A stretch of 64,000 nucleotides of DNA from Fuscovulum ytuae. Its GTDB lineage: Bacteria > Pseudomonadota > Alphaproteobacteria > Rhodobacterales > Rhodobacteraceae. The notes under the pieces were generated by a model that made no database searches, was not told the DNA's origin, and saw only the letters and a list, made by a program, of their open reading frames with translations. Shown here one piece after another: positions 1 to 64,000 of the stretch; position 1 is the stretch's first letter, and each line of letters starts with the position of its first letter. The DNA is taken from contig NZ_CP124535.1 in assembly GCF_029953595.1 (NCBI RefSeq), forward strand, positions 434,001-498,000, written 5' to 3'. The position numbers were made by a program, and so were the translations under genes.

Positions 1-999
1 ATCACGCCGTGGAACTGGCCGATGAACCAGATCGCCTGCAAGGTGGGGCCTGCCATTGCCGCGGGCTGCACCATGGTTCTGAAACCGTCGGAGATCGCGC
101 CCTTGTCGGGCATCCTGTTTGCCGAGGTCTGCCATGCGGCGGGGGTTCCGGCGGGGGTGTTCAATCTGGTGAACGGCACGGGGCCGGAGGTTGGTGCGCG
201 GATGTCGGCCCATCCGGAGGTGGATATGGTGTCCTTTACCGGGTCCACCCGCGCGGGCACAGCGGTTGCGGCGGCGGCGGCCCCCACGGTGAAGCGGGTG
301 GCGCAAGAGTTGGGCGGCAAATCGGCCAATATCATCCTGCCTTCCGCCGATCTGGCGGCGGCGGTGTCGGGCGGTGTCGAGGGCTGCTTTGGCAATACGG
401 GGCAATCCTGCGATGCGCCGACGCGGATGTTTGTTCCTGCCGCGCGGATGGATGAGGCGCTGGCCGTGGCGAAGGCGGCGGCCGAGGCCGTTGTGGTGGG
501 CGACCCGAATGACCCTGCGGTGACGATGGGGCCGCTGGTGTCCAAGCTGCAATTCGACAAGGTGCAGGCATTGATCCAGAAGGGGATCGATGAAGGGGCG
601 ACGCTGGTGACCGGGGGCGTGGGCCGACCGGTGGGCGTGAACCGGGGCTGGTTCGTGCGGCCCACCATCTTTGGCCATGTGACGAATGACATGACAGTGG
701 CGCGAGAGGAAATCTTTGGCCCTGTTCTGTCTGTCATCGGCTATGACACGGTCGATCAGGCGGTGGCGATGGCGAATGACACGGTCTATGGCCTTGCCGC
801 CTATGTGCAGGGCGATACGGCCGAGGCGATCGCAGTGGGGCGGCGGCTGCGGGCGGGTCAGGTCAGCCTGAACTATCCGGCTTGGGATACGTTCGCGCCC
901 TTTGGCGGTTACAAGCAATCGGGGAACGGACGGGAATATGCCGATTGGGGCATCCATGATTTCTGCGAGGTCAAGGCCATCGTGGGACATGGGGCATAA
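1..999 (+). CDS. NAD(P)-dependent aldehyde dehydrogenase, 5' end cut by window edge
   Basis: The gene is open from base 1 and lacks its N-terminal third; 332 residues are visible. ALDH superfamily enzymes oxidise aldehydes to acids with NAD(P)+. The first visible residues ITPWNWP hold the oxyanion-hole Asn. ELGGK (Glu near visible residue 103) supplies the general base, and the catalytic Cys lies in GNTGQSC near residue 137. FGPV and the C-terminal PFGGYKQSG block are also typical. The next gene, another dehydrogenase, follows after 24 bp, so the two are probably co-transcribed. The substrate cannot be told from sequence. Confidence 0.93.
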   Translation: MTPWNWPMNQIACKVGPAIAAGCTMVLKPSEIAPLSGILFAEVCHAAGVPAGVFNLVNGTGPEVGARMSAHPEVDMVSFTGSTRAGTAVAAAAAPTVKRVAQELGGKSANIILPSADLAAAVSGGVEGCFGNTGQSCDAPTRMFVPAARMDEALAVAKAAAEAVVVGDPNDPAVTMGPLVSKLQFDKVQALIQKGIDEGATLVTGGVGRPVGVNRGWFVRPTIFGHVTNDMTVAREEIFGPVLSVIGYDTVDQAVAMANDTVYGLAAYVQGDTAEAIAVGRRLRAGQVSLNYPAWDTFAPFGGYKQSGNGREYADWGIHDFCEVKAIVGHGA

Positions 1000-1023
1000 G
1001 GACCTGGGGGGTAAGAGGCGAGA

Positions 1024-1923
1024 ATGAAATACGGATATGTGGGCCTGGGCAATCTGGGCGGGCACTTGGCGGCAAGCCTGATCCGTGCCGGGCATGAGGT
1101 CACGGTCTATGACCGCGATGAAAGCCTTGCTGAACGGCATCGGGCGATGGGGGCCAAGGTCGCTTCTAGCCCGGCCGAGGTGGCGGCGGCGTCGGATCAT
1201 GTCTTTACCTGCCTGCCTTCGCCTGCCGTGTCCGAGGCGGTGCTGGCGCAGCTTTTGACCACGATGAAGCCCGGCGCGACATGGATCGAGAATTCGACGC
1301 TTGGGCGCGAGGATATTCTGCGGCTGGCGGGATTGGCGCATACGGGGGGCGTCCGGCTGCTCGAGGCGCCGGTGACCGGGGGCGTTCACCTTGCCGCGCG
1401 GGGCGAGATCACGGTGCTGGTCGGCGGCGATGCCGAGCTTTTCGAGATGCACAAGCCCGCGCTTCAGGCGATCGGCAGCCGGATCTTCCATATGGGGCCG
1501 TTGGGATCGGCGGCGATCATCAAGGTGATCACCAACATGCTCGCCTTCATCCATCTGGTCGCGGATGGCGAGGCCTTGATGCTGGCCAAGCGGGGGGGGC
1601 TGGACCTCAAGACGGCATGGGAGGCGATCACGGCCTCGTCCGGCACGAGTTTCGTGCATGAAACGGAAGGTCAGCTGATCCTGAATGGCAGCTATGACAT
1701 CGCCTTCACCATGGACCTTGCTCTGAAGGATCTGGGCTTTGCGATGGGCTTTGGCAAGGAATTCGGGGTGCCCCTCGACCTTGCCTCCTTGACCAATCAG
1801 ACCTTCATGAAGGGCAAGGCCGTCTATGGCGGCACGGCGCAATCGACGCAGATCGTGAAACTTTTGGAAGATGCGTTGGGCACCGATCTGCGGGCCGAAG
1901 GCTTCCCCGCACGGCTTGAATGA
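1024..1923 (+). CDS. NAD(P)-dependent oxidoreductase, 3-hydroxyisobutyrate dehydrogenase family
   Basis: The 299-residue protein is the normal length for beta-hydroxyacid dehydrogenases. The N-terminal Rossmann fold begins YVGLGNLG (residues 4-11). A substrate-binding stretch APVTGGVHLAARGE follows near 118-131, and the proposed catalytic Lys is in IIKVITNM near residue 170. The C-terminal helical domain is complete. Family members oxidise 3-hydroxyisobutyrate, tartronate semialdehyde, L-threonate and similar acids. The partner aldehyde dehydrogenase upstream would suit a pathway that passes a semialdehyde on, but that is inference. A purine-rich AGAGGCGAG precedes the ATG. Confidence 0.85.
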   Translation: MKYGYVGLGNLGGHLAASLIRAGHEVTVYDRDESLAERHRAMGAKVASSPAEVAAASDHVFTCLPSPAVSEAVLAQLLTTMKPGATWIENSTLGREDILRLAGLAHTGGVRLLEAPVTGGVHLAARGEITVLVGGDAELFEMHKPALQAIGSRIFHMGPLGSAAIIKVITNMLAFIHLVADGEALMLAKRGGLDLKTAWEAITASSGTSFVHETEGQLILNGSYDIAFTMDLALKDLGFAMGFGKEFGVPLDLASLTNQTFMKGKAVYGGTAQSTQIVKLLEDALGTDLRAEGFPARLE

Positions 1924-1924
1924 C

Positions 1925-1986
1925 CCCTTCATTTTCTGTCTGAAGATATCCCCTGGTGGGTCCGGGAGGGCGGGCAGCCCTCCCGG
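1925..1986 (-). repeat. Composite intergenic repeat, type B (GC hairpin plus AT-rich tail)
   Basis: Read on the minus strand this is a perfect 10-bp stem (bases 1962-1971 with 1977-1986), then ACCCACC, then a tail reading ATATCTTCAGACAGAAAATG. The same order of hairpin, ACCC spacer and near-identical tail recurs at 48239-48293. It starts directly after the stop codon of the upstream dehydrogenase gene, so the hairpin may also act as a transcription terminator, although there is no strong T-run. Confidence 0.7.
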
Positions 1987-2067
1987 CGGGTGCCGCTGGG
2001 CGCGCCGGGGCGGGGTTGCATCCGCCCGTCCGACGGAGGAAGGATCGGCGCGAAGGAGACATGTGCC

Positions 2068-3183
2068 ATGACCATCCGAAATGACGATGACCGCCGTTTC
2101 GCCGATCTGCTGCATCACCGCGCGGCGCGATTGGAACAGGGCGATCCGGTGACGCCGCCCCTTGTCAGTGCCGCGACCTATCATCTGCCGCGCGTGGATC
2201 AGGGCGGGTTCATGTATGGCCGCATGTCCATGCCGACATGGGAAGAGGTGGAGGCGCAATTGGCTGTGCTGGAAGGCGCGCCCTGCATCAGCTTTCCCTC
2301 GGGCATGGCGGCGATTTCGGCGGCTTTGTTCGCTGCCGTTCTGCCGGGCAAGCGGGTGATCCTGCCTTCGGATGGCTATTACACGGTGCGGCTTTTCGCG
2401 GAAGGGTTTCTGAAACCTTTCGGCGTGACCTTGGACTATGTGCCGACGGTCGAGATGGCGGTGGCGGATTTCGCCGGGGCTGGGATCGTCTATATCGAGA
2501 CGCCCTCCAATCCGGGGCTGGATGTCTGCGACATCGCCGCGGTTGCGGCGCGGGCCAAGGCGGCGGGGGCGCGGGTGATCGTGGACAACACGACGCTAAC
2601 CGCGGTCTTGCAGCGGCCTTTGGAGCTTGGCGCCGATCTGGTGGTGGCGGCGGATACCAAGGCGCCGGGGGGGCATTCCGATGTGCTGTTCGGCCATGTG
2701 GCAGGGCGCGATGACGCGCTGATGCAGAGGGTGCGGGATTGGCGCAAGCTTTCGGGCGCGGTGCCGGGGGCGTTCGAGGCCTGGCTGGTGCATCGGGGGA
2801 TCGAGACGCTGGAGCTGCGCATGGCGCGGATGTGTCAAAGCGCGCAGGTGATTGCCGAGCGGTTGGCCAATCATCCCAAGGTGGGGGGCCTGCGGTATCC
2901 GGGGCTGCCGGGGGACCCGTCGCATGCGGTGATGGCCCGGCAGGCGCAGGGCTTTGGCTTCCTGATCGGGATGGTGCTGGAAAGCGCCGAGGCGGCGGAG
3001 CGGTTTCTGGAGGCTTGCCCCTATATGGCCCGCTCCACGAGTTTCGGGTCTACCCATAGTGCAGGCGAACGCCGTGCGCGCTGGGGCGATGCGGTGCCGG
3101 AGGGGTTCTTGCGCCTGTCGATCGGGGTGGAGCCGGTTGAGGCGCTGTGGGCAGGGATCAAGGACGGGCTGGCGGCGGTGTGA
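2068..3183 (+). CDS. PLP-dependent trans-sulfuration family enzyme (cystathionine lyase-like)
   Basis: The 371-residue protein belongs to the Cys/Met metabolism PLP family (cystathionine gamma-synthase, beta-lyase, methionine gamma-lyase). Near residue 52 is the YGRMSMPTWE motif, equivalent to the YxRxxNPT loop. VDNTTLT carries the Asp that contacts the pyridine nitrogen, and the Schiff-base Lys is in ADTKAPGGHSD near residue 198. The C-terminal SFGSTHS contacts the substrate carboxylate. I chose the ATG at 2068 because AAGGAG lies 10 bp upstream; an in-frame start 78 bp earlier has no such site. The motif TKAPGGHSD departs from the usual TKYxxGHSD, so the substrate may differ from cystathionine. 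Confidence 0.82.
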   Translation: MTIRNDDDRRFADLLHHRAARLEQGDPVTPPLVSAATYHLPRVDQGGFMYGRMSMPTWEEVEAQLAVLEGAPCISFPSGMAAISAALFAAVLPGKRVILPSDGYYTVRLFAEGFLKPFGVTLDYVPTVEMAVADFAGAGIVYIETPSNPGLDVCDIAAVAARAKAAGARVIVDNTTLTAVLQRPLELGADLVVAADTKAPGGHSDVLFGHVAGRDDALMQRVRDWRKLSGAVPGAFEAWLVHRGIETLELRMARMCQSAQVIAERLANHPKVGGLRYPGLPGDPSHAVMARQAQGFGFLIGMVLESAEAAERFLEACPYMARSTSFGSTHSAGERRARWGDAVPEGFLRLSIGVEPVEALWAGIKDGLAAV

Positions 3184-3188
3184 GCGCC

Positions 3189-3290
3189 GAAAATTCTTCG
3201 CAGAAGAATTTTCTGAGAGGCAAAGATTTTTCGTAGAAAAATCTTCTGTTTATATGGTGGGGCGAAAATTCTTCAGGGAAGAATTTTCGC
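3189..3290. repeat. Array of three AT-rich perfect hairpins (cluster I)
   Basis: Three perfect inverted repeats stand side by side between two converging genes. Hairpin 1 is 3189-3213 (11-bp stem GAAAATTCTTC, loop GCA). Hairpin 2 is 3223-3245 (10-bp stem AAGATTTTTC, loop GTA). Hairpin 3 is 3262-3290 (13-bp stem GCGAAAATTCTTC, loop AGG). Because the stems carry A/T runs on both strands they could terminate transcription in both directions. Related arrays occur at 17399-17505 and 27864-27978. Confidence 0.8.
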
Positions 3291-3301
3291 TGTCTGCCCT
3301 G

Positions 3302-4036
3302 TCAGATGTTGGTCCAGCCGCCGTCGATGCTAATCGCCTGCCCGGTCAGGAAGGCGGCCTCGTCCGAGGCGAGGTAGACGGCGAGATGGGCAATCTCTTC
3401 CGGCTTGCCGATGCGGCCCATGGGCTGGCGCGCGATGAAGGCGGCGCGGGCGGCCTCGTAATCCCCTTGGGCGCGCATGCGCTGTTCCAGCGAGGGGGAT
3501 TCGACTGTGGCGGGGCAGATCGCGTTGCAGCGGATACCGCGCGTGACGTAATCGGCGGCGATGGATTTTGTGATGCCGATCACGGCGGCCTTGGTCGCGC
3601 CATAGACGAAGCGGTTGGGAGCGGCGATGATCGAGGAGGCGACCGAGGCGATGTTGACGATCGACCCGCCGCCATTTTCCAGCATCGCGGGCAGGAAGGC
3701 GCGGGTGACGCGGTAGAGCGATTTCACGTTCAACTCGAATGAAAAGTCGAAATCCTTTTCCTCGCAGTCAAGGATGGTGCCCGCATGAACGAAGCCCGCG
3801 CAGTTGAAAAGGATATCGACGGGGCCTGTCTGGGCCGCCATGGCGGCGACGGCGGCGGCATCGGTCACGTCTAGGCGGTGCGCTTCGAACCCTTCGGCGC
3901 GGAGGTCGTCGACGGCCTTGCTGCTAATATCTGTAGCGATGACGCGGGCGCCTTCGGCCTTGAAGGCACGGACGGTGGCAAGGCCGATCCCGGCGCCGGA
4001 GGCAGTGCAGAAGGCGGTTTTCCCGGCGAGGCGCAT
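3302..4036 (-). CDS. SDR family oxidoreductase, resembles 2-keto-3-deoxy-L-fuconate dehydrogenase
   Basis: This is a classical short-chain dehydrogenase of 244 residues. The cofactor-binding TASGAGIG is at residues 11-18, NCAG at 78-81, catalytic Asn103, Ser131, Tyr145 and Lys149 (YGATK), and the C-terminal DGGWTNI closes the fold. D36 after the second beta strand suggests NAD preference. The run LFNCAGFVHAGTILDC and the ESPSLEQR region match what I recall of 2-keto-3-deoxy-L-fuconate dehydrogenases, but no other fucose genes adjoin it. It converges on the PLP lyase gene, with hairpin cluster I between. Confidence 0.8.
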   Translation of the reverse strand: MRLAGKTAFCTASGAGIGLATVRAFKAEGARVIATDISSKAVDDLRAEGFEAHRLDVTDAAAVAAMAAQTGPVDILFNCAGFVHAGTILDCEEKDFDFSFELNVKSLYRVTRAFLPAMLENGGGSIVNIASVASSIIAAPNRFVYGATKAAVIGITKSIAADYVTRGIRCNAICPATVESPSLEQRMRAQGDYEAARAAFIARQPMGRIGKPEEIAHLAVYLASDEAAFLTGQAISIDGGWTNI

Positions 4037-4128
4037 GGTCAGATCATCCCTTATCCCTGTCGCGCGCAGTCAAGCGGATGCGCGGGGGCGGGGCAAGGGC
4101 AAACTGACATGTCAGTTCGCCACGGGTG

Positions 4129-4791
4129 TCAGATCAGGTCAAGAAGGCGGCTGGCTTCGGTCCGGATATCTGCCAGTTTGGCGCGATCCTCGCCGGGGTG
4201 GAAGCGGGCGCGGGTGGCGGTGGGCATCGGGGCCGGTTCGCCGATGAGGATGCGGGGGCCATGCTTTGTCGCCTCGGCCTGCCATGAGCGCGCCAGCGCC
4301 ATCTGCGCGGCCTTGGTCGCGCCATAGGCGCCGTAGAATTTCTGGCCCGCTTTGGGATCATCGGGGAAAAGGGCCGTGCCGCCATCGGGGGCGGCGCGCA
4401 GCAGGGGTTCGATCATCGGGATGAGCATGCCCGTCGCGCGGGTATTCGTGGCGATGGATTTTTCCCAGTCCTTGGCATCAAGGCTGCCCATGGGCGCGAG
4501 GGGAGCGGCATGGATGGCGGTGTGGACCCAGAGGTCGAGATGGCCCCAGCGATCATGGATGGAACGGCAGAGATGGCGCATCGCATCGTCATTGGTGATG
4601 TCCATCGGCGCGAGGGTCAGCGCGCCTGCGCCGGGAAGGCGGGCGGATTTCACACGGTCATCCAGTTCCTCAAGCCCGCCGACGGTGCGGGCGACGGCGA
4701 CCACATGCCAGCCGCGCAGGGCCAGTTGTTCGGCCATGGCGGACCCAAGGCCGCGCGAGGCGCCGGTGACGAGGGCGATCTTCTGGGTCAT
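4129..4791 (-). CDS. Atypical SDR family protein
   Basis: The 220-residue protein has a clear NAD(P)-binding start LVTGASRGLG (residues 7-16) and YGATK (Tyr156, Lys160). Two features are atypical: the NNAG motif is replaced by TAIHAA, and the position about 13 residues before Tyr, where SDRs keep the catalytic Ser, reads LFPDDP. The protein may therefore be a reductase with an altered active site or a non-catalytic member. It lies 92 bp upstream of the previous SDR on the same strand and is probably co-transcribed with it. Confidence 0.78.
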   Translation of the reverse strand: MTQKIALVTGASRGLGSAMAEQLALRGWHVVAVARTVGGLEELDDRVKSARLPGAGALTLAPMDITNDDAMRHLCRSIHDRWGHLDLWVHTAIHAAPLAPMGSLDAKDWEKSIATNTRATGMLIPMIEPLLRAAPDGGTALFPDDPKAGQKFYGAYGATKAAQMALARSWQAEATKHGPRILIGEPAPMPTATRARFHPGEDRAKLADIRTEASRLLDLI

Positions 4792-4818
4792 GCCTCATGC
4801 TCCGTGACTGGCCGGGCG

Positions 4819-4844
4819 TGAAGTATTTGATCCAAGGTGAAGGG
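4819..4844 (+). repeat. Dispersed AT-rich tail repeat, type A (divergent copy)
   Basis: The stretch reads AAGTATTTGATCCAAGGTGA followed by AGGGG, a diverged copy of the tail TATTTGGGCCAAGATGAA also seen at 14131, 21964 and 29437. It lies in the short gap between the sulfotransferase-like gene and the SDR gene. No convincing GC hairpin precedes this copy. Confidence 0.5.
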
Positions 4845-4900
4845 GCAAGGGCCTTTGGTCACCACTGTGAAAGGGGCGCGTCGCGGGCTTTCAAGGGCGG

Positions 4901-5467
4901 TCAGGCGGACTTGCTGGCGTTATGCTTGACGGCCCATTCCGCCATAGCGGCGTCCAGATCGCCTTCGGCTCCTATCCGGTCCCAGAAATTTGGGAAATCG
5001 GTCTGTGCGTTTTCAAGTGTCACCTGCGTGACATGCGGTTTGTCGCGCAGAAAAAGCGCGATGTTCTGTTCGACAGTCTGTACGTAATCGCGGCAGAAAT
5101 CTATCATTTCTGTAGACGTGTTCCGCTTGGCAGCCCCCATCAGAATGGTCGTTCGATAGGCCAGAAGTATGCCCTGATTTGCACGTTTGGCGAAGGATTG
5201 TGCGGTCTCTTCCGCGTCGCGCCGCAGATGCACATAGAGCGGGCGGGTGCCCCAGGTGACGTCCAGCCGACCGAGCAGCCAGGTTAACCGATTGTCTGCT
5301 TCAATATGCTTGGATGGATAGGCGAGGCGTAGGGCGCCAGCCAAATGTGTTCGGCTTTCATGAGACGCGGTGAAATTGGTCGCGTGTCGCGCTGCCTGCA
5401 CAAAAGTCGTGGAGCCGCATCGTCCCGTGCACAGAACGAAGATGTTTTCAAAAGGTTGAACTCGCAT
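4901..5467 (-). CDS. Sulfotransferase-like P-loop protein
   Basis: The protein has 188 residues. Near the N-terminus the sequence FVLCTGRCGSTTF (residues 10-22) matches the 5'-phosphosulfate binding loop (TGRxGST) of PAPS-dependent sulfotransferases. YVHLRRDAEETAQSF near 78-92 resembles the 3'-phosphate binding region (LRRD...S). At 188 residues it is shorter than most sulfotransferases, so it may be a compact or truncated member. The gene and its upstream DNA look AT-richer than the flanks, which hints at acquisition by transfer. The substrate is unknown. Confidence 0.7.
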   Translation of the reverse strand: MRVQPFENIFVLCTGRCGSTTFVQAARHATNFTASHESRTHLAGALRLAYPSKHIEADNRLTWLLGRLDVTWGTRPLYVHLRRDAEETAQSFAKRANQGILLAYRTTILMGAAKRNTSTEMIDFCRDYVQTVEQNIALFLRDKPHVTQVTLENAQTDFPNFWDRIGAEGDLDAAMAEWAVKHNASKSA

Positions 5468-5616
5468 ATAACACAGCAGCCTTCAGTTGGAACGTTACTT
5501 GGAACTCATGGCACCACTGTTGAATATCACCGTGACTGCCTCTGTCGCAAGCGAAGCTTTGTTAGGGAACATCACGGAAACTTCGTGGGATATTTGAACA
5601 ACGCGGACGGGAAGGT

Positions 5617-5992
5617 CACTGCCTATACAGATGCTCGGCGGCGCATTGGGCTAGGCGAGCGGCGATGATGGCGGTGGCAGCGGTTCGGGAAACCGGTGGC
5701 TGGAGGTGGAGAGGATACCGTTTTTTGAGGTTTTGAATGGGCGGCAGTCGATCCACGGGATCACTTTGCCGGAACGCGGCTAGAGGTAAAGATGCCGCCG
5801 GAAGCCAACGTAGCCAGCGACCATGCGGCCCTGTGGTCCCGATTGGAGAAAGCCGGGCATGGCGTAGGAGATGCATTCGAAATGGCCGTGCAACAATCTT
5901 GCGAAGAATTCGCGAAGGTGGCGCAGGGCGGTCTTCTGGTCAGAGAGCAGGGCGGCGAGGTCGGCATCTACCGCGGCCGCGCTGCCGGGCAT
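5617..5992 (-). pseudogene. Decayed DUF1801 (YdhG/iron-chaperone-like) gene
   Basis: From an ATG that overlaps the purF stop (TAATG at 5994-5990) the frame runs 70 codons. It contains LLSDQKTALRHLREFF, the ECISYAMPGF motif and VAGYVGFRRHLYL, all landmarks of DUF1801 proteins (usual pattern: ISYGMPAF, then FKNHLGLYP), and then hits a stop at 5780. The family sequence continues in another frame as RSGKVIPWIDCRPFKTSK, and in a third frame as AIIAARLAQC. At least two frameshifts are therefore needed to restore about 120 residues. A sequencing error could give the same picture but would have to occur twice. Confidence 0.65.
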
Positions 5993-7455
5993 TATTGGGC
6001 AGCCTTCATCTGGAAACCCTCTTCGAGCTTGTCGGACGGAGCCACGGGGTAATCGCCCGAGAAACAGGCATCGCAGTAGCGGGGGTTGGTTGCATCGCGG
6101 CCCGCCGCTTCGCCTGCGGCGCGGTAGAGCCCGTCGAGCGAGATGAACTTCAGGCTATCGACGCCGATCCAATCGCGCATCTCATCCTCGGACATCGTGG
6201 CGGCGAGGAGCTTTTCGCGTTCGGGCGTGTCTACGCCATAGAAGCAGGGCCATGCGGTGGGGGGGGAGGCGATGCGGAAATGCACCTCGGCCGCGCCTGC
6301 GTCGAGGATCATGTCCTTGATCTTGCGCGAGGTGGTGCCACGGACGACCGAGTCATCGACGAGGATCACCCGCTTGCCCTTGATGAGGGCGCGGTTGACG
6401 TTGAGTTTCAGGCGCACGCCCATGTTGCGGATCTGTTCGGTCGGTTCGATGAAGGTGCGCCCCATATATTGGTTGCGCGTGATGCCGAGGCCGAAGGGGA
6501 TGCCGCTTTCGGCGGCAAAGCCGATGGCGGCGGGGGTGCCGCTGTCGGGGACGGGGCAGACGAGATCGGCCTCTACGGGCGCTTCGCGCGCCAGTTCAAC
6601 GCCGATCTGGCGGCGGGTTTCATAGACCGAGCGGCCGCCGAGGATCGAGTCGGGGCGCGAGAAATAGACATGTTCGAAGATGCAGAAGCGCGATTTGGCG
6701 GGGGAGAAGGGGCGGAAGCTTTCCACCTTGTTATTCTCGATCACCACCATTTCGCCGGGATCGATTTCGCGGATGAATTCGGCCCCGATGATATCAAGCG
6801 CGCAGGTTTCCGACGACAATGCCCAGCCATGATCGCCGATGCGGCCAAGGACGAGGGGGCGGACCCCCAAGGGATCGCGCACGCCGATGAGTTTGGTGCG
6901 CGTCATGGCGACGACGGAGAAGGCCCCTTCGACCCGGCGCAGCGCATCCTTGATGCGTTCGGGGATCGTCTTCTGGATCGAGCGCGCCATCAGGTGGATG
7001 ATGCATTCGCTGTCGGAGGAGGATTGGAAGATGGAGCCGCGTTCGATCAGTTCGCGGCGGAGGGCTGCGGCATTCGTCAGATTGCCATTATGGGCGATGG
7101 CGGCCCCGCCCATGGAAAATTCGCCGAAGAAGGGCTGCACGTCGCGGATGGCGGTCGCGCCCTTTGACCCGGCGGTGGAATAGCGGACATGGCCGATGGC
7201 CAATTCGCCCGGAAGGGTGGCCATGACATCGGCCTTGGTGAAATTGTCGCGCACATAGCCAAAACGGCGGGCCGAGTTGAACCCCTGATCCGGGTCATAG
7301 GCGACGATGCCGCCTGCCTCTTGCCCGCGATGTTGAAGCGCGTGCAGGCCAAGGGCCACAAAATTCGCCGCATCGGCCACGCCGATGACGCCGAATACGC
7401 CGCATTCCTCCTTCAGCTTGTCATCGTCGAAGGGGTGCGAAAGGAAGGGGCGCAT
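5992..7455 (-). CDS. purF: Amidophosphoribosyltransferase
   Basis: The 487-residue enzyme catalyses the first committed step of purine synthesis, PRPP plus glutamine to 5-phosphoribosylamine. A short propeptide of 17 residues precedes the nucleophilic Cys18 (ECGVFG), which must be exposed by processing. The glutaminase domain includes ALQHRGQEAGG. The C-terminal phosphoribosyltransferase domain has the PRPP loop ILVDDSVVRGTT near residues 355-366. cvpA lies upstream on the same strand, the same pairing as in many proteobacteria. The stop codon overlaps the start of the decayed DUF1801 gene by one base. Confidence 0.97.
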   Translation of the reverse strand: MRPFLSHPFDDDKLKEECGVFGVIGVADAANFVALGLHALQHRGQEAGGIVAYDPDQGFNSARRFGYVRDNFTKADVMATLPGELAIGHVRYSTAGSKGATAIRDVQPFFGEFSMGGAAIAHNGNLTNAAALRRELIERGSIFQSSSDSECIIHLMARSIQKTIPERIKDALRRVEGAFSVVAMTRTKLIGVRDPLGVRPLVLGRIGDHGWALSSETCALDIIGAEFIREIDPGEMVVIENNKVESFRPFSPAKSRFCIFEHVYFSRPDSILGGRSVYETRRQIGVELAREAPVEADLVCPVPDSGTPAAIGFAAESGIPFGLGITRNQYMGRTFIEPTEQIRNMGVRLKLNVNRALIKGKRVILVDDSVVRGTTSRKIKDMILDAGAAEVHFRIASPPTAWPCFYGVDTPEREKLLAATMSEDEMRDWIGVDSLKFISLDGLYRAAGEAAGRDATNPRYCDACFSGDYPVAPSDKLEEGFQMKAAQ

Positions 7456-7567
7456 GGGGCCTCCGAATCCGGGGAGAGGGATGGGAGTGATCTAGTGCTT
7501 TGTGACGGTGAAGTCACGCCCCCTTTGGCCGCAGTTGGCCGATGTCGCTGCAAGACCGGTTTGCAGA

Positions 7568-8161
7568 TCAGCCAGAGGTGGAGGGGGCGGTTTCTGCGGG
7601 GGCCGCATCGCCGACGCAGACCTGTGTAAGGTCGTTGTAGCGGGCGACGATCCAGCCGGGGGCATCGGTCGGCACTTGCGCATCCAGATTGTCTTGGAAG
7701 GTGGCAAAGACCTTGGCCGAGCGGCTGTCATCCACCATGGGGATGGCATTGGCGGCCACGGCGCGGTCGTAGACGAGGAAGGCCACGGCCACGAGAAGGA
7801 CACCCCGCACCACGCCGAAAAGGAAGCCGAGGCCCTGATCAAGGCCCCCCAGAGCGGTGCGGTGGATGGCCGAGGACAGGAGCGGCGTGAAGAGCGAGGC
7901 GATGATGAGGGCACCGGCGAAAACCACGGCGAAGGCCGCGATGATCGAGAGTTCGCAGCTATCGCCCAAGAATTCGCCCACGACGGGAAGTTCCTTGACC
8001 AAGGGCTGCACGGGGGCGGCGAAGAGGAAGGCGACAAAGGCCGCGCCGATCCAGCCGACGATGGCCATCGCTTCGCGCACGAAGCCCCGGCTATAGGCGA
8101 GGATCGCCGAGAGGATGATGATGCCGGCCACTACGGCGTCGATCAGGGTAAAACCTTCCAT
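7568..8161 (-). CDS. cvpA: CvpA family inner membrane protein
   Basis: The 197-residue protein opens with FTLIDAVVAGIIILSAILAY and has four predicted hydrophobic helices in the first 130 residues, including the SRGFVREAMAIVGWIGAA signature loop of CvpA/colicin V production proteins. The C-terminal 60 residues are soluble. Its position between radA and purF is the conserved cvpA-purF arrangement. The biochemical role is poorly defined; E. coli CvpA is linked to envelope stress tolerance. Confidence 0.9.
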   Translation of the reverse strand: MEGFTLIDAVVAGIIILSAILAYSRGFVREAMAIVGWIGAAFVAFLFAAPVQPLVKELPVVGEFLGDSCELSIIAAFAVVFAGALIIASLFTPLLSSAIHRTALGGLDQGLGFLFGVVRGVLLVAVAFLVYDRAVAANAIPMVDDSRSAKVFATFQDNLDAQVPTDAPGWIVARYNDLTQVCVGDAAPAETAPSTSG

Positions 8162-8194
8162 GTGCCGTCCTGCTCCTGTCCCTGCCGGGGTTCT

Positions 8195-9553
8195 TTAGCC
8201 TGCCCCGAACATTTCGCCCACAAAGGCCGTGAGGTCGGGCATCTGACGCACCCGCATCCCCGTTTCCACCCCAATCTTAGAGCGGTCCGGCGCAATCGCC
8301 TGTGAGAAACCAAGTTTCGACGCCTCTTTCAACCTGTTTTCCGTCTGGCCGACTGGCCGGAGTGCCCCAGAGAGAGAGATTTCGCCGAAAAGCACCATGT
8401 CGGGGGGCAGGGCGACATCTTCGCGCGCTGAAAGGAGGGCTGCGGCGACCGCAAGGTCAGCGGCGGGTTCGGAGACGCGCATGCCGCCTGCGACGTTGAG
8501 AAAGACATCAAGGCCTGCGAAGGGGATGCCGCAGCGCGCCTCGAGCACCGCGAGGATCGTGGAGAGGCGGCCGCTATCGAGACCCACGACCGTGCGGCGC
8601 GGGGTGCCGAGGTTCGAGGGCGCGACGAGGGCCTGAATTTCGGTCAGCACCGGCCTTGTGCCTTCGATGCCAGCAAAGACGGCAGAGCCGGGGGTGGTTT
8701 GGCCGCGATCGGACAGGAAAAGGGCCGAGGGGTTGGTGACTTGGGCAAGGCCGTCGCCCGTCATCTCAAACACGCCGATTTCATCGGCGGGGCCGAAGCG
8801 GTTCTTCACGGCGCGCAGGATGCGGAACTGGTGGCCGCGTTCGCCTTCGAAATAAAGGACGGTGTCGACCATGTGTTCGACCACGCGGGGGCCTGCGATC
8901 TGGCCTTCCTTGGTGACGTGGCCGACGAGGATGATCGCCACGCCGCGGCGTTTGGCGAAGGTAACCAGTTCATGCGCCGCCGCGCGGACCTGCGAGACGG
9001 AGCCGGGGGCAGCTTCGACCGTGTCGAGCCACATGGTCTGAATCGAGTCGATCACGGCGAGGTGGGGGCGTTCGGCGTCGAGCGTGGTCAGGATGTCGCG
9101 CAGCGCGGTTTCGGCGCCGAGCGCCACGGGCGCGTCAGAAAGGCCCAAGCGTTGGGCGCGCATGCGGACCTGTGCCGAGGCCTCTTCGCCCGAGATGTAG
9201 AGGCATTTGAGGCCGCGTCGGGCAAAGCTGGCGGTGGCTTGCAGAAGGAGGGTGGATTTACCGATGCCGGGGTCGCCGCCCACGAGGATGGCGGATGCGG
9301 GGACAAGGCCGCCGCCAAGGACGCGGTCAAGTTCATCCATCCCACTGGCGGCGCGGGGGGGCGGGGCCTCTTCGGTGGCGAGGTCGGTGAGGGAGATGGT
9401 TTTCCCCTTGGCGCCAAGGGATTTGGGGCCGGTGGACAGCGGTGCCTCTTCCACGATGGAGTTCCACGCGCCGCAGGCATCGCATTTGCCCGCCCATTTG
9501 CGGTGGACAGCGCCACAGGCGGTGCAGGTGAAGGCGGGGGCGGATTTGCTCAT
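8195..9553 (-). CDS. radA: DNA repair protein RadA
   Basis: RadA (Sms) is a RecA-like ATPase that aids branch migration during recombination. The 452-residue product has an N-terminal zinc finger CTACGAVHRKWAGKCDACG (residues 9-27), a Walker A motif GGDPGIGKST, the RadA-specific KNRFG motif, and a C-terminal Lon-protease-like domain ending near GMRVRQMPDL. I chose the ATG at 9553 since the protein then begins MSKSAPAFTCTACG, as in homologues; the upstream in-frame extension is Pro-rich and lacks family features. Confidence 0.96.
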   Translation of the reverse strand: MSKSAPAFTCTACGAVHRKWAGKCDACGAWNSIVEEAPLSTGPKSLGAKGKTISLTDLATEEAPPPRAASGMDELDRVLGGGLVPASAILVGGDPGIGKSTLLLQATASFARRGLKCLYISGEEASAQVRMRAQRLGLSDAPVALGAETALRDILTTLDAERPHLAVIDSIQTMWLDTVEAAPGSVSQVRAAAHELVTFAKRRGVAIILVGHVTKEGQIAGPRVVEHMVDTVLYFEGERGHQFRILRAVKNRFGPADEIGVFEMTGDGLAQVTNPSALFLSDRGQTTPGSAVFAGIEGTRPVLTEIQALVAPSNLGTPRRTVVGLDSGRLSTILAVLEARCGIPFAGLDVFLNVAGGMRVSEPAADLAVAAALLSAREDVALPPDMVLFGEISLSGALRPVGQTENRLKEASKLGFSQAIAPDRSKIGVETGMRVRQMPDLTAFVGEMFGAG

Positions 9554-9585
9554 GCCCCATTGGGTAGCCGCTGGGGGCCGGGGGT

Positions 9586-10014
9586 TCAAGTGTGGCGGCG
9601 GTGTGAGAGAAGGAGCGAGAGCGCCACGCAGGCGGTGAAGAGCCAGAGGCCCCACGCGGTTTCAACGGTGCCAAAGCCCGTCCCCTTGGCCAGCACGATG
9701 TAAAGCGCGACGAGGAAGATATCGGCCATGGCGAGGCGGCCCATCAGGCGGAGCGCGGGCAGGGTGCGGGGGGAGAGGAGGCCGAAGTCGATCAGCGCGA
9801 GGCCCAGCACCTTGGCATAGGGGGCGAAGAGGGCAAGGAAACTGACCAGAAGCGCAAGGGCGGGGTCAGTGTCCCAGAGTGATTGCAGCCCGGTGAGGAC
9901 CGAGATTTCCGAAAGGCCGAAGATCGGCAGAAGCCCCGCGCGCAGAAGCGGCGCGAACCATGCCACGGGAAAGAGGATCAGAAGCGAGAGGTTCAGAAGG
10001 GGGGCCAAGCGCAT
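9586..10014 (-). CDS. Paraquat-inducible protein A domain protein
   Basis: The 142-residue integral membrane protein has four hydrophobic helices. The LFPVAWFAPLLRAGLLPIFGLSEISVLTGLQSL segment and the FAPYAKVLGL loop match one PqiA domain (full E. coli PqiA has two). PqiA-type proteins accompany MCE/lipid transport systems, which fits the MlaE/MlaF genes a little upstream on the same strand. No cytosolic zinc-ribbon is present, so this is a single-domain version. Confidence 0.75.
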   Translation of the reverse strand: MRLAPLLNLSLLILFPVAWFAPLLRAGLLPIFGLSEISVLTGLQSLWDTDPALALLVSFLALFAPYAKVLGLALIDFGLLSPRTLPALRLMGRLAMADIFLVALYIVLAKGTGFGTVETAWGLWLFTACVALSLLLSHRRHT

Positions 10015-10050
10015 GGGCGCATCTGGCCCCCGATACCGCCCCGGTTCAAG

Positions 10051-10830
10051 TCATTTCCCCGGTTTGGGAAGTTGAACGACGGTGGCGTCGCGGGTTTCTT
10101 CGGGTTCCATCGCATAGCCAAGCTGGGGCAGGATTTCGCGCAGGTCTGCCTCAAGCCGTTTGATCTGCGTTTCGGCCTGACGTTCCTCGACCTCGATATC
10201 CGTGAGCCAGCGGCGGAGTTCGTCGACGGTCGTGCGGGCAAGGGTGATGCGGTCGGTGAGCATGGTCACCTCTTCCTGACGCTGCTGAAGGAAGGCGCGG
10301 GCGCGGGCCACGCGGTCGTCGGAATAGGTGCGGGCGAGATCGCGTGTCAAAAAGCTCATTTGTGCGGCGAGTTGCAGGAGTTCGGGTTCCAGTTGGCCAA
10401 GGTCGGGGTGGTTGCGCAAATGGGCAAGGCGGGCGCGCATGGATTCGAATTCGCCAGACAGGGCGAAGACCCCGGCGCGGTCGGCGGCATGGGCCAGGCG
10501 ATAGGCATGGGCCACATCGTCCAACCCCATGGCAAAGGAGCGGTGGCTGCGTTCCAGCCGCGCCATGCGGGCATTGGCGGGCAAAAAGAGGCAGATGAGG
10601 CAAAGAAGTGCGGTGAGGGAAAGCTGCGCCCACATGCCGGACTGCGGCAGGTCCATCGCGCCGTAGCGCAGCGCCAGATCAAGCCAAGGCAGCTGACCAA
10701 AGGCCGCCAAACCAGAGGCGGCAAGGGCGGCGAGGGTTAGAAGGACGAGCAGGCCATGCGCAAGGGTCTGGGCATAGGAGAGGGCCGGATGCAGGCGGCG
10801 GAAGGACAAAGACGGCATGGACTGCGACAT
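10051..10830 (-). CDS. Membrane-anchored coiled-coil protein of unknown function
   Basis: The 259-residue protein has two hydrophobic helices (about residues 22-45 and 67-84). A long helical, charged region of about 150 residues (HRSFAMGLDDVAHAYRLAH to LEADLREILPQL) follows and probably forms a coiled coil. I recall similar Rhodobacterales proteins auto-named DNA repair protein, but I see no nuclease, helicase or ATPase motif that supports that name. It sits between the pqiA-like gene and the membrane protein coupled to mlaF. Confidence 0.6.
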   Translation of the reverse strand: MSQSMPSLSFRRLHPALSYAQTLAHGLLVLLTLAALAASGLAAFGQLPWLDLALRYGAMDLPQSGMWAQLSLTALLCLICLFLPANARMARLERSHRSFAMGLDDVAHAYRLAHAADRAGVFALSGEFESMRARLAHLRNHPDLGQLEPELLQLAAQMSFLTRDLARTYSDDRVARARAFLQQRQEEVTMLTDRITLARTTVDELRRWLTDIEVEERQAETQIKRLEADLREILPQLGYAMEPEETRDATVVQLPKPGK

Positions 10831-10967
10831 GGGGAAACCGGAACACTCTTAACCACGATCACAGAAAAGGATGCCCGGGGGGGATTCGGCAACGATTTTA
10901 TGGTCGACGCTCCGTGACGGGCGGTTATCGCAGTGCAGCGGGCGGATCGTTTCTGTATGGGAAACAG

Positions 10968-11345
10968 TTAACCCCGGATCAGGACAATGGTGCCGATCAG
11001 CGGCAGCAGCCAAAGCAGCGTGCCGACCAGCCAATGGCCCCAGATCGGCGCGGGCCAGTCGCCCAGAACATGCCGCCCCCAGGCCATGAGCAGCCAGAAC
11101 CAGCACAGGATGGACAGCACAAGACTGGCCTGTTGCAGTTCCAGATAGGTGGAATGCCATGGCAGGCCCAGCCAGAGGCAGACCACAATGCCGAAGAGGG
11201 CCAATTGCCCTGCGCCTTCGACCCTTTGTCGCCAGCCCGCGATGGCCGCGACGGTGATGGCCACGGGCAGGGCAAGGGCGAGGGCGCGGAACAGCGGCGA
11301 GGCGGCGAGCGTGTGCGGAACCCCTGCCAGCCAATCCAGCAGCAT
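10968..11345 (-). CDS. Small polytopic membrane protein, unknown function
   Basis: The 125-residue protein is almost entirely hydrophobic, with four likely transmembrane helices. The ATG overlaps the stop codon of the mlaF-like gene (TGATG at 11347-11343), so the two are translationally coupled and may act together. I do not recognise the family. Its cluster (alr, MlaE, MlaF, this protein, coiled-coil protein, PqiA-like) points to an envelope role, which is inference from context only. Confidence 0.6.
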   Translation of the reverse strand: MLLDWLAGVPHTLAASPLFRALALALPVAITVAAIAGWRQRVEGAGQLALFGIVVCLWLGLPWHSTYLELQQASLVLSILCWFWLLMAWGRHVLGDWPAPIWGHWLVGTLLWLLPLIGTIVLIRG

Positions 11346-12091
11346 CAGCGCACCGCGGCGATGGGGCCGGTGGCACGACCGTGGATGAATTGCTGCACGT
11401 AAGGGTCGGGTGTGGTGTCAAGCTCGGCGATCGGGCCTGTCCATTGGATCACGCCGTCATGCAGCATGGCCACGCGGTCGGCGATGGCGCGGACCGAGGT
11501 CATGTCATGCGTGATGGTCATGGCGGTGGCGCCCATCTCTGTCACGATCTCGCGGATCAGATCATTGATGACGCCAGCCATGATCGGGTCAAGCCCGGTG
11601 GTGGGTTCGTCAAAGAAGATGATTTCCGGTTCCGCCGCGATGGCGCGGGCAAGGCCCACACGTTTCTGCATGCCACCCGACAGTTCGGCGGGGAAGAGAT
11701 CGGCGACCTCGGGTTTCAGGCCCACGCGGCGAAGTTTTTCGATGGCAATCTCGCGCGCTTCAGCCTTGGGGCGTTTGGTGGGGCCGCGCATCAGGCGGAA
11801 GGCCACGTTTTCCCAGACGCGGAGCGAGTCAAAGAGCGCACCACCTTGGAAGAGCATCCCGAAACGGGCAAGGAAGGCGTCGCGGTCGGCCTGTGTCACG
11901 TCCTGACCATCGAGGGTGATGGTGCCGGTGTCGTGATGGACAAGGCCGAGGATGCATTTCAGCAGGACCGATTTCCCGGTGCCAGAGCCGCCGATGATGA
12001 CCATGCTTTGGCCAGACGGGATGGTCAGGTCCACCCCGCGCAGGACGCGGTTCTTGCCGAAGGTCTTGGTGACGGCGGTGAGGGTGATCAT
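11345..12091 (-). CDS. mlaF: ABC transporter ATP-binding protein, MlaF type
   Basis: The 248-residue ATPase has Walker A GGSGTGKS (near residue 35), the signature LSGGMQKRVGLARAIA, Walker B IIFFDEPTTGLDP and the H-loop TITHD. LSGGMQKR is characteristic of the MlaF/MKL subfamily that powers phospholipid transport between the inner and outer membranes. The start at 12091 overlaps the end of the permease gene (ATGA at 12091-12088). A longer in-frame start upstream would run through the permease gene and is rejected. No MCE-domain (MlaD) gene adjoins, so the substrate-binding part must be encoded elsewhere. Confidence 0.88.
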   Translation of the reverse strand: MITLTAVTKTFGKNRVLRGVDLTIPSGQSMVIIGGSGTGKSVLLKCILGLVHHDTGTITLDGQDVTQADRDAFLARFGMLFQGGALFDSLRVWENVAFRLMRGPTKRPKAEAREIAIEKLRRVGLKPEVADLFPAELSGGMQKRVGLARAIAAEPEIIFFDEPTTGLDPIMAGVINDLIREIVTEMGATAMTITHDMTSVRAIADRVAMLHDGVIQWTGPIAELDTTPDPYVQQFIHGRATGPIAAVR

Positions 12092-12873
12092 GCGGAGAAG
12101 AACAGTTCGGTGAGGATGTAATTGGAGGCAAGGATCAGGACCGAGGCGCCCACCACCGCGGATTTCGTGGCCGCACCCACGCCTTGCGCGCCGCGGCCCG
12201 AATTCATGCCGTGATAGCAGCCCATCAGCGCCACGATGAAGCCGAAGGCGGCCCCTTTCCACAGGCCCGAGACGACATCCCATGTTTCAAGGAAATCGAC
12301 GGTGTTTTGCAGATAGGTGGCTGAGTTGAAGCCAAGCCGGTTCACGCCCACAAGCCAGCCCCCGGCGATGCCGATGGCGTCGCCCACGGCGACGAGGACG
12401 GGGACGGCCAGCGTGGCGGCCAGAACGCGGGGGACGGCGAGGTATTTGATCGGATTGGTGGAGAGGGTGACCAGCGCGTCGATCTGTTCGGTGACCTTCA
12501 TGGTGCCGATCTCGGCCGCGATGGAAGAGGCGACGCGGGCCGCGACCATCAACCCGCCAAGGACGGGGCCAAGTTCGCGCACCATGCCGATGGCGACGAT
12601 GGAGGGGACGACGGCCTCGGCGTTGAACCTTGCGCCGCCGGAATAGATTTGCAGGGCGAGCGCCCCCCCGGTGAAGACGGCGGTCAGGCCCACGACGGGC
12701 AGCGAGAGCCAGCCGATCTGGACGAGGGCATGCAGGATTTCGCGCGGGTAGAAGGGCGGGCGGAAGAGATGGCTGATGACCTGCGCGGCGAAAAGCGCCA
12801 CGCGGCCGATGGCGGCGAGGGCCGCGAGAACAGGCCGCCCGAGGGCGGCGAGGGGGGCGGTGAGGGCGGTCAC
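12088..12873 (-). CDS. mlaE: ABC transporter permease, MlaE family
   Basis: The 261-residue membrane protein has about six hydrophobic segments and the MlaE signatures [53 protein letters not shown] and [10 protein letters not shown]. MlaE forms the membrane channel of the Mla lipid transporter with MlaF. It overlaps the mlaF gene by 4 bp downstream and alr by 4 bp upstream (12870-12873), which indicates one transcript and coupled translation. Confidence 0.9.
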
Positions 12874-13928
12874 GCCTGTCCCCCTTGGCGGGTCACATAG
12901 CGGCGCGCGTAACGGGGGCCGAGCGAGGTGAGAATTTCATAACCGATGGTGCCTGCGATGGCGGCAAGGTCATCGACGCCCTGATGCGGGCCGATGATAT
13001 CGAGGCTGCGCGGCACTTCGGCCAAGTGGCCGATATCGGCGGTGATGAGGTCCATCGAGACGCGGCCGATCAAGGGCACGGGCGTGTCGCCATCCCAGAG
13101 ATGGACCTTGTTTGACAGCGTGCGGGGCAGGCCATCGGCATAGCCTGCGGAAAGCGTGGCGACCGTGGTGGCGGTTTCCGCCGTCCATGAATTGGCATAG
13201 CCCACGGTTTCGCCCGGCCCCACCTCGCGCGTCTGGATGACGGGGAGGGAGAGGGTCAGGCTGGAACGCGCATCCGCGAAAGGCTGACCGCCGTAAAGGC
13301 CGATGCCGGGGCGCGTGAGATCGAAATGGTAGTCAGGGCCGAGGAGGATGCCGCCCGTGGCGGCAAAGCTGCGCGGGATGCCTAGCCCGTCGGTCATGCG
13401 GTGGAACTGCGCCAGTTGCGCGGCGTTCATCGGGTGGTCGGGTTCATCGGCGCAGGCGAGGTGGGACATCAGGAAATCGGGGCCCGCCTCAAGCACGATG
13501 GGGGCGATGGCGCGCCATTCGGGGTCTTCCAGACCCAGACGGTTCATCCCGGTGTCAAGCTGGATGCCGAAAGGATGACCGGGCAGGGCTTCGAGGTGGC
13601 GGGTGACCTGCTGGAGCGAGTTGAGCATCGGTGTCAGGTCGAGATCATGGATCATCTCGGTATCGCCCGCCATATGGCCGCCGAGGATGCCGATCTGGGG
13701 GCCGGGGCCGAGGATCTGACGCAGGCGGGCGCCTTCTTCGGCGACGGCGGTGAAGAAGCGCCGCGCGCCTGCGCGGGCGAGGGCCGGGGCGACACGGTCG
13801 ATGCCCAGCCCATAGGCATCGGCCTTGACGACAGCGGCGGTCTGGGTGCCGGGGGCGGAAAGACGATCCAGCGCGCGCCAATTGGCGGCGATGGCGTCAA
13901 GGTCGATGGTGAGGGTTGCTGTGGCCAT
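12870..13928 (-). CDS. alr: Alanine racemase
   Basis: Alr interconverts L- and D-alanine for peptidoglycan. The 352-residue protein has the PLP Lys in [11 protein letters not shown] (near residue 35), [10 protein letters not shown] in the barrel, and the second catalytic base Tyr in [11 protein letters not shown] in the C-terminal domain; [11 protein letters not shown] is also conserved. Its ATGA overlap with mlaE ties cell-wall precursor supply to the lipid transport genes. This could be the biosynthetic or the catabolic isozyme; the envelope setting favours the former. Confidence 0.95.
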
Positions 13929-14130
13929 GATGCGGGGGTTTTCGGCAGGGGCGGGGCTGGGGTCAAGGGAATTCTGGTGGCGGGGGGGTGAGGTGGCGGA
14001 GGCGTGATCCTGCGGAGCGCTTCGCGCAAGCCTTTCCTGTCGCCTGCGCGCTGCCGCGCTCCGGCTCCGTGGTCAGGGGACGTTCCGTCCCCTCTGTCCG
14101 CGCGGTGCCCGCGCGGCCATTCACCCCTGG

Positions 14131-14160
14131 AGAGTATTTTCCGCCAAGATGAAGGGGCGG
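14131..14160 (+). repeat. Dispersed AT-rich tail repeat, type A
   Basis: The stretch reads AGAGTATTTTCCGCCAAGAT followed by GAAGGGGC. It sits between alr and the downstream SDR gene, both on the minus strand. About 60 bp earlier a perfect hairpin AGGGGACG-TTC-CGTCCCCT occurs, which resembles the hairpin-plus-tail layout of the other copies but with a longer gap. Confidence 0.6.
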
Positions 14161-14161
14161 G

Positions 14162-16461
<2,300 letters not shown>

Positions 16462-16534
16462 GTCTGCCTCGGTTCGTTGCTGCCGGGGTCGGATATGCCC
16501 CGGTTCGGCCTGCGGGAACAGGCAGGAACAACCC

Positions 16535-16543
16535 TGTGGAAAA
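16535..16543 (-). promoter_or_regulatory. DnaA-box-like 9-mer upstream of dnaB
   Basis: The minus strand reads TTTTCCACA, one mismatch from the consensus TTATCCACA and within the relaxed TTWTNCACA pattern. It lies 74 bp before the dnaB start in a 235-bp gap between dnaB and pyrE that otherwise shows nothing I recognise. A single site could arise by chance. Confidence 0.35.
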
Positions 16544-16696
16544 GCACGCGGCGAGTCGCAGGGGGTGCGCCTGTTCTACCACATCTTGCGGCGGTTGTCC
16601 GGCTTTGCCACCAGCGAGGGCTGTTTCGGCCCTGACGAAGGGTGAGTCATGCACAAAGCATCCACAGGGCCGCCCACAGGAAATTTTACGCTTCGT

Positions 16697-17377
16697 TCAG
16701 GATTTGGCGCGGGCTGCCTGCCAGGCGCGGGGATCGGTGAGGAAGGTTTCCACTTCGGCCAGTGTCTTGCTGTCGAAGGCCGCGCTGGCGCGGGCCTCGG
16801 CCAGCACGTCCCACCAGGTGCAGAGGTGATGGAGCGCCACGCCGTGATCGGCCAGACGCTGCGTCGTTTCGGGGAAGATGCCGTAGTAGAAGATCACTGC
16901 CGTATGGGCGCAGGTGGCGCCCGTGTCACGGATGGCATCCACGAAGGAGAGTTTCGACCCGCCATCGGTGGTGAGGTCTTCGACCAGAAGCACGCGCTGG
17001 CCTTCGGTCATCGCGCCTTCGATGCGGGCGTTGCGGCCATAGCCTTTGGGTTTCTTGCGGACATAGGTCATCGGCAGGGCAAGGCGTTCGGCCACCAGCG
17101 CGGCAAAGGGGATGCCTGCGGTTTCGCCGCCTGCGATATTGTCAAATGCCTCAAACCCCGCGTCGCGCATGATGGTCACGGCGAGGAAATCCATCAGGGT
17201 CGAGCGGATGCGCGGATAGGAGATGAGCTTGCGGCAGTCGATATAGGTGGGCGAGGGCAGGCCCGAGGCCAGCGTAAAGGGTGTTTCGGCGTTAAAGTGG
17301 ACGGCCTTGATCTCCAACAGCGCGCGGGCGGTGAGGCGGGCGATTTCCTCTTTGGGCGGGAAGGTCGTGGGGATCAT
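16697..17377 (-). CDS. pyrE: Orotate phosphoribosyltransferase
   Basis: PyrE joins orotate to PRPP to give OMP in pyrimidine synthesis. The 226-residue protein carries the PRPP-binding motif [14 protein letters not shown] near residues 130-143, the flexible catalytic loop around [17 protein letters not shown] and the N-terminal [18 protein letters not shown] substrate region. pyrC lies just upstream on the same strand, with hairpin cluster II between them, so pyrC-pyrE probably form a unit whose read-through may be tempered by those hairpins. Confidence 0.96.
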
Positions 17378-17398
17378 GGGCGCGTGTCCTGTCGACAG

Positions 17399-17505
17399 GC
17401 CCCAAAATCTTTCCGTGAAAGATTTCGGGGCGGTTGAGAAGAATTTTCGCCGAAAATTCTTCGGCGCGGGGGTGGGGGCGAAAAATTTTCGGGGAAAATT
17501 TTTCG
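17399..17505. repeat. Array of three AT-rich hairpins (cluster II)
   Basis: Three inverted repeats fill the 134-bp gap between pyrC and pyrE. Hairpin 1 (17399-17431) has an arm reading GCCCCAAAATCTTTC, one mismatch in the stem and loop CGT. Hairpin 2 (17438-17462) has the stem GAAGAATTTTCG. Hairpin 3 (17479-17505) is a perfect 12-bp stem CGAAAAATTTTC with loop GGG. Stems 2 and 3 repeat the sequence themes of clusters I and III. Position inside a co-directional gene pair suggests attenuation or mRNA processing rather than simple termination. Confidence 0.78.
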
Positions 17506-17511
17506 CAGGAG

Positions 17512-18552
17512 TCAGGCTTCAACATGCCAATGCACGGTGAAGCCGGGGTCGAAGACGGTGACGGGGCCGGCCTCGGTCAGGATTTTGGCGGGCCATTGGG
17601 CGGCAGCGCCCTTGATCAGGGTGATGCGATCCTCGTTCGGGGGGAGGCGGTAGAAGGCGGGGCCGTTCAGGCTGCAGAAGGCCTCAAGTCGGTCGAGGGC
17701 GGAGTCTTCCTCGAACACATGGGCCAGTAGTTGCAGCGTGTTCGTGGCGGTGAAGCAGCCCGCACAGCCGCAGGCATGTTCTTTCAGCGCGTCGACATGC
17801 GGGGCGCTGTCGGTGCCAAGGAAGAAGCGCGGGTCGCCGGATGTGGCGGCGGCGCGCAGGGCGAGGCGGTGCTTTTCCCGCTTGGCCACGGGCAGGCAGT
17901 AGTAATGCGGTTTGATCCCGCCCGCGAGGATGTGGTTGCGGTTGATGATCAGGTGATGGGTCGTGATCGTCGCACCGAGGTTTTCGTTGCCCGCCCTTGC
18001 ATAGGCAACGCCTTCTTCGGTGGTGATATGTTCCATCACCACGCGCAATTCCGGCAGGCGGCGGCGCAGCGGATCGAGGACGGTGTCGATGAATACGGCC
18101 TCGCGGTCGAAGATATCGACCTCATGCGTGGTCACTTCGCCATGGACGCAGAGCGGCAGGCCAATCTCGGCCATGCGTTCTAGAACGGGCATGACCTTGG
18201 CGATGTCACGCACGCCGGAATGGGAATTGGTGGTGGCGCCAGCGGGGTAGAGTTTGACTGCCGTCACGATCCCGGCCGCATGGGCGGCGGCGACATCATC
18301 GGGGTCCGTGCCTTCGGTGAGGTAGAGCGTCATCAGCGGCTGGAACTGCATGCCGTCCGGCAGGGCGGCACGGATACGGTCGCGATAGGCGGCGGCCTGA
18401 TCGCCCGTCACCACGGGCGGGACGAGGTTCGGCATGATGATGGCGCGGGCGAAGTGGCGCGCGCTTTCGGGCAGGACGCCTTTCAGCATCGCGCCGTCGC
18501 GCAGATGGAGGTGCCAGTCATCGGGGCGGCGGAGGGTGAGGCGATCGGTCAT
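17512..18552 (-). CDS. pyrC: Dihydroorotase (class II)
   Basis: PyrC closes carbamoyl aspartate to dihydroorotate. The 346-residue protein fits the E. coli-type class II enzyme. The metal-binding HLHLRDG starts at residue 14. The carboxylated Lys is in [13 protein letters not shown] near 100-112. Further metal ligands are in [18 protein letters not shown] and HHLIINRN, and the active-site Asp in FLGTDSAPH. It precedes pyrE on the same strand. Confidence 0.96.
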
Positions 18553-18626
18553 GATCCGCGCCTAGCGCAACTTCGCCCGTCTTTCCAGAGCGGAGTTGCG
18601 GCAGGCGACCGCCCCTTCTGCGCAAA

Positions 18627-19655
18627 TCAGGCCGAGGTGGCGAGAGATGGCCGATCTGTTGCCGCAGCGTCGGTTTCAGGTGGCGCGATCTGGCTTTGGA
18701 TGCCGAGATGGCGTTCCAGATCGGCCTGACGTTTGCGGAAGCGTGGCGCGCCCAGCCGCCGCGTGACCGAGCGGCAGACCATCAATGCAAGCCGTGGCCG
18801 CCCGGCCAGTTCGGCCTTGCGCAGCATGTTTTTGAGGTAGGGCAGGAAGCGGCGACGGATGCGCCAAAGCCGCGCGAAGGCAAGCGGCGTCAGGCGGTTT
18901 TCAAAGATCGCCCGCACGAGATCGGGCAGAAGGTCGGTGAGTTCCAGCGCGTTTTCCAGCGAGTCGCCGAAATGGCGCACCGGAAGTGGGGTCACCCAAG
19001 GTTTGCGGAACAGGGCCGCATGCATCGCATTTTCGGGCACTGTCGGGTCGAAGATGATGTGCACCTGCGCCGCCCCTTCGGTCATGTCTGGGGCAAAGCC
19101 GTAACGCGAGGTGAAATCGAGCCTGCGTTCCGAAAGGTTGCGGCGATCCCATCCGGCGAAGGCGGGATCAAGCGTGGCGCGCGGGCTGAGTGCGAGGACA
19201 TTCGCCCCCGGGGCGCAAACGGAATAGGCGCAGGCGGCGTAACCGCAGGCCCCGGCGCCAAAGAAGAGGACACGGTCGAAATCTTCGAAGAAAGCGTCAT
19301 CAACCAGGCGGTCGAAATAGCCCCAGACCGCCGGATCGCGGAACCATGTTTCGCCTTCGCAGATCAGGGTCAGGTGGGACCAGCCATTGGCAAGGGCGAG
19401 GTCGTGGCCAAAGGGCATCTGCCCGCGCCGTGCGAGGATGCGTTCCAGTGATTCGAAGGTGACCAGAAGAACCGGACCGTCATCGTGGAAATAGGCGTGG
19501 TGGCGGCGTCCAAGCGGCTCAAAATACCCTTCTTCGGCGCAGAGCCTGTCGATCTTTTCGATCCACTCGGCCCGTTGCAGCGTGACGACGCCTGCCAGCG
19601 CATCGGGCGCGGCATCTTCGGGATCAGTCAGGTCGCCATCGGCGCGGTCGGACAT
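18627..19655 (-). CDS. Conserved Rhodobacterales-type protein, alpha/beta-hydrolase-like core
   Basis: The protein has about 342 residues. I recall similar proteins in Rhodobacterales that are sometimes auto-named phosphoadenosine phosphosulfate reductase, but no PAPS-reductase motif is visible. The middle part, DRVLFFGAGACGYAACAYS then NVLALSPRATLDP, looks like an alpha/beta-hydrolase nucleophile elbow in which the Ser is replaced (GAGACGY), so classical esterase activity is unlikely. The C-terminal 90 residues are basic and helical. I prefer the ATG at 19655, preceded by AAAGGG at good spacing; 19676 is possible. A glycosyltransferase gene lies upstream on the same strand. Confidence 0.6.
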   Translation of the reverse strand: MSDRADGDLTDPEDAAPDALAGVVTLQRAEWIEKIDRLCAEEGYFEPLGRRHHAYFHDDGPVLLVTFESLERILARRGQMPFGHDLALANGWSHLTLICEGETWFRDPAVWGYFDRLVDDAFFEDFDRVLFFGAGACGYAACAYSVCAPGANVLALSPRATLDPAFAGWDRRNLSERRLDFTSRYGFAPDMTEGAAQVHIIFDPTVPENAMHAALFRKPWVTPLPVRHFGDSLENALELTDLLPDLVRAIFENRLTPLAFARLWRIRRRFLPYLKNMLRKAELAGRPRLALMVCRSVTRRLGAPRFRKRQADLERHLGIQSQIAPPETDAAATDRPSLATSA

Positions 19656-19735
19656 GGGCCTGTGCCCTTTCATCATCTTCGTTTCTGTTGCGGCGGCTTC
19701 GGAGCCTGTGCTGCCGCGATACCGTCTATCTTTAT

Positions 19736-19768
19736 CTTGCCCCTGAGCTAGGCGCTGGTGAGGGCAAG
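19736..19768 (-). terminator. Possible terminator after the glycosyltransferase gene
   Basis: The arms CTTGCCCCT and AGGGCAAG flank a 16-base loop region, and on the minus strand the second arm runs into an A/T-rich GATAAAGATAG. The site lies about 115 bp past the stop of the upstream glycosyltransferase gene and before the following gene. The long loop and lack of a clean T-run make this a weak call. Confidence 0.3.
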
Positions 19769-19881
19769 TTTATGGCGAATCTTTAGCGGATGCGGGCCAT
19801 TGCGTGATCCTTTGGTCGATCCGATGCGATGGGGACAGGGGTCGGCCATCCCTTGGGATGTGGGGCGGGGGCGGCACCATG

Positions 19882-20907
19882 TCAATCATCGGTTTCGGCA
19901 GCGGGGCGCAGGGCATGGGTCCAGATGGTGCGCGCCTCGGCCGCCGTCAGGCTGCGTGTGGGCGGGGCCATCATCAGCCGCCCGAACAGCGCACGCCATC
20001 CTTCCTCGCGCATCAGGTCACGGAACCTGTTGCACCGCCAGTCGAAGGCCGCGCGATGCAGACGGGCAAGGTCGGGGTCGGCCATCAATTCATCGCGCAG
20101 GGCGCGGCTGGACAGGGACAGGATCGACCGATCCTCGACCCCGCAGTGGTTGCGGTCCACCCAATAGCCAAGGTCGAAGGCCGAAGCATCGCGGTTTGCA
20201 CGGCCCCGGTCGGCCTTGACGAGATAGCCTTCCATGCTGCCCAGCGCGTAATGGTTCAACTGTGCAAGGCGATACTGCGGTTGGCCAAGGGGCGAAAAGA
20301 TGCGCTGCGGCCCGCCCGGCAGGGGGCGGCCTGCGCTGTCGAACCAGCGTTGGCGGTCTGTGGCCTGCCCCTTGGGACGATGCACGCCCGGTTGTCCAAA
20401 GCGACCATCGTTGCGGTAAAGCGTCTTGAACATCACCGCGCGCCACGGCCATTCCAACGGGTCGGGTGCCGCCTGCAGGAAGGTTTCGGTCACGGGGGCA
20501 TCGGTCAGGCCCACGACACCCGCATTGCCGAACATCCGCCATGTCAGGGTGATGGCGTCGGCCTCGGGCAGGGCATCGAGCAGCGCCGGAATGGTGCGGT
20601 TGCCAACATGGATATTCACGAATTCGTCGATATCGCAAACAAGGATCCAATCGGCGGATTTGGTCAGCGGATGGGCCGCGGCGGTTTTCAGGGCGTGCCA
20701 TTGCGGCCCCTTTTCATGCGGGCCGTCATTGCGGATATGCGTCAGCCATCCCATCTGCGCCAACCGATCCAGCATCAGATCGGTGCCATCGGTGCAATCA
20801 TTGGAAAACACAAGAACGTCGGTGATGCCTGCCGCGCGATGATGGGCCAGCCATTCCAGAAGGAAGCTGCCTTCGTTTCGCACCGTCATGATCGCCAACA
20901 CACGCAT
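19882..20907 (-). CDS. Glycosyltransferase family 2 protein (Glyco_tranf_2_4 type)
   Basis: The 341-residue protein starts MRVLAIMTVRNEGSFLLEW, then FSNDCTDGTDLMLDRL, and has the metal/nucleotide-binding VCDIDEFVNI (DxD-type) near residue 80, all typical of the GT2 subgroup in which a single GT-A domain is followed by a variable C-terminal part. NHYALGSMEGYLVKADRGRANR near 215 is also a subgroup hallmark. I chose the ATG at 20907; the longer in-frame version runs across the divergent promoter region into the moxR gene. The acceptor is unknown, probably a surface glycan. Confidence 0.82.
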   Translation of the reverse strand: MRVLAIMTVRNEGSFLLEWLAHHRAAGITDVLVFSNDCTDGTDLMLDRLAQMGWLTHIRNDGPHEKGPQWHALKTAAAHPLTKSADWILVCDIDEFVNIHVGNRTIPALLDALPEADAITLTWRMFGNAGVVGLTDAPVTETFLQAAPDPLEWPWRAVMFKTLYRNDGRFGQPGVHRPKGQATDRQRWFDSAGRPLPGGPQRIFSPLGQPQYRLAQLNHYALGSMEGYLVKADRGRANRDASAFDLGYWVDRNHCGVEDRSILSLSSRALRDELMADPDLARLHRAAFDWRCNRFRDLMREEGWRALFGRLMMAPPTRSLTAAEARTIWTHALRPAAETDD

Positions 20908-21046
20908 GGCGAAGGGTTGGCATGGGGCCGCGCGCGTTGCAAGGGTTGCGCGGCCCCCTCCATTGGTCGCATGCGCGGCCTTGGCGACTTGACCCCTTGT
21001 CGAGGCGGGGCCAAGCATGGGGGACAATCGCGGGGAAGGGGGAGCC

Positions 21047-21958
21047 ATGCATCCGGTGCCTGCATCGATCGACGAGGTGGTGACGCTGCTGGCGTCCGAG
21101 GGATATGTCGCCTCGCGCGCGCTCGCCACGGTGGTGTTCCTGTCGCTGCGTCTGGGGCGGCCCTTGTTCCTTGAGGGCGAGGCGGGCGTCGGAAAGACCG
21201 AGATCGCCAAGGTTTTGGCGGCGGCCTTGGGGCGGCGGCTGATCCGGCTGCAATGTCATGAAGGGCTGGATGCGGCCTCGGCGGTTTATGAGTGGAATTT
21301 CGCGGCGCAGATGATCGCCATCCGCACCGCCGAGGCGGGCGGCGGTGCCGATCGCGATGCGCTGCGGGCGGAACTGTTTACCGAGGATTATCTGGTGGAA
21401 CGGCCCCTCTTGGCGGCGATGCGGCCGCAACCGGGGGGGGCGCCGGTCCTTTTGATCGATGAGCTGGACCGGACGGATGAACCCTTTGAGGCCTTCCTGC
21501 TGGAGGCGCTGTCGGATTTTCAGGTCACGATTCCCGAACTTGGCACGGTCAAGGCGCCTGAGCCGCCCATCGTCATCCTGACCTCGAACCGCACGCGCGA
21601 GGTGCATGACGCGCTGAAACGGCGCTGCCTTTATCATTGGGTCGATTATCCGGGCTTTGACCGCGAGTTGGAAATCCTGCGGGCACGCGCGCCTGAGGCA
21701 CAAGAGGCACTCAGCCGCGAAGTGGTGGCCTTTGTCCAACGCCTGCGGTCGGAAGATCTGTTCAAGAAACCGGGCGTGGCCGAAACCATCGACTGGTGCA
21801 AATGCCTGCTTGCGCTGGACGTGATCCAGCTGTCGCCCGAGGTGATCGCCGATACGCTGGGTGCGATCCTGAAATATCAGGACGATATCCAAAAGATGCA
21901 GGGGTCTGAGGCGAAGAAGCTGCTTGACGAGGTGAAGAAAGGCTTGGTCTTCACGTGA
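21047..21958 (+). CDS. MoxR family AAA+ ATPase (CoxD-like)
   Basis: The 303-residue AAA+ protein has Walker A EGEAGVGKTEIAK near residue 40, Walker B VLLIDELDRTDEPFEAFLLEAL, and the sensor region VILTSNRTREVHDALKRRC. MoxR ATPases work as chaperones with VWA-domain partners; the partner gene follows 131 bp downstream. In carboxydotrophic bacteria the pair is CoxD-CoxE, which matures the CuSMo centre of CO dehydrogenase. I chose ATG 21047, preceded by a purine-rich GGGGAAGGGGGAG; 21017 is an alternative. Confidence 0.88.
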   Translation: MHPVPASIDEVVTLLASEGYVASRALATVVFLSLRLGRPLFLEGEAGVGKTEIAKVLAAALGRRLIRLQCHEGLDAASAVYEWNFAAQMIAIRTAEAGGGADRDALRAELFTEDYLVERPLLAAMRPQPGGAPVLLIDELDRTDEPFEAFLLEALSDFQVTIPELGTVKAPEPPIVILTSNRTREVHDALKRRCLYHWVDYPGFDRELEILRARAPEAQEALSREVVAFVQRLRSEDLFKKPGVAETIDWCKCLLALDVIQLSPEVIADTLGAILKYQDDIQKMQGSEAKKLLDEVKKGLVFT

Positions 21959-21963
21959 GCCCG

Positions 21964-22078
21964 CCCCTTCATCTTGGCCCAAATACTCATCTTGCGACCT
22001 TGGCCCGCCGCGCCTTGGCTGCAATTCGGGGAACCGGGGGGTGCGGGGGGGCGGATGCCCCCCTGCCTCGGCCAAGAT
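21964..22078 (-). repeat. Composite intergenic repeat, type A
   Basis: Bases 21964-21990 read, on the minus strand, GAGTATTTGGGCCAAGATGA followed by AGGGG. On that strand the tail is preceded about 45 bp earlier by a GC hairpin with arms GGGGGGCATCC and CCGCCCCCC-like sequence at about 22044-22066. The element fills the gap between the MoxR and VWA genes. This is the closest match to the copy at 29359-29458. Confidence 0.6.
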
Positions 22079-22089
22079 AGGGCGGAAGG

Positions 22090-23355
22090 ATGGACGATCT
22101 GGCCCTGCCCGAGGATGGCAAGCTTTCCCACAATATCGCGCATTTCGCCCGTGCGTTGCGGCGGGCGGGGTTGCCCATTGGGCCGGGGCGGGTGATCGAT
22201 GCGATAAGGGCGGTCGAGGCGGCGGGGTTTACCGAGAAGGTGGATTTCTTCTGGACCTTGCATGCCTGTTTCGTCAGCCGCCCGGAACAGCGCGCGGTGT
22301 TTGAACAGGTCTTCCGCCTTTATTGGCGCGATCCGCAATTCCTTGAACATATGATGACGCTTCTTCTTCCCGCCGTGCGGGGCGTGCAGGAGGAACGGCT
22401 GGCCGATGCGGCGGAAAAGCGGGCGGCAGAGGCGCTCTTGGATGGCAATGGGATCGACCTGCCGGAACGGGAGTCCGAAGGGGGGGAGGAAGAGGCGCAG
22501 ATTGAGATCGATGCCTCGGCCACCATGTCGCATGAAGAGCGTCTCAAGACGCTCGACTTTGAACAGATGAGCATGGCCGAAGTGGCGGAGGCCAAGCGCA
22601 TGCTGGCGCGGCTGGCGCTGCCGGTGCGGCCACTGGTCACGCGGCGGATGGTTGCCGATCTGGCGGGGCGGCGGATCGACGCGCGTCGCACCCTGCGTGC
22701 GGCCTTGCGGCAAGGGGGCGAGGTCACGCGCCTGATGCGGCGCGCGCCGGGGGAGCGATGGCCCAATCTGGTTGTGCTCTGCGATATCTCGGGATCGATG
22801 AGCCAATATTCCCGGCTGGTGCTGCATTTCGTCCATGCGGTGGCGAACCGCAAAGGGCAGGGCTGGGCGAAGGTGCATGCCTTCACCTTTGGCACGCGGC
22901 TGACGAATATCACCCGGCATCTGCGCAATCGCGATGTGGATGCCGCCTTGAAGGCGGCGGGGGCGGAGGCACAGGATTGGTCGGGGGGGACGCGGATCGG
23001 CACCTGTTTGCGCGCCTTCAACCGCGATTGGTCGCGGCGCGTGCTGGGGCAGGGGGCGGTGGTCTTGCTGATCACCGACGGGCTGGACCGTGACGATACG
23101 GGGGCCTTGGCCTGTGAGATGGAGCGGCTGCATCTGTCTTGTCGTCGTCTGATCTGGCTGAACCCGCTGTTGCGCTGGGATGGGTTCGCGCCCAAGGCCA
23201 CGGGGATTCGCGCCATGCTGCCGCATGTGGACAGTTTCCGCGCGGGCCATTCCATCGCCTCGCTGGAAGCTTTGGGACGCGCGATTTCCGAGGCGCGGGA
23301 TACGGGCGAAAAGGCGCGGCTGATGGCGATGATCGGGGACGATCCCGCAGGGTGA
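22090..23355 (+). CDS. VWA domain protein, CoxE family
   Basis: The 421-residue protein has a helical N-terminal half with an acidic insert (SEGGEEEAQIEID) and a C-terminal von Willebrand A domain whose metal-ion-dependent adhesion site reads VVLCDISGSMSQYSR near residue 235, continued by the conserved Thr region WSGGTRIGTCL and LITDGLDRDD. This is the CoxE/YehP-like partner of a MoxR ATPase. Such pairs insert metals or sulfur into target enzymes. An XdhC and a molybdopterin-binding protein gene downstream support a role in molybdo-hydroxylase maturation, though no hydroxylase gene lies in the window. Confidence 0.88.
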   Translation: MDDLALPEDGKLSHNIAHFARALRRAGLPIGPGRVIDAIRAVEAAGFTEKVDFFWTLHACFVSRPEQRAVFEQVFRLYWRDPQFLEHMMTLLLPAVRGVQEERLADAAEKRAAEALLDGNGIDLPERESEGGEEEAQIEIDASATMSHEERLKTLDFEQMSMAEVAEAKRMLARLALPVRPLVTRRMVADLAGRRIDARRTLRAALRQGGEVTRLMRRAPGERWPNLVVLCDISGSMSQYSRLVLHFVHAVANRKGQGWAKVHAFTFGTRLTNITRHLRNRDVDAALKAAGAEAQDWSGGTRIGTCLRAFNRDWSRRVLGQGAVVLLITDGLDRDDTGALACEMERLHLSCRRLIWLNPLLRWDGFAPKATGIRAMLPHVDSFRAGHSIASLEALGRAISEARDTGEKARLMAMIGDDPAG

Positions 23356-23502
23356 GGCGCTGGGCATAACCCAAATTAAGCGCCGCTTTGCCGATGATAT
23401 GGGCAAACGGGGCCATGATATCGCATATCAGGGAAGATGCTGGTCATCTGGCAGCAAGGCGCGGCCTTGGTCTGGTCGCGTGGCAAGGAAAGGATGTTTC
23501 GG

Positions 23503-25620
23503 ATGAGACGGCTTCTGATCTCGACCACGGCATTGTCGGTGGCGTTGACGCAGGTGGCACCGATGCCCCTGATGGCGCAGACGCTGACCGAAGAGGGCAG
23601 CGTGATCGCAGAGGATGGGCGCGTGCTGTGCGAAGGCACGGCAGAGGCGCCTTGCGATCTGGATGCGGTGATGGAACAGCTCGCGGCAGAAGCGGCGGCG
23701 GCAGAAGCGGCGGCGGCAGAAGCGGCGGCGGCAGAAGCGGCGGCGGCAGAAGCGGCGGCGGCAGAAGCGGCGGCGGCAGAAGCGGCGGCGGCAGAAGCGG
23801 CAGCAGCGGCACAGGCACAGGCTGAGGCGGAGGCGGCGGCGGCGGCACAGGCGCAAGCTGAGGCGGAAGCGGCGGCGGCGGCACAGGCGCAAGCTGAGGC
23901 GGAGGCGGCGGCACAGGCGCAAGCTGAGGCGGAGGCTGCGGCAGCGGCACAGGCACAGGCTGAGGCGGAGGCGGCGGCGGCGGCACAGGCGCAAGCTGAG
24001 GCAGAAGCGGCAGCAGCGGCGCAGGCGCAGGCTGAGGCGGAAGCGGCGGCGGCGGCACAGGCGCAGGCTGAGCCAGTAGCGGCAGCAGCGGCACAGGCAC
24101 AGGCTGAGGCGGAGGCTGCGGCAGCGGCTGAGGCAGAGGCGGGGGCGACGCAGGACCCCGGCCTTGCCGAAGCTTTGGATGAGATTCTGACGGAAGAGGC
24201 CCCGGCCGAAGCGCCTGCGGTTGTCGAGGCCCCGGCAGAGGCCCCTGTGGAAGAGACGGTCGTGGATCAGGCCGCGCCCTTGGACGCGCCTGCCACCGCC
24301 GAGGCGACGGCCGAGCCGACCCTGACCGAGGAGGCCCCGGCAGAGGCAGGCGCAGGCGAAGCCGTTGCCGAGACCCCGGTGGAACAGCCGATCCTTGAGG
24401 CGGTTGAGGCGGTGACGGACCCGGCGATCCTTGTCGATCCTGCTGCACCCGAAGCCCCGCCTGCCGAAGCTGTGGAGACCCTGAGCGAACTTTTGGCACA
24501 GCCTGAAGACGTGGCCCCTGCCGCGCTTGAAGCCGTGGTGACCTCGGCCCCGATCGAAACGACGGAAGGTCAACCGGTGGAGTTCGCCCCCGCGGCGGCG
24601 GCGACCGAGGTTGTGGTGCAAGAGATCACCGATGCGACAGCGCGGTCTTCGGCGCAGGATTTCACGGCACCAGCGTCAGCCTCGCTCGCCTCGGCGGCGG
24701 CGGCATCGAATGATGATGGCGGGCTGACCGATTTGCAGAAATTCGGCCTTGTCGCGTTGGGCGCGTTGGCCGTGGGGGCGATCATCAACGCCAACCGCGA
24801 TCAGGTTGTATCGAACACGGGCGACCGGGTGGTCGTGCAGCGCGGCAATGGCGATTACTACATCTACAAGGATGACGACACGCTGTTGCGCCGTCCGGGC
24901 AGCACGGTCAGGACCGAAAGCTTCCGTGACGGATCGACCCGCACGATTGTCGAACGTGGCGATGGCACGCAGGTTGTCACCATCCGCGATGCGACGGGCC
25001 GGGTTCTGCGCCGCGCAACCTATGACAGTCTGGGACGCGAGATCGTGCTGATCGATGATCTTTACCCCGAAGAGCGGATCGACGTGACGCGCCTGCCCAA
25101 GCCACGGGAGCGGGTGATCAGCCTGTCCACATCCGAAGAGGATGCGTTGCTGCGCGCCCGTCTGGCGGCACTGGATGCCGAGGAACTGGGCCGGACCTTC
25201 AGCCTGCGCCAGATCCGCGAAATCCCGCAGGTGCGGCGTTTGGCGGCGACGGTGGATGTGAACAACGTCACCTTCGATTCCGGTTCGGCGGCGATCAAGG
25301 CCACACAGGCGGAATCGCTGGCGGCGCTGGGGCGGCTGATGACGTCGATGATCGATGCAAACCCCAATGAGATGTTCCTGATCGAGGGGCATACCGATGC
25401 GGTGGGGGCGGCCTCGTTGAACCTGACCCTGTCGGATCGGCGGGCGGAAAGCGTGGCGCTGGCGCTGACCGAATATTTCGGGGTGCCGCCGGAGAATATG
25501 GTGGTGCAGGGCTATGGCGAGTCGGACCTGCGGGTGAACACGCAAGAGGCCGAGCGGCAGAATCGCCGCGTGGCGGTGCGGATCATCACGCCGCTGATGC
25601 GGCAGGCGAGTTTGCGGTGA
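23503..25620 (+). CDS. OmpA family protein with long Ala/Glu/Gln repeat region
   Basis: The protein has about 705 residues. A signal peptide (MRRLLISTTALSVALTQVAP...AQ) is followed by about 150 residues of AEAAA and [12 protein letters not shown] repeats, then a Pro/Ala/Glu-rich linker, a hydrophobic segment FGLVALGALAVGAIINA, a YD-like RRATYDSLGREI stretch, and a C-terminal OmpA peptidoglycan-binding domain (VTFDSGSAAI, IEGHTDAVGAASLNLTLSDRRA, GYGESDLRVNT). I chose ATG 23503 because AAGGA is well spaced; 23494 is too close. The repeats probably form a helical spacer through the periplasm. Length may vary between strains through repeat slippage. Confidence 0.85.
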   Translation: MRRLLISTTALSVALTQVAPMPLMAQTLTEEGSVIAEDGRVLCEGTAEAPCDLDAVMEQLAAEAAAAEAAAAEAAAAEAAAAEAAAAEAAAAEAAAAEAAAAAQAQAEAEAAAAAQAQAEAEAAAAAQAQAEAEAAAQAQAEAEAAAAAQAQAEAEAAAAAQAQAEAEAAAAAQAQAEAEAAAAAQAQAEPVAAAAAQAQAEAEAAAAAEAEAGATQDPGLAEALDEILTEEAPAEAPAVVEAPAEAPVEETVVDQAAPLDAPATAEATAEPTLTEEAPAEAGAGEAVAETPVEQPILEAVEAVTDPAILVDPAAPEAPPAEAVETLSELLAQPEDVAPAALEAVVTSAPIETTEGQPVEFAPAAAATEVVVQEITDATARSSAQDFTAPASASLASAAAASNDDGGLTDLQKFGLVALGALAVGAIINANRDQVVSNTGDRVVVQRGNGDYYIYKDDDTLLRRPGSTVRTESFRDGSTRTIVERGDGTQVVTIRDATGRVLRRATYDSLGREIVLIDDLYPEERIDVTRLPKPRERVISLSTSEEDALLRARLAALDAEELGRTFSLRQIREIPQVRRLAATVDVNNVTFDSGSAAIKATQAESLAALGRLMTSMIDANPNEMFLIEGHTDAVGAASLNLTLSDRRAESVALALTEYFGVPPENMVVQGYGESDLRVNTQEAERQNRRVAVRIITPLMRQASLR
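23686..24135 (+). repeat. Two coding tandem arrays inside the OmpA gene
   Basis: Array 1: seven perfect copies of the 15-bp unit GCAGAAGCGGCGGCG at 23686-23790, plus one imperfect copy to 23805. Array 2: nine copies of a 36-bp unit encoding [12 protein letters not shown] from about 23810 to 24115; the third copy is 6 bp shorter and the eighth reads EPV in place of EAE. Both unit lengths are multiples of three, so gain or loss of units keeps the frame. Long open frames on the other strand here are side effects of the repeat. Confidence 0.9.
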
Positions 25621-25636
25621 CTTGACCTAGGTCAAG
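25621..25636. promoter_or_regulatory. Perfect 16-bp palindrome, FNR/CRP-family-like operator
   Basis: CTTGACCTAGGTCAAG is a perfect palindrome immediately after the ompA-like stop codon. Its core TTGAC-N4-GTCAA resembles FNR/CRP-family sites (FNR consensus TTGAT-N4-ATCAA) with a changed fifth base. It could control the candidate small RNA just downstream and, through it or by read-through, the xdhC gene. Protein binding is inferred. Confidence 0.45.
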
Positions 25637-25644
25637 GCGGGAAG

Positions 25645-25771
25645 GGTGAGTCGCGGTTAGTTTCTGACTTATCGGGTGGCCCAACTCCCTTGCACTGCCC
25701 GAATGCGTGTCGCTCCTCCCTGTTCGACACTGCTTGTGCGCCGCGGGTCCCCAACCCGCGGCGTTTTCTTT
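25645..25771 (+). ncRNA. Candidate small RNA with CUCCUCCC loop (cuckoo/CcsR-like)
   Basis: The 244-bp gap between the OmpA gene and xdhC holds three stem-loops in a row. Stem-loop 1: GGGTGG (25674-25679) pairs with CTGCCC (25695-25700), with two wobble pairs, and exposes ACTCCCTT. Stem-loop 2: GTGTCG (25707-25712) pairs perfectly with CGACAC (25725-25730) around the loop CTCCTCCCTGTT. A terminator follows at 25739-25771. CUCCUCCC in hairpin loops is the hallmark of anti-Shine-Dalgarno alphaproteobacterial RNAs such as CcsR1-4 of Rhodobacter sphaeroides. The 5' end is a guess, and no clear sigma-70 promoter is visible. It could instead be the leader of xdhC. Confidence 0.5.
25739..25771 (+). 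terminator. Rho-independent terminator
   Basis: A perfect 10-bp stem CGCCGCGGGT / ACCCGCGGCG with loop CCCCA is followed directly by TTTTCTTT. This is the best-formed intrinsic terminator in the window. It ends the transcript that passes the CUCCUCCC hairpin, about 94 bp before the xdhC start. Confidence 0.9.
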
Positions 25772-25864
25772 GGTTGCTTCCCTGAAGGGTTGCACTTTTT
25801 GGCAGTGGCATCTGGCGGGCCGCCGACGCATGATCGGGGCCGAAACAGGGGAAGGGTGCAGGAC

Positions 25865-26857
<993 letters not shown>

Positions 26858-26861
26858 GCCC

Positions 26862-27863
26862 GTGTTCTTCGGCGAGGTGGCGCTGGAGGCGGCGGAGGGG
26901 GCGATCCTTGCCCATTCCGAGGCTGTGCCGGCGGGGCGATTGCGCAAGGGGTTGGTGCTGGGCAGGGCCGAGATCGCCGCGCTCCGGGCGGCGGGGCTGG
27001 CGCGGGTGACGGTGGCGCGGCTGGGTCCGGGAGATGTGGGCGAGGATCAGGCCGCGGCGCGGTTGGCGGCGGCGCTGGTGCCCGATCCGGTGGCGCAGGC
27101 GCTGCGGCCGGGAGAGGCCTTTACGGGGCGGGTAAACCTGAACGCGGTAGGGCCGGGGATTGTAGAGCTGGATGCGGCGGCGATCCATCGGCTGAACCTT
27201 GTCCATCCGGCGATCACATTGGCGACGCTGGCCCCGTATCAGCGGGTGGTGGCAGGCACGCTGGTCGGAACGGTGAAGATCATCGCCTATGGGGTCGAGG
27301 AGGCGGCGCTGGCGGCGGCCTGTGCCGCGGCGCGGGCGGCGATCCGGGTGCGTCCTGTGGTCCTGCATTCGGCGGGGCTGGTCATGACCGATGCGCCGGG
27401 ATTGGAAGCGAAGATCGCCGCCAAGGGGCGGCGGGCGATCGAAGGGCGGTTGCGCGCCTTGGGCATGCAATTGGAGGGGGTGGAGAGCGTCCCGCATGAG
27501 GCAAGCGCCCTGACGGAGGCGCTGGCCCGCGCGCCGGGGGACATGGTGCTGATCCTGACGGGGAGTGCCACATCCGATCTGGAGGACACGGCCCCGGCGG
27601 CGCTGCGGGCTGCGGGGGGGCGGGTTGCGCGCTTTGGGATGCCGGTCGATCCGGGGAATCTGTTGTTTCTGGGCGATCTTGAGGGGCGGCCCGTGATTGG
27701 CCTGCCCGGTTGCGCCCGCAGCCCGGCCCTGAACGGTGCGGATTGGGTGCTGGAGCGGCTGGCCTGCGGCTTGACGGTTGGGGATGCAGAGATTGCCGCG
27801 ATGGGTGTGGGGGGGCTGTTGAAGGAAATCCCCTTGCGGCCCCAGTTGCGGGAACCTGAGTAG
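26862..27863 (+). CDS. Molybdopterin-binding protein (MoeA/MogA-like domain)
   Basis: The 333-residue protein starts with GTG, 4 bp after the xdhC stop, and is therefore coupled to it. The first half resembles the N-terminal part of molybdenum cofactor proteins found beside xdhC (LAHSEAVPAGRLRKGLVLGRAEIAALRAAG). The second half has an MPT-binding MoCF-type fold: VVLHSAGLVM...GDMVLILTGSATSDLEDTAPAALRAAGG and a final GLPGCARSPALNGADWVLERL. It probably delivers or modifies molybdenum cofactor (for example cytidylylation) for the same client as XdhC. Confidence 0.82.
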   Translation: MFFGEVALEAAEGAILAHSEAVPAGRLRKGLVLGRAEIAALRAAGLARVTVARLGPGDVGEDQAAARLAAALVPDPVAQALRPGEAFTGRVNLNAVGPGIVELDAAAIHRLNLVHPAITLATLAPYQRVVAGTLVGTVKIIAYGVEEAALAAACAAARAAIRVRPVVLHSAGLVMTDAPGLEAKIAAKGRRAIEGRLRALGMQLEGVESVPHEASALTEALARAPGDMVLILTGSATSDLEDTAPAALRAAGGRVARFGMPVDPGNLLFLGDLEGRPVIGLPGCARSPALNGADWVLERLACGLTVGDAEIAAMGVGGLLKEIPLRPQLREPE

Positions 27864-27978
27864 AAGATTTTTCTCGAAAAATCTTTGGACCGCCCCGAGG
27901 GGCGGTTAGGGAAAAATTTTCGGACGAAAATTTTTCGGGTGCGGCGGGGGGTGAAAAATTTTCTGACGAAAATTTTTC
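27864..27978. repeat. Array of AT-rich hairpins with one GC hairpin (cluster III)
   Basis: Four inverted repeats lie between converging genes. 27864-27885 has the stem AAGATTTTTC, identical to a stem in cluster I. 27889-27906 has the stem ACCGCCCC. 27911-27936 has the 12-bp stem GAAAAATTTTCG. 27953-27978 has the 11-bp stem GAAAAATTTTC. The first begins one base after the last sense codon of the molybdopterin-binding gene, overlapping its stop region. Confidence 0.8.
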
Positions 27979-27991
27979 TGTGCCATGAGAA

Positions 27992-28016
27992 AGGGCCGCT
28001 CGTTCCGAGCGGCCCT
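27992..28016 (-). terminator. infC terminator
   Basis: A perfect 11-bp stem AGGGCCGCTCG / CGAGCGGCCCT with a 3-base loop is followed on the minus strand by TTTCTC. It lies 22 bp past the infC stop codon. The AT-rich hairpin cluster III follows directly, so infC transcripts meet several stems in a row. Confidence 0.85.
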
Positions 28017-28037
28017 GCTGCTGTGATCTTGCCCGAT

Positions 28038-28577
28038 TTACTTCGGCGCGATCATCATCACCATCTGGCGGCCTTCGAGCTTGGGCATGGATTCCACCTT
28101 GCCATTGTCGCCCACATCGGCAGCCACGCGGTTGAGAAGATCAAGCCCGAGTTCCTGGTGCGCCATTTCGCGGCCACGGAAGCGAAGCGTGACCTTCACC
28201 TTGTCGCCCTCCTCAAGGAACTTCAGCACCGAACGCATCTTCACTTCGTAATCGTGCTTGTCCGTGCCGGGGCGGAATTTGATTTCCTTGATCTCGATGA
28301 TCTTTTGTTTCTTCCGCGCCTCGGCCTCGCGCTTTTGCTGTTCGTATTTGAACTTGCCGAAGTCCATGATCTTGCAGACCGGGGGTTCCGCGTTCGGGCT
28401 GATCTCGACAAGGTCGAGGCCTGCCTCTTCGGCCAGCGCCATGGCACGGGCGGGTGTCACCACCCCGATATTTTCCCCGTCGGCGCCGATCAGGCGGATT
28501 TCAGGAGAGCGGATGCGATCGTTCACACGGGGGCCCGTCTCGCGCTGCGGAGGGGCATTGTGGGGTCTGCGGGCTAT
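28038..28577 (-). CDS. infC: Translation initiation factor IF-3, apparent AUA start
   Basis: IF-3 keeps ribosomal subunits apart and checks initiator tRNA and start codon. The 179-residue product contains [24 protein letters not shown], the IF-3 signature [23 protein letters not shown] in the linker, and the C-terminal [15 protein letters not shown]. The frame has no ATG near the expected N-terminus. An ATA at 28577-28575 gives (M)[20 protein letters not shown], with AAGGA 8 bases upstream. infC is the classic gene that uses AUU/AUC/AUA so that IF-3 represses its own start. A GTG about 17 codons later is a fallback; an upstream extension to 28790 has no family similarity. Confidence 0.93.
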
Positions 28578-28822
28578 GGTGGTGGTCCTTCTGCGGTTTC
28601 GGATTGGCGCGGGCAATCTAGTCGGCCATGGGGGCGGTTTCAACGGGAATCGCTTGCTGTGCAAGGGGAAAGCGGGGGGAAAGCGCGGCGGAAGTCCCTT
28701 TTCCCGCGGGGCGGAAAGCCGCCCGTCGCAGAAGGCATGTTCTATGCGGGGTTCAATTCCGCTGCGTTCGGTCCCATATCGGCGGCACAACCGGCGCGAT
28801 TGCCGGAAGCAGGAGAAGTTGC

Positions 28823-29350
28823 ATGAACAAGAACCTACTCATCGGTGTGGCCGTCTTGGCCTTGGCGGGGCTGGGCTATTACCAGTTCAGCTATGTGCCC
28901 GCACAGCGGGCGGCCGAAGAGGCGGCGGCAGCGGCAGCAGCCGAGGCGGCGGCCCAAGCAGAGGCAGAAGCGGCGGCGGCTGCGGCGGCTGAAGCCGAAG
29001 CGGCGGCGGCGGCTGCGGCGGCAGAGGCGGCGCAGGCCTTGGAAAGCGCGGCAGAGGCGGCGGGTGAGGCAGCAGGCGCTGCCGTTGACGCAACGGCAGA
29101 GGCGGCGGGCGAGGCGGCGGCGGCCGTGGCCGATACAGCCGCGGGGGCCGCGACGGATGTGCAGGCAGAGGCAGCTGCCGCGCTGGATGCGGCGAATTTC
29201 GACGTGGCGCGCATCTCGGCCCTGATCGATGCCTCGCAACTTGATGATCTGAGCAAGACCACCTTGAAGGCGGCGGTCGAGGCTGCGGCGTCGAACCCGG
29301 CGCTGGTGCAGGCGGCGGTGGATCAGGTCCGCGCGGCGCTGGGTCTGTGA
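28823..29350 (+). CDS. Ala-rich membrane-anchored protein
   Basis: The 175-residue protein has one N-terminal hydrophobic helix ([23 protein letters not shown]) and then about 110 residues dominated by Ala with spaced Glu/Gln ([18 protein letters not shown]), which should form a long helix in the periplasm. The last 45 residues ([30 protein letters not shown]...) are less biased and look like a small helical domain. AGGAGA is well placed before the ATG. The composition resembles the repeat region of the OmpA protein at 23.5 kb. I do not recognise a function. Confidence 0.7.
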
Positions 29351-29358
29351 TGCGATGG

Positions 29359-29458
29359 CCGGGGGGCCTTGGCCCCCCGGACCCCCCCGTGCCCTTTTTA
29401 TTGAGGCGTCGCGCGGGGGGGGGCGCGGTCTTTTTTGAGTATTTGGGCCAAGATGAAG
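29359..29458 (+). repeat. Composite intergenic repeat, type A
   Basis: A perfect 10-bp GC stem CCGGGGGGCC / GGCCCCCCGG (29359-29380), then ACCCCCCCGTG and a T-run (CTTTTTA), and after a 40-bp GC stretch the tail TATTTGGGCCAAGATGAA (29439-29456). It directly follows the Ala-rich gene and may serve as its terminator. Confidence 0.7.
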
Positions 29459-29460
29459 CA

Positions 29461-29496
29461 AAAAGGCCGCGCGGAGAGGGTCCGGCGCGGCCTTTT
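29461..29496. terminator. Bidirectional terminator between converging genes
   Basis: AAAAGGCCGCGC and GCGCGGCCTTTT form a perfect 12-bp stem with a 12-base loop. The T-run on one side and A-run on the other make it usable from both strands. It lies between the Ala-rich gene and the end of the ferredoxin reductase gene. Confidence 0.88.
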
Positions 29497-29518
29497 GCTT
29501 TGGAATCCTAACCGCGTA

Positions 29519-30355
29519 TCAGATGCCGTCGCCCACGAAGGCCTTTTCGACCACGAATTGCTGCGGGTCGGAATTCGCACCTTCGGTGAGGCCGAAATCT
29601 TCGAGGATTTTCTTCACGTCGATGTTGAAGGCGAGCGAGCCGCAGACCATGGCGCGGTCTTCTTCTCGGTTCATCGGGGGCAGGCCCAGATCAGTGAAGA
29701 CCTTGCCCGAGGTGAGGTTGTCCGTGACGCGGCCCATGTGGTGAAAGGTTTCGCGCGTGGTGGTGGGGTAGTAGAGAAGCTTGTCGCCCACCAAATCGCC
29801 GATCAGCGGATCGTCCTTCAGGCTTTCGACCAACTGGCGGCCGTATTCAAGTTCGGCCACCTCGCGGCAGGTGTGCATCATGATGACCTGATCGTATTTT
29901 TCGTAAGTCTCGGGTTCGCGCATGAGCGAGGCGAAGGGGGCGATGCCCGTTCCGGTGGCAAGGAACCAGAGCCTTTTGCCGGGCAAGAGCGCATCATGCA
30001 CCAGCGTGCCAACGGGTTTGGGGCGCAGGATGATTTCGTCGCCCGGCTGGATATGCTGCAGTTTCGAGGTCAGGGGGCCGTTTGGCACCTTGATTGAGTA
30101 GAATTCCAACTCTTCATCCCATGCCGGCGAGGCGATGGAATAGGCCCGGAGCAGGGGTTTTCCGTTGTCGCCTAGAAGGCCGATCATCACGAATTCGCCC
30201 GAGCGGAAGCGGAGCGAGCGGGGCCGCGTGACGCGGAAGGAAAAGAGCCTGTCCGTCCAATGCGTGACATGGGTCACGGTCTGGGCGTCGGGCAGGTGCG
30301 GCTTGGCCGTTTCGGTTCTGGCGGGGGCGTCCATCGTGGCACCTTGTTCGGTCAT
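29519..30355 (-). CDS. fpr: Ferredoxin/flavodoxin--NADP+ reductase
   Basis: The 278-residue FAD enzyme moves electrons between NADPH and ferredoxin or flavodoxin. The FAD site is LLRAYSIASPAWDEELEFYSIKV (RxYS motif near residue 68), the NADP-binding GTGIAPFASLMREP near 128, and the bacterial FPR C-terminus ends VVEKAFVGDGI. It lies directly downstream of the sulfate-assimilation genes, where it could supply reductant to the ferredoxin-type sulfite reductase, as inferred from position. Confidence 0.93.
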   Translation of the reverse strand: MTEQGATMDAPARTETAKPHLPDAQTVTHVTHWTDRLFSFRVTRPRSLRFRSGEFVMIGLLGDNGKPLLRAYSIASPAWDEELEFYSIKVPNGPLTSKLQHIQPGDEIILRPKPVGTLVHDALLPGKRLWFLATGTGIAPFASLMREPETYEKYDQVIMMHTCREVAELEYGRQLVESLKDDPLIGDLVGDKLLYYPTTTRETFHHMGRVTDNLTSGKVFTDLGLPPMNREEDRAMVCGSLAFNIDVKKILEDFGLTEGANSDPQQFVVEKAFVGDGI

Positions 30356-30433
30356 CTGGGTCTCTTCGGGAATAAAGCAGGATCGACCGCGCGGCTAGGG
30401 CGCGGGGCGTCGCAGGGGCGGAGGTGTGGCCGA

Positions 30434-30841
30434 TCAGGCGCGCAGGCGGGCCTGATAGTGGTGGTCCTGCCAGTTGGCGCGGAAGGCCCATTGAGGGCTG
30501 GGCTGGCGGTTGGCGAGGTCATCGGAGATTTCCACCTCATCGAAACCCACGCGGCGGATCATGGCATATTGATCGGCGATCACATGGCCCACGGCGCGCA
30601 GGCGACCTGTATAGCCCATCATCCGCAGGCGGCGGGCGATGGTGAAGGCGCGGCCATCGTTGAAGGCGGGGAAGGCCACGCGGATCAGGTGCAGGTCTGC
30701 CAGATGGGGTTGCAGCACGGTCGGGTCATCGGTGTTGGACAGGTCCAGCGCGCCCTGATGGGTGGCGATCTCGGCCAGCGCCACAAAGGGTGCGGTCCAG
30801 TCTTCGGGGGCAAAGCCCGTATCGGTGACGATCACGGTCAT
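30434..30841 (-). CDS. DUF934 protein of the sulfate assimilation operon
   Basis: The 135-residue protein contains LHLIRVAFPAFNDGRAFTIARRLR, RAVGHVIADQYAMIRRVGFDEVEI, the DUF934 core. The family is strongly linked to cysH and cysI in alphaproteobacteria and is thought to serve sulfite reduction, but its biochemistry is undefined as far as I know. The start overlaps the cysH stop by 4 bp (ATGA at 30841-30838), so translation is coupled. Confidence 0.85.
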   Translation of the reverse strand: MTVIVTDTGFAPEDWTAPFVALAEIATHQGALDLSNTDDPTVLQPHLADLHLIRVAFPAFNDGRAFTIARRLRMMGYTGRLRAVGHVIADQYAMIRRVGFDEVEISDDLANRQPSPQWAFRANWQDHHYQARLRA

Positions 30842-31596
30842 GCCGCGTTCTCCTTTGTCGTGGTGCGGACGGGTCTGCCGTCGATGAAATGGATGCCGCA
30901 TTCGGTTTTCTGGCTGCCGCGCCAGCGGCCCGCGCGGGGGTCTTCGCCCGGTTTCACAGGGCTGGTGCAGGGGGCGCAGCCGATGGACGGATAGCCCTTG
31001 GCCACCAGCGGATGGCGGGGCAGGCGGTTTTCGACCATGTATTCCTCAAGATCCTCGCGCCCCCAATGGGCGAGGGGGTTCACCTTGATGCGGGTTTCGC
31101 CTTCTGCTTCGAAGAATTCCACCTGATCGCGGGTCGCACCTTGATAGCGTTTGCGGCCCGTGATCCATCCGTCGAAATCGGCCAGCGCGCGTTCGAGGGG
31201 TTCGATCTTGCGCACAGCACAGCAGGCATCGGTGTTGAACTGATGCAGCGTACCGTCGGGGTCTTCGAAGGCGACCTTGCCGGGATGGGCGCGGATCGTG
31301 CGGATGTCGCAGAGCGCGAGTTTCTCGGCCAGTTCACGCTGGTAATCGAGGGTTTCCTGAAAGAGCATCCGGGTGTCGATGAAGAGGACAGGCGTTTCCG
31401 GCGCGATCACCGAAACGAGGTGCAGAAGCACCACCGATTCCGCCCCGAAGGAGGAGACGAGCGCCACTTTCCCCAGATCGGCATCCTTGAGCGCATGTTC
31501 CAAGACCGCGGTCGCGCCGTGGTGTTTGTAGCGTGCGTTCAGAAGGGCGACGCGGTTCGCGACGTTGCCATCCGGGGTGGAGGTGTCACGCGGCAT
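30838..31596 (-). CDS. cysH: Phosphoadenylyl/adenylyl-sulfate reductase with Fe-S cysteines
   Basis: The 252-residue enzyme reduces activated sulfate to sulfite. LVSSFGAESVVLLHL is the nucleotide-binding P-loop. DACCAVRKIEPL and GYPSIGCAPCTSPV supply the CC...CxxC cysteines that bind a 4Fe-4S cluster in APS reductases, and ECGIHF holds the catalytic Cys. The presence of all four cluster cysteines argues for APS (not PAPS) as substrate. It overlaps the end of cysI by 11 bp. The ATG at 31596 is chosen because longer versions run through cysI. Confidence 0.93.
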   Translation of the reverse strand: MPRDTSTPDGNVANRVALLNARYKHHGATAVLEHALKDADLGKVALVSSFGAESVVLLHLVSVIAPETPVLFIDTRMLFQETLDYQRELAEKLALCDIRTIRAHPGKVAFEDPDGTLHQFNTDACCAVRKIEPLERALADFDGWITGRKRYQGATRDQVEFFEAEGETRIKVNPLAHWGREDLEEYMVENRLPRHPLVAKGYPSIGCAPCTSPVKPGEDPRAGRWRGSQKTECGIHFIDGRPVRTTTKENAA

Positions 31597-33256
31597 CCTT
31601 TTCGCCTTCCTCGCCATAAAGCGCGGCCTTGAAAGGGGCGATGCCTGTGCGGCGGAATGTTTCGAGGAAGGTTTCCTCGGGCGACTGCCGCACCTCCAGA
31701 TAGGCGCGGAGGATGCGTTCGATGGCGGGCACGATTTCGTCATAGGCGAAGCCGGGGCCCGTCTTTTCGCCGATGGTCGCGGTTTCGGTGCCGTCGCCGC
31801 CCAGCGTGATCTGGTAATTTTCGACCCCTGCCCGGTCGAGGCCGAGAATGCCGATATGGCCGACATGGTGGTGACCGCAAGCGTTGATGCAGCCGGAGAT
31901 CTTGATCTTCAGCGGGCCGATTTCATGTTCCAGCTTCAGGTCATCGAAGCGGGTGGCGATTTCCTGGGCCACAGGGATGGAGCGGGCTGTGGCCAGCGCG
32001 CAGTAATCCATGCCGGGGCAGGCAATGATGTCAGAGACGAGGCCGACATTGGCTGTGCCCAAGCCCGCCTTGACCAGCGCTGCATGCAGCGTGGGCAGGT
32101 CGGATTTGTGGACATGGGGCAGGATGACGTTCTGTTCGTGGCTGATGCGGATCTCGGAATGGCCATAGGTTTCGGCAAGATCCGCGATCAGCCGCATCTG
32201 ATCGGCAGTGGCGTCGCCGGGGGTGGCGCCATGGGCCTTCAGACTGATTGTGACGATGGCGTATTGGGCGTTGCGATGGGGTGCGAGGTTGGTGTCGGCC
32301 CAAGCGCGGAAGGTGGGATCGGCGCTGTAGAAGGCATCATAGGCATCGGTCGGCGCGTTGCGGAACGCGGGGGGGGCGAAGGCCTCTTCGATTTCGGCCA
32401 GAAGTTTCTGGTCATTGCCGCCGAAGAGGGGGCGCAACTCGGCGAAGCGGTCCTCGATCAAGCGGGTGATTTCTTCCTTGCCGGTTTCATGCACGGTGAT
32501 CTTGATCCGCGCCTTGTATTTGTTGTCGCGGCGGCCGAGCGTGTTGTAGACGCTGAGCACGGCCTCGACATAGGGCAACAGGTCGGCCTTTGGCAGGAAC
32601 TCTCGCACTGTGTGGCCGATCATGGGCGTCCGGCCGAGGCCGCCGCCGACGATCACCTCGAACCCCGGTTCGCCTTTGGCGTTTCTGACCATGCGCAAGC
32701 CGATGTCATGGGCGCGGGTCACGGCGCGGTCATTGGGCGATCCGGTGATGGCGATCTTGAATTTGCGCGGCAGGAATTGGAATTCCGGGTGATCGGTCGA
32801 CCATTGACGCAGCAGTTCGGCCACGGGGCGGGGATCTTCGATCTCATCCGCGGCGGCGCCGGCGAAATGGTCGGCAGTGACGTTCCTGACGCAGTTGCCC
32901 GAGGTTTGGATGGCGTGCATCCCGACATCGGCCAAGGCTTGCAGCATCTTCGGCACGTCTTCCAGTTTCGGCCAGTTGAACTGGATGTTCTGACGGGTGG
33001 TGAAGTGGCCATAGCCCTTGTCCCATGTCTGCGCGATATGGGCGAGTTGGCGCATCTGGCGCGGATTGATCGTGCCATAGGGAATGGCCACGCGCAGCAT
33101 GTAGGCATGCAGTTGCAGATAGAGGCCGTTCATCAGGCGCAGGGGGCGGAATTCATCCTCGGTCAGCGACCCGTCGAGGCGGCGTTCCACCTGGCTTGTG
33201 AATTGGGCGACGCGTTCGCGGACGAAGGCTTCGTCGAATTCGGAATAGCTATACAT
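31586..33256 (-). CDS. cysI: Nitrite/sulfite reductase, siroheme 4Fe-4S hemoprotein
   Basis: The 556-residue protein has two ferredoxin-like halves and the Fe-S/siroheme ligands ACPGMDYC (near residue 420) and SGCINACGHHH (near 460). TTRQNIQFNW and GSPNDRA resemble the substrate-side Arg/Lys regions. Sandwiched between cysH and siroheme synthesis genes, it is almost certainly the assimilatory sulfite reductase (six electrons, sulfite to sulfide). A ferredoxin or FPR partner rather than CysJ is likely, since no cysJ gene adjoins. Confidence 0.94.
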   Translation of the reverse strand: MYSYSEFDEAFVRERVAQFTSQVERRLDGSLTEDEFRPLRLMNGLYLQLHAYMLRVAIPYGTINPRQMRQLAHIAQTWDKGYGHFTTRQNIQFNWPKLEDVPKMLQALADVGMHAIQTSGNCVRNVTADHFAGAAADEIEDPRPVAELLRQWSTDHPEFQFLPRKFKIAITGSPNDRAVTRAHDIGLRMVRNAKGEPGFEVIVGGGLGRTPMIGHTVREFLPKADLLPYVEAVLSVYNTLGRRDNKYKARIKITVHETGKEEITRLIEDRFAELRPLFGGNDQKLLAEIEEAFAPPAFRNAPTDAYDAFYSADPTFRAWADTNLAPHRNAQYAIVTISLKAHGATPGDATADQMRLIADLAETYGHSEIRISHEQNVILPHVHKSDLPTLHAALVKAGLGTANVGLVSDIIACPGMDYCALATARSIPVAQEIATRFDDLKLEHEIGPLKIKISGCINACGHHHVGHIGILGLDRAGVENYQITLGGDGTETATIGEKTGPGFAYDEIVPAIERILRAYLEVRQSPEETFLETFRRTGIAPFKAALYGEEGEKDAA

Positions 33257-33283
33257 CTGCGGCCTCTGGCTTCTTTATCTGGG

Positions 33284-33357
33284 CGGGAGGCGGGGTGAAC
33301 CCCGCCCTACGGAATGGGCGAAAGGGGGAAGGCGGGGTTTGCCCCCGCCGCCTCCCG
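33284..33357. repeat. 74-bp element with 10-bp terminal inverted repeats and two GC hairpins
   Basis: The ends CGGGAGGCGG (33284-33293) and CCGCCTCCCG (33348-33357) are perfect inverted repeats. Inside are a hairpin GGCGGGGT-GA-ACCCCGCC followed by CTACGG (33289-33312) and a second stem GGCGGGG / CCCCGCC (33331-33349). A similar GGCGGGG-GAAG-CCCCGCC-TTAC hairpin stands at 55381-55400. The element separates DUF2849 from cysI within the cluster. Confidence 0.6.
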
Positions 33358-33660
33358 TCAGGCGTAATCGGCCTGTTTGCCATGGTGGTAGTTCGAGGGG
33401 CCGCGGGTGCGGAATTCCTCACGGAAATGGGTGGGTTCGGGGCCGTTCGGACCGGGGCGTGCATCGGCGAGATAGGCCCCCACGACCAGAAGTTTCTGCG
33501 CCGAGGCGTGCAGAAGGCGCATCTGGGCATGGGCCTCATCCTCAATCAGTTCGGCCTCGTGGTGGAAGGGCGACCAGCGGTCATCGGCGGTGAGATAGAC
33601 CACATCGCCTTCGCGCAGGCGGTTGGCGGTGACGATCTTGGGCGTGAAGCGGCGGCTCAT
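33358..33660 (-). CDS. DUF2849 protein
   Basis: The 100-residue protein begins MSRRFTPKIVTANRLREGDVVYLT and includes the conserved WSPFHHEAELIEDE and REEFRTRGPSNYHHGKQ, matching DUF2849. The family lies next to siroheme synthase and sulfite reductase genes in alphaproteobacteria. It could bind siroheme or assist its insertion, but that is a guess. It overlaps the cobA gene by 4 bp (ATGA at 33660-33657). Confidence 0.88.
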   Translation of the reverse strand: MSRRFTPKIVTANRLREGDVVYLTADDRWSPFHHEAELIEDEAHAQMRLLHASAQKLLVVGAYLADARPGPNGPEPTHFREEFRTRGPSNYHHGKQADYA

Positions 33661-34430
33661 GCGGTGGCTTCCTTCAGTTCGGTCAGCGCCATCGCGGCGC
33701 GGCGGGGTTCGATGCCGTAGAGGAGGACGGCGGGGCCTTCGGTCAGGGCTACGGCGTCGGGCAGGGTGGCAAGGGTGGCGGCATGGACGCGCTGATCGGG
33801 GCGCGAGACGTTTTCCACGACGGTGACGGGCGTTTCGGGCGAGGCGCCATGCATCATCAGGCGGCCTTGCAGGAAGCGGGCGGTCTTTTTGCCCATGTAG
33901 ATCGCGGCCACTTCGCCCGCGCGGGCCATGCCGCGCCAATCCTGTTCGGCAAAGCCGTCCATCGCATGACCGGTCACGATGCGCAGGGCGCGGTTGCGAC
34001 CGCGTTTCGTCAGGCCCTGCCCGATGGCAGCAGCGGCGACGGTGGCCGAGGTCAGGCCCGGCAGGATGGCGTAGGAGAGACCTGCCGCCTCGACCGCCTC
34101 GATCTCTTCGTCGAGACGCCCGAAGATGCCGCAATCGCCGCCCTTGAGGCGGATTACGCGTGCGCCGGTCAGGCCTTGGGCCACGATGGTGGCATTGATC
34201 GCGGACTGCGCGGCAGAGGGGCCGAAACCTTCCTTGCCCATATCGATGCGGGTGACATGCGGCGGGATGAGGGCCATGACCTCATCCCCGACCAAGCGGT
34301 CATGGATGACGACATCGGCAGCTTGCAGGGCCCGGAACGCGCCCAGTGTCAGATGGGCAGCCGCGCCGGGGCCTGCGCCGACAAAGGTGACGGCGGCGGC
34401 AGGGGCGGCGAAGGCGGGCAGATCGGTCAT
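33657..34430 (-). CDS. cobA: Uroporphyrinogen-III C-methyltransferase (siroheme pathway)
   Basis: The 257-residue SAM-dependent methylase makes precorrin-2, the precursor of siroheme for sulfite reductase and of cobalamin. VTFVGAGPGAAAHLTLGA (residues 14-31) is the N-terminal SUMT motif. VIRLKGGDCGIFGRLDEE and the GLTSATVAAAAIGQGLTKRG region bind SAM/substrate. It covers only the CysG-A half; the oxidase/chelatase half is absent here. First gene of the sulfate-assimilation cluster, divergent from an Lrp-type regulator. Confidence 0.92.
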   Translation of the reverse strand: MTDLPAFAAPAAAVTFVGAGPGAAAHLTLGAFRALQAADVVIHDRLVGDEVMALIPPHVTRIDMGKEGFGPSAAQSAINATIVAQGLTGARVIRLKGGDCGIFGRLDEEIEAVEAAGLSYAILPGLTSATVAAAAIGQGLTKRGRNRALRIVTGHAMDGFAEQDWRGMARAGEVAAIYMGKKTARFLQGRLMMHGASPETPVTVVENVSRPDQRVHAATLATLPDAVALTEGPAVLLYGIEPRRAAMALTELKEATA

Positions 34431-34568
34431 GGCTTGAATTCCGCTGTTGATGCCGGGAATATAGGATAATTTCCCACTTTTTGGCCATGCGCCCTTGCAG
34501 ATAAGGACAAATGTTCCGATATTGCGCGGCAGAGAAACGGGTTTCCGCGAAAACGGGGGATTTGGCGA
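34431..34568. promoter_or_regulatory. Divergent promoter region, cobA operon / lrp-like gene
   Basis: This 138-bp gap is AT-richer than its surroundings. On the minus strand TATATT (34459-34464) lies about 30 bp before the cobA start and could be a -10 box, with no convincing TTG-type -35. The Lrp/AsnC protein encoded to the right probably binds here. I cannot define the operator. Confidence 0.4.
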
Positions 34569-35030
34569 ATGGCAGTCCGGCTGGACGATATGGACAGGAA
34601 AATCCTTGCCGAGTTGCAGGTGGATGCCGAGCAGTCGCTGGATGAAATCGCGCGCAAGGTGGGGTCTTCGAAGACGCCCGTCTGGAACCGCATCCGGCGG
34701 ATGAAAGAGGCGGGGGTCATCACCCGCCAGACTGCCATTCTGGACCCCGAGGCGCTGGGGCTTGAGGCCTGTTTCTTCGTTCTGATCCGCACCAGCGAAC
34801 ATGAGGCCGAATGGCAGCGGAAATTCCTAAAGGCCCTGCGCGAACGGCCCGAGGTGCTGGAGGCCCACCGTTTGGCCGGGGATATCGACTATATCCTCAA
34901 GGTGCGGGTGAAGAATGCGCGGGCCTATGACACCTTCTATCAGGCGCTGATTTCCGAGGTGCGCATCTACAATGTGACCGCGCTGTTGAGCATGGAAGAG
35001 ATCAAAGCCACGACCATGCTGCCAGTCTGA
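34569..35030 (+). CDS. Lrp/AsnC family transcriptional regulator
   Basis: The 153-residue protein has an N-terminal winged helix-turn-helix (LDDMDRKILAELQVDAEQSLDEIARKVGSSKTPVWNRIRRMKEAGVI) and a C-terminal RAM domain (GDIDYILKVRVKNARAYDTFYQAL). It diverges from cobA-DUF2849-cysI-cysH-DUF934 and is the likely local regulator of sulfur assimilation, perhaps sensing cysteine or a related amino acid. This arrangement is, as I recall, conserved in Rhodobacterales. Confidence 0.93.
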   Translation: MAVRLDDMDRKILAELQVDAEQSLDEIARKVGSSKTPVWNRIRRMKEAGVITRQTAILDPEALGLEACFFVLIRTSEHEAEWQRKFLKALRERPEVLEAHRLAGDIDYILKVRVKNARAYDTFYQALISEVRIYNVTALLSMEEIKATTMLPV

Positions 35031-35033
35031 CGG

Positions 35034-35297
35034 TCAGAAGGCCACCAGAAGCATCAGGATCACCAAAAGCTCCAGCCCGTGCTTTGCGACCTCGAACTCG
35101 GTGCCATACCACGGGTCCAGACCGAAAAGATCCTGCGAGATGAGGTGGAGCATGACAAGCGTGCCGCCGCCAAGGCTTGTCAGACCCAGATTGGCGGTAA
35201 GCGTTTTGCGCAGTCGAAGGATGCGACGCAGCAGAACAAGGCAACCGCCCATCCCAAGGCTGATGAATATGGTTGCCAGAAGTGAATGAAGCATCAT
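35034..35297 (-). CDS. Small membrane protein, unknown function
   Basis: The 87-residue protein has an N-terminal hydrophobic helix (LLATIFISLGMGGCLVLLRRILRL), a second segment (LGLTSLGGGTLVMLHLI) and a C-terminal one (LELLVILMLLVAF). AGGGG stands about 10 bp before the ATG at 35297; a TTG at 35306 is also possible. It converges on the Lrp-type gene, with 3 bp between stop codons. No family recognised. Confidence 0.5.
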   Translation of the reverse strand: MMLHSLLATIFISLGMGGCLVLLRRILRLRKTLTANLGLTSLGGGTLVMLHLISQDLFGLDPWYGTEFEVAKHGLELLVILMLLVAF

Positions 35298-35413
35298 GTC
35301 TGCCAACCCCTTACCCGTGCCACTAGCATCATCGGGCAGGAGACGGGATGCAATCTGACCTTACGTCAGAGGGGCGTTCCAAAGTAGGGCGGCGACTACC
35401 TTTTGGAGACTAT

Positions 35414-36598
35414 TCAGGCGCGACGGAGCCTGAGGGCCGAAAGGCCGTGAAAGTGATATACATCCGCATAGCGCGGCTTCTCGGCAAGGTGCAGGTCCGG
35501 CAGGCGCGCGAAGAGGATGGGCAGCGCGATCTGCAATTCCAGCCGCGCCAAGGGGGCGCCCACACAGAAATGAAGACCCGCGCCGAAGGTGGCATTCGGC
35601 TTTGCCACGCGGTCGGGCATAAAGCGCGCGGGCTTTTCCCAGACGCCGGGATCACGGTTCGCGGCGGCCAGAAGAAGCCCCACCTGATCGCCGCGCTGGA
35701 AGGTCTGGCCCATCACATCCGTCTCTTCATAACACCAGCGGGTGAAAAGATGCAGCGCGGGGTCGTAGCGGAGGATTTCTTCCACCGTCGCCTCCACATG
35801 ATCGGGGGCGAGGGCGGTGGCGGGGGTTTTTGACTCCAGCAACGTCTTGACCCCGTTGCCGAGGGTGTGAACCGTCGCCTCGTGTCCGGCATTCAGAAGA
35901 AGGATGCAGGTGGTAATGAGTTCGTCGGTGGTGAGGCGATCCCCCTCCATCTCGGCGGCGATAAGATGGGTGATGAGGTCGTCGCGTGGATCGCTGCGGC
36001 GGGCGTCGATATAGCCCCTGAGGAAGGACGTGAAATCAAGGGTCGCGGCGGTGGCGCGATCCTCCATGTCGCGGGTGCGGCCCGCCATATACATGCCGAC
36101 CATCGCGTTCGACCAGCGCAAGAGGTCATCCGCCATGGATTCCGGCACGCCGAGAAGGCGGGCGATGATGATGACGGGCAGTTTTTGCGCGAAATGGGGG
36201 AGAAGATCGAAATCGCCTTGCGGCAGGGCGTCGATCAGATCGTGGGACAGTTGCGCGATTTCCGGGGCAAGGGCCGCGATGCGGCGCGAGGTGAAGGCCC
36301 GCAGGACGAGGGCGCGCAGGCGGGTGTGGCGGGGCGGTTCCAGTTCCAGCATGGAATGCGCCTCGACCGCGTAGAAGGGGCGCAGGTGATCGGGGATGGC
36401 GGGCGCGCATTCAGGCGGCGCTTCGCGGCCAAAGCGACGGTCGCGCAGGATGGCGTTCACGGCCGCGGCGGACGGGGTGCAGGTCAGGCCATAGTCCTGC
36501 CAGTGGAAAAAGGGGCCGGTGGCGCGGGCGGTTTCGTAGAACGGATAGGGGTTCTGGACGAAAGCCGGGTCCGTGGGCGATTGATGAAGCGTCTGCAT
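35414..36598 (-). CDS. Cytochrome P450
   Basis: The 394-residue soluble bacterial P450 has the I-helix LLNAGHEATVHTLGN (oxygen-activating A/G-G-x-E-A-T), the K-helix EEILRYDPAL (ExxR), and the heme-thiolate motif FGAGLHFCVGAPLARLE near residue 335. These show a monooxygenase that needs ferredoxin and reductase partners; no dedicated partner is adjacent. The start overlaps the stop of the DMT transporter gene, so the two are coupled. Substrate unknown. Confidence 0.95.
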   Translation of the reverse strand: MQTLHQSPTDPAFVQNPYPFYETARATGPFFHWQDYGLTCTPSAAAVNAILRDRRFGREAPPECAPAIPDHLRPFYAVEAHSMLELEPPRHTRLRALVLRAFTSRRIAALAPEIAQLSHDLIDALPQGDFDLLPHFAQKLPVIIIARLLGVPESMADDLLRWSNAMVGMYMAGRTRDMEDRATAATLDFTSFLRGYIDARRSDPRDDLITHLIAAEMEGDRLTTDELITTCILLLNAGHEATVHTLGNGVKTLLESKTPATALAPDHVEATVEEILRYDPALHLFTRWCYEETDVMGQTFQRGDQVGLLLAAANRDPGVWEKPARFMPDRVAKPNATFGAGLHFCVGAPLARLELQIALPILFARLPDLHLAEKPRYADVYHFHGLSALRLRRA

Positions 36599-37527
36599 CA
36601 GATCCTTGTGCGGCGGCCGAGGGGGATAAGCCCTTGTGCCACAAGCACTCCGACCGCGACAAGGGCCGCGCCGAGGGCTTGGACCCAGCTCCAGCTGCCG
36701 CCCAGCGCCAGCATGAAGACCATGACGTAGAAGGGCGTCAGGTTGATGTGCAGCGCCGACATGGCGATGCCAAGGCGGCCCACGGCGATGATCCAGAGGA
36801 CCTGGCTGATGGCAAGGCCACCGATGCCGTAGAGGGCCAGGGCCGAGAATTCGGTCAGGCCGAAGGCGGAAAGGTTGGGGCCGGGGAAGCCTGCGGCAAG
36901 GCTGATGGCGGCGAAGGCGGTGCCTGCGATGGCGGCGCCGCAGACGGTCAGGCTGGTGGAACCGAGGGGGGAAAGGCCGGGCAGGGCGGTGACCGTCCAG
37001 CGTGAGGCGAGGGTGAAGGTGATGACGGAGCCGAGGCAGAGCAGCGCCCCGATCCCGAAGCCAAGGCCGCCGTCGAAATTGCCGGCGGCAAGGATGCCAC
37101 CGATGACGGATAACAGAAGGCCTAGGACGATTCCGGTCGTAAGTTTGCGCCCGTCAAAGACAATTTCCAAGATCATCCCGATCAGGGGCATAGCGGATGA
37201 CACGACGGCCGCCATGACCGCCGAGGTGCCGGTCTGGCCGAAAACCAGCAAGAGCGCCCCCAGCGCCAAGAGCGAGCCGACCATGGTGCCGCGCAGCCAA
37301 TTGGCGCGGCGGAGGGAATCGGTCCCTTCGATCAGCCACCAGAGCGGCAGGAGGAAGGCCGCAGCCATCACCATGCGGGCGGCGTTCAGCAGCAGGGGGG
37401 GCAGGGGCTGTGGGTCGGCGCGGATCAGCACCTCGGCCGCGGGAAGGGCGGCGGCCCAGATCAGCATGGACGCCGTGCAGATCAGATTGGCGGAAAGCGG
37501 GGAACGACTGGGGGAAAGGGCGGTCAT
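36598..37527 (-). CDS. DMT superfamily transporter, EamA type
   Basis: The 309-residue protein has ten predicted transmembrane helices in two EamA repeats (first around ANLICTASMLIWAAALPAAEVLIRA, second around GFGIGALLCLGSVITFTLASRW). It lacks soluble domains. Such proteins export metabolites and amino acids. Overlap with the downstream P450 gene suggests the transporter moves the P450 substrate or product, which is inference. Confidence 0.88.
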   Translation of the reverse strand: MTALSPSRSPLSANLICTASMLIWAAALPAAEVLIRADPQPLPPLLLNAARMVMAAAFLLPLWWLIEGTDSLRRANWLRGTMVGSLLALGALLLVFGQTGTSAVMAAVVSSAMPLIGMILEIVFDGRKLTTGIVLGLLLSVIGGILAAGNFDGGLGFGIGALLCLGSVITFTLASRWTVTALPGLSPLGSTSLTVCGAAIAGTAFAAISLAAGFPGPNLSAFGLTEFSALALYGIGGLAISQVLWIIAVGRLGIAMSALHINLTPFYVMVFMLALGGSWSWVQALGAALVAVGVLVAQGLIPLGRRTRI

Positions 37528-37606
37528 GGAATGTCCTGCATCACCCCCGCACCATCCCCCGACCGCAAGGGAATGGCTGTTCTAGGGGCGACGTGAAAGG
37601 GCGCGA

Positions 37607-38350
37607 TCAGGCGTCGGAGAGGGCCGAAATGATGGCGCCGAAATCGGCGGCCTTCAGGCTTGCGCCGCCGACAAGCGCGCCGTCGACATGCGGGACGGCG
37701 AAGATTTCCGTTGCATTTGAAGGCTTTACTGACCCGCCATAAAGCAGGGGGACATCTGCCGCCGCGCTGCCGATGCGGGCGGTGAGGCGGGTGCGGAGGA
37801 AGGCGTGAACTTCGGCGATCTCGGCCAGCGTGGGGGTGCGGCCGGTGCCGATGGCCCAGACCGGTTCGTAGGCGATCACCAGATTTTCCGCCGTGGCATG
37901 GGCGGGGACGGAGCCGTGGAGTTGGGTGCCCACCACATCAAGGGTGCGGCCTGCGTCCCGCTCGGCCTCGGTTTCGCCGATGCAGATGATGGCGGTGAGG
38001 CCTGCCTTGATCGCGGCCTCGGCCTTGGCAAGGACCTGTGCATCGGTTTCGCCATGATCGCTGCGGCGTTCGGAATGGCCAAGGATGACGTACGAAGCCC
38101 CTGAATCCAATAGCATTTCGGCGGAAATATCGCCGGTATGCGCGCCGGAGGATTTGGCATGGCAGTCCTGCCCGCCGACCTTGATTGCGGTGCCCTTGGC
38201 GACATCCGCCATGCGGGACATCAGGGTCGCGGGGGGGCAGAGAAGGACATCGCAGCGCGGCGCGGGATGGGATTGAGCGAGCGCCGACACCTCGGCCAAA
38301 GCGGCGGACGTGCCGTTCATCTTCCAGTTTCCGGCGGCGAGTTTGCGCAT
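37607..38350 (-). CDS. tpiA: Triosephosphate isomerase
   Basis: The 247-residue glycolytic enzyme interconverts DHAP and glyceraldehyde-3-phosphate. GNWKMNG holds the catalytic Lys near residue 10, ILGHSERR the His near 91, and [15 protein letters not shown] the Glu with the mobile loop 6; [11 protein letters not shown] binds phosphate. The ATG at 38350 gives the standard N-terminus [13 protein letters not shown]. Confidence 0.97.
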
Positions 38351-38412
38351 CGTTCCCTCCCGTGATGTGAGCGCAAACAGCGTTACGGGGAAAGGGGTTG
38401 GAGGAAAAGGGG

Positions 38413-38509
38413 TGTGCCCTGTTTTGTGCCGAAAACTGTGCAGCAAACTGTGCATACAAATTGGCGCACAGAAGTCCCCGACAGCGCAAATTGGTGCGCA
38501 GGCGCACAA
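38413..38509. promoter_or_regulatory. Iterated TGTGC motifs in the tpiA upstream region
   Basis: TGTGC occurs at 38413, 38425, 38437 and 38449, an exact 12-bp period; the units after each TGTGC end in TTT, AAAC, AAAC and AAA. Inverted copies (GCGCACA) follow at 38464, and two CAAATTGG octamers lie 30 bp apart (38457 and 38487), each leading into GCGC-type sequence. The whole block lies between 63 and 160 bp upstream of tpiA. A regulator binding repeated half-sites is a plausible reading. Confidence 0.45.
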
Positions 38510-38539
38510 ACAAAAAGCTACGAAGAAATTTGGGCCGTC

Positions 38540-38899
38540 TCAGGCGGCGGGCTGGTCCTTGAACTTGATCGACTCGCCACAACCGCAGGCCTCGGCCACG
38601 TTGGGGTTGTTGAAGCGGAAGCCGGATTCAAGGAGCGAGGTCTGATAATCGATCTCGGTCCCGAAGAGGAACATCTGCGCCATGGGGGCGATCATCACCC
38701 GCGCGCCGTCCTGTTCCACCACCTCATCCATCGGGTTGACGTCAGAGACATAGTCCATCGTGTATTCCATGCCCGCGCAGCCGCCCTTTTTCACGCCGAT
38801 GCGCAAGCCTGCGCTGCCCTGCTTTTCCATCAGGCGGGTGATCTGGCGGATGGCCGCGGGGGTAAGGGTGACAGCCTGTTTGCCGGGAATGCCGAACAT
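38540..38899 (-). CDS. sufA: HesB/IscA-type iron-sulfur assembly protein
   Basis: The 119-residue A-type carrier has the three invariant cysteines: Cys41 in KKGGCAGMEY and Cys105 and Cys107 in ACGCGES. These carry or transfer Fe-S clusters to target proteins. It follows a SufT-like gene on the same strand, so it belongs to the SUF system; the main suf genes are not in the window. ErpA is an alternative name for the same fold. Confidence 0.9.
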   Translation of the reverse strand: MFGIPGKQAVTLTPAAIRQITRLMEKQGSAGLRIGVKKGGCAGMEYTMDYVSDVNPMDEVVEQDGARVMIAPMAQMFLFGTEIDYQTSLLESGFRFNNPNVAEACGCGESIKFKDQPAA

Positions 38900-38971
38900 G
38901 GGGGTTCTCCTTGGTCATCCTTAAGGTAAGGCGGAAAGGCAGGAATTCCAAGCGATCCCGCGCGCCGGGCC

Positions 38972-39331
38972 TTACATGAAGCCGAGTTCGAGGCGGGCTT
39001 CGTCGGACATCATGTCCATGCCCCATGGCGGATCGAAGGTCATCTTGACGTTGACGGATTTCACACCCGCCAGCGGTTCCACCGCATCCGCGACCCAGCC
39101 GGGCATTTCGCCCGCCACGGGGCAGCCGGGGGCGGTGAGGGTCATGGTGATGTCCACGTCATTTTCGGACGAGATGTCGACGGTGTAGACGAGGCCAAGG
39201 TCGAAGATGTTCACCGGAATTTCCGGGTCATAGACGGTGCGGCAGGCCTCAACGACGCTGTCATAGAGGGGATGGTCGGTGGTGGAAGGGGCGATGAGGG
39301 GCGCGCCTTCGATCTTATCCGCAGTGGTCAT
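38972..39331 (-). CDS. sufT: SUF system Fe-S assembly protein, MIP18/DUF59 family (SufT-like)
   Basis: The 119-residue protein has the DUF59 core VYDPEIPVNIFDLGLVYTVDI and TLTAPGCPVAGEMPGWVADAV with the conserved Cys, ending TFDPPWGMDMMSDEARLELGFM. DUF59/SufT proteins help Fe-S cluster maturation. Adjacent sufA supports this. I chose ATG 39331; an upstream in-frame extension overlaps the next gene and has no family similarity. Confidence 0.9.
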   Translation of the reverse strand: MTTADKIEGAPLIAPSTTDHPLYDSVVEACRTVYDPEIPVNIFDLGLVYTVDISSENDVDITMTLTAPGCPVAGEMPGWVADAVEPLAGVKSVNVKMTFDPPWGMDMMSDEARLELGFM

Positions 39332-39401
39332 GGCAATCCCGGTCGGTTGTTGAGTGAATATATAGGGATTACGGGCGGCAAGGTCCAGCGGTGTGAACCG
39401 A

Positions 39402-40985
39402 TCAGTTTGAGGGCAGGGCCACGGGGTCCTTCCCCGGTTCCAGGCGCCATATGGCATTGGCGGTGACAGTCTGCCATGGGCCTGTGCTGCCATCGGGCCA
39501 GAGGATGCGAATGTCCGTCGCGGGTGCCGGGCCGAGGCCGAAATGATGAGGGACGAGAAGGCCCCCGACATGGCCGCCGCCCACCTGCACCTCGCGGCTT
39601 TGGATGCGGCCATCGGGGCGGCGGAGTTCGATCCATGCGCCGATGGCGTTGCGGTTGGGTCCCGGCATGGCAAGGTCGAGCGCGACCCAGTTGCCGGGGG
39701 AGGCGGCGGTGTTGCGCCAGAGTTGGGCGGGTTGGTTGCGGTTGATGGCAATCATGTCGAGCAGGCCGTCGGCGTTGAGGTCCACCAGCGCGCCGCCGCG
39801 CCCTTGGGCCATGGAGGCGACGCCGGCGGTATCACCGCTTTCCATGAAGGTGCCATCGGCGCGGCCAAGAAGGAGGTTGTTGGGGTCATCCTTGGCGAAG
39901 TCGGGCATGGCCCAGACATTGCCCTTGACCACGTAGAGATCCGACAGGCCGTCATTGTTCACATCGCCGAATTGCGCGTGCCACGCAGTAGAGGGGCGCA
40001 GGTCGCCGCCCGTATAGGGGCGGTGGGCCGTGACGCCGGATTTCAGGGCGATGTCGCGATAGCGGGGGAGCGGTGGGCCTTCGGCGGGAAGTTCGGCCAG
40101 CGTTTGCAGCTTGTTATCGGCCATGGAGGTGAGGAAGAATTCGGGGAAGCCGTCGAAATTCAGATCCTCTTGCGCGATGCCCATGCCCCAGATGCGCAGG
40201 CGCTGCCAGCCTTCGGCTTCGGTAAAGAGGCGGGGCGCTTGGCCGGGTTCGACATGCCAAAGCTGTTCCTGCCCGCCCTTGTAATATTCGCGGTCGTTTG
40301 ACACGCGCAGGTCGGGGGTGCCTTGGCGGTTCCAGTCAGTGAAGAGGATCGAGAGGGCGCAGAAGCCCGGTTCAAGCGGCAGGGGGGCGGCGTAGCCGGT
40401 GCCGTCGGCGTTCGGGCGGTAGAGGTGGTTGGGGGTGCAGTTGCCCCAAGGGAAGGCCTCTTGCGTGCGGTCGATATAGGTGCCGATGGCGAGGGTGGGC
40501 CGGGTTGCGCCCTGTTCCCATGTGGCGGCAAAGGCCGTGGACCAAAGATCCAGCCCGTCAAAGCCCCATGCGGCGGAGGCGTCTTCGAATGTGCAATCGC
40601 CGCGGCCGCGCATCAGCCTGTCGGTGCCGACGCGAAGGAGGGCGAGGTCAAGGATGCCGTCGCCGTCGATGTCGAGAGGGTAGGCCCCAGAGACGGCGGT
40701 GTCTTCAAGGCCCGCTTCGGTCCGGGTGAAAGCGAGCGGGCCTGCCGGGGCGCTTTGATTGATGAAAAGCGCGGCGGCGGAGGTGCCGCCTGCGGCGAAG
40801 ATGTCGGGGCGCGCGTCGCCGTTGCAGTCGAAGACGGCGGTGCCGCCGCCCACCATGAATTCCCATTCGCCGGTGAAGCTGTGGGTGAAGCCTGCGGGGG
40901 CGGTTTCTTCGGTGAAGGGGGCGATGGCAGGATTTTCCGCCAAGGCGGGGAGGGGCAGAAGGGCGAGGAGGAGGGTCGCGCGCAT
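39402..40985 (-). CDS. Secreted CRTAC1/ASPIC-UnbV family protein with FG-GAP repeats
   Basis: The 527-residue protein has a short signal peptide (MRATLLLALLPLPALAE). Calcium-binding FG-GAP/VCBS-like repeats follow (FDCNGDARPDIF, DIDGDGILDLALL, DVNNDGLSDLYVV, DLNADGLLDMIAI), which fold as a beta-propeller. At the C-terminus an ASPIC/UnbV domain reads GNWVALDL...VQVGGGHVGG. It is exported, probably outside the cytoplasm. The gene starts 4 bp after the end of the haloperoxidase-like gene, so the two are an operon. Confidence 0.85.
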   Translation of the reverse strand: MRATLLLALLPLPALAENPAIAPFTEETAPAGFTHSFTGEWEFMVGGGTAVFDCNGDARPDIFAAGGTSAAALFINQSAPAGPLAFTRTEAGLEDTAVSGAYPLDIDGDGILDLALLRVGTDRLMRGRGDCTFEDASAAWGFDGLDLWSTAFAATWEQGATRPTLAIGTYIDRTQEAFPWGNCTPNHLYRPNADGTGYAAPLPLEPGFCALSILFTDWNRQGTPDLRVSNDREYYKGGQEQLWHVEPGQAPRLFTEAEGWQRLRIWGMGIAQEDLNFDGFPEFFLTSMADNKLQTLAELPAEGPPLPRYRDIALKSGVTAHRPYTGGDLRPSTAWHAQFGDVNNDGLSDLYVVKGNVWAMPDFAKDDPNNLLLGRADGTFMESGDTAGVASMAQGRGGALVDLNADGLLDMIAINRNQPAQLWRNTAASPGNWVALDLAMPGPNRNAIGAWIELRRPDGRIQSREVQVGGGHVGGLLVPHHFGLGPAPATDIRILWPDGSTGPWQTVTANAIWRLEPGKDPVALPSN

Positions 40986-40989
40986 TGCG

Positions 40990-42300
40990 TTACTTCCACG
41001 TCTTCAGCGCGTTGATGAAATCGCCCACGCAGGCGCCCTGATCAAGGCCAAGGTCGATGGCGGCCCGGAAATGGATGCCGCCATAGAGGCGGGAGATGCC
41101 CGCCTCATTCGCTGCCGTCCAGAAATCTGGGAAGTTGCGGGGGGCGAGACCGTCATCCTCATGCGTGCTGTCGGTAAAGGGGAAGGGGTCGCCGAAGACG
41201 GCGGTCAGCACCTGCGCCACGGCCCCCGATTGGGTGGAATGGCCCGACGGATATTCCGGGAAGGGCGGGGTGATGAGGATGGGTTCCCATTTCGGGTCGA
41301 TCACGCGGTTGATATAGGTGACGGGACGCAGAAGATCGTAGCGGAACTTGTCGCGCCAGTTGACGATGAAGCCGTCCGAGACGGCAAGGCCAAGGCGGAC
41401 AAGGGCGTTGACCTGTTCCTCTACGGCCATGGCGTCCCGTTCGGCGATTTCGAAGATGATCGACACCCAATGGCCGGGCGGCGTGGGCGACAGCATCGGG
41501 TCATCCGACCAGAAGCGGGCGATGATCTTCTGTTCCTCGGTCAGGGTTTTGGAAACCTCGTAGACCTCCATCGCCTCGGCGTAGAATTGGCTGCTGGGGT
41601 CTTCGGAATAGGCGGGGGGCGGGGGCAGGGGGCAGGCCTCGCCATCGGGCAGGACGAGGGGGCGGTTCTTGCTCCAATCCGGCAGGAGGGGGGCCTGTTG
41701 CAGTTGGATGAGGTTGGTGGGCACCCAATCCTGCGGTTCGCCGCCCAGCGTGTAGGTTTGCGGGAAGCCAAGATTTTCGACCACCGCGCCGCCGTCATCG
41801 GCGGAGGCGGCGATGATCGCCTCCGCGATGGCGAGACCGTAGGCTTCGGACCGGGCGAGGGTTTCTGTATCCACGCCTTCGGCGGTAAGCGCGTCAAGCT
41901 GTTCGGCAAGGGCGGCCTTGGCGCGTTGGCCGGTGGGGCCGGTATTGGCGAAATAGGCCTCGACCGCGCGGCCAAGGGCGGCGTTGAGGACGACATCCTC
42001 ATCATAGGCTGCGCCTGCGTCGCGGGGGGGCGTCGTGGGCAGAGCGGTGACTTGGCCTGACAGGGTTTGCAGGCGGTCGCTGCCGCTGGCCGTGGCCTCA
42101 TAAGCGATGAGGGCGGTATAGGCGAAGGATCGGCTGGCAACGGGCGGCGTCTGGGTCGGCGTGTGGCGCACGAGTTCGAGGATGAGCCGATACCATGTTC
42201 CCAAGACCTCGGCCCGGTTGTCGCTGGCCATGGCGGGAATGGGGGCGGAGAGGGCCGCCGCTATCGTGAGGATTGCAGAGAACCCTTTGAATATGTTCAT
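40990..42300 (-). CDS. Vanadium-dependent haloperoxidase-like / PAP2 family secreted protein
   Basis: The 436-residue protein has a signal peptide (FSAILTIAAALSAPIPAMA). It retains the whole vanadate/phosphate pocket signature: KFRYDLLRP near residue 322, PSGHST near 350 and SRLYGGIHF near 405. These three motifs are shared by vanadium haloperoxidases and acid phosphatases. The overall length and layout (large N-terminal helical part) match the haloperoxidase-like group. Actual halide oxidation versus phosphatase activity cannot be decided from the motifs. It is paired with a CRTAC1-like gene. Confidence 0.85.
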   Translation of the reverse strand: MNIFKGFSAILTIAAALSAPIPAMASDNRAEVLGTWYRLILELVRHTPTQTPPVASRSFAYTALIAYEATASGSDRLQTLSGQVTALPTTPPRDAGAAYDEDVVLNAALGRAVEAYFANTGPTGQRAKAALAEQLDALTAEGVDTETLARSEAYGLAIAEAIIAASADDGGAVVENLGFPQTYTLGGEPQDWVPTNLIQLQQAPLLPDWSKNRPLVLPDGEACPLPPPPAYSEDPSSQFYAEAMEVYEVSKTLTEEQKIIARFWSDDPMLSPTPPGHWVSIIFEIAERDAMAVEEQVNALVRLGLAVSDGFIVNWRDKFRYDLLRPVTYINRVIDPKWEPILITPPFPEYPSGHSTQSGAVAQVLTAVFGDPFPFTDSTHEDDGLAPRNFPDFWTAANEAGISRLYGGIHFRAAIDLGLDQGACVGDFINALKTWK

Positions 42301-42399
42301 GTTTCCCCCCCGGCGCGCAGGTCGTTTTGGTCTTTGCGGGGGAGGGAAGCACGGCGGGGGCAGGCATGCAAGCGAAACCCGCCGCCGCCGGGTGCGGGA

Positions 42400-42951
42400 T
42401 CAGAAGGGGATTTCGTCATCCATATCGGCGCGACCGCCGCCGCCCGCGCCGCCGCCAAAGCCGCCGCCACCGCTGCGCGCGCCGCCGCCGCCAGCGCCAG
42501 CACCACCGCCGGAATAGCCGCCGCCTGCGCCGCCGCCCTGATAATCATCATAGCCGCCGCCGTAATCACCGCCGCCGCCGCCCGAACCGCCGCCATCGCC
42601 ACGCCCACCCAGCAGCGTGAGGTTGCCGTTATAGGGGCGCAGGACGATTTCGGTCGTATAGCGATCCTGCCCGGATTGATCCTGCCATTTGCGGGTTTCC
42701 AGCGCGCCTTCGATATAGACGGTGGAACCTTTGCGCAGATATTGCTCGGCGATCTTGGCGAGGTTTTCATTGAAGATGGCGACCGAATGCCATTCGGTGC
42801 GTTCCTTGCGTTCGCCCGTGTTGCGGTCACGCCAAGTTTCCGAGGTGGCGATGCGCAGGTTCACCACCTTGCCGCCGTTTTGGAAGCTGCGCACCTCGGG
42901 GTCGCGCCCAAGATTGCCGATGATGATCACCTTGTTGACCGAACCTGCCAT
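42400..42951 (-). CDS. ssb: Single-stranded DNA-binding protein
   Basis: The 183-residue protein has the OB-fold start [42 protein letters not shown] and [25 protein letters not shown], a Gly-rich disordered linker of about 60 residues, and the acidic tip DMDDEIPF that docks repair and replication partners. The gene stands alone between convergent-free neighbours; no LexA-type site was recognised upstream. Confidence 0.97.
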
Positions 42952-43223
42952 AAGATCCCCCTGATTCGACGATTGGCTCAGACTGCGGGCAAGTGGTTAA
43001 CGGTTTGCTTCCGTCGCCACGCCTGAAGCTTCTGGCCCCTTGGTTCCGCTATAGCCCGCTGCGCCTTGCGCCGCAATGTGCCGTGGCGGATGAAGGGGGA
43101 TCGGGGGAATGGGGAAATGGCCCAAAGGCGGGGAAGCGGGCCGATTTGGCATGGCGGGCCTTTGCGCGGGGTTTGCCTGCCGCCCTTGGGGGGGAGACCT
43201 GAGCAGGGGGGCCTTCGGGCCGT
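42952..43223. other. Intergenic region upstream of ssb, nothing recognised
   Basis: About 270 bp between the ssb start and the b561 remnant. It must contain the ssb promoter. Open frames here have codon patterns that look random and no family similarity, so I call no gene. Confidence 0.5.
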
Positions 43224-43439
43224 GTGGTGCCGGACCCGGTCGTGCGGCCCGTTCATTGGGGGCTGGTGGTGGGGGCCTGTCCGGGCAACCCGCTGGTCAC
43301 GGGGCCGGGCAAGGCGGTGCATGTCGGTCTGGGCCGGGGCATCGGACGCGTTGCATGTGCTGGCGCTGGGGGGAAGCGCCTGCGATTGGCCGTGAGCCTG
43401 CCCTTGTCGAGGATTGCCGGGAAAAAACGTCTGGTCTGA
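43224..43439 (+). pseudogene. Internally deleted cytochrome b561 gene remnant
   Basis: One 71-codon frame reads VPDPVVRPVHWGLVV...LVTGPGKAVH and ends LPLSRIAGKKRLV. The first part aligns with the N-terminus of the intact b561 gene 0.8 kb downstream (VWDPLVRLFHWGLVLA...FVTRPGKEVH); the end aligns with its C-terminus (LPKSMVTGYKTLG). About 100 residues in between, with most membrane helices, are missing. This looks like a decayed tandem duplicate. A short functional peptide is very unlikely. Confidence 0.6.
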
Positions 43440-43669
43440 GGGCTGCCCTTTCGCGCTGCGGTCTATGACTGCGGGTCTAGACTGCGGCTTGTGGGGATCG
43501 GCCTGCAGGGTCAGGGGCTGCAACTTGGGGCGCAGGCCGGGGCGGGGTGGGGCGCACCTATCCACGGTTGAGTTCCCCTTTCCAGAACGGCGGGGCACAT
43601 CGGTCGGCATCCGGCGACGACGGGCGAGACCCCGTGCCGGTTCATGCAGATCATACAGGAGTTGTAACG

Positions 43670-43927
43670 ATGTTCCGCAAGATCACGCTGGCCGCCGTGG
43701 CCCTGACCGCCCTTGCCGCGCCGATGGCCTTTGCCTCGGAAGGCGAAGTGGATGCGGCTGTGCAGGAAAAGCTGACCGCGCAACTGGTGGCGGAGGGCTA
43801 TGACGTCCGCCAGTTCAAGGCCGAGGACGGGCTGATCGAGGTCTATGTCGTCAAGGACGGCAAGATGGAAGAACTGTGGTTCACGGCCGAGCTGAAGATG
43901 GTCGAACACGAGGAAGGCGAGGAGTGA
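43670..43927 (+). CDS. Small exported PepSY-like protein
   Basis: The 85-residue protein has a clear signal peptide (MFRKITLAAVALTALAAPMAFA, cleavage before SEGEV) and a mature part of about 63 residues, EKLTAQLVAEGYDVRQFKAEDGLIEVYVVKDGKMEELWF, matching a single PepSY-type repeat. AGGAG lies 8 bp before the ATG. The next gene encodes a b-type cytochrome; PepSY plus cytochrome b561 pairs are common in Rhodobacterales and may handle periplasmic electron transfer. Confidence 0.78.
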   Translation: MFRKITLAAVALTALAAPMAFASEGEVDAAVQEKLTAQLVAEGYDVRQFKAEDGLIEVYVVKDGKMEELWFTAELKMVEHEEGEE

Positions 43928-43998
43928 TCCGTGCCTGAGGGCCGGGCGCGGCGGGTGCTGCGCCCGGCCCCCCTTATTTCCGACAGATGGAGAGCAAG

Positions 43999-44514
43999 AT
44001 GCGGGTGAAAGTCTGGGATCCGCTGGTGCGTCTGTTTCATTGGGGGCTGGTTCTGGCGTTCCTTGCCAATGCCTTCGTGACGCGCCCCGGCAAGGAGGTG
44101 CATCAATGGGTAGGCTATGTTGTGGCCGGGTTGATCGTGCTGCGGGTGATCTGGGGCTTTGTGGGCAGCCGGCATGCGCGCTTTGCCGATTTCCTGCCAT
44201 CCCGCGGTGCGGTGATCGGGCAGATGCAGGACATGGCGACGGGGCGGCGGCGGCTGCATGAGGGGCATTCGCCCTTGGGTGCCTTGATGATCTTCAACCT
44301 GCTTTTGACAATGGCGGGACTTGCGGCATCGGGCTATGCGATGACCACGCTGACTTTCTTTGGTGTGAAATGGGTGCAGGAAGCGCATGAGATGCTGGTC
44401 ATCTGGGCCGAGGTTTCGGTTTTCGTGCATATAGCGGCGGTGGTGGTTGAAAGCCGACGGCTGGGTGTCAATCTTCCGAAGTCGATGGTGACGGGGTACA
44501 AGACCCTAGGTTGA
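43999..44514 (+). CDS. Cytochrome b561 family protein
   Basis: The 171-residue diheme-type membrane cytochrome has four transmembrane helices. Candidate heme ligands are His in VRLFHWG (near residue 13), EVHQWVGY (near 36), and EAHEMLVIWAEVSVFVHIAAV (near 125 and 140). Members pass electrons between quinols and periplasmic partners. I chose the ATG at 43999, preceded by GGAG at normal spacing, rather than 43987. It follows the PepSY gene by 71 bp. Confidence 0.88.
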   Translation: MRVKVWDPLVRLFHWGLVLAFLANAFVTRPGKEVHQWVGYVVAGLIVLRVIWGFVGSRHARFADFLPSRGAVIGQMQDMATGRRRLHEGHSPLGALMIFNLLLTMAGLAASGYAMTTLTFFGVKWVQEAHEMLVIWAEVSVFVHIAAVVVESRRLGVNLPKSMVTGYKTLG

Positions 44515-44533
44515 TGTGATTTGAGAGGCCCCC

Positions 44534-45085
44534 TTGACCCAGATTGAGTCCGACGAGTCCACCCGAAACGCCCCCCGACCGATGCCGCGCCAACCATCGT
44601 CCTTGGTGGTGTTGATCCTGTTCCAGGCGCTGTGTTCGGCCTTTTTCATCTTTGATGTGATCGAGGATTTACGGCGCGGCGAGGTTCCGATCCTGCATAT
44701 GCTCCCTGAAATCGGGGCCACGATCGGGTTGTTCGTCGGGATCGCCTTTGAGGTGCGGTCGCTTATGTCGCTTTTGCGGCGGCAGGCGCATATGGAGAAA
44801 TCGCTGGGCGTGGCGGCGGGGGCCTTGGCCGAGTTGATGGAGGATTATTTCCGCCAATGGGCGCTGACGCCGTCGGAAGCGGATGTGGCGGCCTTTACCA
44901 TCAAGGGCTATTCCATCGCCGAGATCGCCACCTTGCGCGGATCGGCGGAGGGCACGGTGAAGACCCATCTGAACGCGATTTACCGCAAGGCGGGGGTGCA
45001 GGGGCGGGGGCAGTTGGTCAGCCTGCTGATCGAGGACTTGCTGAACGCGCCCTTGGTCCCAAAGCCTGCTGTGGCGGGGACTTAG
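44534..45085 (+). CDS. Membrane-anchored LuxR-type HTH regulator
   Basis: The 183-residue protein starts with TTG (GAGAGG upstream). Two N-terminal hydrophobic helices (LVVLILFQALCSAFFIFDVI and LPEIGATIGLFVGIAFEV) are followed by a short linker and a C-terminal LuxR/FixJ helix-turn-helix (LTPSEADVAAFTIKGYSIAEIATLRGSAEGTVKTHLNAIYRKAGV). No receiver or autoinducer domain is present, so the signal would have to come through the membrane part. It is 20 bp downstream of the b561 gene, which suggests the cytochrome and regulator work together, possibly in redox sensing (inference). Confidence 0.82.
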   Translation: MTQIESDESTRNAPRPMPRQPSSLVVLILFQALCSAFFIFDVIEDLRRGEVPILHMLPEIGATIGLFVGIAFEVRSLMSLLRRQAHMEKSLGVAAGALAELMEDYFRQWALTPSEADVAAFTIKGYSIAEIATLRGSAEGTVKTHLNAIYRKAGVQGRGQLVSLLIEDLLNAPLVPKPAVAGT

Positions 45086-45187
45086 GTCGAAGGGGCTGTG
45101 AAGGCTCTGGTCAAGGATGGGGGAGTTTGTGTACTGTCGCTCCGGTTGGTCCCGTGGTTGGGGGCAGGTGCAGGTCGGGACAAAGCG

Positions 45188-45784
45188 ATGCGGGCGATTG
45201 CCTTGGGGTCACTGCTGGCGCTGATCGGGATGGGGCCGGGGACGGCGTCCTTTGCCGAAGGCTTGACGCTATCAGGATCGAGCGCGTCGCGGCTGTCGAT
45301 CTTTGAGCGGCAGAAGGACCTGCTGGATGGGCGTCTGTCGAAGCAATATTCCGGGTCTGAACGGCTAAAGCCGAAGCGGGATGTCGAGGAAGATGGCCCG
45401 TTGCCCGCCTTTCGTGGCAATTATAAGGGCGAGTTTCTGGAAACCGCGAAGGCGGCGGCACGGAAGCACAATATCCCCGAAGATCTGTTCCTGCGTCTGG
45501 TCCAGCAGGAAAGCGGCTGGAATGCCGGGGCGGTGAGCCCGAAAGGGGCGACCGGGCTTGCGCAATTGATGCCCGATACGGCGCGGTTCTTGCGGGTGGA
45601 TATCAACGATCCTGCTGAGAACCTTGAAGGCGGGGCGCGCTATCTGCGGATGATGTATGACCGCTTTGGTTCGTGGCGGCTGGCGCTGGCGGCTTACAAT
45701 GCCGGACCGTTGGCAGTGGAAGAACATGGTGGCATCCCGCCCTATGACGAGACGCGGAATTACGTGAAGGCGATCCTGGGGTAG
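45188..45784 (+). CDS. Lytic transglycosylase, SLT domain
   Basis: The 198-residue protein begins with a signal peptide (MRAIALGSLLALIGMGPGTASFAEG). The SLT domain has the catalytic Glu in LVQQESGWNAGAVSPKGATGLAQLMPDTA and the C-terminal LALAAYNAGP...GIPPYDETRNYVKAIL. It cleaves peptidoglycan glycan strands to give 1,6-anhydro ends. I prefer the ATG at 45188 because it places the signal peptide at the N-terminus; an earlier start at 45098 adds 30 residues without support. Confidence 0.88.
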   Translation: MRAIALGSLLALIGMGPGTASFAEGLTLSGSSASRLSIFERQKDLLDGRLSKQYSGSERLKPKRDVEEDGPLPAFRGNYKGEFLETAKAAARKHNIPEDLFLRLVQQESGWNAGAVSPKGATGLAQLMPDTARFLRVDINDPAENLEGGARYLRMMYDRFGSWRLALAAYNAGPLAVEEHGGIPPYDETRNYVKAILG

Positions 45785-45801
45785 TGCTGCAGCAGGGGCG
45801 G

Positions 45802-45824
45802 GCGATTTCTGGCGCAGAAATCGC
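45802..45824. repeat. Perfect 10-bp hairpin after the transglycosylase gene
   Basis: GCGATTTCTG / CAGAAATCGC with loop GCG, 18 bp past the stop codon. Its second arm runs into the first unit of the 46-bp tandem array. The stem pattern is close to the hairpin GCGAAATCTG-CGC-CAGATTTCGC at 46101-46123. Confidence 0.75.
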
Positions 45825-46048
45825 GGCGGAATTTGACGCAAATTCCGTTTTGGACCAGCGGAGACATCGCGACGGGATTTGACGCTGGGTCCGGTTTGGA
45901 CTGGCGGAGACATCGCGGCGGAATTTGACGCAGGGTCCGGTTTGGACTGGCGGAGACATCGCGACGGGATTTGACGCGGAGTCCGGTTTGGACTGTCGCA
46001 GAAATCATGGCGGAATTTGACGCACAGTCCAGTTTGGTGCGGTGAGCC
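45820..46048. repeat. Five-copy 46-bp tandem repeat
   Basis: Units run 45820-45865, 45866-45911, 45912-45957, 45958-46003 and 46004-46048 (the last one base short and diverged). Each unit has ATCGCGRCGGRATTTGACGC, a variable triplet or so, then GTCCGGTTTGGAC, an inverted repeat GTCC/GGAC. Units 2-3 and 3-4 differ at only a few bases. A unit of 46 bp is not a multiple of three, and open frames across the array differ between copies, so coding is unlikely. No transposase or cas gene is nearby. Confidence 0.92.
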
Positions 46049-46062
46049 ATCGGGCTTTCGTT

Positions 46063-46123
46063 GCCCCCGCAGGGGGCCGTTTCCTGCGTCAGGAAACGGC
46101 GCGAAATCTGCGCCAGATTTCGC
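46063..46123 (-). terminator. Three consecutive hairpins at the end of the ABC operon
   Basis: 46063-46077: GCCCCC / GGGGGC, loop GCA. 46076-46100: perfect 10-bp GCCGTTTCCT / AGGAAACGGC, loop GCGTC. 46101-46123: perfect 10-bp GCGAAATCTG / CAGATTTCGC, loop CGC. They begin one base past the stop codon of the ATPase gene on the minus strand and should stop or protect that transcript. No T-run follows, so Rho-independent termination is not certain. Confidence 0.65.
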
Positions 46124-48208
46124 TTATTCGGCCGCGATCTTGATGACAGGTTCCATCTTGGCCAGCACGTCATCGGGCAGGTGGCATTTGATCTGATGCC
46201 CGCCGGCAAGGGTGCGGACCGGCGGCACCTCGCGGTCGCAAAGGCCGCCGGGGACTTGGGACTTCCAGCGGCAGCGGGTCTGGAAGGGGCAGCCGGGCGG
46301 CGGGTTCACCGCCGAGGGGATATCGCCTTCCAGCACAATCCTTTGTTTTTGCACGCGCGTGTCGGCGATGGGGACGGCGGAGAGAAGCGCCTCGGTATAG
46401 GGGTGGTAGGGGGGGGCGAAGACCTGATCGGTCGTGCCCATTTCGACCACGTGACCCAGATACATGACCATGACCCGATCCGACAGATAGCGCACGATCG
46501 ACAGGTCGTGGCTGATGAAGAGGAGCGTGGTCTTGTTCTTTCTTTGGATGTCCATAAGAAGGTCGGTCACGGCGGCCTGCACCGAAACGTCAAGCGCCGA
46601 GACCGGTTCATCGGCGACCACGACCTTGGCGCCGCCCGCAAAGGCCCGCGCGATACCGACGCGCTGTTTCTGGCCGCCCGAAAGCTGGCGCGGCATGCGG
46701 TCGGCGAAGGCGCGGGGGAGTTTCACGAGATCGAGGAGTTCAAGCATCCGCGCCTCGCGTTCGGCATCGGATTGCCCGTATTCGAAGATCTCCAGCGCAC
46801 GGATGATCTGGCGGCCCACGGTCATCGACGGGTTGAGCGTGTCGAAGGGGTTCTGAAACACCATCTGGAGTTTCGAGATCGTGCCTGTGTCGCGCATCTG
46901 GATCGGCGTCGATTGCACGTTTTCGTCAAACAGCATGATCTGGCCGGACGTGGCGGTTTCAAGCCCCATCAGCACCTTGGCGAAGGTGGATTTGCCGCAG
47001 CCGGATTCGCCCACAATGGCAAGCGTTTCGCCTTCGCGCGCTTCGAAAGTGAGGGTTTCGTTGGCCTTGACGACCTTGGTCATGCCGCCGCCAAAAGCGG
47101 AGGAGCCGACGGAATAGTATTTCTTCAGGTCGTCGAGTTTCAGAACGACACGGCCGATTTCGGCCTTTTCGGCGATCTTGCCTGCAACGGGCGGCTTGTT
47201 CCAGTCGATTTCCGTGAAGCGCAGGCAGCGGGTTTCGTGGCGGTGGCCATCGGGCACCTCGGCCATTGGAATGTCTTGTGCGTTGCAGCGGCCCTCGACG
47301 AAGTAATTGCAGCGCGGGCCAAAATTGCAGCCGGAGGGACGTTCATGCGGCAGGGGGAAGTTGCCGGGAATGGCCACGAGGGGGCGGGAATTCTTGTCGG
47401 CCCCGGGCAGCGGGATGGAGCGGAAGAGCGCCTGTGTGTAAGGGTGGCGCATCTTGTCGAAGACCTCTTCGACATTGCCGGTTTCCACCGCTTCGCCGGA
47501 ATACATCACGCAGAGCCGGTCGCAGACATCGAGCACCAGCCCGAGGTTGTGCGAGATGAAGAGCATGGACGTGCCGTATTTCTCGCCCAGATCCTTGACG
47601 AGGTCGACGATGCCCGCCTCGACCGTCACATCCAGCGCGGTGGTGGGTTCGTCGAGGATCAGAAGCGCAGGCTTTGACATCAGCGCCATGGCGATGACGA
47701 TGCGCTGCTGCTGGCCCCCCGAAAGCTGATGCGGGTAGGAGTTCAAGATACGGTCCGGATCGGGCAGGCGGACATCGGCCACGATCTGGCGGGCAAGCTT
47801 CCATGCCGCATCCTTGGCCATGTTCTGGTGGATGATCGGCACCTCGGCCAGTTGCGCGCCGACCTTCATGGCCGGGTTCAGGCTGGCCATGGGTTCCTGA
47901 TAGATCATCGCGATTTCCGAGCCGCGGATGTGGCGCAGCTCTTCCTCGGTCATATGCGTGAGGTCGCGGCCCTTGAACTTGATCGAGCCGCCGACGATGC
48001 GGCCGTTTTTCCCGAGGTCACGCATGACGGCCAAGGCCACGGTGGATTTACCGCAGCCGGATTCGCCCACCAGGCCCATCGCCTCGCCCGCCATGACGGT
48101 GCAGGAGAAATCCATAACGGCGGGGATTTCGCGCAGGCGGGTGAAGAAGGAGATCGAGAGATTCTCGATTTCGAGGATGGGTTTGGACGGGTCCCAGGGT
48201 TCAGACAT
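46124..48208 (-). CDS. Peptide-type ABC importer ATPase, two fused ATP-binding domains
   Basis: The 694-residue protein is a fusion of two OppD/OppF-type ATPases. Domain 1: Walker A GESGCGKST near residue 50, LSGGQQQR, Walker B LLILDEPTTALD; domain 2: Walker A GESGCGKST near 405, LSGGQKQR, Walker B VVVADEPVSALD. Each ends with the Cys-rich oligopeptide motif (CNFGPRCNYFVEGRC; CPFQTRCRWKSQVPGGLC), possible Fe-S ligands. It serves the two permeases and binding protein encoded upstream on the same strand. Each half appears complete. Confidence 0.95.
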   Translation of the reverse strand: MSEPWDPSKPILEIENLSISFFTRLREIPAVMDFSCTVMAGEAMGLVGESGCGKSTVALAVMRDLGKNGRIVGGSIKFKGRDLTHMTEEELRHIRGSEIAMIYQEPMASLNPAMKVGAQLAEVPIIHQNMAKDAAWKLARQIVADVRLPDPDRILNSYPHQLSGGQQQRIVIAMALMSKPALLILDEPTTALDVTVEAGIVDLVKDLGEKYGTSMLFISHNLGLVLDVCDRLCVMYSGEAVETGNVEEVFDKMRHPYTQALFRSIPLPGADKNSRPLVAIPGNFPLPHERPSGCNFGPRCNYFVEGRCNAQDIPMAEVPDGHRHETRCLRFTEIDWNKPPVAGKIAEKAEIGRVVLKLDDLKKYYSVGSSAFGGGMTKVVKANETLTFEAREGETLAIVGESGCGKSTFAKVLMGLETATSGQIMLFDENVQSTPIQMRDTGTISKLQMVFQNPFDTLNPSMTVGRQIIRALEIFEYGQSDAEREARMLELLDLVKLPRAFADRMPRQLSGGQKQRVGIARAFAGGAKVVVADEPVSALDVSVQAAVTDLLMDIQRKNKTTLLFISHDLSIVRYLSDRVMVMYLGHVVEMGTTDQVFAPPYHPYTEALLSAVPIADTRVQKQRIVLEGDIPSAVNPPPGCPFQTRCRWKSQVPGGLCDREVPPVRTLAGGHQIKCHLPDDVLAKMEPVIKIAAE

Positions 48209-48238
48209 GGCGGCCTCGCGCTAGTGGAGGGTGCGGGA

Positions 48239-48293
48239 CCGGGGGTTTCAAACCCCCGGACCCCCGTGGGATATTTGAAGACAGAAAATGACA
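48239..48293 (-). repeat. Composite intergenic repeat, type B
   Basis: On the plus strand: hairpin CCGGGGGTT-TCA-AACCCCCGG (48239-48259), ACCCCCGTG, then GATATTTGAAGACAGAAAAT and GACA. This matches the copy at 1925-1986 in order and tail sequence. It lies inside the ABC transporter operon between the ATPase gene and the permease gene upstream of it, where it may form an mRNA hairpin that alters the ratio of the subunits. Confidence 0.7.
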
Positions 48294-48309
48294 GGCACGG
48301 GCATCGGCG

Positions 48310-49476
48310 TTAGTCCTTCATGCTTTCTTCGCGCAGGCCGTCGGCAAGGAGATTGAGGCCGAGGACAAGCGACATGAGGGCGATGGCAGGCACGACCGCC
48401 GGATGGGGGGCAATGGCCAGAAGGCGGCGCCCGTAGTTGATGGTCGAGCCCCAGTCGGGGGATTCGGGGGTGACGCCGAGGCCGAAGAAGCCGAGTGTGC
48501 CGAGAAGGATCGTCGTGTAGCCGATGCGCAGGCAGAAATCGACGATCAGCGGGCCGCGGGCGTTTGGCAGGATTTCCCACAGCATGATATACCACGGGCC
48601 TTCGCCGCGGGTCTGGCCTGCCGCCACATAGTCGCGGGTCTTGATGTCCATCACCATGCCGCGAACGATGCGGAAGACGCCCGGCGAGTTCACAAAAACG
48701 ACCGAGACGAAGACGTTGAGCATGTTGGGGTCCATCGACCAGACACCCAAGGGATCGGCGTTGAAGGCAAGGCCGGAATAGGCCCAGAGGCCGAAGAGGA
48801 GGACGAGGCCCACATAGAGGTTGCGCTTGCCGGGTGTGGTGAAGAAGCGAGAATTGAACAGAATGGTGAGGAAGATCACCGGGAAGATGAAGAGGAGCGC
48901 TGCCAGAAAGATCGGGATGCCGGTCACGCGAATTTCGGGCGTGACGAGGAGGTAGAAGAGCAGGATCACCGGGAAGGCGAGGACGAGGTTTGACAGGAAG
49001 CTGATCGAACTGTCGAGCTTGCCGCCGAAATAGCCCGCCGGAAGGCCCAGCGTGATCCCTACCATGAATGCCACGACCGTGGCGGCGGGGGCGATTTTCA
49101 GCACCTCGCGCGCGCCCATGACAACGCGGGAAAAGACATCGCGGGCGAGATGGTCGCCGCCCAGAAGATAGTAGGGATAGGCCCCTTCGGCCGGGTTGGC
49201 GAGCGGCGCGCCGGGCAGGATGTTCTTCATCCCCGACAGCTGCGCCAAAGGATCAAAGGTGATGATCCAATCGGCAAAAATGGCGGTGAAGACCCAGAAC
49301 ATGACAAGGCCGAAGCCCGTCATCCCAACGGGGCTGTCGAAAATGCGGCCATAGAGGCCGAGGCGGCGCTTGAACCGCATCGACAGCGCGAAGACCGCGA
49401 TAAGGCCGATCCAGACGGGGAGGAGTTGAGCCGCGATGCGGGCGAGGATGGAGCCCCAGGAGAGTGCGTCTTCCAT
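48310..49476 (-). CDS. Peptide-type ABC importer permease, DppC/OppC family
   Basis: The 388-residue membrane protein has the N-terminal DppC extension (FDSPVGMTGFGLVMFWVFTAIFADWI, GGDHLARDVFSRVVMGAREVL) and the EAA motif near AAGQTRGEGPWYIMLWEILPNARGPLI. It is longer than the usual 280-310 residues because of an extra hydrophobic stretch of about 80 residues (FLAALLFIFPVIFLTILFNSRFF ... LYVGLVLLFGLWAYSGLAF) between core helices. It pairs with the DppB-type permease upstream. Confidence 0.93.
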   Translation of the reverse strand: MEDALSWGSILARIAAQLLPVWIGLIAVFALSMRFKRRLGLYGRIFDSPVGMTGFGLVMFWVFTAIFADWIITFDPLAQLSGMKNILPGAPLANPAEGAYPYYLLGGDHLARDVFSRVVMGAREVLKIAPAATVVAFMVGITLGLPAGYFGGKLDSSISFLSNLVLAFPVILLFYLLVTPEIRVTGIPIFLAALLFIFPVIFLTILFNSRFFTTPGKRNLYVGLVLLFGLWAYSGLAFNADPLGVWSMDPNMLNVFVSVVFVNSPGVFRIVRGMVMDIKTRDYVAAGQTRGEGPWYIMLWEILPNARGPLIVDFCLRIGYTTILLGTLGFFGLGVTPESPDWGSTINYGRRLLAIAPHPAVVPAIALMSLVLGLNLLADGLREESMKD

Positions 49477-49490
49477 TCTGTCTCTTTCCC

Positions 49491-50576
49491 TCAGGCGAGG
49501 CGGATGCGCGGATTGAGGAAGACGTAGCCGATATCGGAAATCAGCTGCGTCACGAGAACCACGAAGACGGCCACGACAGAGCAGGCCAGCAGCGTGTCGA
49601 TGTCATTGTTGCCTGCGGCCTGAACGAGGGTCCAGCCAAAGCCTTTGTAGTTGAAGAGCGTCTCGACGATCACGACGCCGTTCAGCAGCCACGGGAACTG
49701 CAGCATGATGACGGTGAAGGGCGCGATCAGCGCGTTCCTGAGCGCGTGTTTCATCACCACATCGCGGAAGGCCACGCCCTTGAGCCGGGCGGTGCGGATA
49801 TATTGCTGGGTCATCACCTCGGTCATCGAGGCGCGGGTCATGCGGGCGATATAGCCGATGCCGTAAAGGGCGATGGTCATCACGGGCAGGAAAAAGTTCC
49901 AGAAGGTGATGTCATCCATCGCGCTGGTGGCGGTGCCGGGGAAGAGGGTCTTTCCGGAGATCAGGCCCGCATCGGCAAGGATGGGCGAGATGCCTGCGGT
50001 GGCCGAGGCGAGGAGCGCGATCAGGATGACGCCCGAGACATATTCTGGTGTCGCGGTGGTGGTGATGGCGAAGGTGGACAGGACACGGTCGGTGCGGCTG
50101 CCTTCGCGCATGCCCGACAGCACACCAAGCAGAAGCGAGGAGGGCACCATGACGATCATGACCCAGAGCATCAGCCAGCCGGTCGCGCCGAGCGAGCGGG
50201 CCAGCACTTCGGAGACGGGCTGTTTGAAGACGCTGGATTGGCCCCAATCGCCCTGAAGCACGCCGCAGCGGGCGGGGGCGGTGGCGGGATCCTGGCCTTT
50301 GGCGATGCAGCGGCCGGTTACGGTGCCGTCTTCGGCGGTGAGTGTCCAGCCAGGCAGGATGCCCAGCCATTGGCCATAGCGCATCAGAACCGGGCCGGTA
50401 TGGCCATTGCGTTCAAGCCAGCTTGCGACTGCGGCATCGTCCATCCTGACCGAGGCCTCGGACTTGGCGAGTTTCTCGAGGTTGGGCGGCAGGTTCGTCA
50501 TGTAGAACACGACGAAAGTCAGGGCGAAGGCTGTCAGGATCATGACGCCAATGCGCCGCAGCACGAATGAAAGCAT
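49491..50576 (-). CDS. Peptide-type ABC importer permease, DppB/OppB family
   Basis: The 361-residue membrane protein starts with MLSFVLRRIGVMILTAFALTFVVF, the typical first helix of this family. It has an extended periplasmic part of about 110 residues before the core (GDWGQSSVFKQPVSEVLARSLGATGWLMLW) and the EAA-like loop YIRTARLKGVAFRDVVMKHALRNALI. The gene lies 14 bp upstream of the DppC-type gene. Confidence 0.94.
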   Translation of the reverse strand: MLSFVLRRIGVMILTAFALTFVVFYMTNLPPNLEKLAKSEASVRMDDAAVASWLERNGHTGPVLMRYGQWLGILPGWTLTAEDGTVTGRCIAKGQDPATAPARCGVLQGDWGQSSVFKQPVSEVLARSLGATGWLMLWVMIVMVPSSLLLGVLSGMREGSRTDRVLSTFAITTTATPEYVSGVILIALLASATAGISPILADAGLISGKTLFPGTATSAMDDITFWNFFLPVMTIALYGIGYIARMTRASMTEVMTQQYIRTARLKGVAFRDVVMKHALRNALIAPFTVIMLQFPWLLNGVVIVETLFNYKGFGWTLVQAAGNNDIDTLLACSVVAVFVVLVTQLISDIGYVFLNPRIRLA

Positions 50577-50709
50577 GGCTCATCCTTTCCCGGTCAGGGG
50601 ACGGAAAATCTGCATGGACGGCGCACGCCCTAGGGCGGCGGTTCCGATCTGTCGAAAAGAGGCGATGCGCGGGGGACAGGCCCCCGCGCATCCGATCATG
50701 GCCCGAAGA

Positions 50710-52356
50710 TCAGGCAGAGATCGACCACTTGTAGTGATGGTGTTCGAAGGTCGCGTGCATATCGGCGCCCTTCACCTTGGGGTCGAAGTGGCGGTAGATG
50801 GAGCGCCAGTAGGGCTGCACCATGACGCCTTGCTCTTGCATGATCTCTTCCAGACGCTTCATCACCATCGAGCGTTCCTTGGCGTCGCTGATCGACAGCG
50901 CCTTGGCCAGTTCGGCATCGAATTCAGCGTTGGAGAAGGCGGCTTCGTTCCAGGCTTCGCCGGTGCGGTAGGCAAGGGCGAGGATCTGGACGCCGAGCGG
51001 ACGCATGTTCCATTCGGTGGCCGAGAACGGGTATTTCAGCCAGTCGTTCCAGAAGGTCGAACCCGGCAGCACGGTGCGCTTGATGTTGAGACCAGCGTCG
51101 CGGATTTGCGCGGCGATGGCGTCGCAGGTTGCGGCCTGCCAGCTGTCGTCGAGCGAGATCAGTTCGAACTCGAAGTCACCCTTGCCCGCATCAACGACCA
51201 TTTGCTTGCCGCCAGCCGGATCGACCGTCAGCGGGGGCAGGGCGAAGTATTCGGGATGGATCGGGCAAACATGGTGGTTTTCCGCCACGGTGCCGAGGTT
51301 CGAGTAGCCCAGTTCGAGGACGATGCTGTTGTCCACGCATTTGATCAGGCCGTTACGGACGTTGGCGTCCTTATATTCCTCGGCCAGCTGGTTGAAGCGG
51401 ACGGCGAGGGTTGCGGCGGTGACGGCTTCGGACTTCGTCCAGCCCAGCGCATCGAATTGTTCGATGAATTCGCCGGTGGACTGGTAGGTGACGTCGATCT
51501 CGCCGGCTGCGGCGGCGTTCACCTCTGCCGAGGGGTCGGTGCCGAGGTCGGTATATTCGATCCGGTCGAGATACGGGCCGCCATAAATGGCGGTGCCCCA
51601 CCACGTATGGTTGGCGTTCTTGACCAGATGGGCGCGGACGCCGACTTCGACGGTTTCCGGCAGATAGGGGCCGGTGCCGGGGGTCTGCGTCGGGTCGCCA
51701 TTTTCATAGGACTTGTGCACCACGGCAGCCGGATAGTCGGCAAGACCCGCCATCAGCGACACGTCGGGCGCCGACAGCGTGAGCTTCACGGTCAGCGGAT
51801 CGACGACAGTGACGGCACCATCGCGCAGGGCCTTTTTCTCGGAGTCCACCAGCATGGTGATGCGGCCCGGCATCGAGTTGCCTTCGACGCTGCCATCGGC
51901 CCAGCGGGCAAAGTTGTGCGCCACGTCATCGGCGGTGAAATCGTCGCCATTGTTCCACTTCACGCCCGAACGGACCTTGAGCGTGTATTCGGTGGCGTCG
52001 CCATTGGCTTCCCAGCTGTCGAGCAGCATGCCGCGGATGGAGCCGTCGTTGTTATATTCGACGAGGTATTCGAGCCAGCCGCGGGTGACGTTGGCGATCT
52101 GCGACCAGTCGGCGGTGCGCGGGTCTTTCAGCGCCTTGATTTCCATCGACATGCGCAGCGTGCCGCCCATGGCGGGGGTGTCTTGCGCCATCGCCGGGGC
52201 ATCCATGCCGATCAGGGCATAGGCGGCGGCGGCGGAAACGCCGAGCGCGGTGGTGCGGGTCAGAAACTCGCGGCGCGACAGGGCGCCGTCGCGGGTTTCT
52301 TGCGCATACATGAGGGCCGCCGGATGCAGCTTGGCGGTCTCGAACGTATCTTTCAT
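50710..52356 (-). CDS. ABC importer substrate-binding protein, family 5, Tat-exported
   Basis: The 548-residue periplasmic protein has a twin-arginine signal ([32 protein letters not shown]) about 27 residues in. The SBP family 5 core ([29 protein letters not shown]) follows. These proteins bind di-/oligopeptides, nickel complexes or opines. Tat export suggests folding or cofactor binding in the cytoplasm. GGGAGAC lies before the ATG. It is the first gene of the ABC operon. Confidence 0.95.
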
Positions 52357-52598
52357 CAGATGTCTCCCTGGGCAGGCAGTGGCTGCATTTGTTGTTATGT
52401 CGGGTCACGCGGCGCCTGCCGTATCGGACACCATTGCCGCCCCGCAGATGCGGGGTCGGTTCTGGATGTGCCAGCGGCGGGCGCGCGCTTGCCTCCGTTA
52501 TAGCGCATCTTTTTCCGTCATCCGTCAACGCTTGGATTCGCCGGGTGGAGGTCAGATTGCGACATGACCCTGACGCTAACGTTCAATCGGGGGTGGAG

Positions 52599-53423
52599 TC
52601 AAACCGATCGCCGGAATTCGGTGGGCGATTTACCCGTCAAGTGCTGGAAGGCCCGGGTGAAATAGGCCGCGGAGGTGAAGCCGAGGCTGGCCCCGATTTC
52701 GCCGACGGGCATGGCCGTTTCGGCAAGAAGGCGACGGGCTTCGAAGATGCGGCGGTCTTGCAGCAGCGAGATGGCCGAGCGCCCGCAGGCCTGACGGCAG
52801 CAGCGCGACAGGTGGGTCGGCGTGACCCCAAGAGCGGCGGCGAATTCGCCCACGCCTGCCCCGGTGCGGAAGTCACGTTCCAGAAGGGCGGTGTAGCGGG
52901 CGACAAGCCGCTTGGCGGCGTCAGGCTTGGTCTGTTCGGGAGCGGCCTTGGTGGCCTGCCGTTCCAGCCAGACACCGAGAAGGCCAAGGTAATGGCGCGT
53001 CGCGCGTTCATGCGCGGGGCTGTCGGAGTTCATTTCGCGCAGGATCATGTCGAGGATGACATTGATCTCTTGCTGGGCATGCACTTCGCGGATGCGGAGC
53101 ATTTGGGGCGTGGTGGGCAGGGGGATCGTGCAATCCTTGCCGAAGAAGACGGCGGTGCCAAAGACTTGCGGGCCGACTTCGAACCCGTGCATGACGCCCG
53201 CGGGGATGAAGACCGCGTTATTCGCGGTATAGCCGCGGGTGATGCCTGCGATGGTGATGCGGCCCTGACCTTTGGTGAACCAGAGCAGCTGCGGCTCTGA
53301 TACGGAGCGCATCGCCTCAACCCGCCAGCGACCTGCGGCAGCAAGGCGCGGAATCGCCACAAGGCGGGCTTGCCCGCCGGGCGCGCCGGGCGCGGCTATT
53401 TGCTGGGTGAAGTCTTGCGTCAT
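52599..53423 (-). CDS. AraC family transcriptional regulator
   Basis: The 274-residue protein has an N-terminal cupin-like sensing domain (LLWFTKGQGRITIAGITRGYTANNAVFIPAGVMHGFEV) and a C-terminal double HTH (GVGEFAAALGVTPTHLSRCCRQACGRSAISLLQDRRIFEARRLLAETAMPVGEIGASLGFTSAAYFTRAFQHLTGKSPTEFRR). It lies 242 bp upstream of the binding protein gene on the same strand, and probably controls the importer operon. The ATG at 53423 gives the expected N-terminus; a longer in-frame version runs into the next gap. Confidence 0.93.
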   Translation of the reverse strand: MTQDFTQQIAAPGAPGGQARLVAIPRLAAAGRWRVEAMRSVSEPQLLWFTKGQGRITIAGITRGYTANNAVFIPAGVMHGFEVGPQVFGTAVFFGKDCTIPLPTTPQMLRIREVHAQQEINVILDMILREMNSDSPAHERATRHYLGLLGVWLERQATKAAPEQTKPDAAKRLVARYTALLERDFRTGAGVGEFAAALGVTPTHLSRCCRQACGRSAISLLQDRRIFEARRLLAETAMPVGEIGASLGFTSAAYFTRAFQHLTGKSPTEFRRSV

Positions 53424-53514
53424 GGGTCTTCCGAGGCAGCAGATGTTCGAATCATACAAGGCACATCGCAAGCAACCCAAGCAAAAAGATGGCAAGACGC
53501 CGGGACTGTGGCGG

Positions 53515-53523
53515 TTATCCACA
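53515..53523 (+). promoter_or_regulatory. Consensus DnaA box
   Basis: TTATCCACA matches the consensus DnaA box exactly, in the 161-bp gap between the araC-like gene and miaA. A second box was not found in that gap, so it is not an origin. It may titrate DnaA or regulate the araC-like gene. The chance expectation for one such 9-mer in 64 kb is below one but not negligible. Confidence 0.4.
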
Positions 53524-53584
53524 ATCGAATTGCGTGTCTGTTGATAACTTTGCCGCTTTTGCGGTGAATCGGGGCGAGGCGTTG

Positions 53585-54457
53585 TCAGGGCAGGGCGATG
53601 CGCTGCCATGACCGCATGCGCGAACGAAACCATGTCCGCTGTCGCTTTGCGTATTGGTGGGAGGCGATCTTGGCGGCGGCGATGGCATCGGAAAGGGGCA
53701 GCTCGCCCTTCAGATGCGCGATAAGTTCGGGGGCGCCTATGGCGCGGGCAGAGGGGCGTGATGGTTCCCAGAATGGGAGTTCTGCGCGCACCTCGTCGAG
53801 CGCGCCTGCCGCCATCATCGCGTCAAATCGGCGGTCGATGCGGGCGTTGAGCCAGGGCGGATCGGGCGTCAGGACAAGGGCCTGCGCCTGATGCAGCGGC
53901 AGGAGCGGCGGGCCGGTGTCGTCTTGCCAATCGGCCAAGCCGCGCCCGGTGGCGCGCAGCACTTCCCATGCGCGCTGGATGCGGGCGGGGTTCTGCCGAT
54001 CGATCCGCGCGGCGGTGGCGGGATCGAGGTTAGCCAGAAGGGCGGCAGGGCCTTGGGCGGCGCGGATCTGGTCGGCCTCAGAGCGGATGGCGGGGGGCGT
54101 GGGGGGGATTTCCGCCAGCCCTTCGGTCAGGGCGGTAAAGTAAAGACCTGTTCCGCCGACGATCACGACAGGCCGCGCGAGGAGCGGGGTGAGTTCACGC
54201 AGCCAATGACCCACGGAATAGGGCGCATCGCGGGCGATGTGGCCATAAAGGGCATGGGGGGCGGTGGCCTCGTCCTCGGCGCTGGGGCGGGCGGTGAGGA
54301 GGTGCCAGCAGGCATAGACCTGCAAGGCATCGGCATTGACGACGAGACGTCCGTCGCGCGCCGCAAGGTCAAGCGCGAGGGCCGATTTGCCGCTGGCCGT
54401 GGGGCCCGCGATCAGGATGGGCGCGTCGCGGGAGAGGGAGGAAAGCAGGTCGGACAT
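53585..54457 (-). CDS. miaA: tRNA dimethylallyltransferase
   Basis: MiaA adds a dimethylallyl group to A37 of tRNAs that read codons starting with U. The 290-residue protein has the P-loop [16 protein letters not shown] (residues 18-33), [10 protein letters not shown], the [15 protein letters not shown] motif and [19 protein letters not shown] near the C-terminus. It diverges from pyrH. Length is close to the family norm (about 290-310). Confidence 0.95.
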
Positions 54458-54634
54458 GGGAGGCGATATGCTGTGGTGGCAGTGCTATGCAACAGGGTGC
54501 AAGGGGCGGGAAGCGGTCGGTTGGCGTGCTGTTGCTGCTGCGGCGAAAGGGGCGGCCTTCCCGGTTGAACCTGCCGACGTTTTCATACATTTTGCGGCGC
54601 AGTCCAATCGATATCACGAAAAGCGGGGTTTCCC

Positions 54635-55369
54635 ATGTCCAAACCGGTTCTTGATGCATCGGTCACCTATCGTCGCGTGATGCTCAAGATTTCCGGCGAG
54701 GCCTTGATGGGCGATCAGGGCTTTGGCCTGCATCCCCCCACTGTCCAGCGCATCGCGCAGGAGGTGAAGTCGGTGCATGATCTGGGCGTCGAGATCTGCA
54801 TGGTGATCGGCGGGGGCAATATCTTCCGCGGGCTTGCCGGATCGGCGCAGGGGATGGAGCGGACGACGGCGGATTACATGGGGATGCTGGCGACGGTGAT
54901 GAACGCGCTGGCGATGCAATCCGCGCTCGAATCGCTTGGGGTGTTCACGCGGGTGATCAGCGCGATCCCGATGGATCAGGTCTGTGAGCCTTATATCCGC
55001 CGCCGCGCGGTGCGGCATCTGGAGAAGAAGCGGGTCTGCATCTTTGCCGCCGGAACCGGGAACCCGTATTTCACCACCGACACGGCGGCCACGCTGCGCG
55101 CCAATGAGATGGCCTGCCAGGCGATCTTCAAAGGCACCAAGGTGGATGGAGTCTATGACAAGGACCCCAAGAAGCACGCCGATGCGAAACGCTATGAGAC
55201 GGTGAGCTATGACGAATGTCTGGCCAAGCATCTGGGGGTGATGGATGCCTCCGCCATTGCATTGGCGCGGGACAATAACCTGCCGATCATCGTCTTTTCG
55301 CTGGATGAACCGGGCGGGTTCCGGGGCATCTTGCGCGGCGAGGGCACCTATACGCGGGTTCAGGGGTAA
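54635..55369 (+). CDS. pyrH: UMP kinase
   Basis: The 244-residue amino-acid-kinase-fold enzyme phosphorylates UMP to [15 protein letters not shown] (residues 11-22) is the nucleotide-binding start, [12 protein letters not shown] the GGGN loop, [15 protein letters not shown] and [14 protein letters not shown] further signatures. First gene of the pyrH-frr-uppS-cdsA-dxr-rseP run; UDP made here also feeds envelope precursors. Confidence 0.97.
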
Positions 55370-55380
55370 GACCGGGTGGC

Positions 55381-55400
55381 AGGCGGGGGAAGCCCCGCCT
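55381..55400 (+). terminator. GC hairpin between pyrH and frr
   Basis: AGGCGGGG-GAAG-CCCCGCCT, an 8-bp stem followed by TACTCTCTGTTT, 12 bp past the pyrH stop. It could be a partial terminator or attenuator, since frr is read in the same direction 85 bp on. Its sequence resembles the hairpins in the 33284-33357 element. Confidence 0.5.
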
Positions 55401-55484
55401 TACTCTCTGTTTCGTTATTATGACGCTCTGCTATAGAACAGGGAAACGGCCTTGGTAGCGGCCGAAAGAATGAAGGAAGACCAT

Positions 55485-56051
55485 ATGTCGGCTGACGACC
55501 TCGAGATCGACCTTGATGCCATCGAGCGCCGGATGGAGGGTGCCATGACCGCGCTGAAGCAGGAATTTGCTTCGCTGCGGACCGGGCGGGCATCTGCCCA
55601 GATGCTGGACCCTATTCAGGTGGACGCCTATGGCCAGATGACGCCGATCAACCAGCTGGGCACTGTGAACGTGCCTGAGCCGCGGATGGTGGTGATCAAT
55701 GTCTGGGACAAGGGCATGATCGGCAAGGTCGAAAAGGCCATTCGCGAAAGCGGGCTGGGGATCAACCCGGTGACCGATGGGCCGTTGATCCGCCTGCCGA
55801 TCCCGGAATTGAACGAGCAGCGGCGCAAGGAACTGGCCAAAGTTGCTTCGCAATATGCCGAAAGCGCGAAGATCGCCATTCGTAACGTCCGGCGCGACGG
55901 GATGGACCAGATCAAGAAGGCCAAATCGGCGGGCATGTCCGAAGATGACCAGAAGATGTGGGCCGATGAAGTGCAGGACCTGACCGACAAGGCGATTGCG
56001 GCGGTCGACAAGGCGCTTGAGATCAAGCAAGCCGAGATCATGCAGGTCTGA
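55485..56051 (+). CDS. frr: Ribosome recycling factor
   Basis: RRF splits post-termination ribosomes with EF-G. The 188-residue protein contains the family signature [40 protein letters not shown] and the C-terminal helix [37 protein letters not shown] chose the ATG at 55485, with AAGGAAG 6 bases upstream; an earlier in-frame start has no support. Confidence 0.97.
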
Positions 56052-56112
56052 AGGTCGCGGGGCGTGGGTCCGGTACCCGGTGCGGGCGCGGGCAGTTGGG
56101 GGGAGAGCGGGA

Positions 56113-56856
56113 TTGCGAAGAGCTGACAGCACGGAGCCGTCGCGCACGCCCCGGCCTGCAGAGCATGTGGCCATTATCATGGATGGGAATGGGCGCTGGG
56201 CCACATCGCGCGGCTGGCCGCGTCTGGTGGGGCATCGGCGCGGGGCGGAACGGGTGCGCGAGATTGTGCGCGCCTGTCCCGACCTTGGTATCCGTTGGCT
56301 GACCGTCTATGCCTTTTCGACCGAGAATTGGAAACGGTCCACCGAAGAGGTGCTGGGCCTGATGGCGATCTTTGCCCGATATATCGAGCGTGAGGCGGAT
56401 CGGCTGGCGGTGGAAGGTGTCAGGCTTCGGTTCATCGGAGATCGGTCGCGGTTGGACCCGAAATTGCAGGCGATGATGGCTGGGATCGAGGCGCGCACGG
56501 CGCCCGGCACGCGGTTGAACCTGACTGTGGCGATCAATTACGGCGGGCGGGATGAGATCGCGCGGGCGGCGCGGTCCGTCGCGCGGGCGGTGGCCGAGGG
56601 GCGGCTTGCGCCCGAGGCGGTGACGGAGGCGAGTTTTGCTGCGCATCTCGATACGGCTGATCTGCCCGATCCCGATTTGGTGATCCGCACGAGTGGGGAG
56701 ACCCGCACCTCGAATTTCCTGCCATGGCAGGCCGCCTATGCGGAATATGAGTTCACCCAGACCCTGTGGCCGGATTTCACGGCGGCGGAGCTGGGGGCCA
56801 TTGTCGCGCGATTCGGCAATCGTGAGCGGCGCTTTGGCGGGGTGGTCCGGGCATGA
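56113..56856 (+). CDS. uppS: Undecaprenyl diphosphate synthase
   Basis: UppS condenses eight IPP units onto FPP to make the lipid carrier of cell-wall synthesis. The product of about 247 residues has HVAIIMDGNGRWATSRGWPRLVGH (catalytic Asp and FPP site), FSTENWKRS, and DLVIRTSGETRTSNFLPWQAAYAEYEF (IPP site). No ATG suits the N-terminus; a TTG at 56113 with GGAGAG upstream fits best. A GTG nearer the catalytic motif would be too short. Confidence 0.93.
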   Translation: MRRADSTEPSRTPRPAEHVAIIMDGNGRWATSRGWPRLVGHRRGAERVREIVRACPDLGIRWLTVYAFSTENWKRSTEEVLGLMAIFARYIEREADRLAVEGVRLRFIGDRSRLDPKLQAMMAGIEARTAPGTRLNLTVAINYGGRDEIARAARSVARAVAEGRLAPEAVTEASFAAHLDTADLPDPDLVIRTSGETRTSNFLPWQAAYAEYEFTQTLWPDFTAAELGAIVARFGNRERRFGGVVRA

Positions 56857-57668
56857 CCGGAGGGGAAGGCGGCGGCGGTCCCGCAGCGGCGGGGCGGTGG
56901 AACGATCTGCGGCCGCGCGTGGTGTCGGCCATCGTGATGATCGCTGTCGGCGCGGCAGAGATTTGGCTGGGTGGGCCGTCCTTTGCTGTGCTGGTGATCC
57001 TTTTGACGGCGGGGATGATCTGGGAATTGGCGGTGATGACCGCGCCGGTGCAGAAGAACCGCCCGCTGTTGATGGCGGGGATCGCGGCGGCGGCATTGGC
57101 GGCGGCCTTGGTGCTGCGGTCTGATCTGGCGGCGGCGATGGTTCTTGTGCCGTCCTTGGCGCTGGCCCTGTCGCCGCGGCGCGACAGGCGGCTGGCGGCG
57201 GTCTATGCGGCGGCGATCATGGTCGCGGGTTACGGGCTGGTGGAATTGCGCGACACGATCGGCACGACGGGCATTCTGTGGCTGGTGATCGTGGTGGTGA
57301 TGTCGGATGTGGCGGGCTATTTCGCCGGGCGGATGATCGGGGGGCCGAAATTCTGGCCTGCGGTCAGCCCGAAGAAGACATGGTCCGGCACGGTGGCGGG
57401 CTGGATCGGGGCGGCATTGGTGGGGCTTGGCTTCGTGCTGGCGGGCATGGGCGGGTGGCTGTTGGTCCTGTTGTCGCCGGTCGTGGCCTTTGCGGGGCAG
57501 TTGGGCGACATTCTTGAAAGCTGGATGAAGCGGCGGGCGGGGATCAAGGATTCCTCGCAGCTTATCCCCGGTCATGGTGGGCTGCTGGATCGGTTCGACG
57601 CATTGATTGGGGCGACGGTTCTGGTGATGCTGCTGGGGTTGTTCTTCAAGAACCTACCGATTGGCTGA
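56853..57668 (+). CDS. cdsA: Phosphatidate cytidylyltransferase
   Basis: CdsA makes CDP-diacylglycerol, the precursor of all phospholipids. The 271-residue polytopic protein ends with the family signature LGDILESWMKRRAGIKDSSQLIPGHGGLLDRFDAL, preceded by SPKKTWSGTVAGWIG. It overlaps uppS by 4 bp (ATGA), a strong sign of coupling. Confidence 0.95.
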   Translation: MTGGEGGGGPAAAGRWNDLRPRVVSAIVMIAVGAAEIWLGGPSFAVLVILLTAGMIWELAVMTAPVQKNRPLLMAGIAAAALAAALVLRSDLAAAMVLVPSLALALSPRRDRRLAAVYAAAIMVAGYGLVELRDTIGTTGILWLVIVVVMSDVAGYFAGRMIGGPKFWPAVSPKKTWSGTVAGWIGAALVGLGFVLAGMGGWLLVLLSPVVAFAGQLGDILESWMKRRAGIKDSSQLIPGHGGLLDRFDALIGATVLVMLLGLFFKNLPIG

Positions 57669-57672
57669 GGGA

Positions 57673-58854
57673 ATGCGGTCCATTTCGATCTTTGGGGCCA
57701 CTGGGTCCATCGGGCAGAGCACGTTCGACCTGATCCGTCGGGCGGGTGGGGCAGATGCCTATCGCACCGTGGCTTTGACCGGGGCGCGGAATGTGTCGCT
57801 TTTGGCCCAGATGGCGCGCGAATTGCGGGCCGAGGTGGCGGTGGTGGCGCATGAAGAGGAATTGCCAGCCTTGCGCGCGGCCTTGGCCGGATCGGGGGTC
57901 GAGGCTGCGGCGGGAGAGGCCGCGATTGCCGAGGCGGCGGATCGGCCTGCCGATTGGGTGATGAGCGGGATCGTCGGCGCCGCGGGGCTGGTGCCGGGGA
58001 TGCGGGCGCTTCGCCATGGGCGGATGCTGGCCCTGGCCAATAAAGAAAGCCTTGTGACGGCGGGATCGCTGCTGTTGTCGACGGCCAAGGCGCATGGGGC
58101 GACCATCCTGCCTGTGGATAGCGAGCATTCGGCGGTGTTTCAGGCCCTGACGGGTGAGGATGCGGGCGCGGTGGAGCGGGTGATCATCACTGCATCGGGC
58201 GGGCCGTTCCGCACTTGGCCGATGGAAAAGCTGGCGCGGGCCACGGTGGCCGAGGCGAAGGCGCATCCGAATTGGTCGATGGGCAGCCGGATCAGCATCG
58301 ACAGCGCGTCGATGTTCAACAAGGCGCTGGAATTGATCGAGACGCGGGAATTCTTTGGTTTTCCGCCCGAGATGATCGAGGTTTTGGTGCATCCGCAAAG
58401 CATTGTGCATGCGCTTGTGGGGTTTCGGGATGGCGGCGTGATGGCGCATCTGGGGCCTGCGGACATGCGCCATGCCATCGGATTCGCGCTGCATTGGCCT
58501 GATCGGGGCGATGTGCCGGTGGAGCGGCTTGATCTGGCGCGGCTGGGTTCCTTGAGCTTCGAAGCGCCCGACCCAGAGCGATTCCCGGCGCTGCGTCTGG
58601 CGCGCGAGGTGATGCGGGTGCGGGGCTTGGCGGGGGCGGCGTTTAATGCGGCCAAAGAGATCGCTCTCGACAATTTCATGACGGGTCGCATTGGATTCCT
58701 TGCTATGGCAGCCGTAGTAGAGGAGACGCTTGCCGTTCTTTCGGCCGAGACTGGCCTTGGAAATGCCCCGACGGGGTTGGAAGACGTGCTGGCCATGGAC
58801 CGATTGGCACGGGTGCGGGCTGCGGAATGCGCGGCGCGCTTGAAAGAGGGCTGA
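57673..58854 (+). CDS. dxr: 1-deoxy-D-xylulose-5-phosphate reductoisomerase
   Basis: Dxr commits DXP to MEP in the non-mevalonate isoprenoid pathway, which feeds UppS. The 393-residue protein has the NADPH motif SIFGATGSIGQST, ALANKESLV, the metal/catalytic DSEHSAVFQ, and ASGGPFRTW. I chose the ATG at 57673 because homologues begin MRxxSIFGATGS; a TTG at 57661 inside the cdsA end is the alternative. Confidence 0.96.
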   Translation: MRSISIFGATGSIGQSTFDLIRRAGGADAYRTVALTGARNVSLLAQMARELRAEVAVVAHEEELPALRAALAGSGVEAAAGEAAIAEAADRPADWVMSGIVGAAGLVPGMRALRHGRMLALANKESLVTAGSLLLSTAKAHGATILPVDSEHSAVFQALTGEDAGAVERVIITASGGPFRTWPMEKLARATVAEAKAHPNWSMGSRISIDSASMFNKALELIETREFFGFPPEMIEVLVHPQSIVHALVGFRDGGVMAHLGPADMRHAIGFALHWPDRGDVPVERLDLARLGSLSFEAPDPERFPALRLAREVMRVRGLAGAAFNAAKEIALDNFMTGRIGFLAMAAVVEETLAVLSAETGLGNAPTGLEDVLAMDRLARVRAAECAARLKEG

Positions 58855-58860
58855 CTAAGC

Positions 58861-60198
58861 GTGGAAGTGATCAATCTGATCCCGAGTTTCGGCGGTCTGG
58901 CCTATACGGTACTGGCCTTTGTCGCGGCACTGATCATCATCGTCTTTGTCCATGAATATGGCCATTACATCGTGGGGCGCTGGTCCGGCATCCATGCCGA
59001 GGTGTTCTCGATCGGATTCGGGCCAGTCCTTTGGTCGGGTTTTGACAAGCGCGGGACGCGCTGGCAGATCGCTGCGCTGCCCTTGGGGGGGTATGTCCGC
59101 TTCTTGGGGGATTCGAACGCCTCATCCGTGGGGCAATCGGCGGCGGTGGATGGGCTGACGGCGGAACAGCGTCGCGCAACGATGACGGGGGCGCCGCTTT
59201 GGGCGCGGACGGCGACGGTTGCAGCGGGACCGGTGTTTAATTTCGTGCTGTCCATAGGCATTTTTGCCGGGATTTTCCTTTGGAATGGCATTGCTACGGA
59301 TGTGCCCACGGTGGGCAGCGTGCGCGGTTTGCCCGCGCAGACGGTGGCGTTGCAGCCCGGCGACCGGATCGAGGCGCTGGGCGGGATCGAGACGCCGGAT
59401 TTCGCGTCTTTCATGGCGGCGGCGGGCGATTTGCCGGTCGAGGCCGTGGTGGACTATCGGGTCGAGCGTAACGGGGCGGATGTCGCGCTTCGGGACAGCC
59501 ACCCCTTGCCGCCCGTGGTTGAAACGGTGCAACCGGATTCGGCGGCGCGCGATGCCGGGCTTTTGCCCGGTGACGTGATCCTGTCGGTGAATGGTGAGCC
59601 GGTCGTGACCTTTCCGCATTTGCGCGAGATTGTCGGGGCGTCGGATGGCCAGCCCTTGACCCTTCTTCTGGCGCGTGACGGCAAGGAGATGGAGTTGACG
59701 CTGACCCCACGGCGGGTGGACCTGCCGCGTGCGGAAGGCGGGTTTGAGACGCGCTGGTTGATCGGGCTAACCGGGGCGCTGTATTTCGAGCCGGAAACAC
59801 GGCAGCCGGGCCTGGTGGAAAGCCTAGGCCTTGGCGCAACGCAAAGCTGGCAGATTGCAACCACGTCGCTGTCGGGGCTGTGGCATATGGTGACGGGGGC
59901 GATTTCGTCCTGCAACCTGCGCGGCCCGATCGGGATTGCCGAAACCTCGGGTGCGGCGGCGAGCGCGGGGGCGACAAGCTTTATCTGGTTCATCGCGATG
60001 CTTTCGACGGCGGTGGGGCTGATGAACCTGTTTCCGGTGCCGGTTCTGGATGGTGGGCATCTGGTGTTTTACGCCTATGAGGCGGTGACGGGGAAACAGC
60101 CCTCGGCGCGGGCCTTGCAGGTGTTGATGGCGGTGGGGCTGACGGCGATCCTGACGCTGATGGTTTTTGCGCTGTCGAACGATCTTTTCTGCCCCTAA
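58861..60198 (+). CDS. rseP: Site-2 protease RseP
   Basis: RseP is an intramembrane zinc metalloprotease that cleaves anti-sigma factors and signal-peptide remnants. The 445-residue protein starts with GTG, has HEYGHY (HExxH) near residue 37, two PDZ-like regions (PGDRIEAL near 163, LPGDVILSVNGEPVV near 238) and PVPVLDGGHLVFY (LDG ligand motif) near 395. It lies 6 bp after dxr. Confidence 0.95.
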   Translation: MEVINLIPSFGGLAYTVLAFVAALIIIVFVHEYGHYIVGRWSGIHAEVFSIGFGPVLWSGFDKRGTRWQIAALPLGGYVRFLGDSNASSVGQSAAVDGLTAEQRRATMTGAPLWARTATVAAGPVFNFVLSIGIFAGIFLWNGIATDVPTVGSVRGLPAQTVALQPGDRIEALGGIETPDFASFMAAAGDLPVEAVVDYRVERNGADVALRDSHPLPPVVETVQPDSAARDAGLLPGDVILSVNGEPVVTFPHLREIVGASDGQPLTLLLARDGKEMELTLTPRRVDLPRAEGGFETRWLIGLTGALYFEPETRQPGLVESLGLGATQSWQIATTSLSGLWHMVTGAISSCNLRGPIGIAETSGAAASAGATSFIWFIAMLSTAVGLMNLFPVPVLDGGHLVFYAYEAVTGKQPSARALQVLMAVGLTAILTLMVFALSNDLFCP

Positions 60199-60327
60199 GG
60201 CGCAGGTCGCGCGCCTGCGATTGCTGCAAGCACGGTCCTTTGCGTCGCGAAAGCGCCGAGAGGGGGCCAAACTCGCGCCACAATCGGACCCTATCCCAAA
60301 ACGCACCAAAGGAATGGAGGGTTCGTC

Positions 60328-60465
60328 ATGAGCAGCATCACCAAAGGATATCGTGGCCTGTCCATCATCATGGTGGTGAATTCGGACCGGATCTTCTCGG
60401 TCGCGACGATGGCGGCCGGTTTGCTGGCCGGGGCCTTCCTCGGCGCGCAGTTTCTGGGTCATTAA
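60328..60465 (+). CDS. Small single-helix membrane protein, 45 residues
   Basis: The frame begins ATG with GGAGG 7 bases upstream and reads MSSITKGYRGLSIIMVVNSD then RIFSVATMAAGLLAGAFLGA and QFLGH. The second half is a single hydrophobic helix. The strong ribosome binding site, codon use and position between rseP and bamA speak for a real gene. I recall short proteins with a GLSI..V.NSDR.F pattern in related genomes, but cannot name the family. It may act on envelope assembly, by position only. Confidence 0.6.
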   Translation: MSSITKGYRGLSIIMVVNSDRIFSVATMAAGLLAGAFLGAQFLGH

Positions 60466-60489
60466 GGTTGGGAAACCGACCACAGCCTT

Positions 60490-60518
60490 TTGACAATCCC
60501 CGCTTGTCAGGCTAGTGA
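60490..60518 (+). promoter_or_regulatory. Sigma-70-type promoter for bamA
   Basis: TTGACA (60490-60495), a 17-bp spacer, and TAGTGA (60513-60518) lie 36 bp before the bamA start. The -35 box is a perfect consensus; the -10 box matches three of six. It would allow bamA-skp-fabZ to be transcribed apart from the genes upstream. Confidence 0.5.
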
Positions 60519-60553
60519 AGACACAAGAATTTGTTAATGGCGGGGCGGGATCC

Positions 60554-62908
60554 ATGCGGAAGAGGACAGGCGTGTTCGATGCGTCGGTGCGGTCGAGCGT
60601 GGGGATGGTCCGCCCGGCTCTGACGGCGATTTTCCTTTCCACAGCCGCCGTTACCGTGACACCCTTCACTCCGGCGATTGCCCAAAGCTACAGCTTTTCA
60701 ACCGTGCGCGTTGAAGGCAATCAGGCGATCGAGCCGCAGACCATCCTTGCCTATGCTGGAATCGGGCGGGGCGAGACGGTCAGCGCGGCGCGTCTGAACG
60801 ACGCGTATCAGAGCATTGTGAATTCGGGTCTGTTCGAATCCGTCGAACTGATTCCGCAGGGCGGGACGCTGATCATTCGGGTTGTCGAATATCCGATGGT
60901 CAATATCGTCAACTTCGAGGGCAATGCCCGCCTGAAGGATGAGGAACTGGCCGAAATCGCCAAGTCCAAGGGGCGGATGGTCTATTCGCCGTCGCAAGCC
61001 GAAGAGGATGCGGCCGCAATTGCCGAGGCCTATCGTGTGCGGGGGCGGATCGCGGCGACGGTCGATCCGCGCATCATCCGGCGCGATGGCAACCGCGTTG
61101 ATCTGGTGTTCGAGATTACCGAAGGCCGTGTGGCAGAGATTGAGCGTCTGTCCTTTGTGGGCAACCGCGCCTTTACCGACCGCCGCTTGCGGCAGGTGCT
61201 GGAGACCAAGCAGGCCGGTCTGCTGCGGCAGATCATCCAGCGCGATACCTTCGTGGCCGAGAGGCTGGAACTGGACAAGCAGCTGCTGCGCGACTTCTAT
61301 CTGGCGCGTGGCTATGCCGATATTCAGGTGCTGGACGCCACATCGGATGTGTCGCGCGAGCGGGATGCGTTCTTCGTGACCTTTACGATCCGCGAAGGCC
61401 AGCAGTTCCGGATCGGTGAGGTTTCGACCGTTTCCGAGATCGAGGGGCTGGATGCCGCCGAATTCGCAGCGGCGCAGCGCATCCGCAGCGGTGAGGTTTG
61501 GTCGCCCGCCCTGATCGAGAACAATATTGCCCGGATGGAAAACCTTGCGCTGCGCAAGGGCCTGACTTTCGTGCGCGTCGATCCGCGGATCACGCGGGAC
61601 GAACGGGGCGGTTTGCTGGATGTGGAATTCGCCATCGTGCGTGGCGAGCGCATTTTCGTGGAACGCATCGATATCGAGGGCAATACCACGACCATGGATC
61701 AGGTGGTGCGCCGCCAGTTCCGCACCGTGGAAGGCGATCCGCTGAATCCGCGCGAAATCCGGCAAGCGGCTGAACGCATCCGCGCGCTGGGCTTCTTTGC
61801 CGATGCGCAGGTGAATGCCGAGCCGGGCAGCACTGCGGATCAGGTGGTGGTGAATGTTGACGTTGAAGAGCAGCCGACAGGGTCGCTCACCTTTGGCGCA
61901 AGCTATGGCGTGTCATCGGGTGTCGGCTTCAACGTGGGCCTGAACGAACAGAACTTCCTTGGTCGGGGGCAGGGGCTTGGCCTTTCGCTATCGACCGGGA
62001 CGGACACGTCGGAGGGATCTTTCACCTTCGTGGAGCCTGCCTTCCTTGGCCGGGACGTCGCGCTTAAGTTTTCGGTGTCCTACCGTGAGTCGGACAATGA
62101 GAATTCGACTACCTATGATACGCGCGTGGGCCGCCTGTCGCCTGCGTTGGAATTCCCGCTGGGCGAGCTGAGCCGGTTGGAAGTGCGCTATACCTACAAA
62201 GATTCGAAGATTTCCGACGCGCCTGCGGCGGCGTCGAACATCATCAAGACCGAAGCGGCGCTGGGCGCGCAGGTGACCAGTTCGATCGGCTACACTTATA
62301 GCTATGACACGCGGATCAGCGGGTTGAACCCGAAGGGCGGGTTGCTTTTGCGCTTTGGTCAGGATTTCGCGGGGCTGGGCGGCGATACGCAATACATCAT
62401 GACGACGGCCCTTGCGCTTGCCGAGACGAAGGTTGCGCAGGAAGAGGTGACGCTGCGCGCCATCTTTGAAGGCGGCATGATCAACAGCCTTGGCGGCACG
62501 AACAGCCAAATCACCGAGCGTTTCTTTGGCGGTGGCAAGATTCGTGGCTTTGAGCCCGGCGGGATCGGGCCGCGGGATCGCAATGCGCTGAACGATGCTT
62601 TGGGCGGCAACATGTTTGCCGTCGCGCGCTTTGAAGCCGATTTCCCGGTGGGCCTGCCAGAAGAATATGGCATCACGGGCGGCGTGTTCTTTGACGTGGG
62701 ATCCGTCTGGAGCCTTGATAACATCAATGGCGGGGCGGCGGGTGCCAATCCGGTGGACGATTCCATGAACCTGCGGTCGGCCGTGGGTGTGTCGATCTTC
62801 TGGGATACGCCTGTTGGGCCGCTGCGGTTGAACTTTGCGAAGCCGCTGGTCAAGGAAACCTATGACCTTGAACAGACCTTCGACCTGACGGTTTCGACGC
62901 GCTTCTGA
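60554..62908 (+). CDS. bamA: Outer membrane protein assembly factor BamA
   Basis: BamA inserts beta-barrel proteins into the outer membrane. The 784-residue protein has a signal sequence (ALTAIFLSTAAVTVTPFTPAIA), five POTRA domains from about residue 40 to 400 (first: FSTVRVEGNQAIEPQTILAYAGI), and a C-terminal barrel with the GGGKIRGFEPGGIGPRD loop (VRGF-like motif) and a last strand ending VSTRF. The ATG at 60554 is preferred; 60515 would add 13 residues before the signal peptide. Confidence 0.96.
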   Translation: MRKRTGVFDASVRSSVGMVRPALTAIFLSTAAVTVTPFTPAIAQSYSFSTVRVEGNQAIEPQTILAYAGIGRGETVSAARLNDAYQSIVNSGLFESVELIPQGGTLIIRVVEYPMVNIVNFEGNARLKDEELAEIAKSKGRMVYSPSQAEEDAAAIAEAYRVRGRIAATVDPRIIRRDGNRVDLVFEITEGRVAEIERLSFVGNRAFTDRRLRQVLETKQAGLLRQIIQRDTFVAERLELDKQLLRDFYLARGYADIQVLDATSDVSRERDAFFVTFTIREGQQFRIGEVSTVSEIEGLDAAEFAAAQRIRSGEVWSPALIENNIARMENLALRKGLTFVRVDPRITRDERGGLLDVEFAIVRGERIFVERIDIEGNTTTMDQVVRRQFRTVEGDPLNPREIRQAAERIRALGFFADAQVNAEPGSTADQVVVNVDVEEQPTGSLTFGASYGVSSGVGFNVGLNEQNFLGRGQGLGLSLSTGTDTSEGSFTFVEPAFLGRDVALKFSVSYRESDNENSTTYDTRVGRLSPALEFPLGELSRLEVRYTYKDSKISDAPAAASNIIKTEAALGAQVTSSIGYTYSYDTRISGLNPKGGLLLRFGQDFAGLGGDTQYIMTTALALAETKVAQEEVTLRAIFEGGMINSLGGTNSQITERFFGGGKIRGFEPGGIGPRDRNALNDALGGNMFAVARFEADFPVGLPEEYGITGGVFFDVGSVWSLDNINGGAAGANPVDDSMNLRSAVGVSIFWDTPVGPLRLNFAKPLVKETYDLEQTFDLTVSTRF

Positions 62909-63564
62909 TGGTGCGCTTGGCGCAGGGCGGCGTGGTGCGGGCAGGGCTTTTGGCCTGTGCCTTGGGCGTTGCGAGCCCGCTTTGGGCGCAAGAGCAACAG
63001 CAGCAGGTGCCAGAGGCGGCGGTGCCAAGGGCGCCGATCCTGACGCTTGACCGCGAACGCATCCTGCTTGAATCGCGCTTTGGCAAGGCGGTCGAGGCGC
63101 AGTTTCAGAAGGACAGTCAGGTTCTGATTTCGGAAAATCTGCGTCTGGAAGAGGCGCTGGAGACAGAGGAACGCGCGCTGACGGATCAGCGCGCCACCCT
63201 GCCTGCTGATGAGTTCCGCAAACTGGCCGAAGAGTTCGACAGCAAGACCGAAGCGATCCGCGCGGCGCAGGATGCGAAGTCGCGGGCGATCACGTCGCGC
63301 AGGGATGGGGAACGGCAACGGTTGCTGCAGGCGACGATTCCCATTTTGGCCGATCTGATGCGCGAAAGCGGGGCAGTCGCGATTTTCGACAAGGAGATGG
63401 TGATCCTGTCGCTGCGCGGCGTGGACATAACAGACGAGGCTATTGGTCGGATCGATGCGGTTCTGGGCGATGGCACGGAGGCGTCCGACCCAGAAGCCCT
63501 GGCAGAACCGCCGCTACCGGGCGCAGAGCCATCGCCCCCCGCCGAAGCCGCGCCGACCCCGTGA
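62908..63564 (+). CDS. skp: OmpH/Skp family periplasmic chaperone
   Basis: Skp holds unfolded outer membrane proteins for BamA. The 218-residue protein has a signal peptide ([15 protein letters not shown]), the [16 protein letters not shown] start and a long coiled-coil middle ([18 protein letters not shown] ... [13 protein letters not shown]). It adds a Pro/Glu-rich tail of about 30 residues not usual in E. coli Skp. Its ATG overlaps the bamA stop (TGATG). Confidence 0.93.
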
Positions 63565-63661
63565 AAGCAGGCTTTTTGCCGGATGCTTGTTTCGCTTCTG
63601 CCAAGTTGCTAGTGACAACCCGGTGGCCCGCACCCTTGGGCCACGGAAGAAGGAGAACTCG

Positions 63662-64000
63662 ATGACCGAGGCCACCGGCGATCGTGCCGTCACAAGTGCC
63701 GATCTGGACCTGATCCAGCGCATCATCCCGCACCGCTATCCCTTTCTTCTGGTGGATAAGGTGCGTGATATCGTCATCAATGAAAGCTGTGTCGGCATCA
63801 AGAATGTCACAGCCAATGAGCCGCAATTCACGGGGCATTTTCCGGGGATGCCGATTTTCCCCGGCGTGATGATCATCGAGGCGATGGCGCAGACGAGCGG
63901 CATCCTTGTCGGCCTGTCGATGGATCTGGTGGACAAGCAGGCCAAGGTCTTTTTCATGGGTGTCGATGGTGTGAAGTTCCGCCGCAAGGTGGTGCCGGGC
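63662..64000 (+). CDS. fabZ: 3-hydroxyacyl-ACP dehydratase FabZ, 3' end cut by window edge
   Basis: FabZ dehydrates 3-hydroxyacyl-ACP in fatty acid synthesis. The first 113 codons are visible. [17 protein letters not shown] is the N-terminal signature, and the catalytic His and Glu lie in [33 protein letters not shown] precedes the ATG. In many Gram-negatives lpxD lies between skp and fabZ; here it is absent. Confidence 0.96.

Follow-up and report, generated by a model that had tools for sequence, protein, structure and literature searches.

A predicted small RNA with anti-Shine-Dalgarno loops behind an FNR-type palindrome in Fuscovulum ytuae and other Rhodobacteraceae

The 64,000-nt stretch of the Fuscovulum ytuae genome analysed here (the window) very probably encodes, as judged by sequence comparison, a small regulatory RNA of about 100 bases in the gap between a gene of the OmpA family and a gene of the xdhC/coxI family. 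Our preferred reading, to which we assign a probability of roughly 0.7, is that this is a stand-alone gene for an anti-Shine-Dalgarno (anti-SD) small RNA (sRNA) that would be activated by FnrL at low oxygen and would block the translation of a set of mRNAs. It is directly supported by a covarying structure, by loops that are invariant in the genus, by a box at fixed spacing and by the presence of an FnrL gene in the genome.

The OmpA-family gene (23437–25620, forward strand; PF00691, 64.3 bits) ends with its stop codon at 25620, and the xdhC/coxI-family gene (25865–26857, forward strand; PF02625 and PF13478) begins with the ATG at 25865, a neighbour in position with no functional link shown. 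Promoter geometry and the match to a covariance model, R2, place the predicted sRNA at 25670–25770 of the forward strand, with +1 at about 25670 and the end in a U-tract. The three stem-loops and the perfect 16-bp palindrome with a TTGAC-N4-GTCAA core that an earlier note had described are borne out by direct reading and by folding. All three stem-loops lie 3′ of the palindrome, at 25672–25764 of the forward strand, with CUCCC and CUCCUCCC in their loops and the U-tract behind them. Hairpin 1 (25672–25702) has an 8-bp stem with two G-U pairs (25672–25679 with 25695–25702) and carries CUCCC at 25685–25689; the predicted fold narrows this loop by a CAA/UUG pairing that partly closes it and leaves CUCCC exposed. 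Hairpin 2 (25705–25733; stem 25705–25712 with 25725–25733) combines six perfect inner pairs with two more past a bulged U and presents CUCCUCCC at 25713–25720. The third element (25738–25771) is an intrinsic terminator, with a hairpin at 25738–25764 followed by TTTTCTTT up to 25771; its loop reads UCCCC in the window and CCUCCCUCC in many other members of the family. The minimum free energy of 25660–25775 is −45.2 kcal/mol against a mean of −32.0 for 200 shuffled sequences (z = −3.67), none of which folds as well. The loop motif CTCCTCCC was dropped as stand-alone evidence because it is no rarer than chance (two found in the window, 4.2 expected); the support is the combination of elements together with their conservation, and not the loop motif by itself.

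Compensatory stem changes, which the earlier note had suggested seeking in the same gap of related genomes, were indeed found. In a MAFFT alignment of six same-genus sequences, window included, 10 of the 28 pairs of a structure derived from these same sequences are changed on both sides, and 97.0% of alignment cells are paired, compared with 35.7–50.0% after sliding the partners. Both-sided changes affect five of nine counted pairs in hairpin 1 (90.7% of cells paired) and two of eight in hairpin 2 (100% paired). Four of five covariation measures were reached by none of 500 shuffles; the fifth, further pair types, was reached by 40 of 500. The loops, by comparison, are invariant in the six sequences: CTCCCTT in loop 1 and TCCTCCCTG in loop 2. 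One congener (G012) carries CUCCUCCC in two loops, and members next to infC (see below) have CUCCC in each loop region. By analogy with characterised RNAs, such loops are probably able to mask ribosome-binding sites.

The palindrome, CTTGACCTAGGTCAAG, occupies 25621–25636, one base after the OmpA-family stop, and its core TTGACCTAGGTCAA (25622–25635) fits the FNR-type consensus TTGAY-N4-RTCAA. The stricter form TTGACN4GTCAA occurs once in the window, where 0.02 occurrences are expected, and the 4.19-Mb genome holds 29 TTGAYN4RTCAA sites against one control site. Among the 15 of these 29 boxes whose flanks were examined, genes matching CoxB/CtaC, 5-aminolevulinate synthase and BchE lie downstream with scores above the model cut-offs; a CtaD match, in a frame cut by the locus edge, is below its cut-off. 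The genome also encodes an FnrL equivalog (471.3 bits, cut-off 300) with N-terminal cysteines. A putative −10-like hexamer, TAGTTT (25658–25663, forward strand), follows the box by 22 nt; placing the box centre at −41.5 puts this hexamer at −12 to −7 and +1 at the start of hairpin 1. A box centred at −41.5 with such a −10 element is the class II FNR geometry. An Fnr site lying 41.5 bp before a start site has been reported (excerpts of PMC5398030). In the window, then, an FNR-type box stands at the promoter distance expected for the FnrL regulon, in front of a predicted promoter.

The spacing holds well beyond the window. In a set of 28 members, all of which have the FNR-type box (although the box served to find most of them), the hexamer 22 nt 3′ of the box has A at position 2 in 26 and T at position 1 in 20. 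The key A is found in 11 of 13 xdhC-linked members and in all 15 further members, which were chosen by fold and box, the −10 playing no part in their search. The proposal of the earlier note that an FNR/CRP-type regulator acts here thus gains from the fit of the box, the FnrL gene and the fixed spacing. In Rhodobacter sphaeroides, the available excerpts of one study report FnrL ChIP sites at RSs0019 and RSs2461 and describe for CrpK a motif very similar to that of FnrL, with 23 of 38 CrpK sites common to both proteins (PMC4263372). By analogy, therefore, another Crp/Fnr protein, such as CrpK, may use the window box.

Conservation in the genus separates the RNA from its neighbours. At the thresholds used, XdhC and OmpA genes are present in the same 16 of 19 genomes. 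Six congeners (G000, G005, G008, G010, G012 and G014) carry box and hairpins, and in each of them the box begins one base past the stop codon of OmpA. From the other ten with ompA and xdhC (G001, G002, G004, G006, G007, G009, G013, G015, G016 and G018) the box is absent, and a motif scan with inspection by eye of the 360 or 700 nt that follow OmpA showed no CUCCC hairpins there; G015 has one stray CTCCCT, and in some box-less congeners a terminator-like hairpin alone, recognised by eye, remains after ompA. R1, a covariance model of the RNA alone, scores 92–108 bits in six genomes of the genus and does not exceed 29 bits elsewhere among the matches listed; the remaining congeners therefore look like losses or absences, not relocation. 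With E ≤ 0.01 as the limit, BLASTN reached 5 of 148 genomes, among them our own and one with a chance match, and failed to detect the members in G005 and G014.

We also compared 83 regions upstream of xdhC (the best 80 of 161 relatives, the window and two congeners). Among the 78 regions of at least 400 nt, 12 have both the TTGAYN4RTCAA box and CTCCYT, one (L065) has the box only, five have the loop motif only and 60 have neither (Fisher p = 1.7e-9, a value that overstates independence, the genomes being related). Ten of the 12 have the motif 30–110 nt away on the 3′ side of the box; the exceptions are L058 and L060, whose motif is farther off, in the terminator loop. Some xdhC-linked members are atypical: the loop of L065 is degenerate and its −10 poor, L060 needs a 1-nt shift for its −10, and hairpin 2 is without the motif in L068 and L085. 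Box and hairpins look as if they are gained or lost as one unit, and since they are present or absent together while xdhC stays, xdhC does without them. Relatives that keep xdhC and lack both stems and loop, which the earlier note had listed as evidence against its reading, thus do exist; they undo the proposed tie to xdhC and the molybdo-enzyme genes, and the RNA reading survives them because the presence of the hairpins is largely coupled to that of the box.

A survey of 394 family genomes places the RNA in a wider family. R1, run at E ≤ 0.01 with strict filters and 10 candidates scored per genome, and hence insensitive, matched 21 genomes, 20 of them besides our own. TTGAYN4RTCAA stands within 140 nt upstream of 11 of these 20 matches, where about 0.02 are expected from the site density of the F. 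ytuae genome. Most of the nine without a box resemble chance terminators; L184 (genome G075) and L197 (G424), with C-rich loops and no FNR-type box within 140 nt upstream, are possible members under another promoter. The pattern of a box plus two CTCCC was found in 21 of the 394 genomes (control, 1), which fold inspection sorted into 14 members (own included), one SorX-like case and six chance-like cases. The union of both searches gives box-plus-structure members in 17 genomes, own included, each of a different genus; G296, G293, G437 and G354 are the least clean. In the fetched flanks, seven of the 17 adjoin infC on the opposite strand with no xdhC, which likewise goes against the tie to xdhC, six adjoin xdhC (two with OmpA), one OmpA only and three none of these. 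The window, too, has infC, about 2.3 kb further downstream, and the infC-, xdhC- and ompA-linked members may share one ancestral neighbourhood.

Model R2 was built from eight survey members, none of them xdhC-linked and with the window sequence excluded, and was tested on 24 chosen sources, in which it finds the window RNA at 25669–25773 with E 3.1e-6; in its alignment, too, 10 of 28 predicted pairs are changed on both sides. Its scores for L065, L068 and L085 are weak or not significant (E 0.036, 0.15 and 0.16). Six named genomes, Cereibacter changlensis among them, gave five weak matches (best E 9.6e-4), none with a box and none a credible member. A search with a fixed −10 pattern (23 of 198 genomes; control, 1) was not counted, as 13 of its 25 matches look SorX-like.

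How does the window RNA relate to known anti-SD RNAs? At gathering score, the Rfam scan returned nothing at the sRNA locus, and ten members besides the window gave zero Rfam matches at E ≤ 0.5. Of the Rfam models, ar14 (RF02344) matches the window RNA best (E 6.4e-4 in 281 bases), with 29.3 bits where the gathering score is 58.8. In the same genome, four DUF1127-linked units also miss this score (53.2, 51.5, 45.7 and 28.0 bits), so the ar14 test is insensitive in the genus; a genome-wide ar14 scan, in which 150 of 277 candidates were scored, did not have the window RNA among the matches listed. As excerpted, ar14-type RNAs have two to four hairpins with similar CCUCCUCCC loops and variable stems (PMC3927594), and the ar14 RNA NfeR1, which LsrB activates and NtrC represses, silences ntrB through its loop motifs (PMC10746234). 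The window RNA shares with them three hairpins, anti-SD loop motifs and fast-changing stems with conserved loops (PMC10746234, PMC3927594), but CCUCCUCCC is not present in every loop (the loops read CUCCC, CUCCUCCC and UCCCC), its loop motifs CUCCC and CUCCUCCC are shorter, and it has an FNR-type box where NfeR1 is under LsrB and NtrC.

The hairpins of CcsR RNAs expose C-rich anti-SD loops and end with a terminator, features that the window RNA shares. Its setting is different: CcsR1–4 come after the DUF1127 gene ccaF1, are driven by an RpoHI/RpoHII promoter and are excised by RNase E (excerpts of PMC10253847), whereas the window RNA is a stand-alone unit with an FNR-type box between OmpA- and XdhC-family genes, outside any tandem array. 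The earlier claim of a stand-alone anti-SD sRNA candidate outside the DUF1127 setting is supported by covariation and invariant loops; of the kinship with cuckoo/CcsR RNAs, the layout and the variable stems with conserved loops stand, while the Rfam score and the missing DUF1127 neighbour do not fit. The window RNA thus appears to be built like ar14/CcsR ("cuckoo") RNAs, group membership not being established. The canonical CcsR setting is present elsewhere in the genome, as four ar14-like units (L014, L016, L019 and L015) behind a DUF1127 gene (PF06568) at C1:1608788–1609236; the window RNA is therefore a gene distinct from them. Two further ar14-like RNAs lie directly after an ammonium transporter gene (PF00909; L017, C1:3196342–3196463, 44.4 bits) and after an ABC-transporter ATPase gene (PF00005; L018, C2:16703–16826, 28.4 bits). 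From −300 to +60 nt of their starts, the four array units and these two RNAs have no FNR-type box.

The SorX model (RF02784), whose gathering score is 46.6, gives the window RNA 13.1 bits. The two have in common an anti-SD motif, CCUCCCUG in SorX, and the SorX relatives found here carry the same box, but SorX has a 73-position model, a single-stranded motif and other hairpins. The FnrL ChIP site RSs2461 is presumably SorX. SorX-like sRNAs with a TTGAYN4RTCAA box occur in 13 family genomes (L138–L146 and L151–L154), found by a search pattern into which the 22-nt spacing to A was built; four of five tested score above the SorX gathering score, and L153 below it.

Two rival readings attach the hairpins to a neighbouring gene. 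If the box served as the xdhC promoter site, the hairpins would form a 5′ leader or attenuator of that gene; this accords with xdhC lying downstream on the same strand, yet a strong terminator stands between box and gene, the seven infC-type members have an opposite-strand gene downstream, and most congeners with xdhC have no box. Furthermore, a TTTTGCCARTGGC-like element precedes xdhC (about 25797–25810 in the window) in 19 of the 83 upstream regions, 57–88 nt before the gene in the 12 listed; 12 of the 19 belong to the 70 box-less regions, so xdhC may own a promoter there, and the element is a possible xdhC promoter or operator. We therefore regard the leader reading as very improbable. Slightly less so, but still unlikely, is an RNase E-processed 3′-UTR fragment of the ompA mRNA with no promoter of its own. 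The RNA does lie directly 3′ of the OmpA gene, the terminator-like hairpin retained in some congeners would fit, and CcsR1–4 and SorX are processed from longer transcripts (excerpts of PMC8307010 and PMC6238624); against this, the box is present in 28 of 28 members, most of them found with its help, and the −10-like A recurs at the same spacing also where the fetched flank has no OmpA gene.

The other two concern known RNAs. A CcsR/cuckoo unit of the canonical kind, driven by an RpoH-type promoter and moved away from the DUF1127 array, would explain the loops, the three-hairpin layout, ar14 as the best Rfam match and the fact that R1 and R2 both reach the ar14-like L017 (E 0.0083 and 3.6e-4); the score under the gathering threshold, the missing DUF1127 neighbour, the presence of an FNR-type box and the array that the genome retains elsewhere without a box leave it, too, with very little probability. 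Orthology with PcrZ of R. sphaeroides is also unlikely, if a little less so. As far as the excerpts go, PcrZ has 136 nt and its own promoter (PMC6238624), the infC-type members having 122–129 nt as cut for comparison, and it is induced at low oxygen via PrrA and FnrL, FnrL perhaps acting indirectly (PMC8139620). A CrpK ChIP site at chr1 2565800–2566399 (RSP_0820), not among the FnrL-free sites (PMC4263372), overlaps the PcrZ 5′ end at 2,565,820 (PMC6238624). The neighbour of the RSP_0820 site, however, is a gene for cytochrome b561 and none of ompA, xdhC and infC, and C. changlensis has no credible family match (best E 0.784); by eye, no cytochrome b561 was recognised in the beginnings of frames beside members at four of the 17 loci. 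Going by their descriptions, PcrZ and the window RNA are alike as sRNAs of roughly similar length, with PrrA- and FnrL-dependent low-oxygen expression on the PcrZ side, and differ in gene neighbourhood.

In the preferred reading of a stand-alone, FnrL-activated sRNA, FnrL with an intact Fe-S cluster would bind the palindrome at 25622–25635, centred at −41.5, under low oxygen and would activate a weak promoter with the −10-like TAGTTT. Transcription would start at about 25670 and be halted by the terminator at about 25770, giving an RNA of about 100 nt whose CUCCC and CUCCUCCC loops would pair with purine-rich Shine-Dalgarno sequences. Because NfeR1 loops silence ntrB, we suppose by analogy that this pairing would keep a set of mRNAs from being translated when oxygen is low. 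Transcription, FnrL binding, the action of the loops on ribosome-binding sites and the targets are what we infer here. In E. coli the FNR regulon includes the sRNA FnrS, which represses many mRNAs in anaerobic cells (excerpts of PMC8139620) and which the window RNA would resemble in its predicted FNR-type control; no FnrS match to the window RNA is among the Rfam matches at E ≤ 10. In the parts of the literature covered, from which the original cuckoo and CcsR papers fall out, we found no description of a multi-hairpin anti-SD RNA with an FnrL box: FnrL-linked sRNAs are already known, and new here would be the combination of an FnrL-type box with a multi-hairpin anti-SD RNA.

That some relatives keep switch and RNA together suggests, in so far as sequence can tell, that a known RNA type has a new branch under oxygen control. 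The wider proposition, which we hold to be evenly balanced, is that the Rhodobacteraceae have an old sRNA family whose multi-hairpin anti-SD RNAs are driven directly by FnrL, a low-oxygen counterpart of FnrS in cuckoo design that lowers translation of many mRNAs as oxygen falls. The known wiring of anti-SD RNAs runs to nitrogen control for the ar14 type (NfeR1) and to the RpoHI/RpoHII stress promoter for CcsR1–4. Wiring to FnrL would provide a post-transcriptional arm of the oxygen response in bacteria such as this one, whose FnrL-type boxes precede tetrapyrrole, bacteriochlorophyll and respiration genes; if the wider proposition is true, FnrL would have, with SorX counted in, a general output arm made up of anti-SD RNAs.

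Some further features of the window were recorded. A GTG frame is open across the RNA region into xdhC; an N-terminal extension of XdhC was rejected, as the frame in G010 begins at the ATG and orthologues show single-base gaps. Short inverted AT-rich repeats (gaaaaattttc-like) lie at 27863–28030, between a MoCF-domain gene and infC. Finally, a match to Rfam Cis52_sRNA (129.1 bits) at 49736–49912 runs antisense within the frame of a transporter permease (49494–50579, reverse strand; PF00528) and may be due to conserved coding sequence or mark an antisense RNA.
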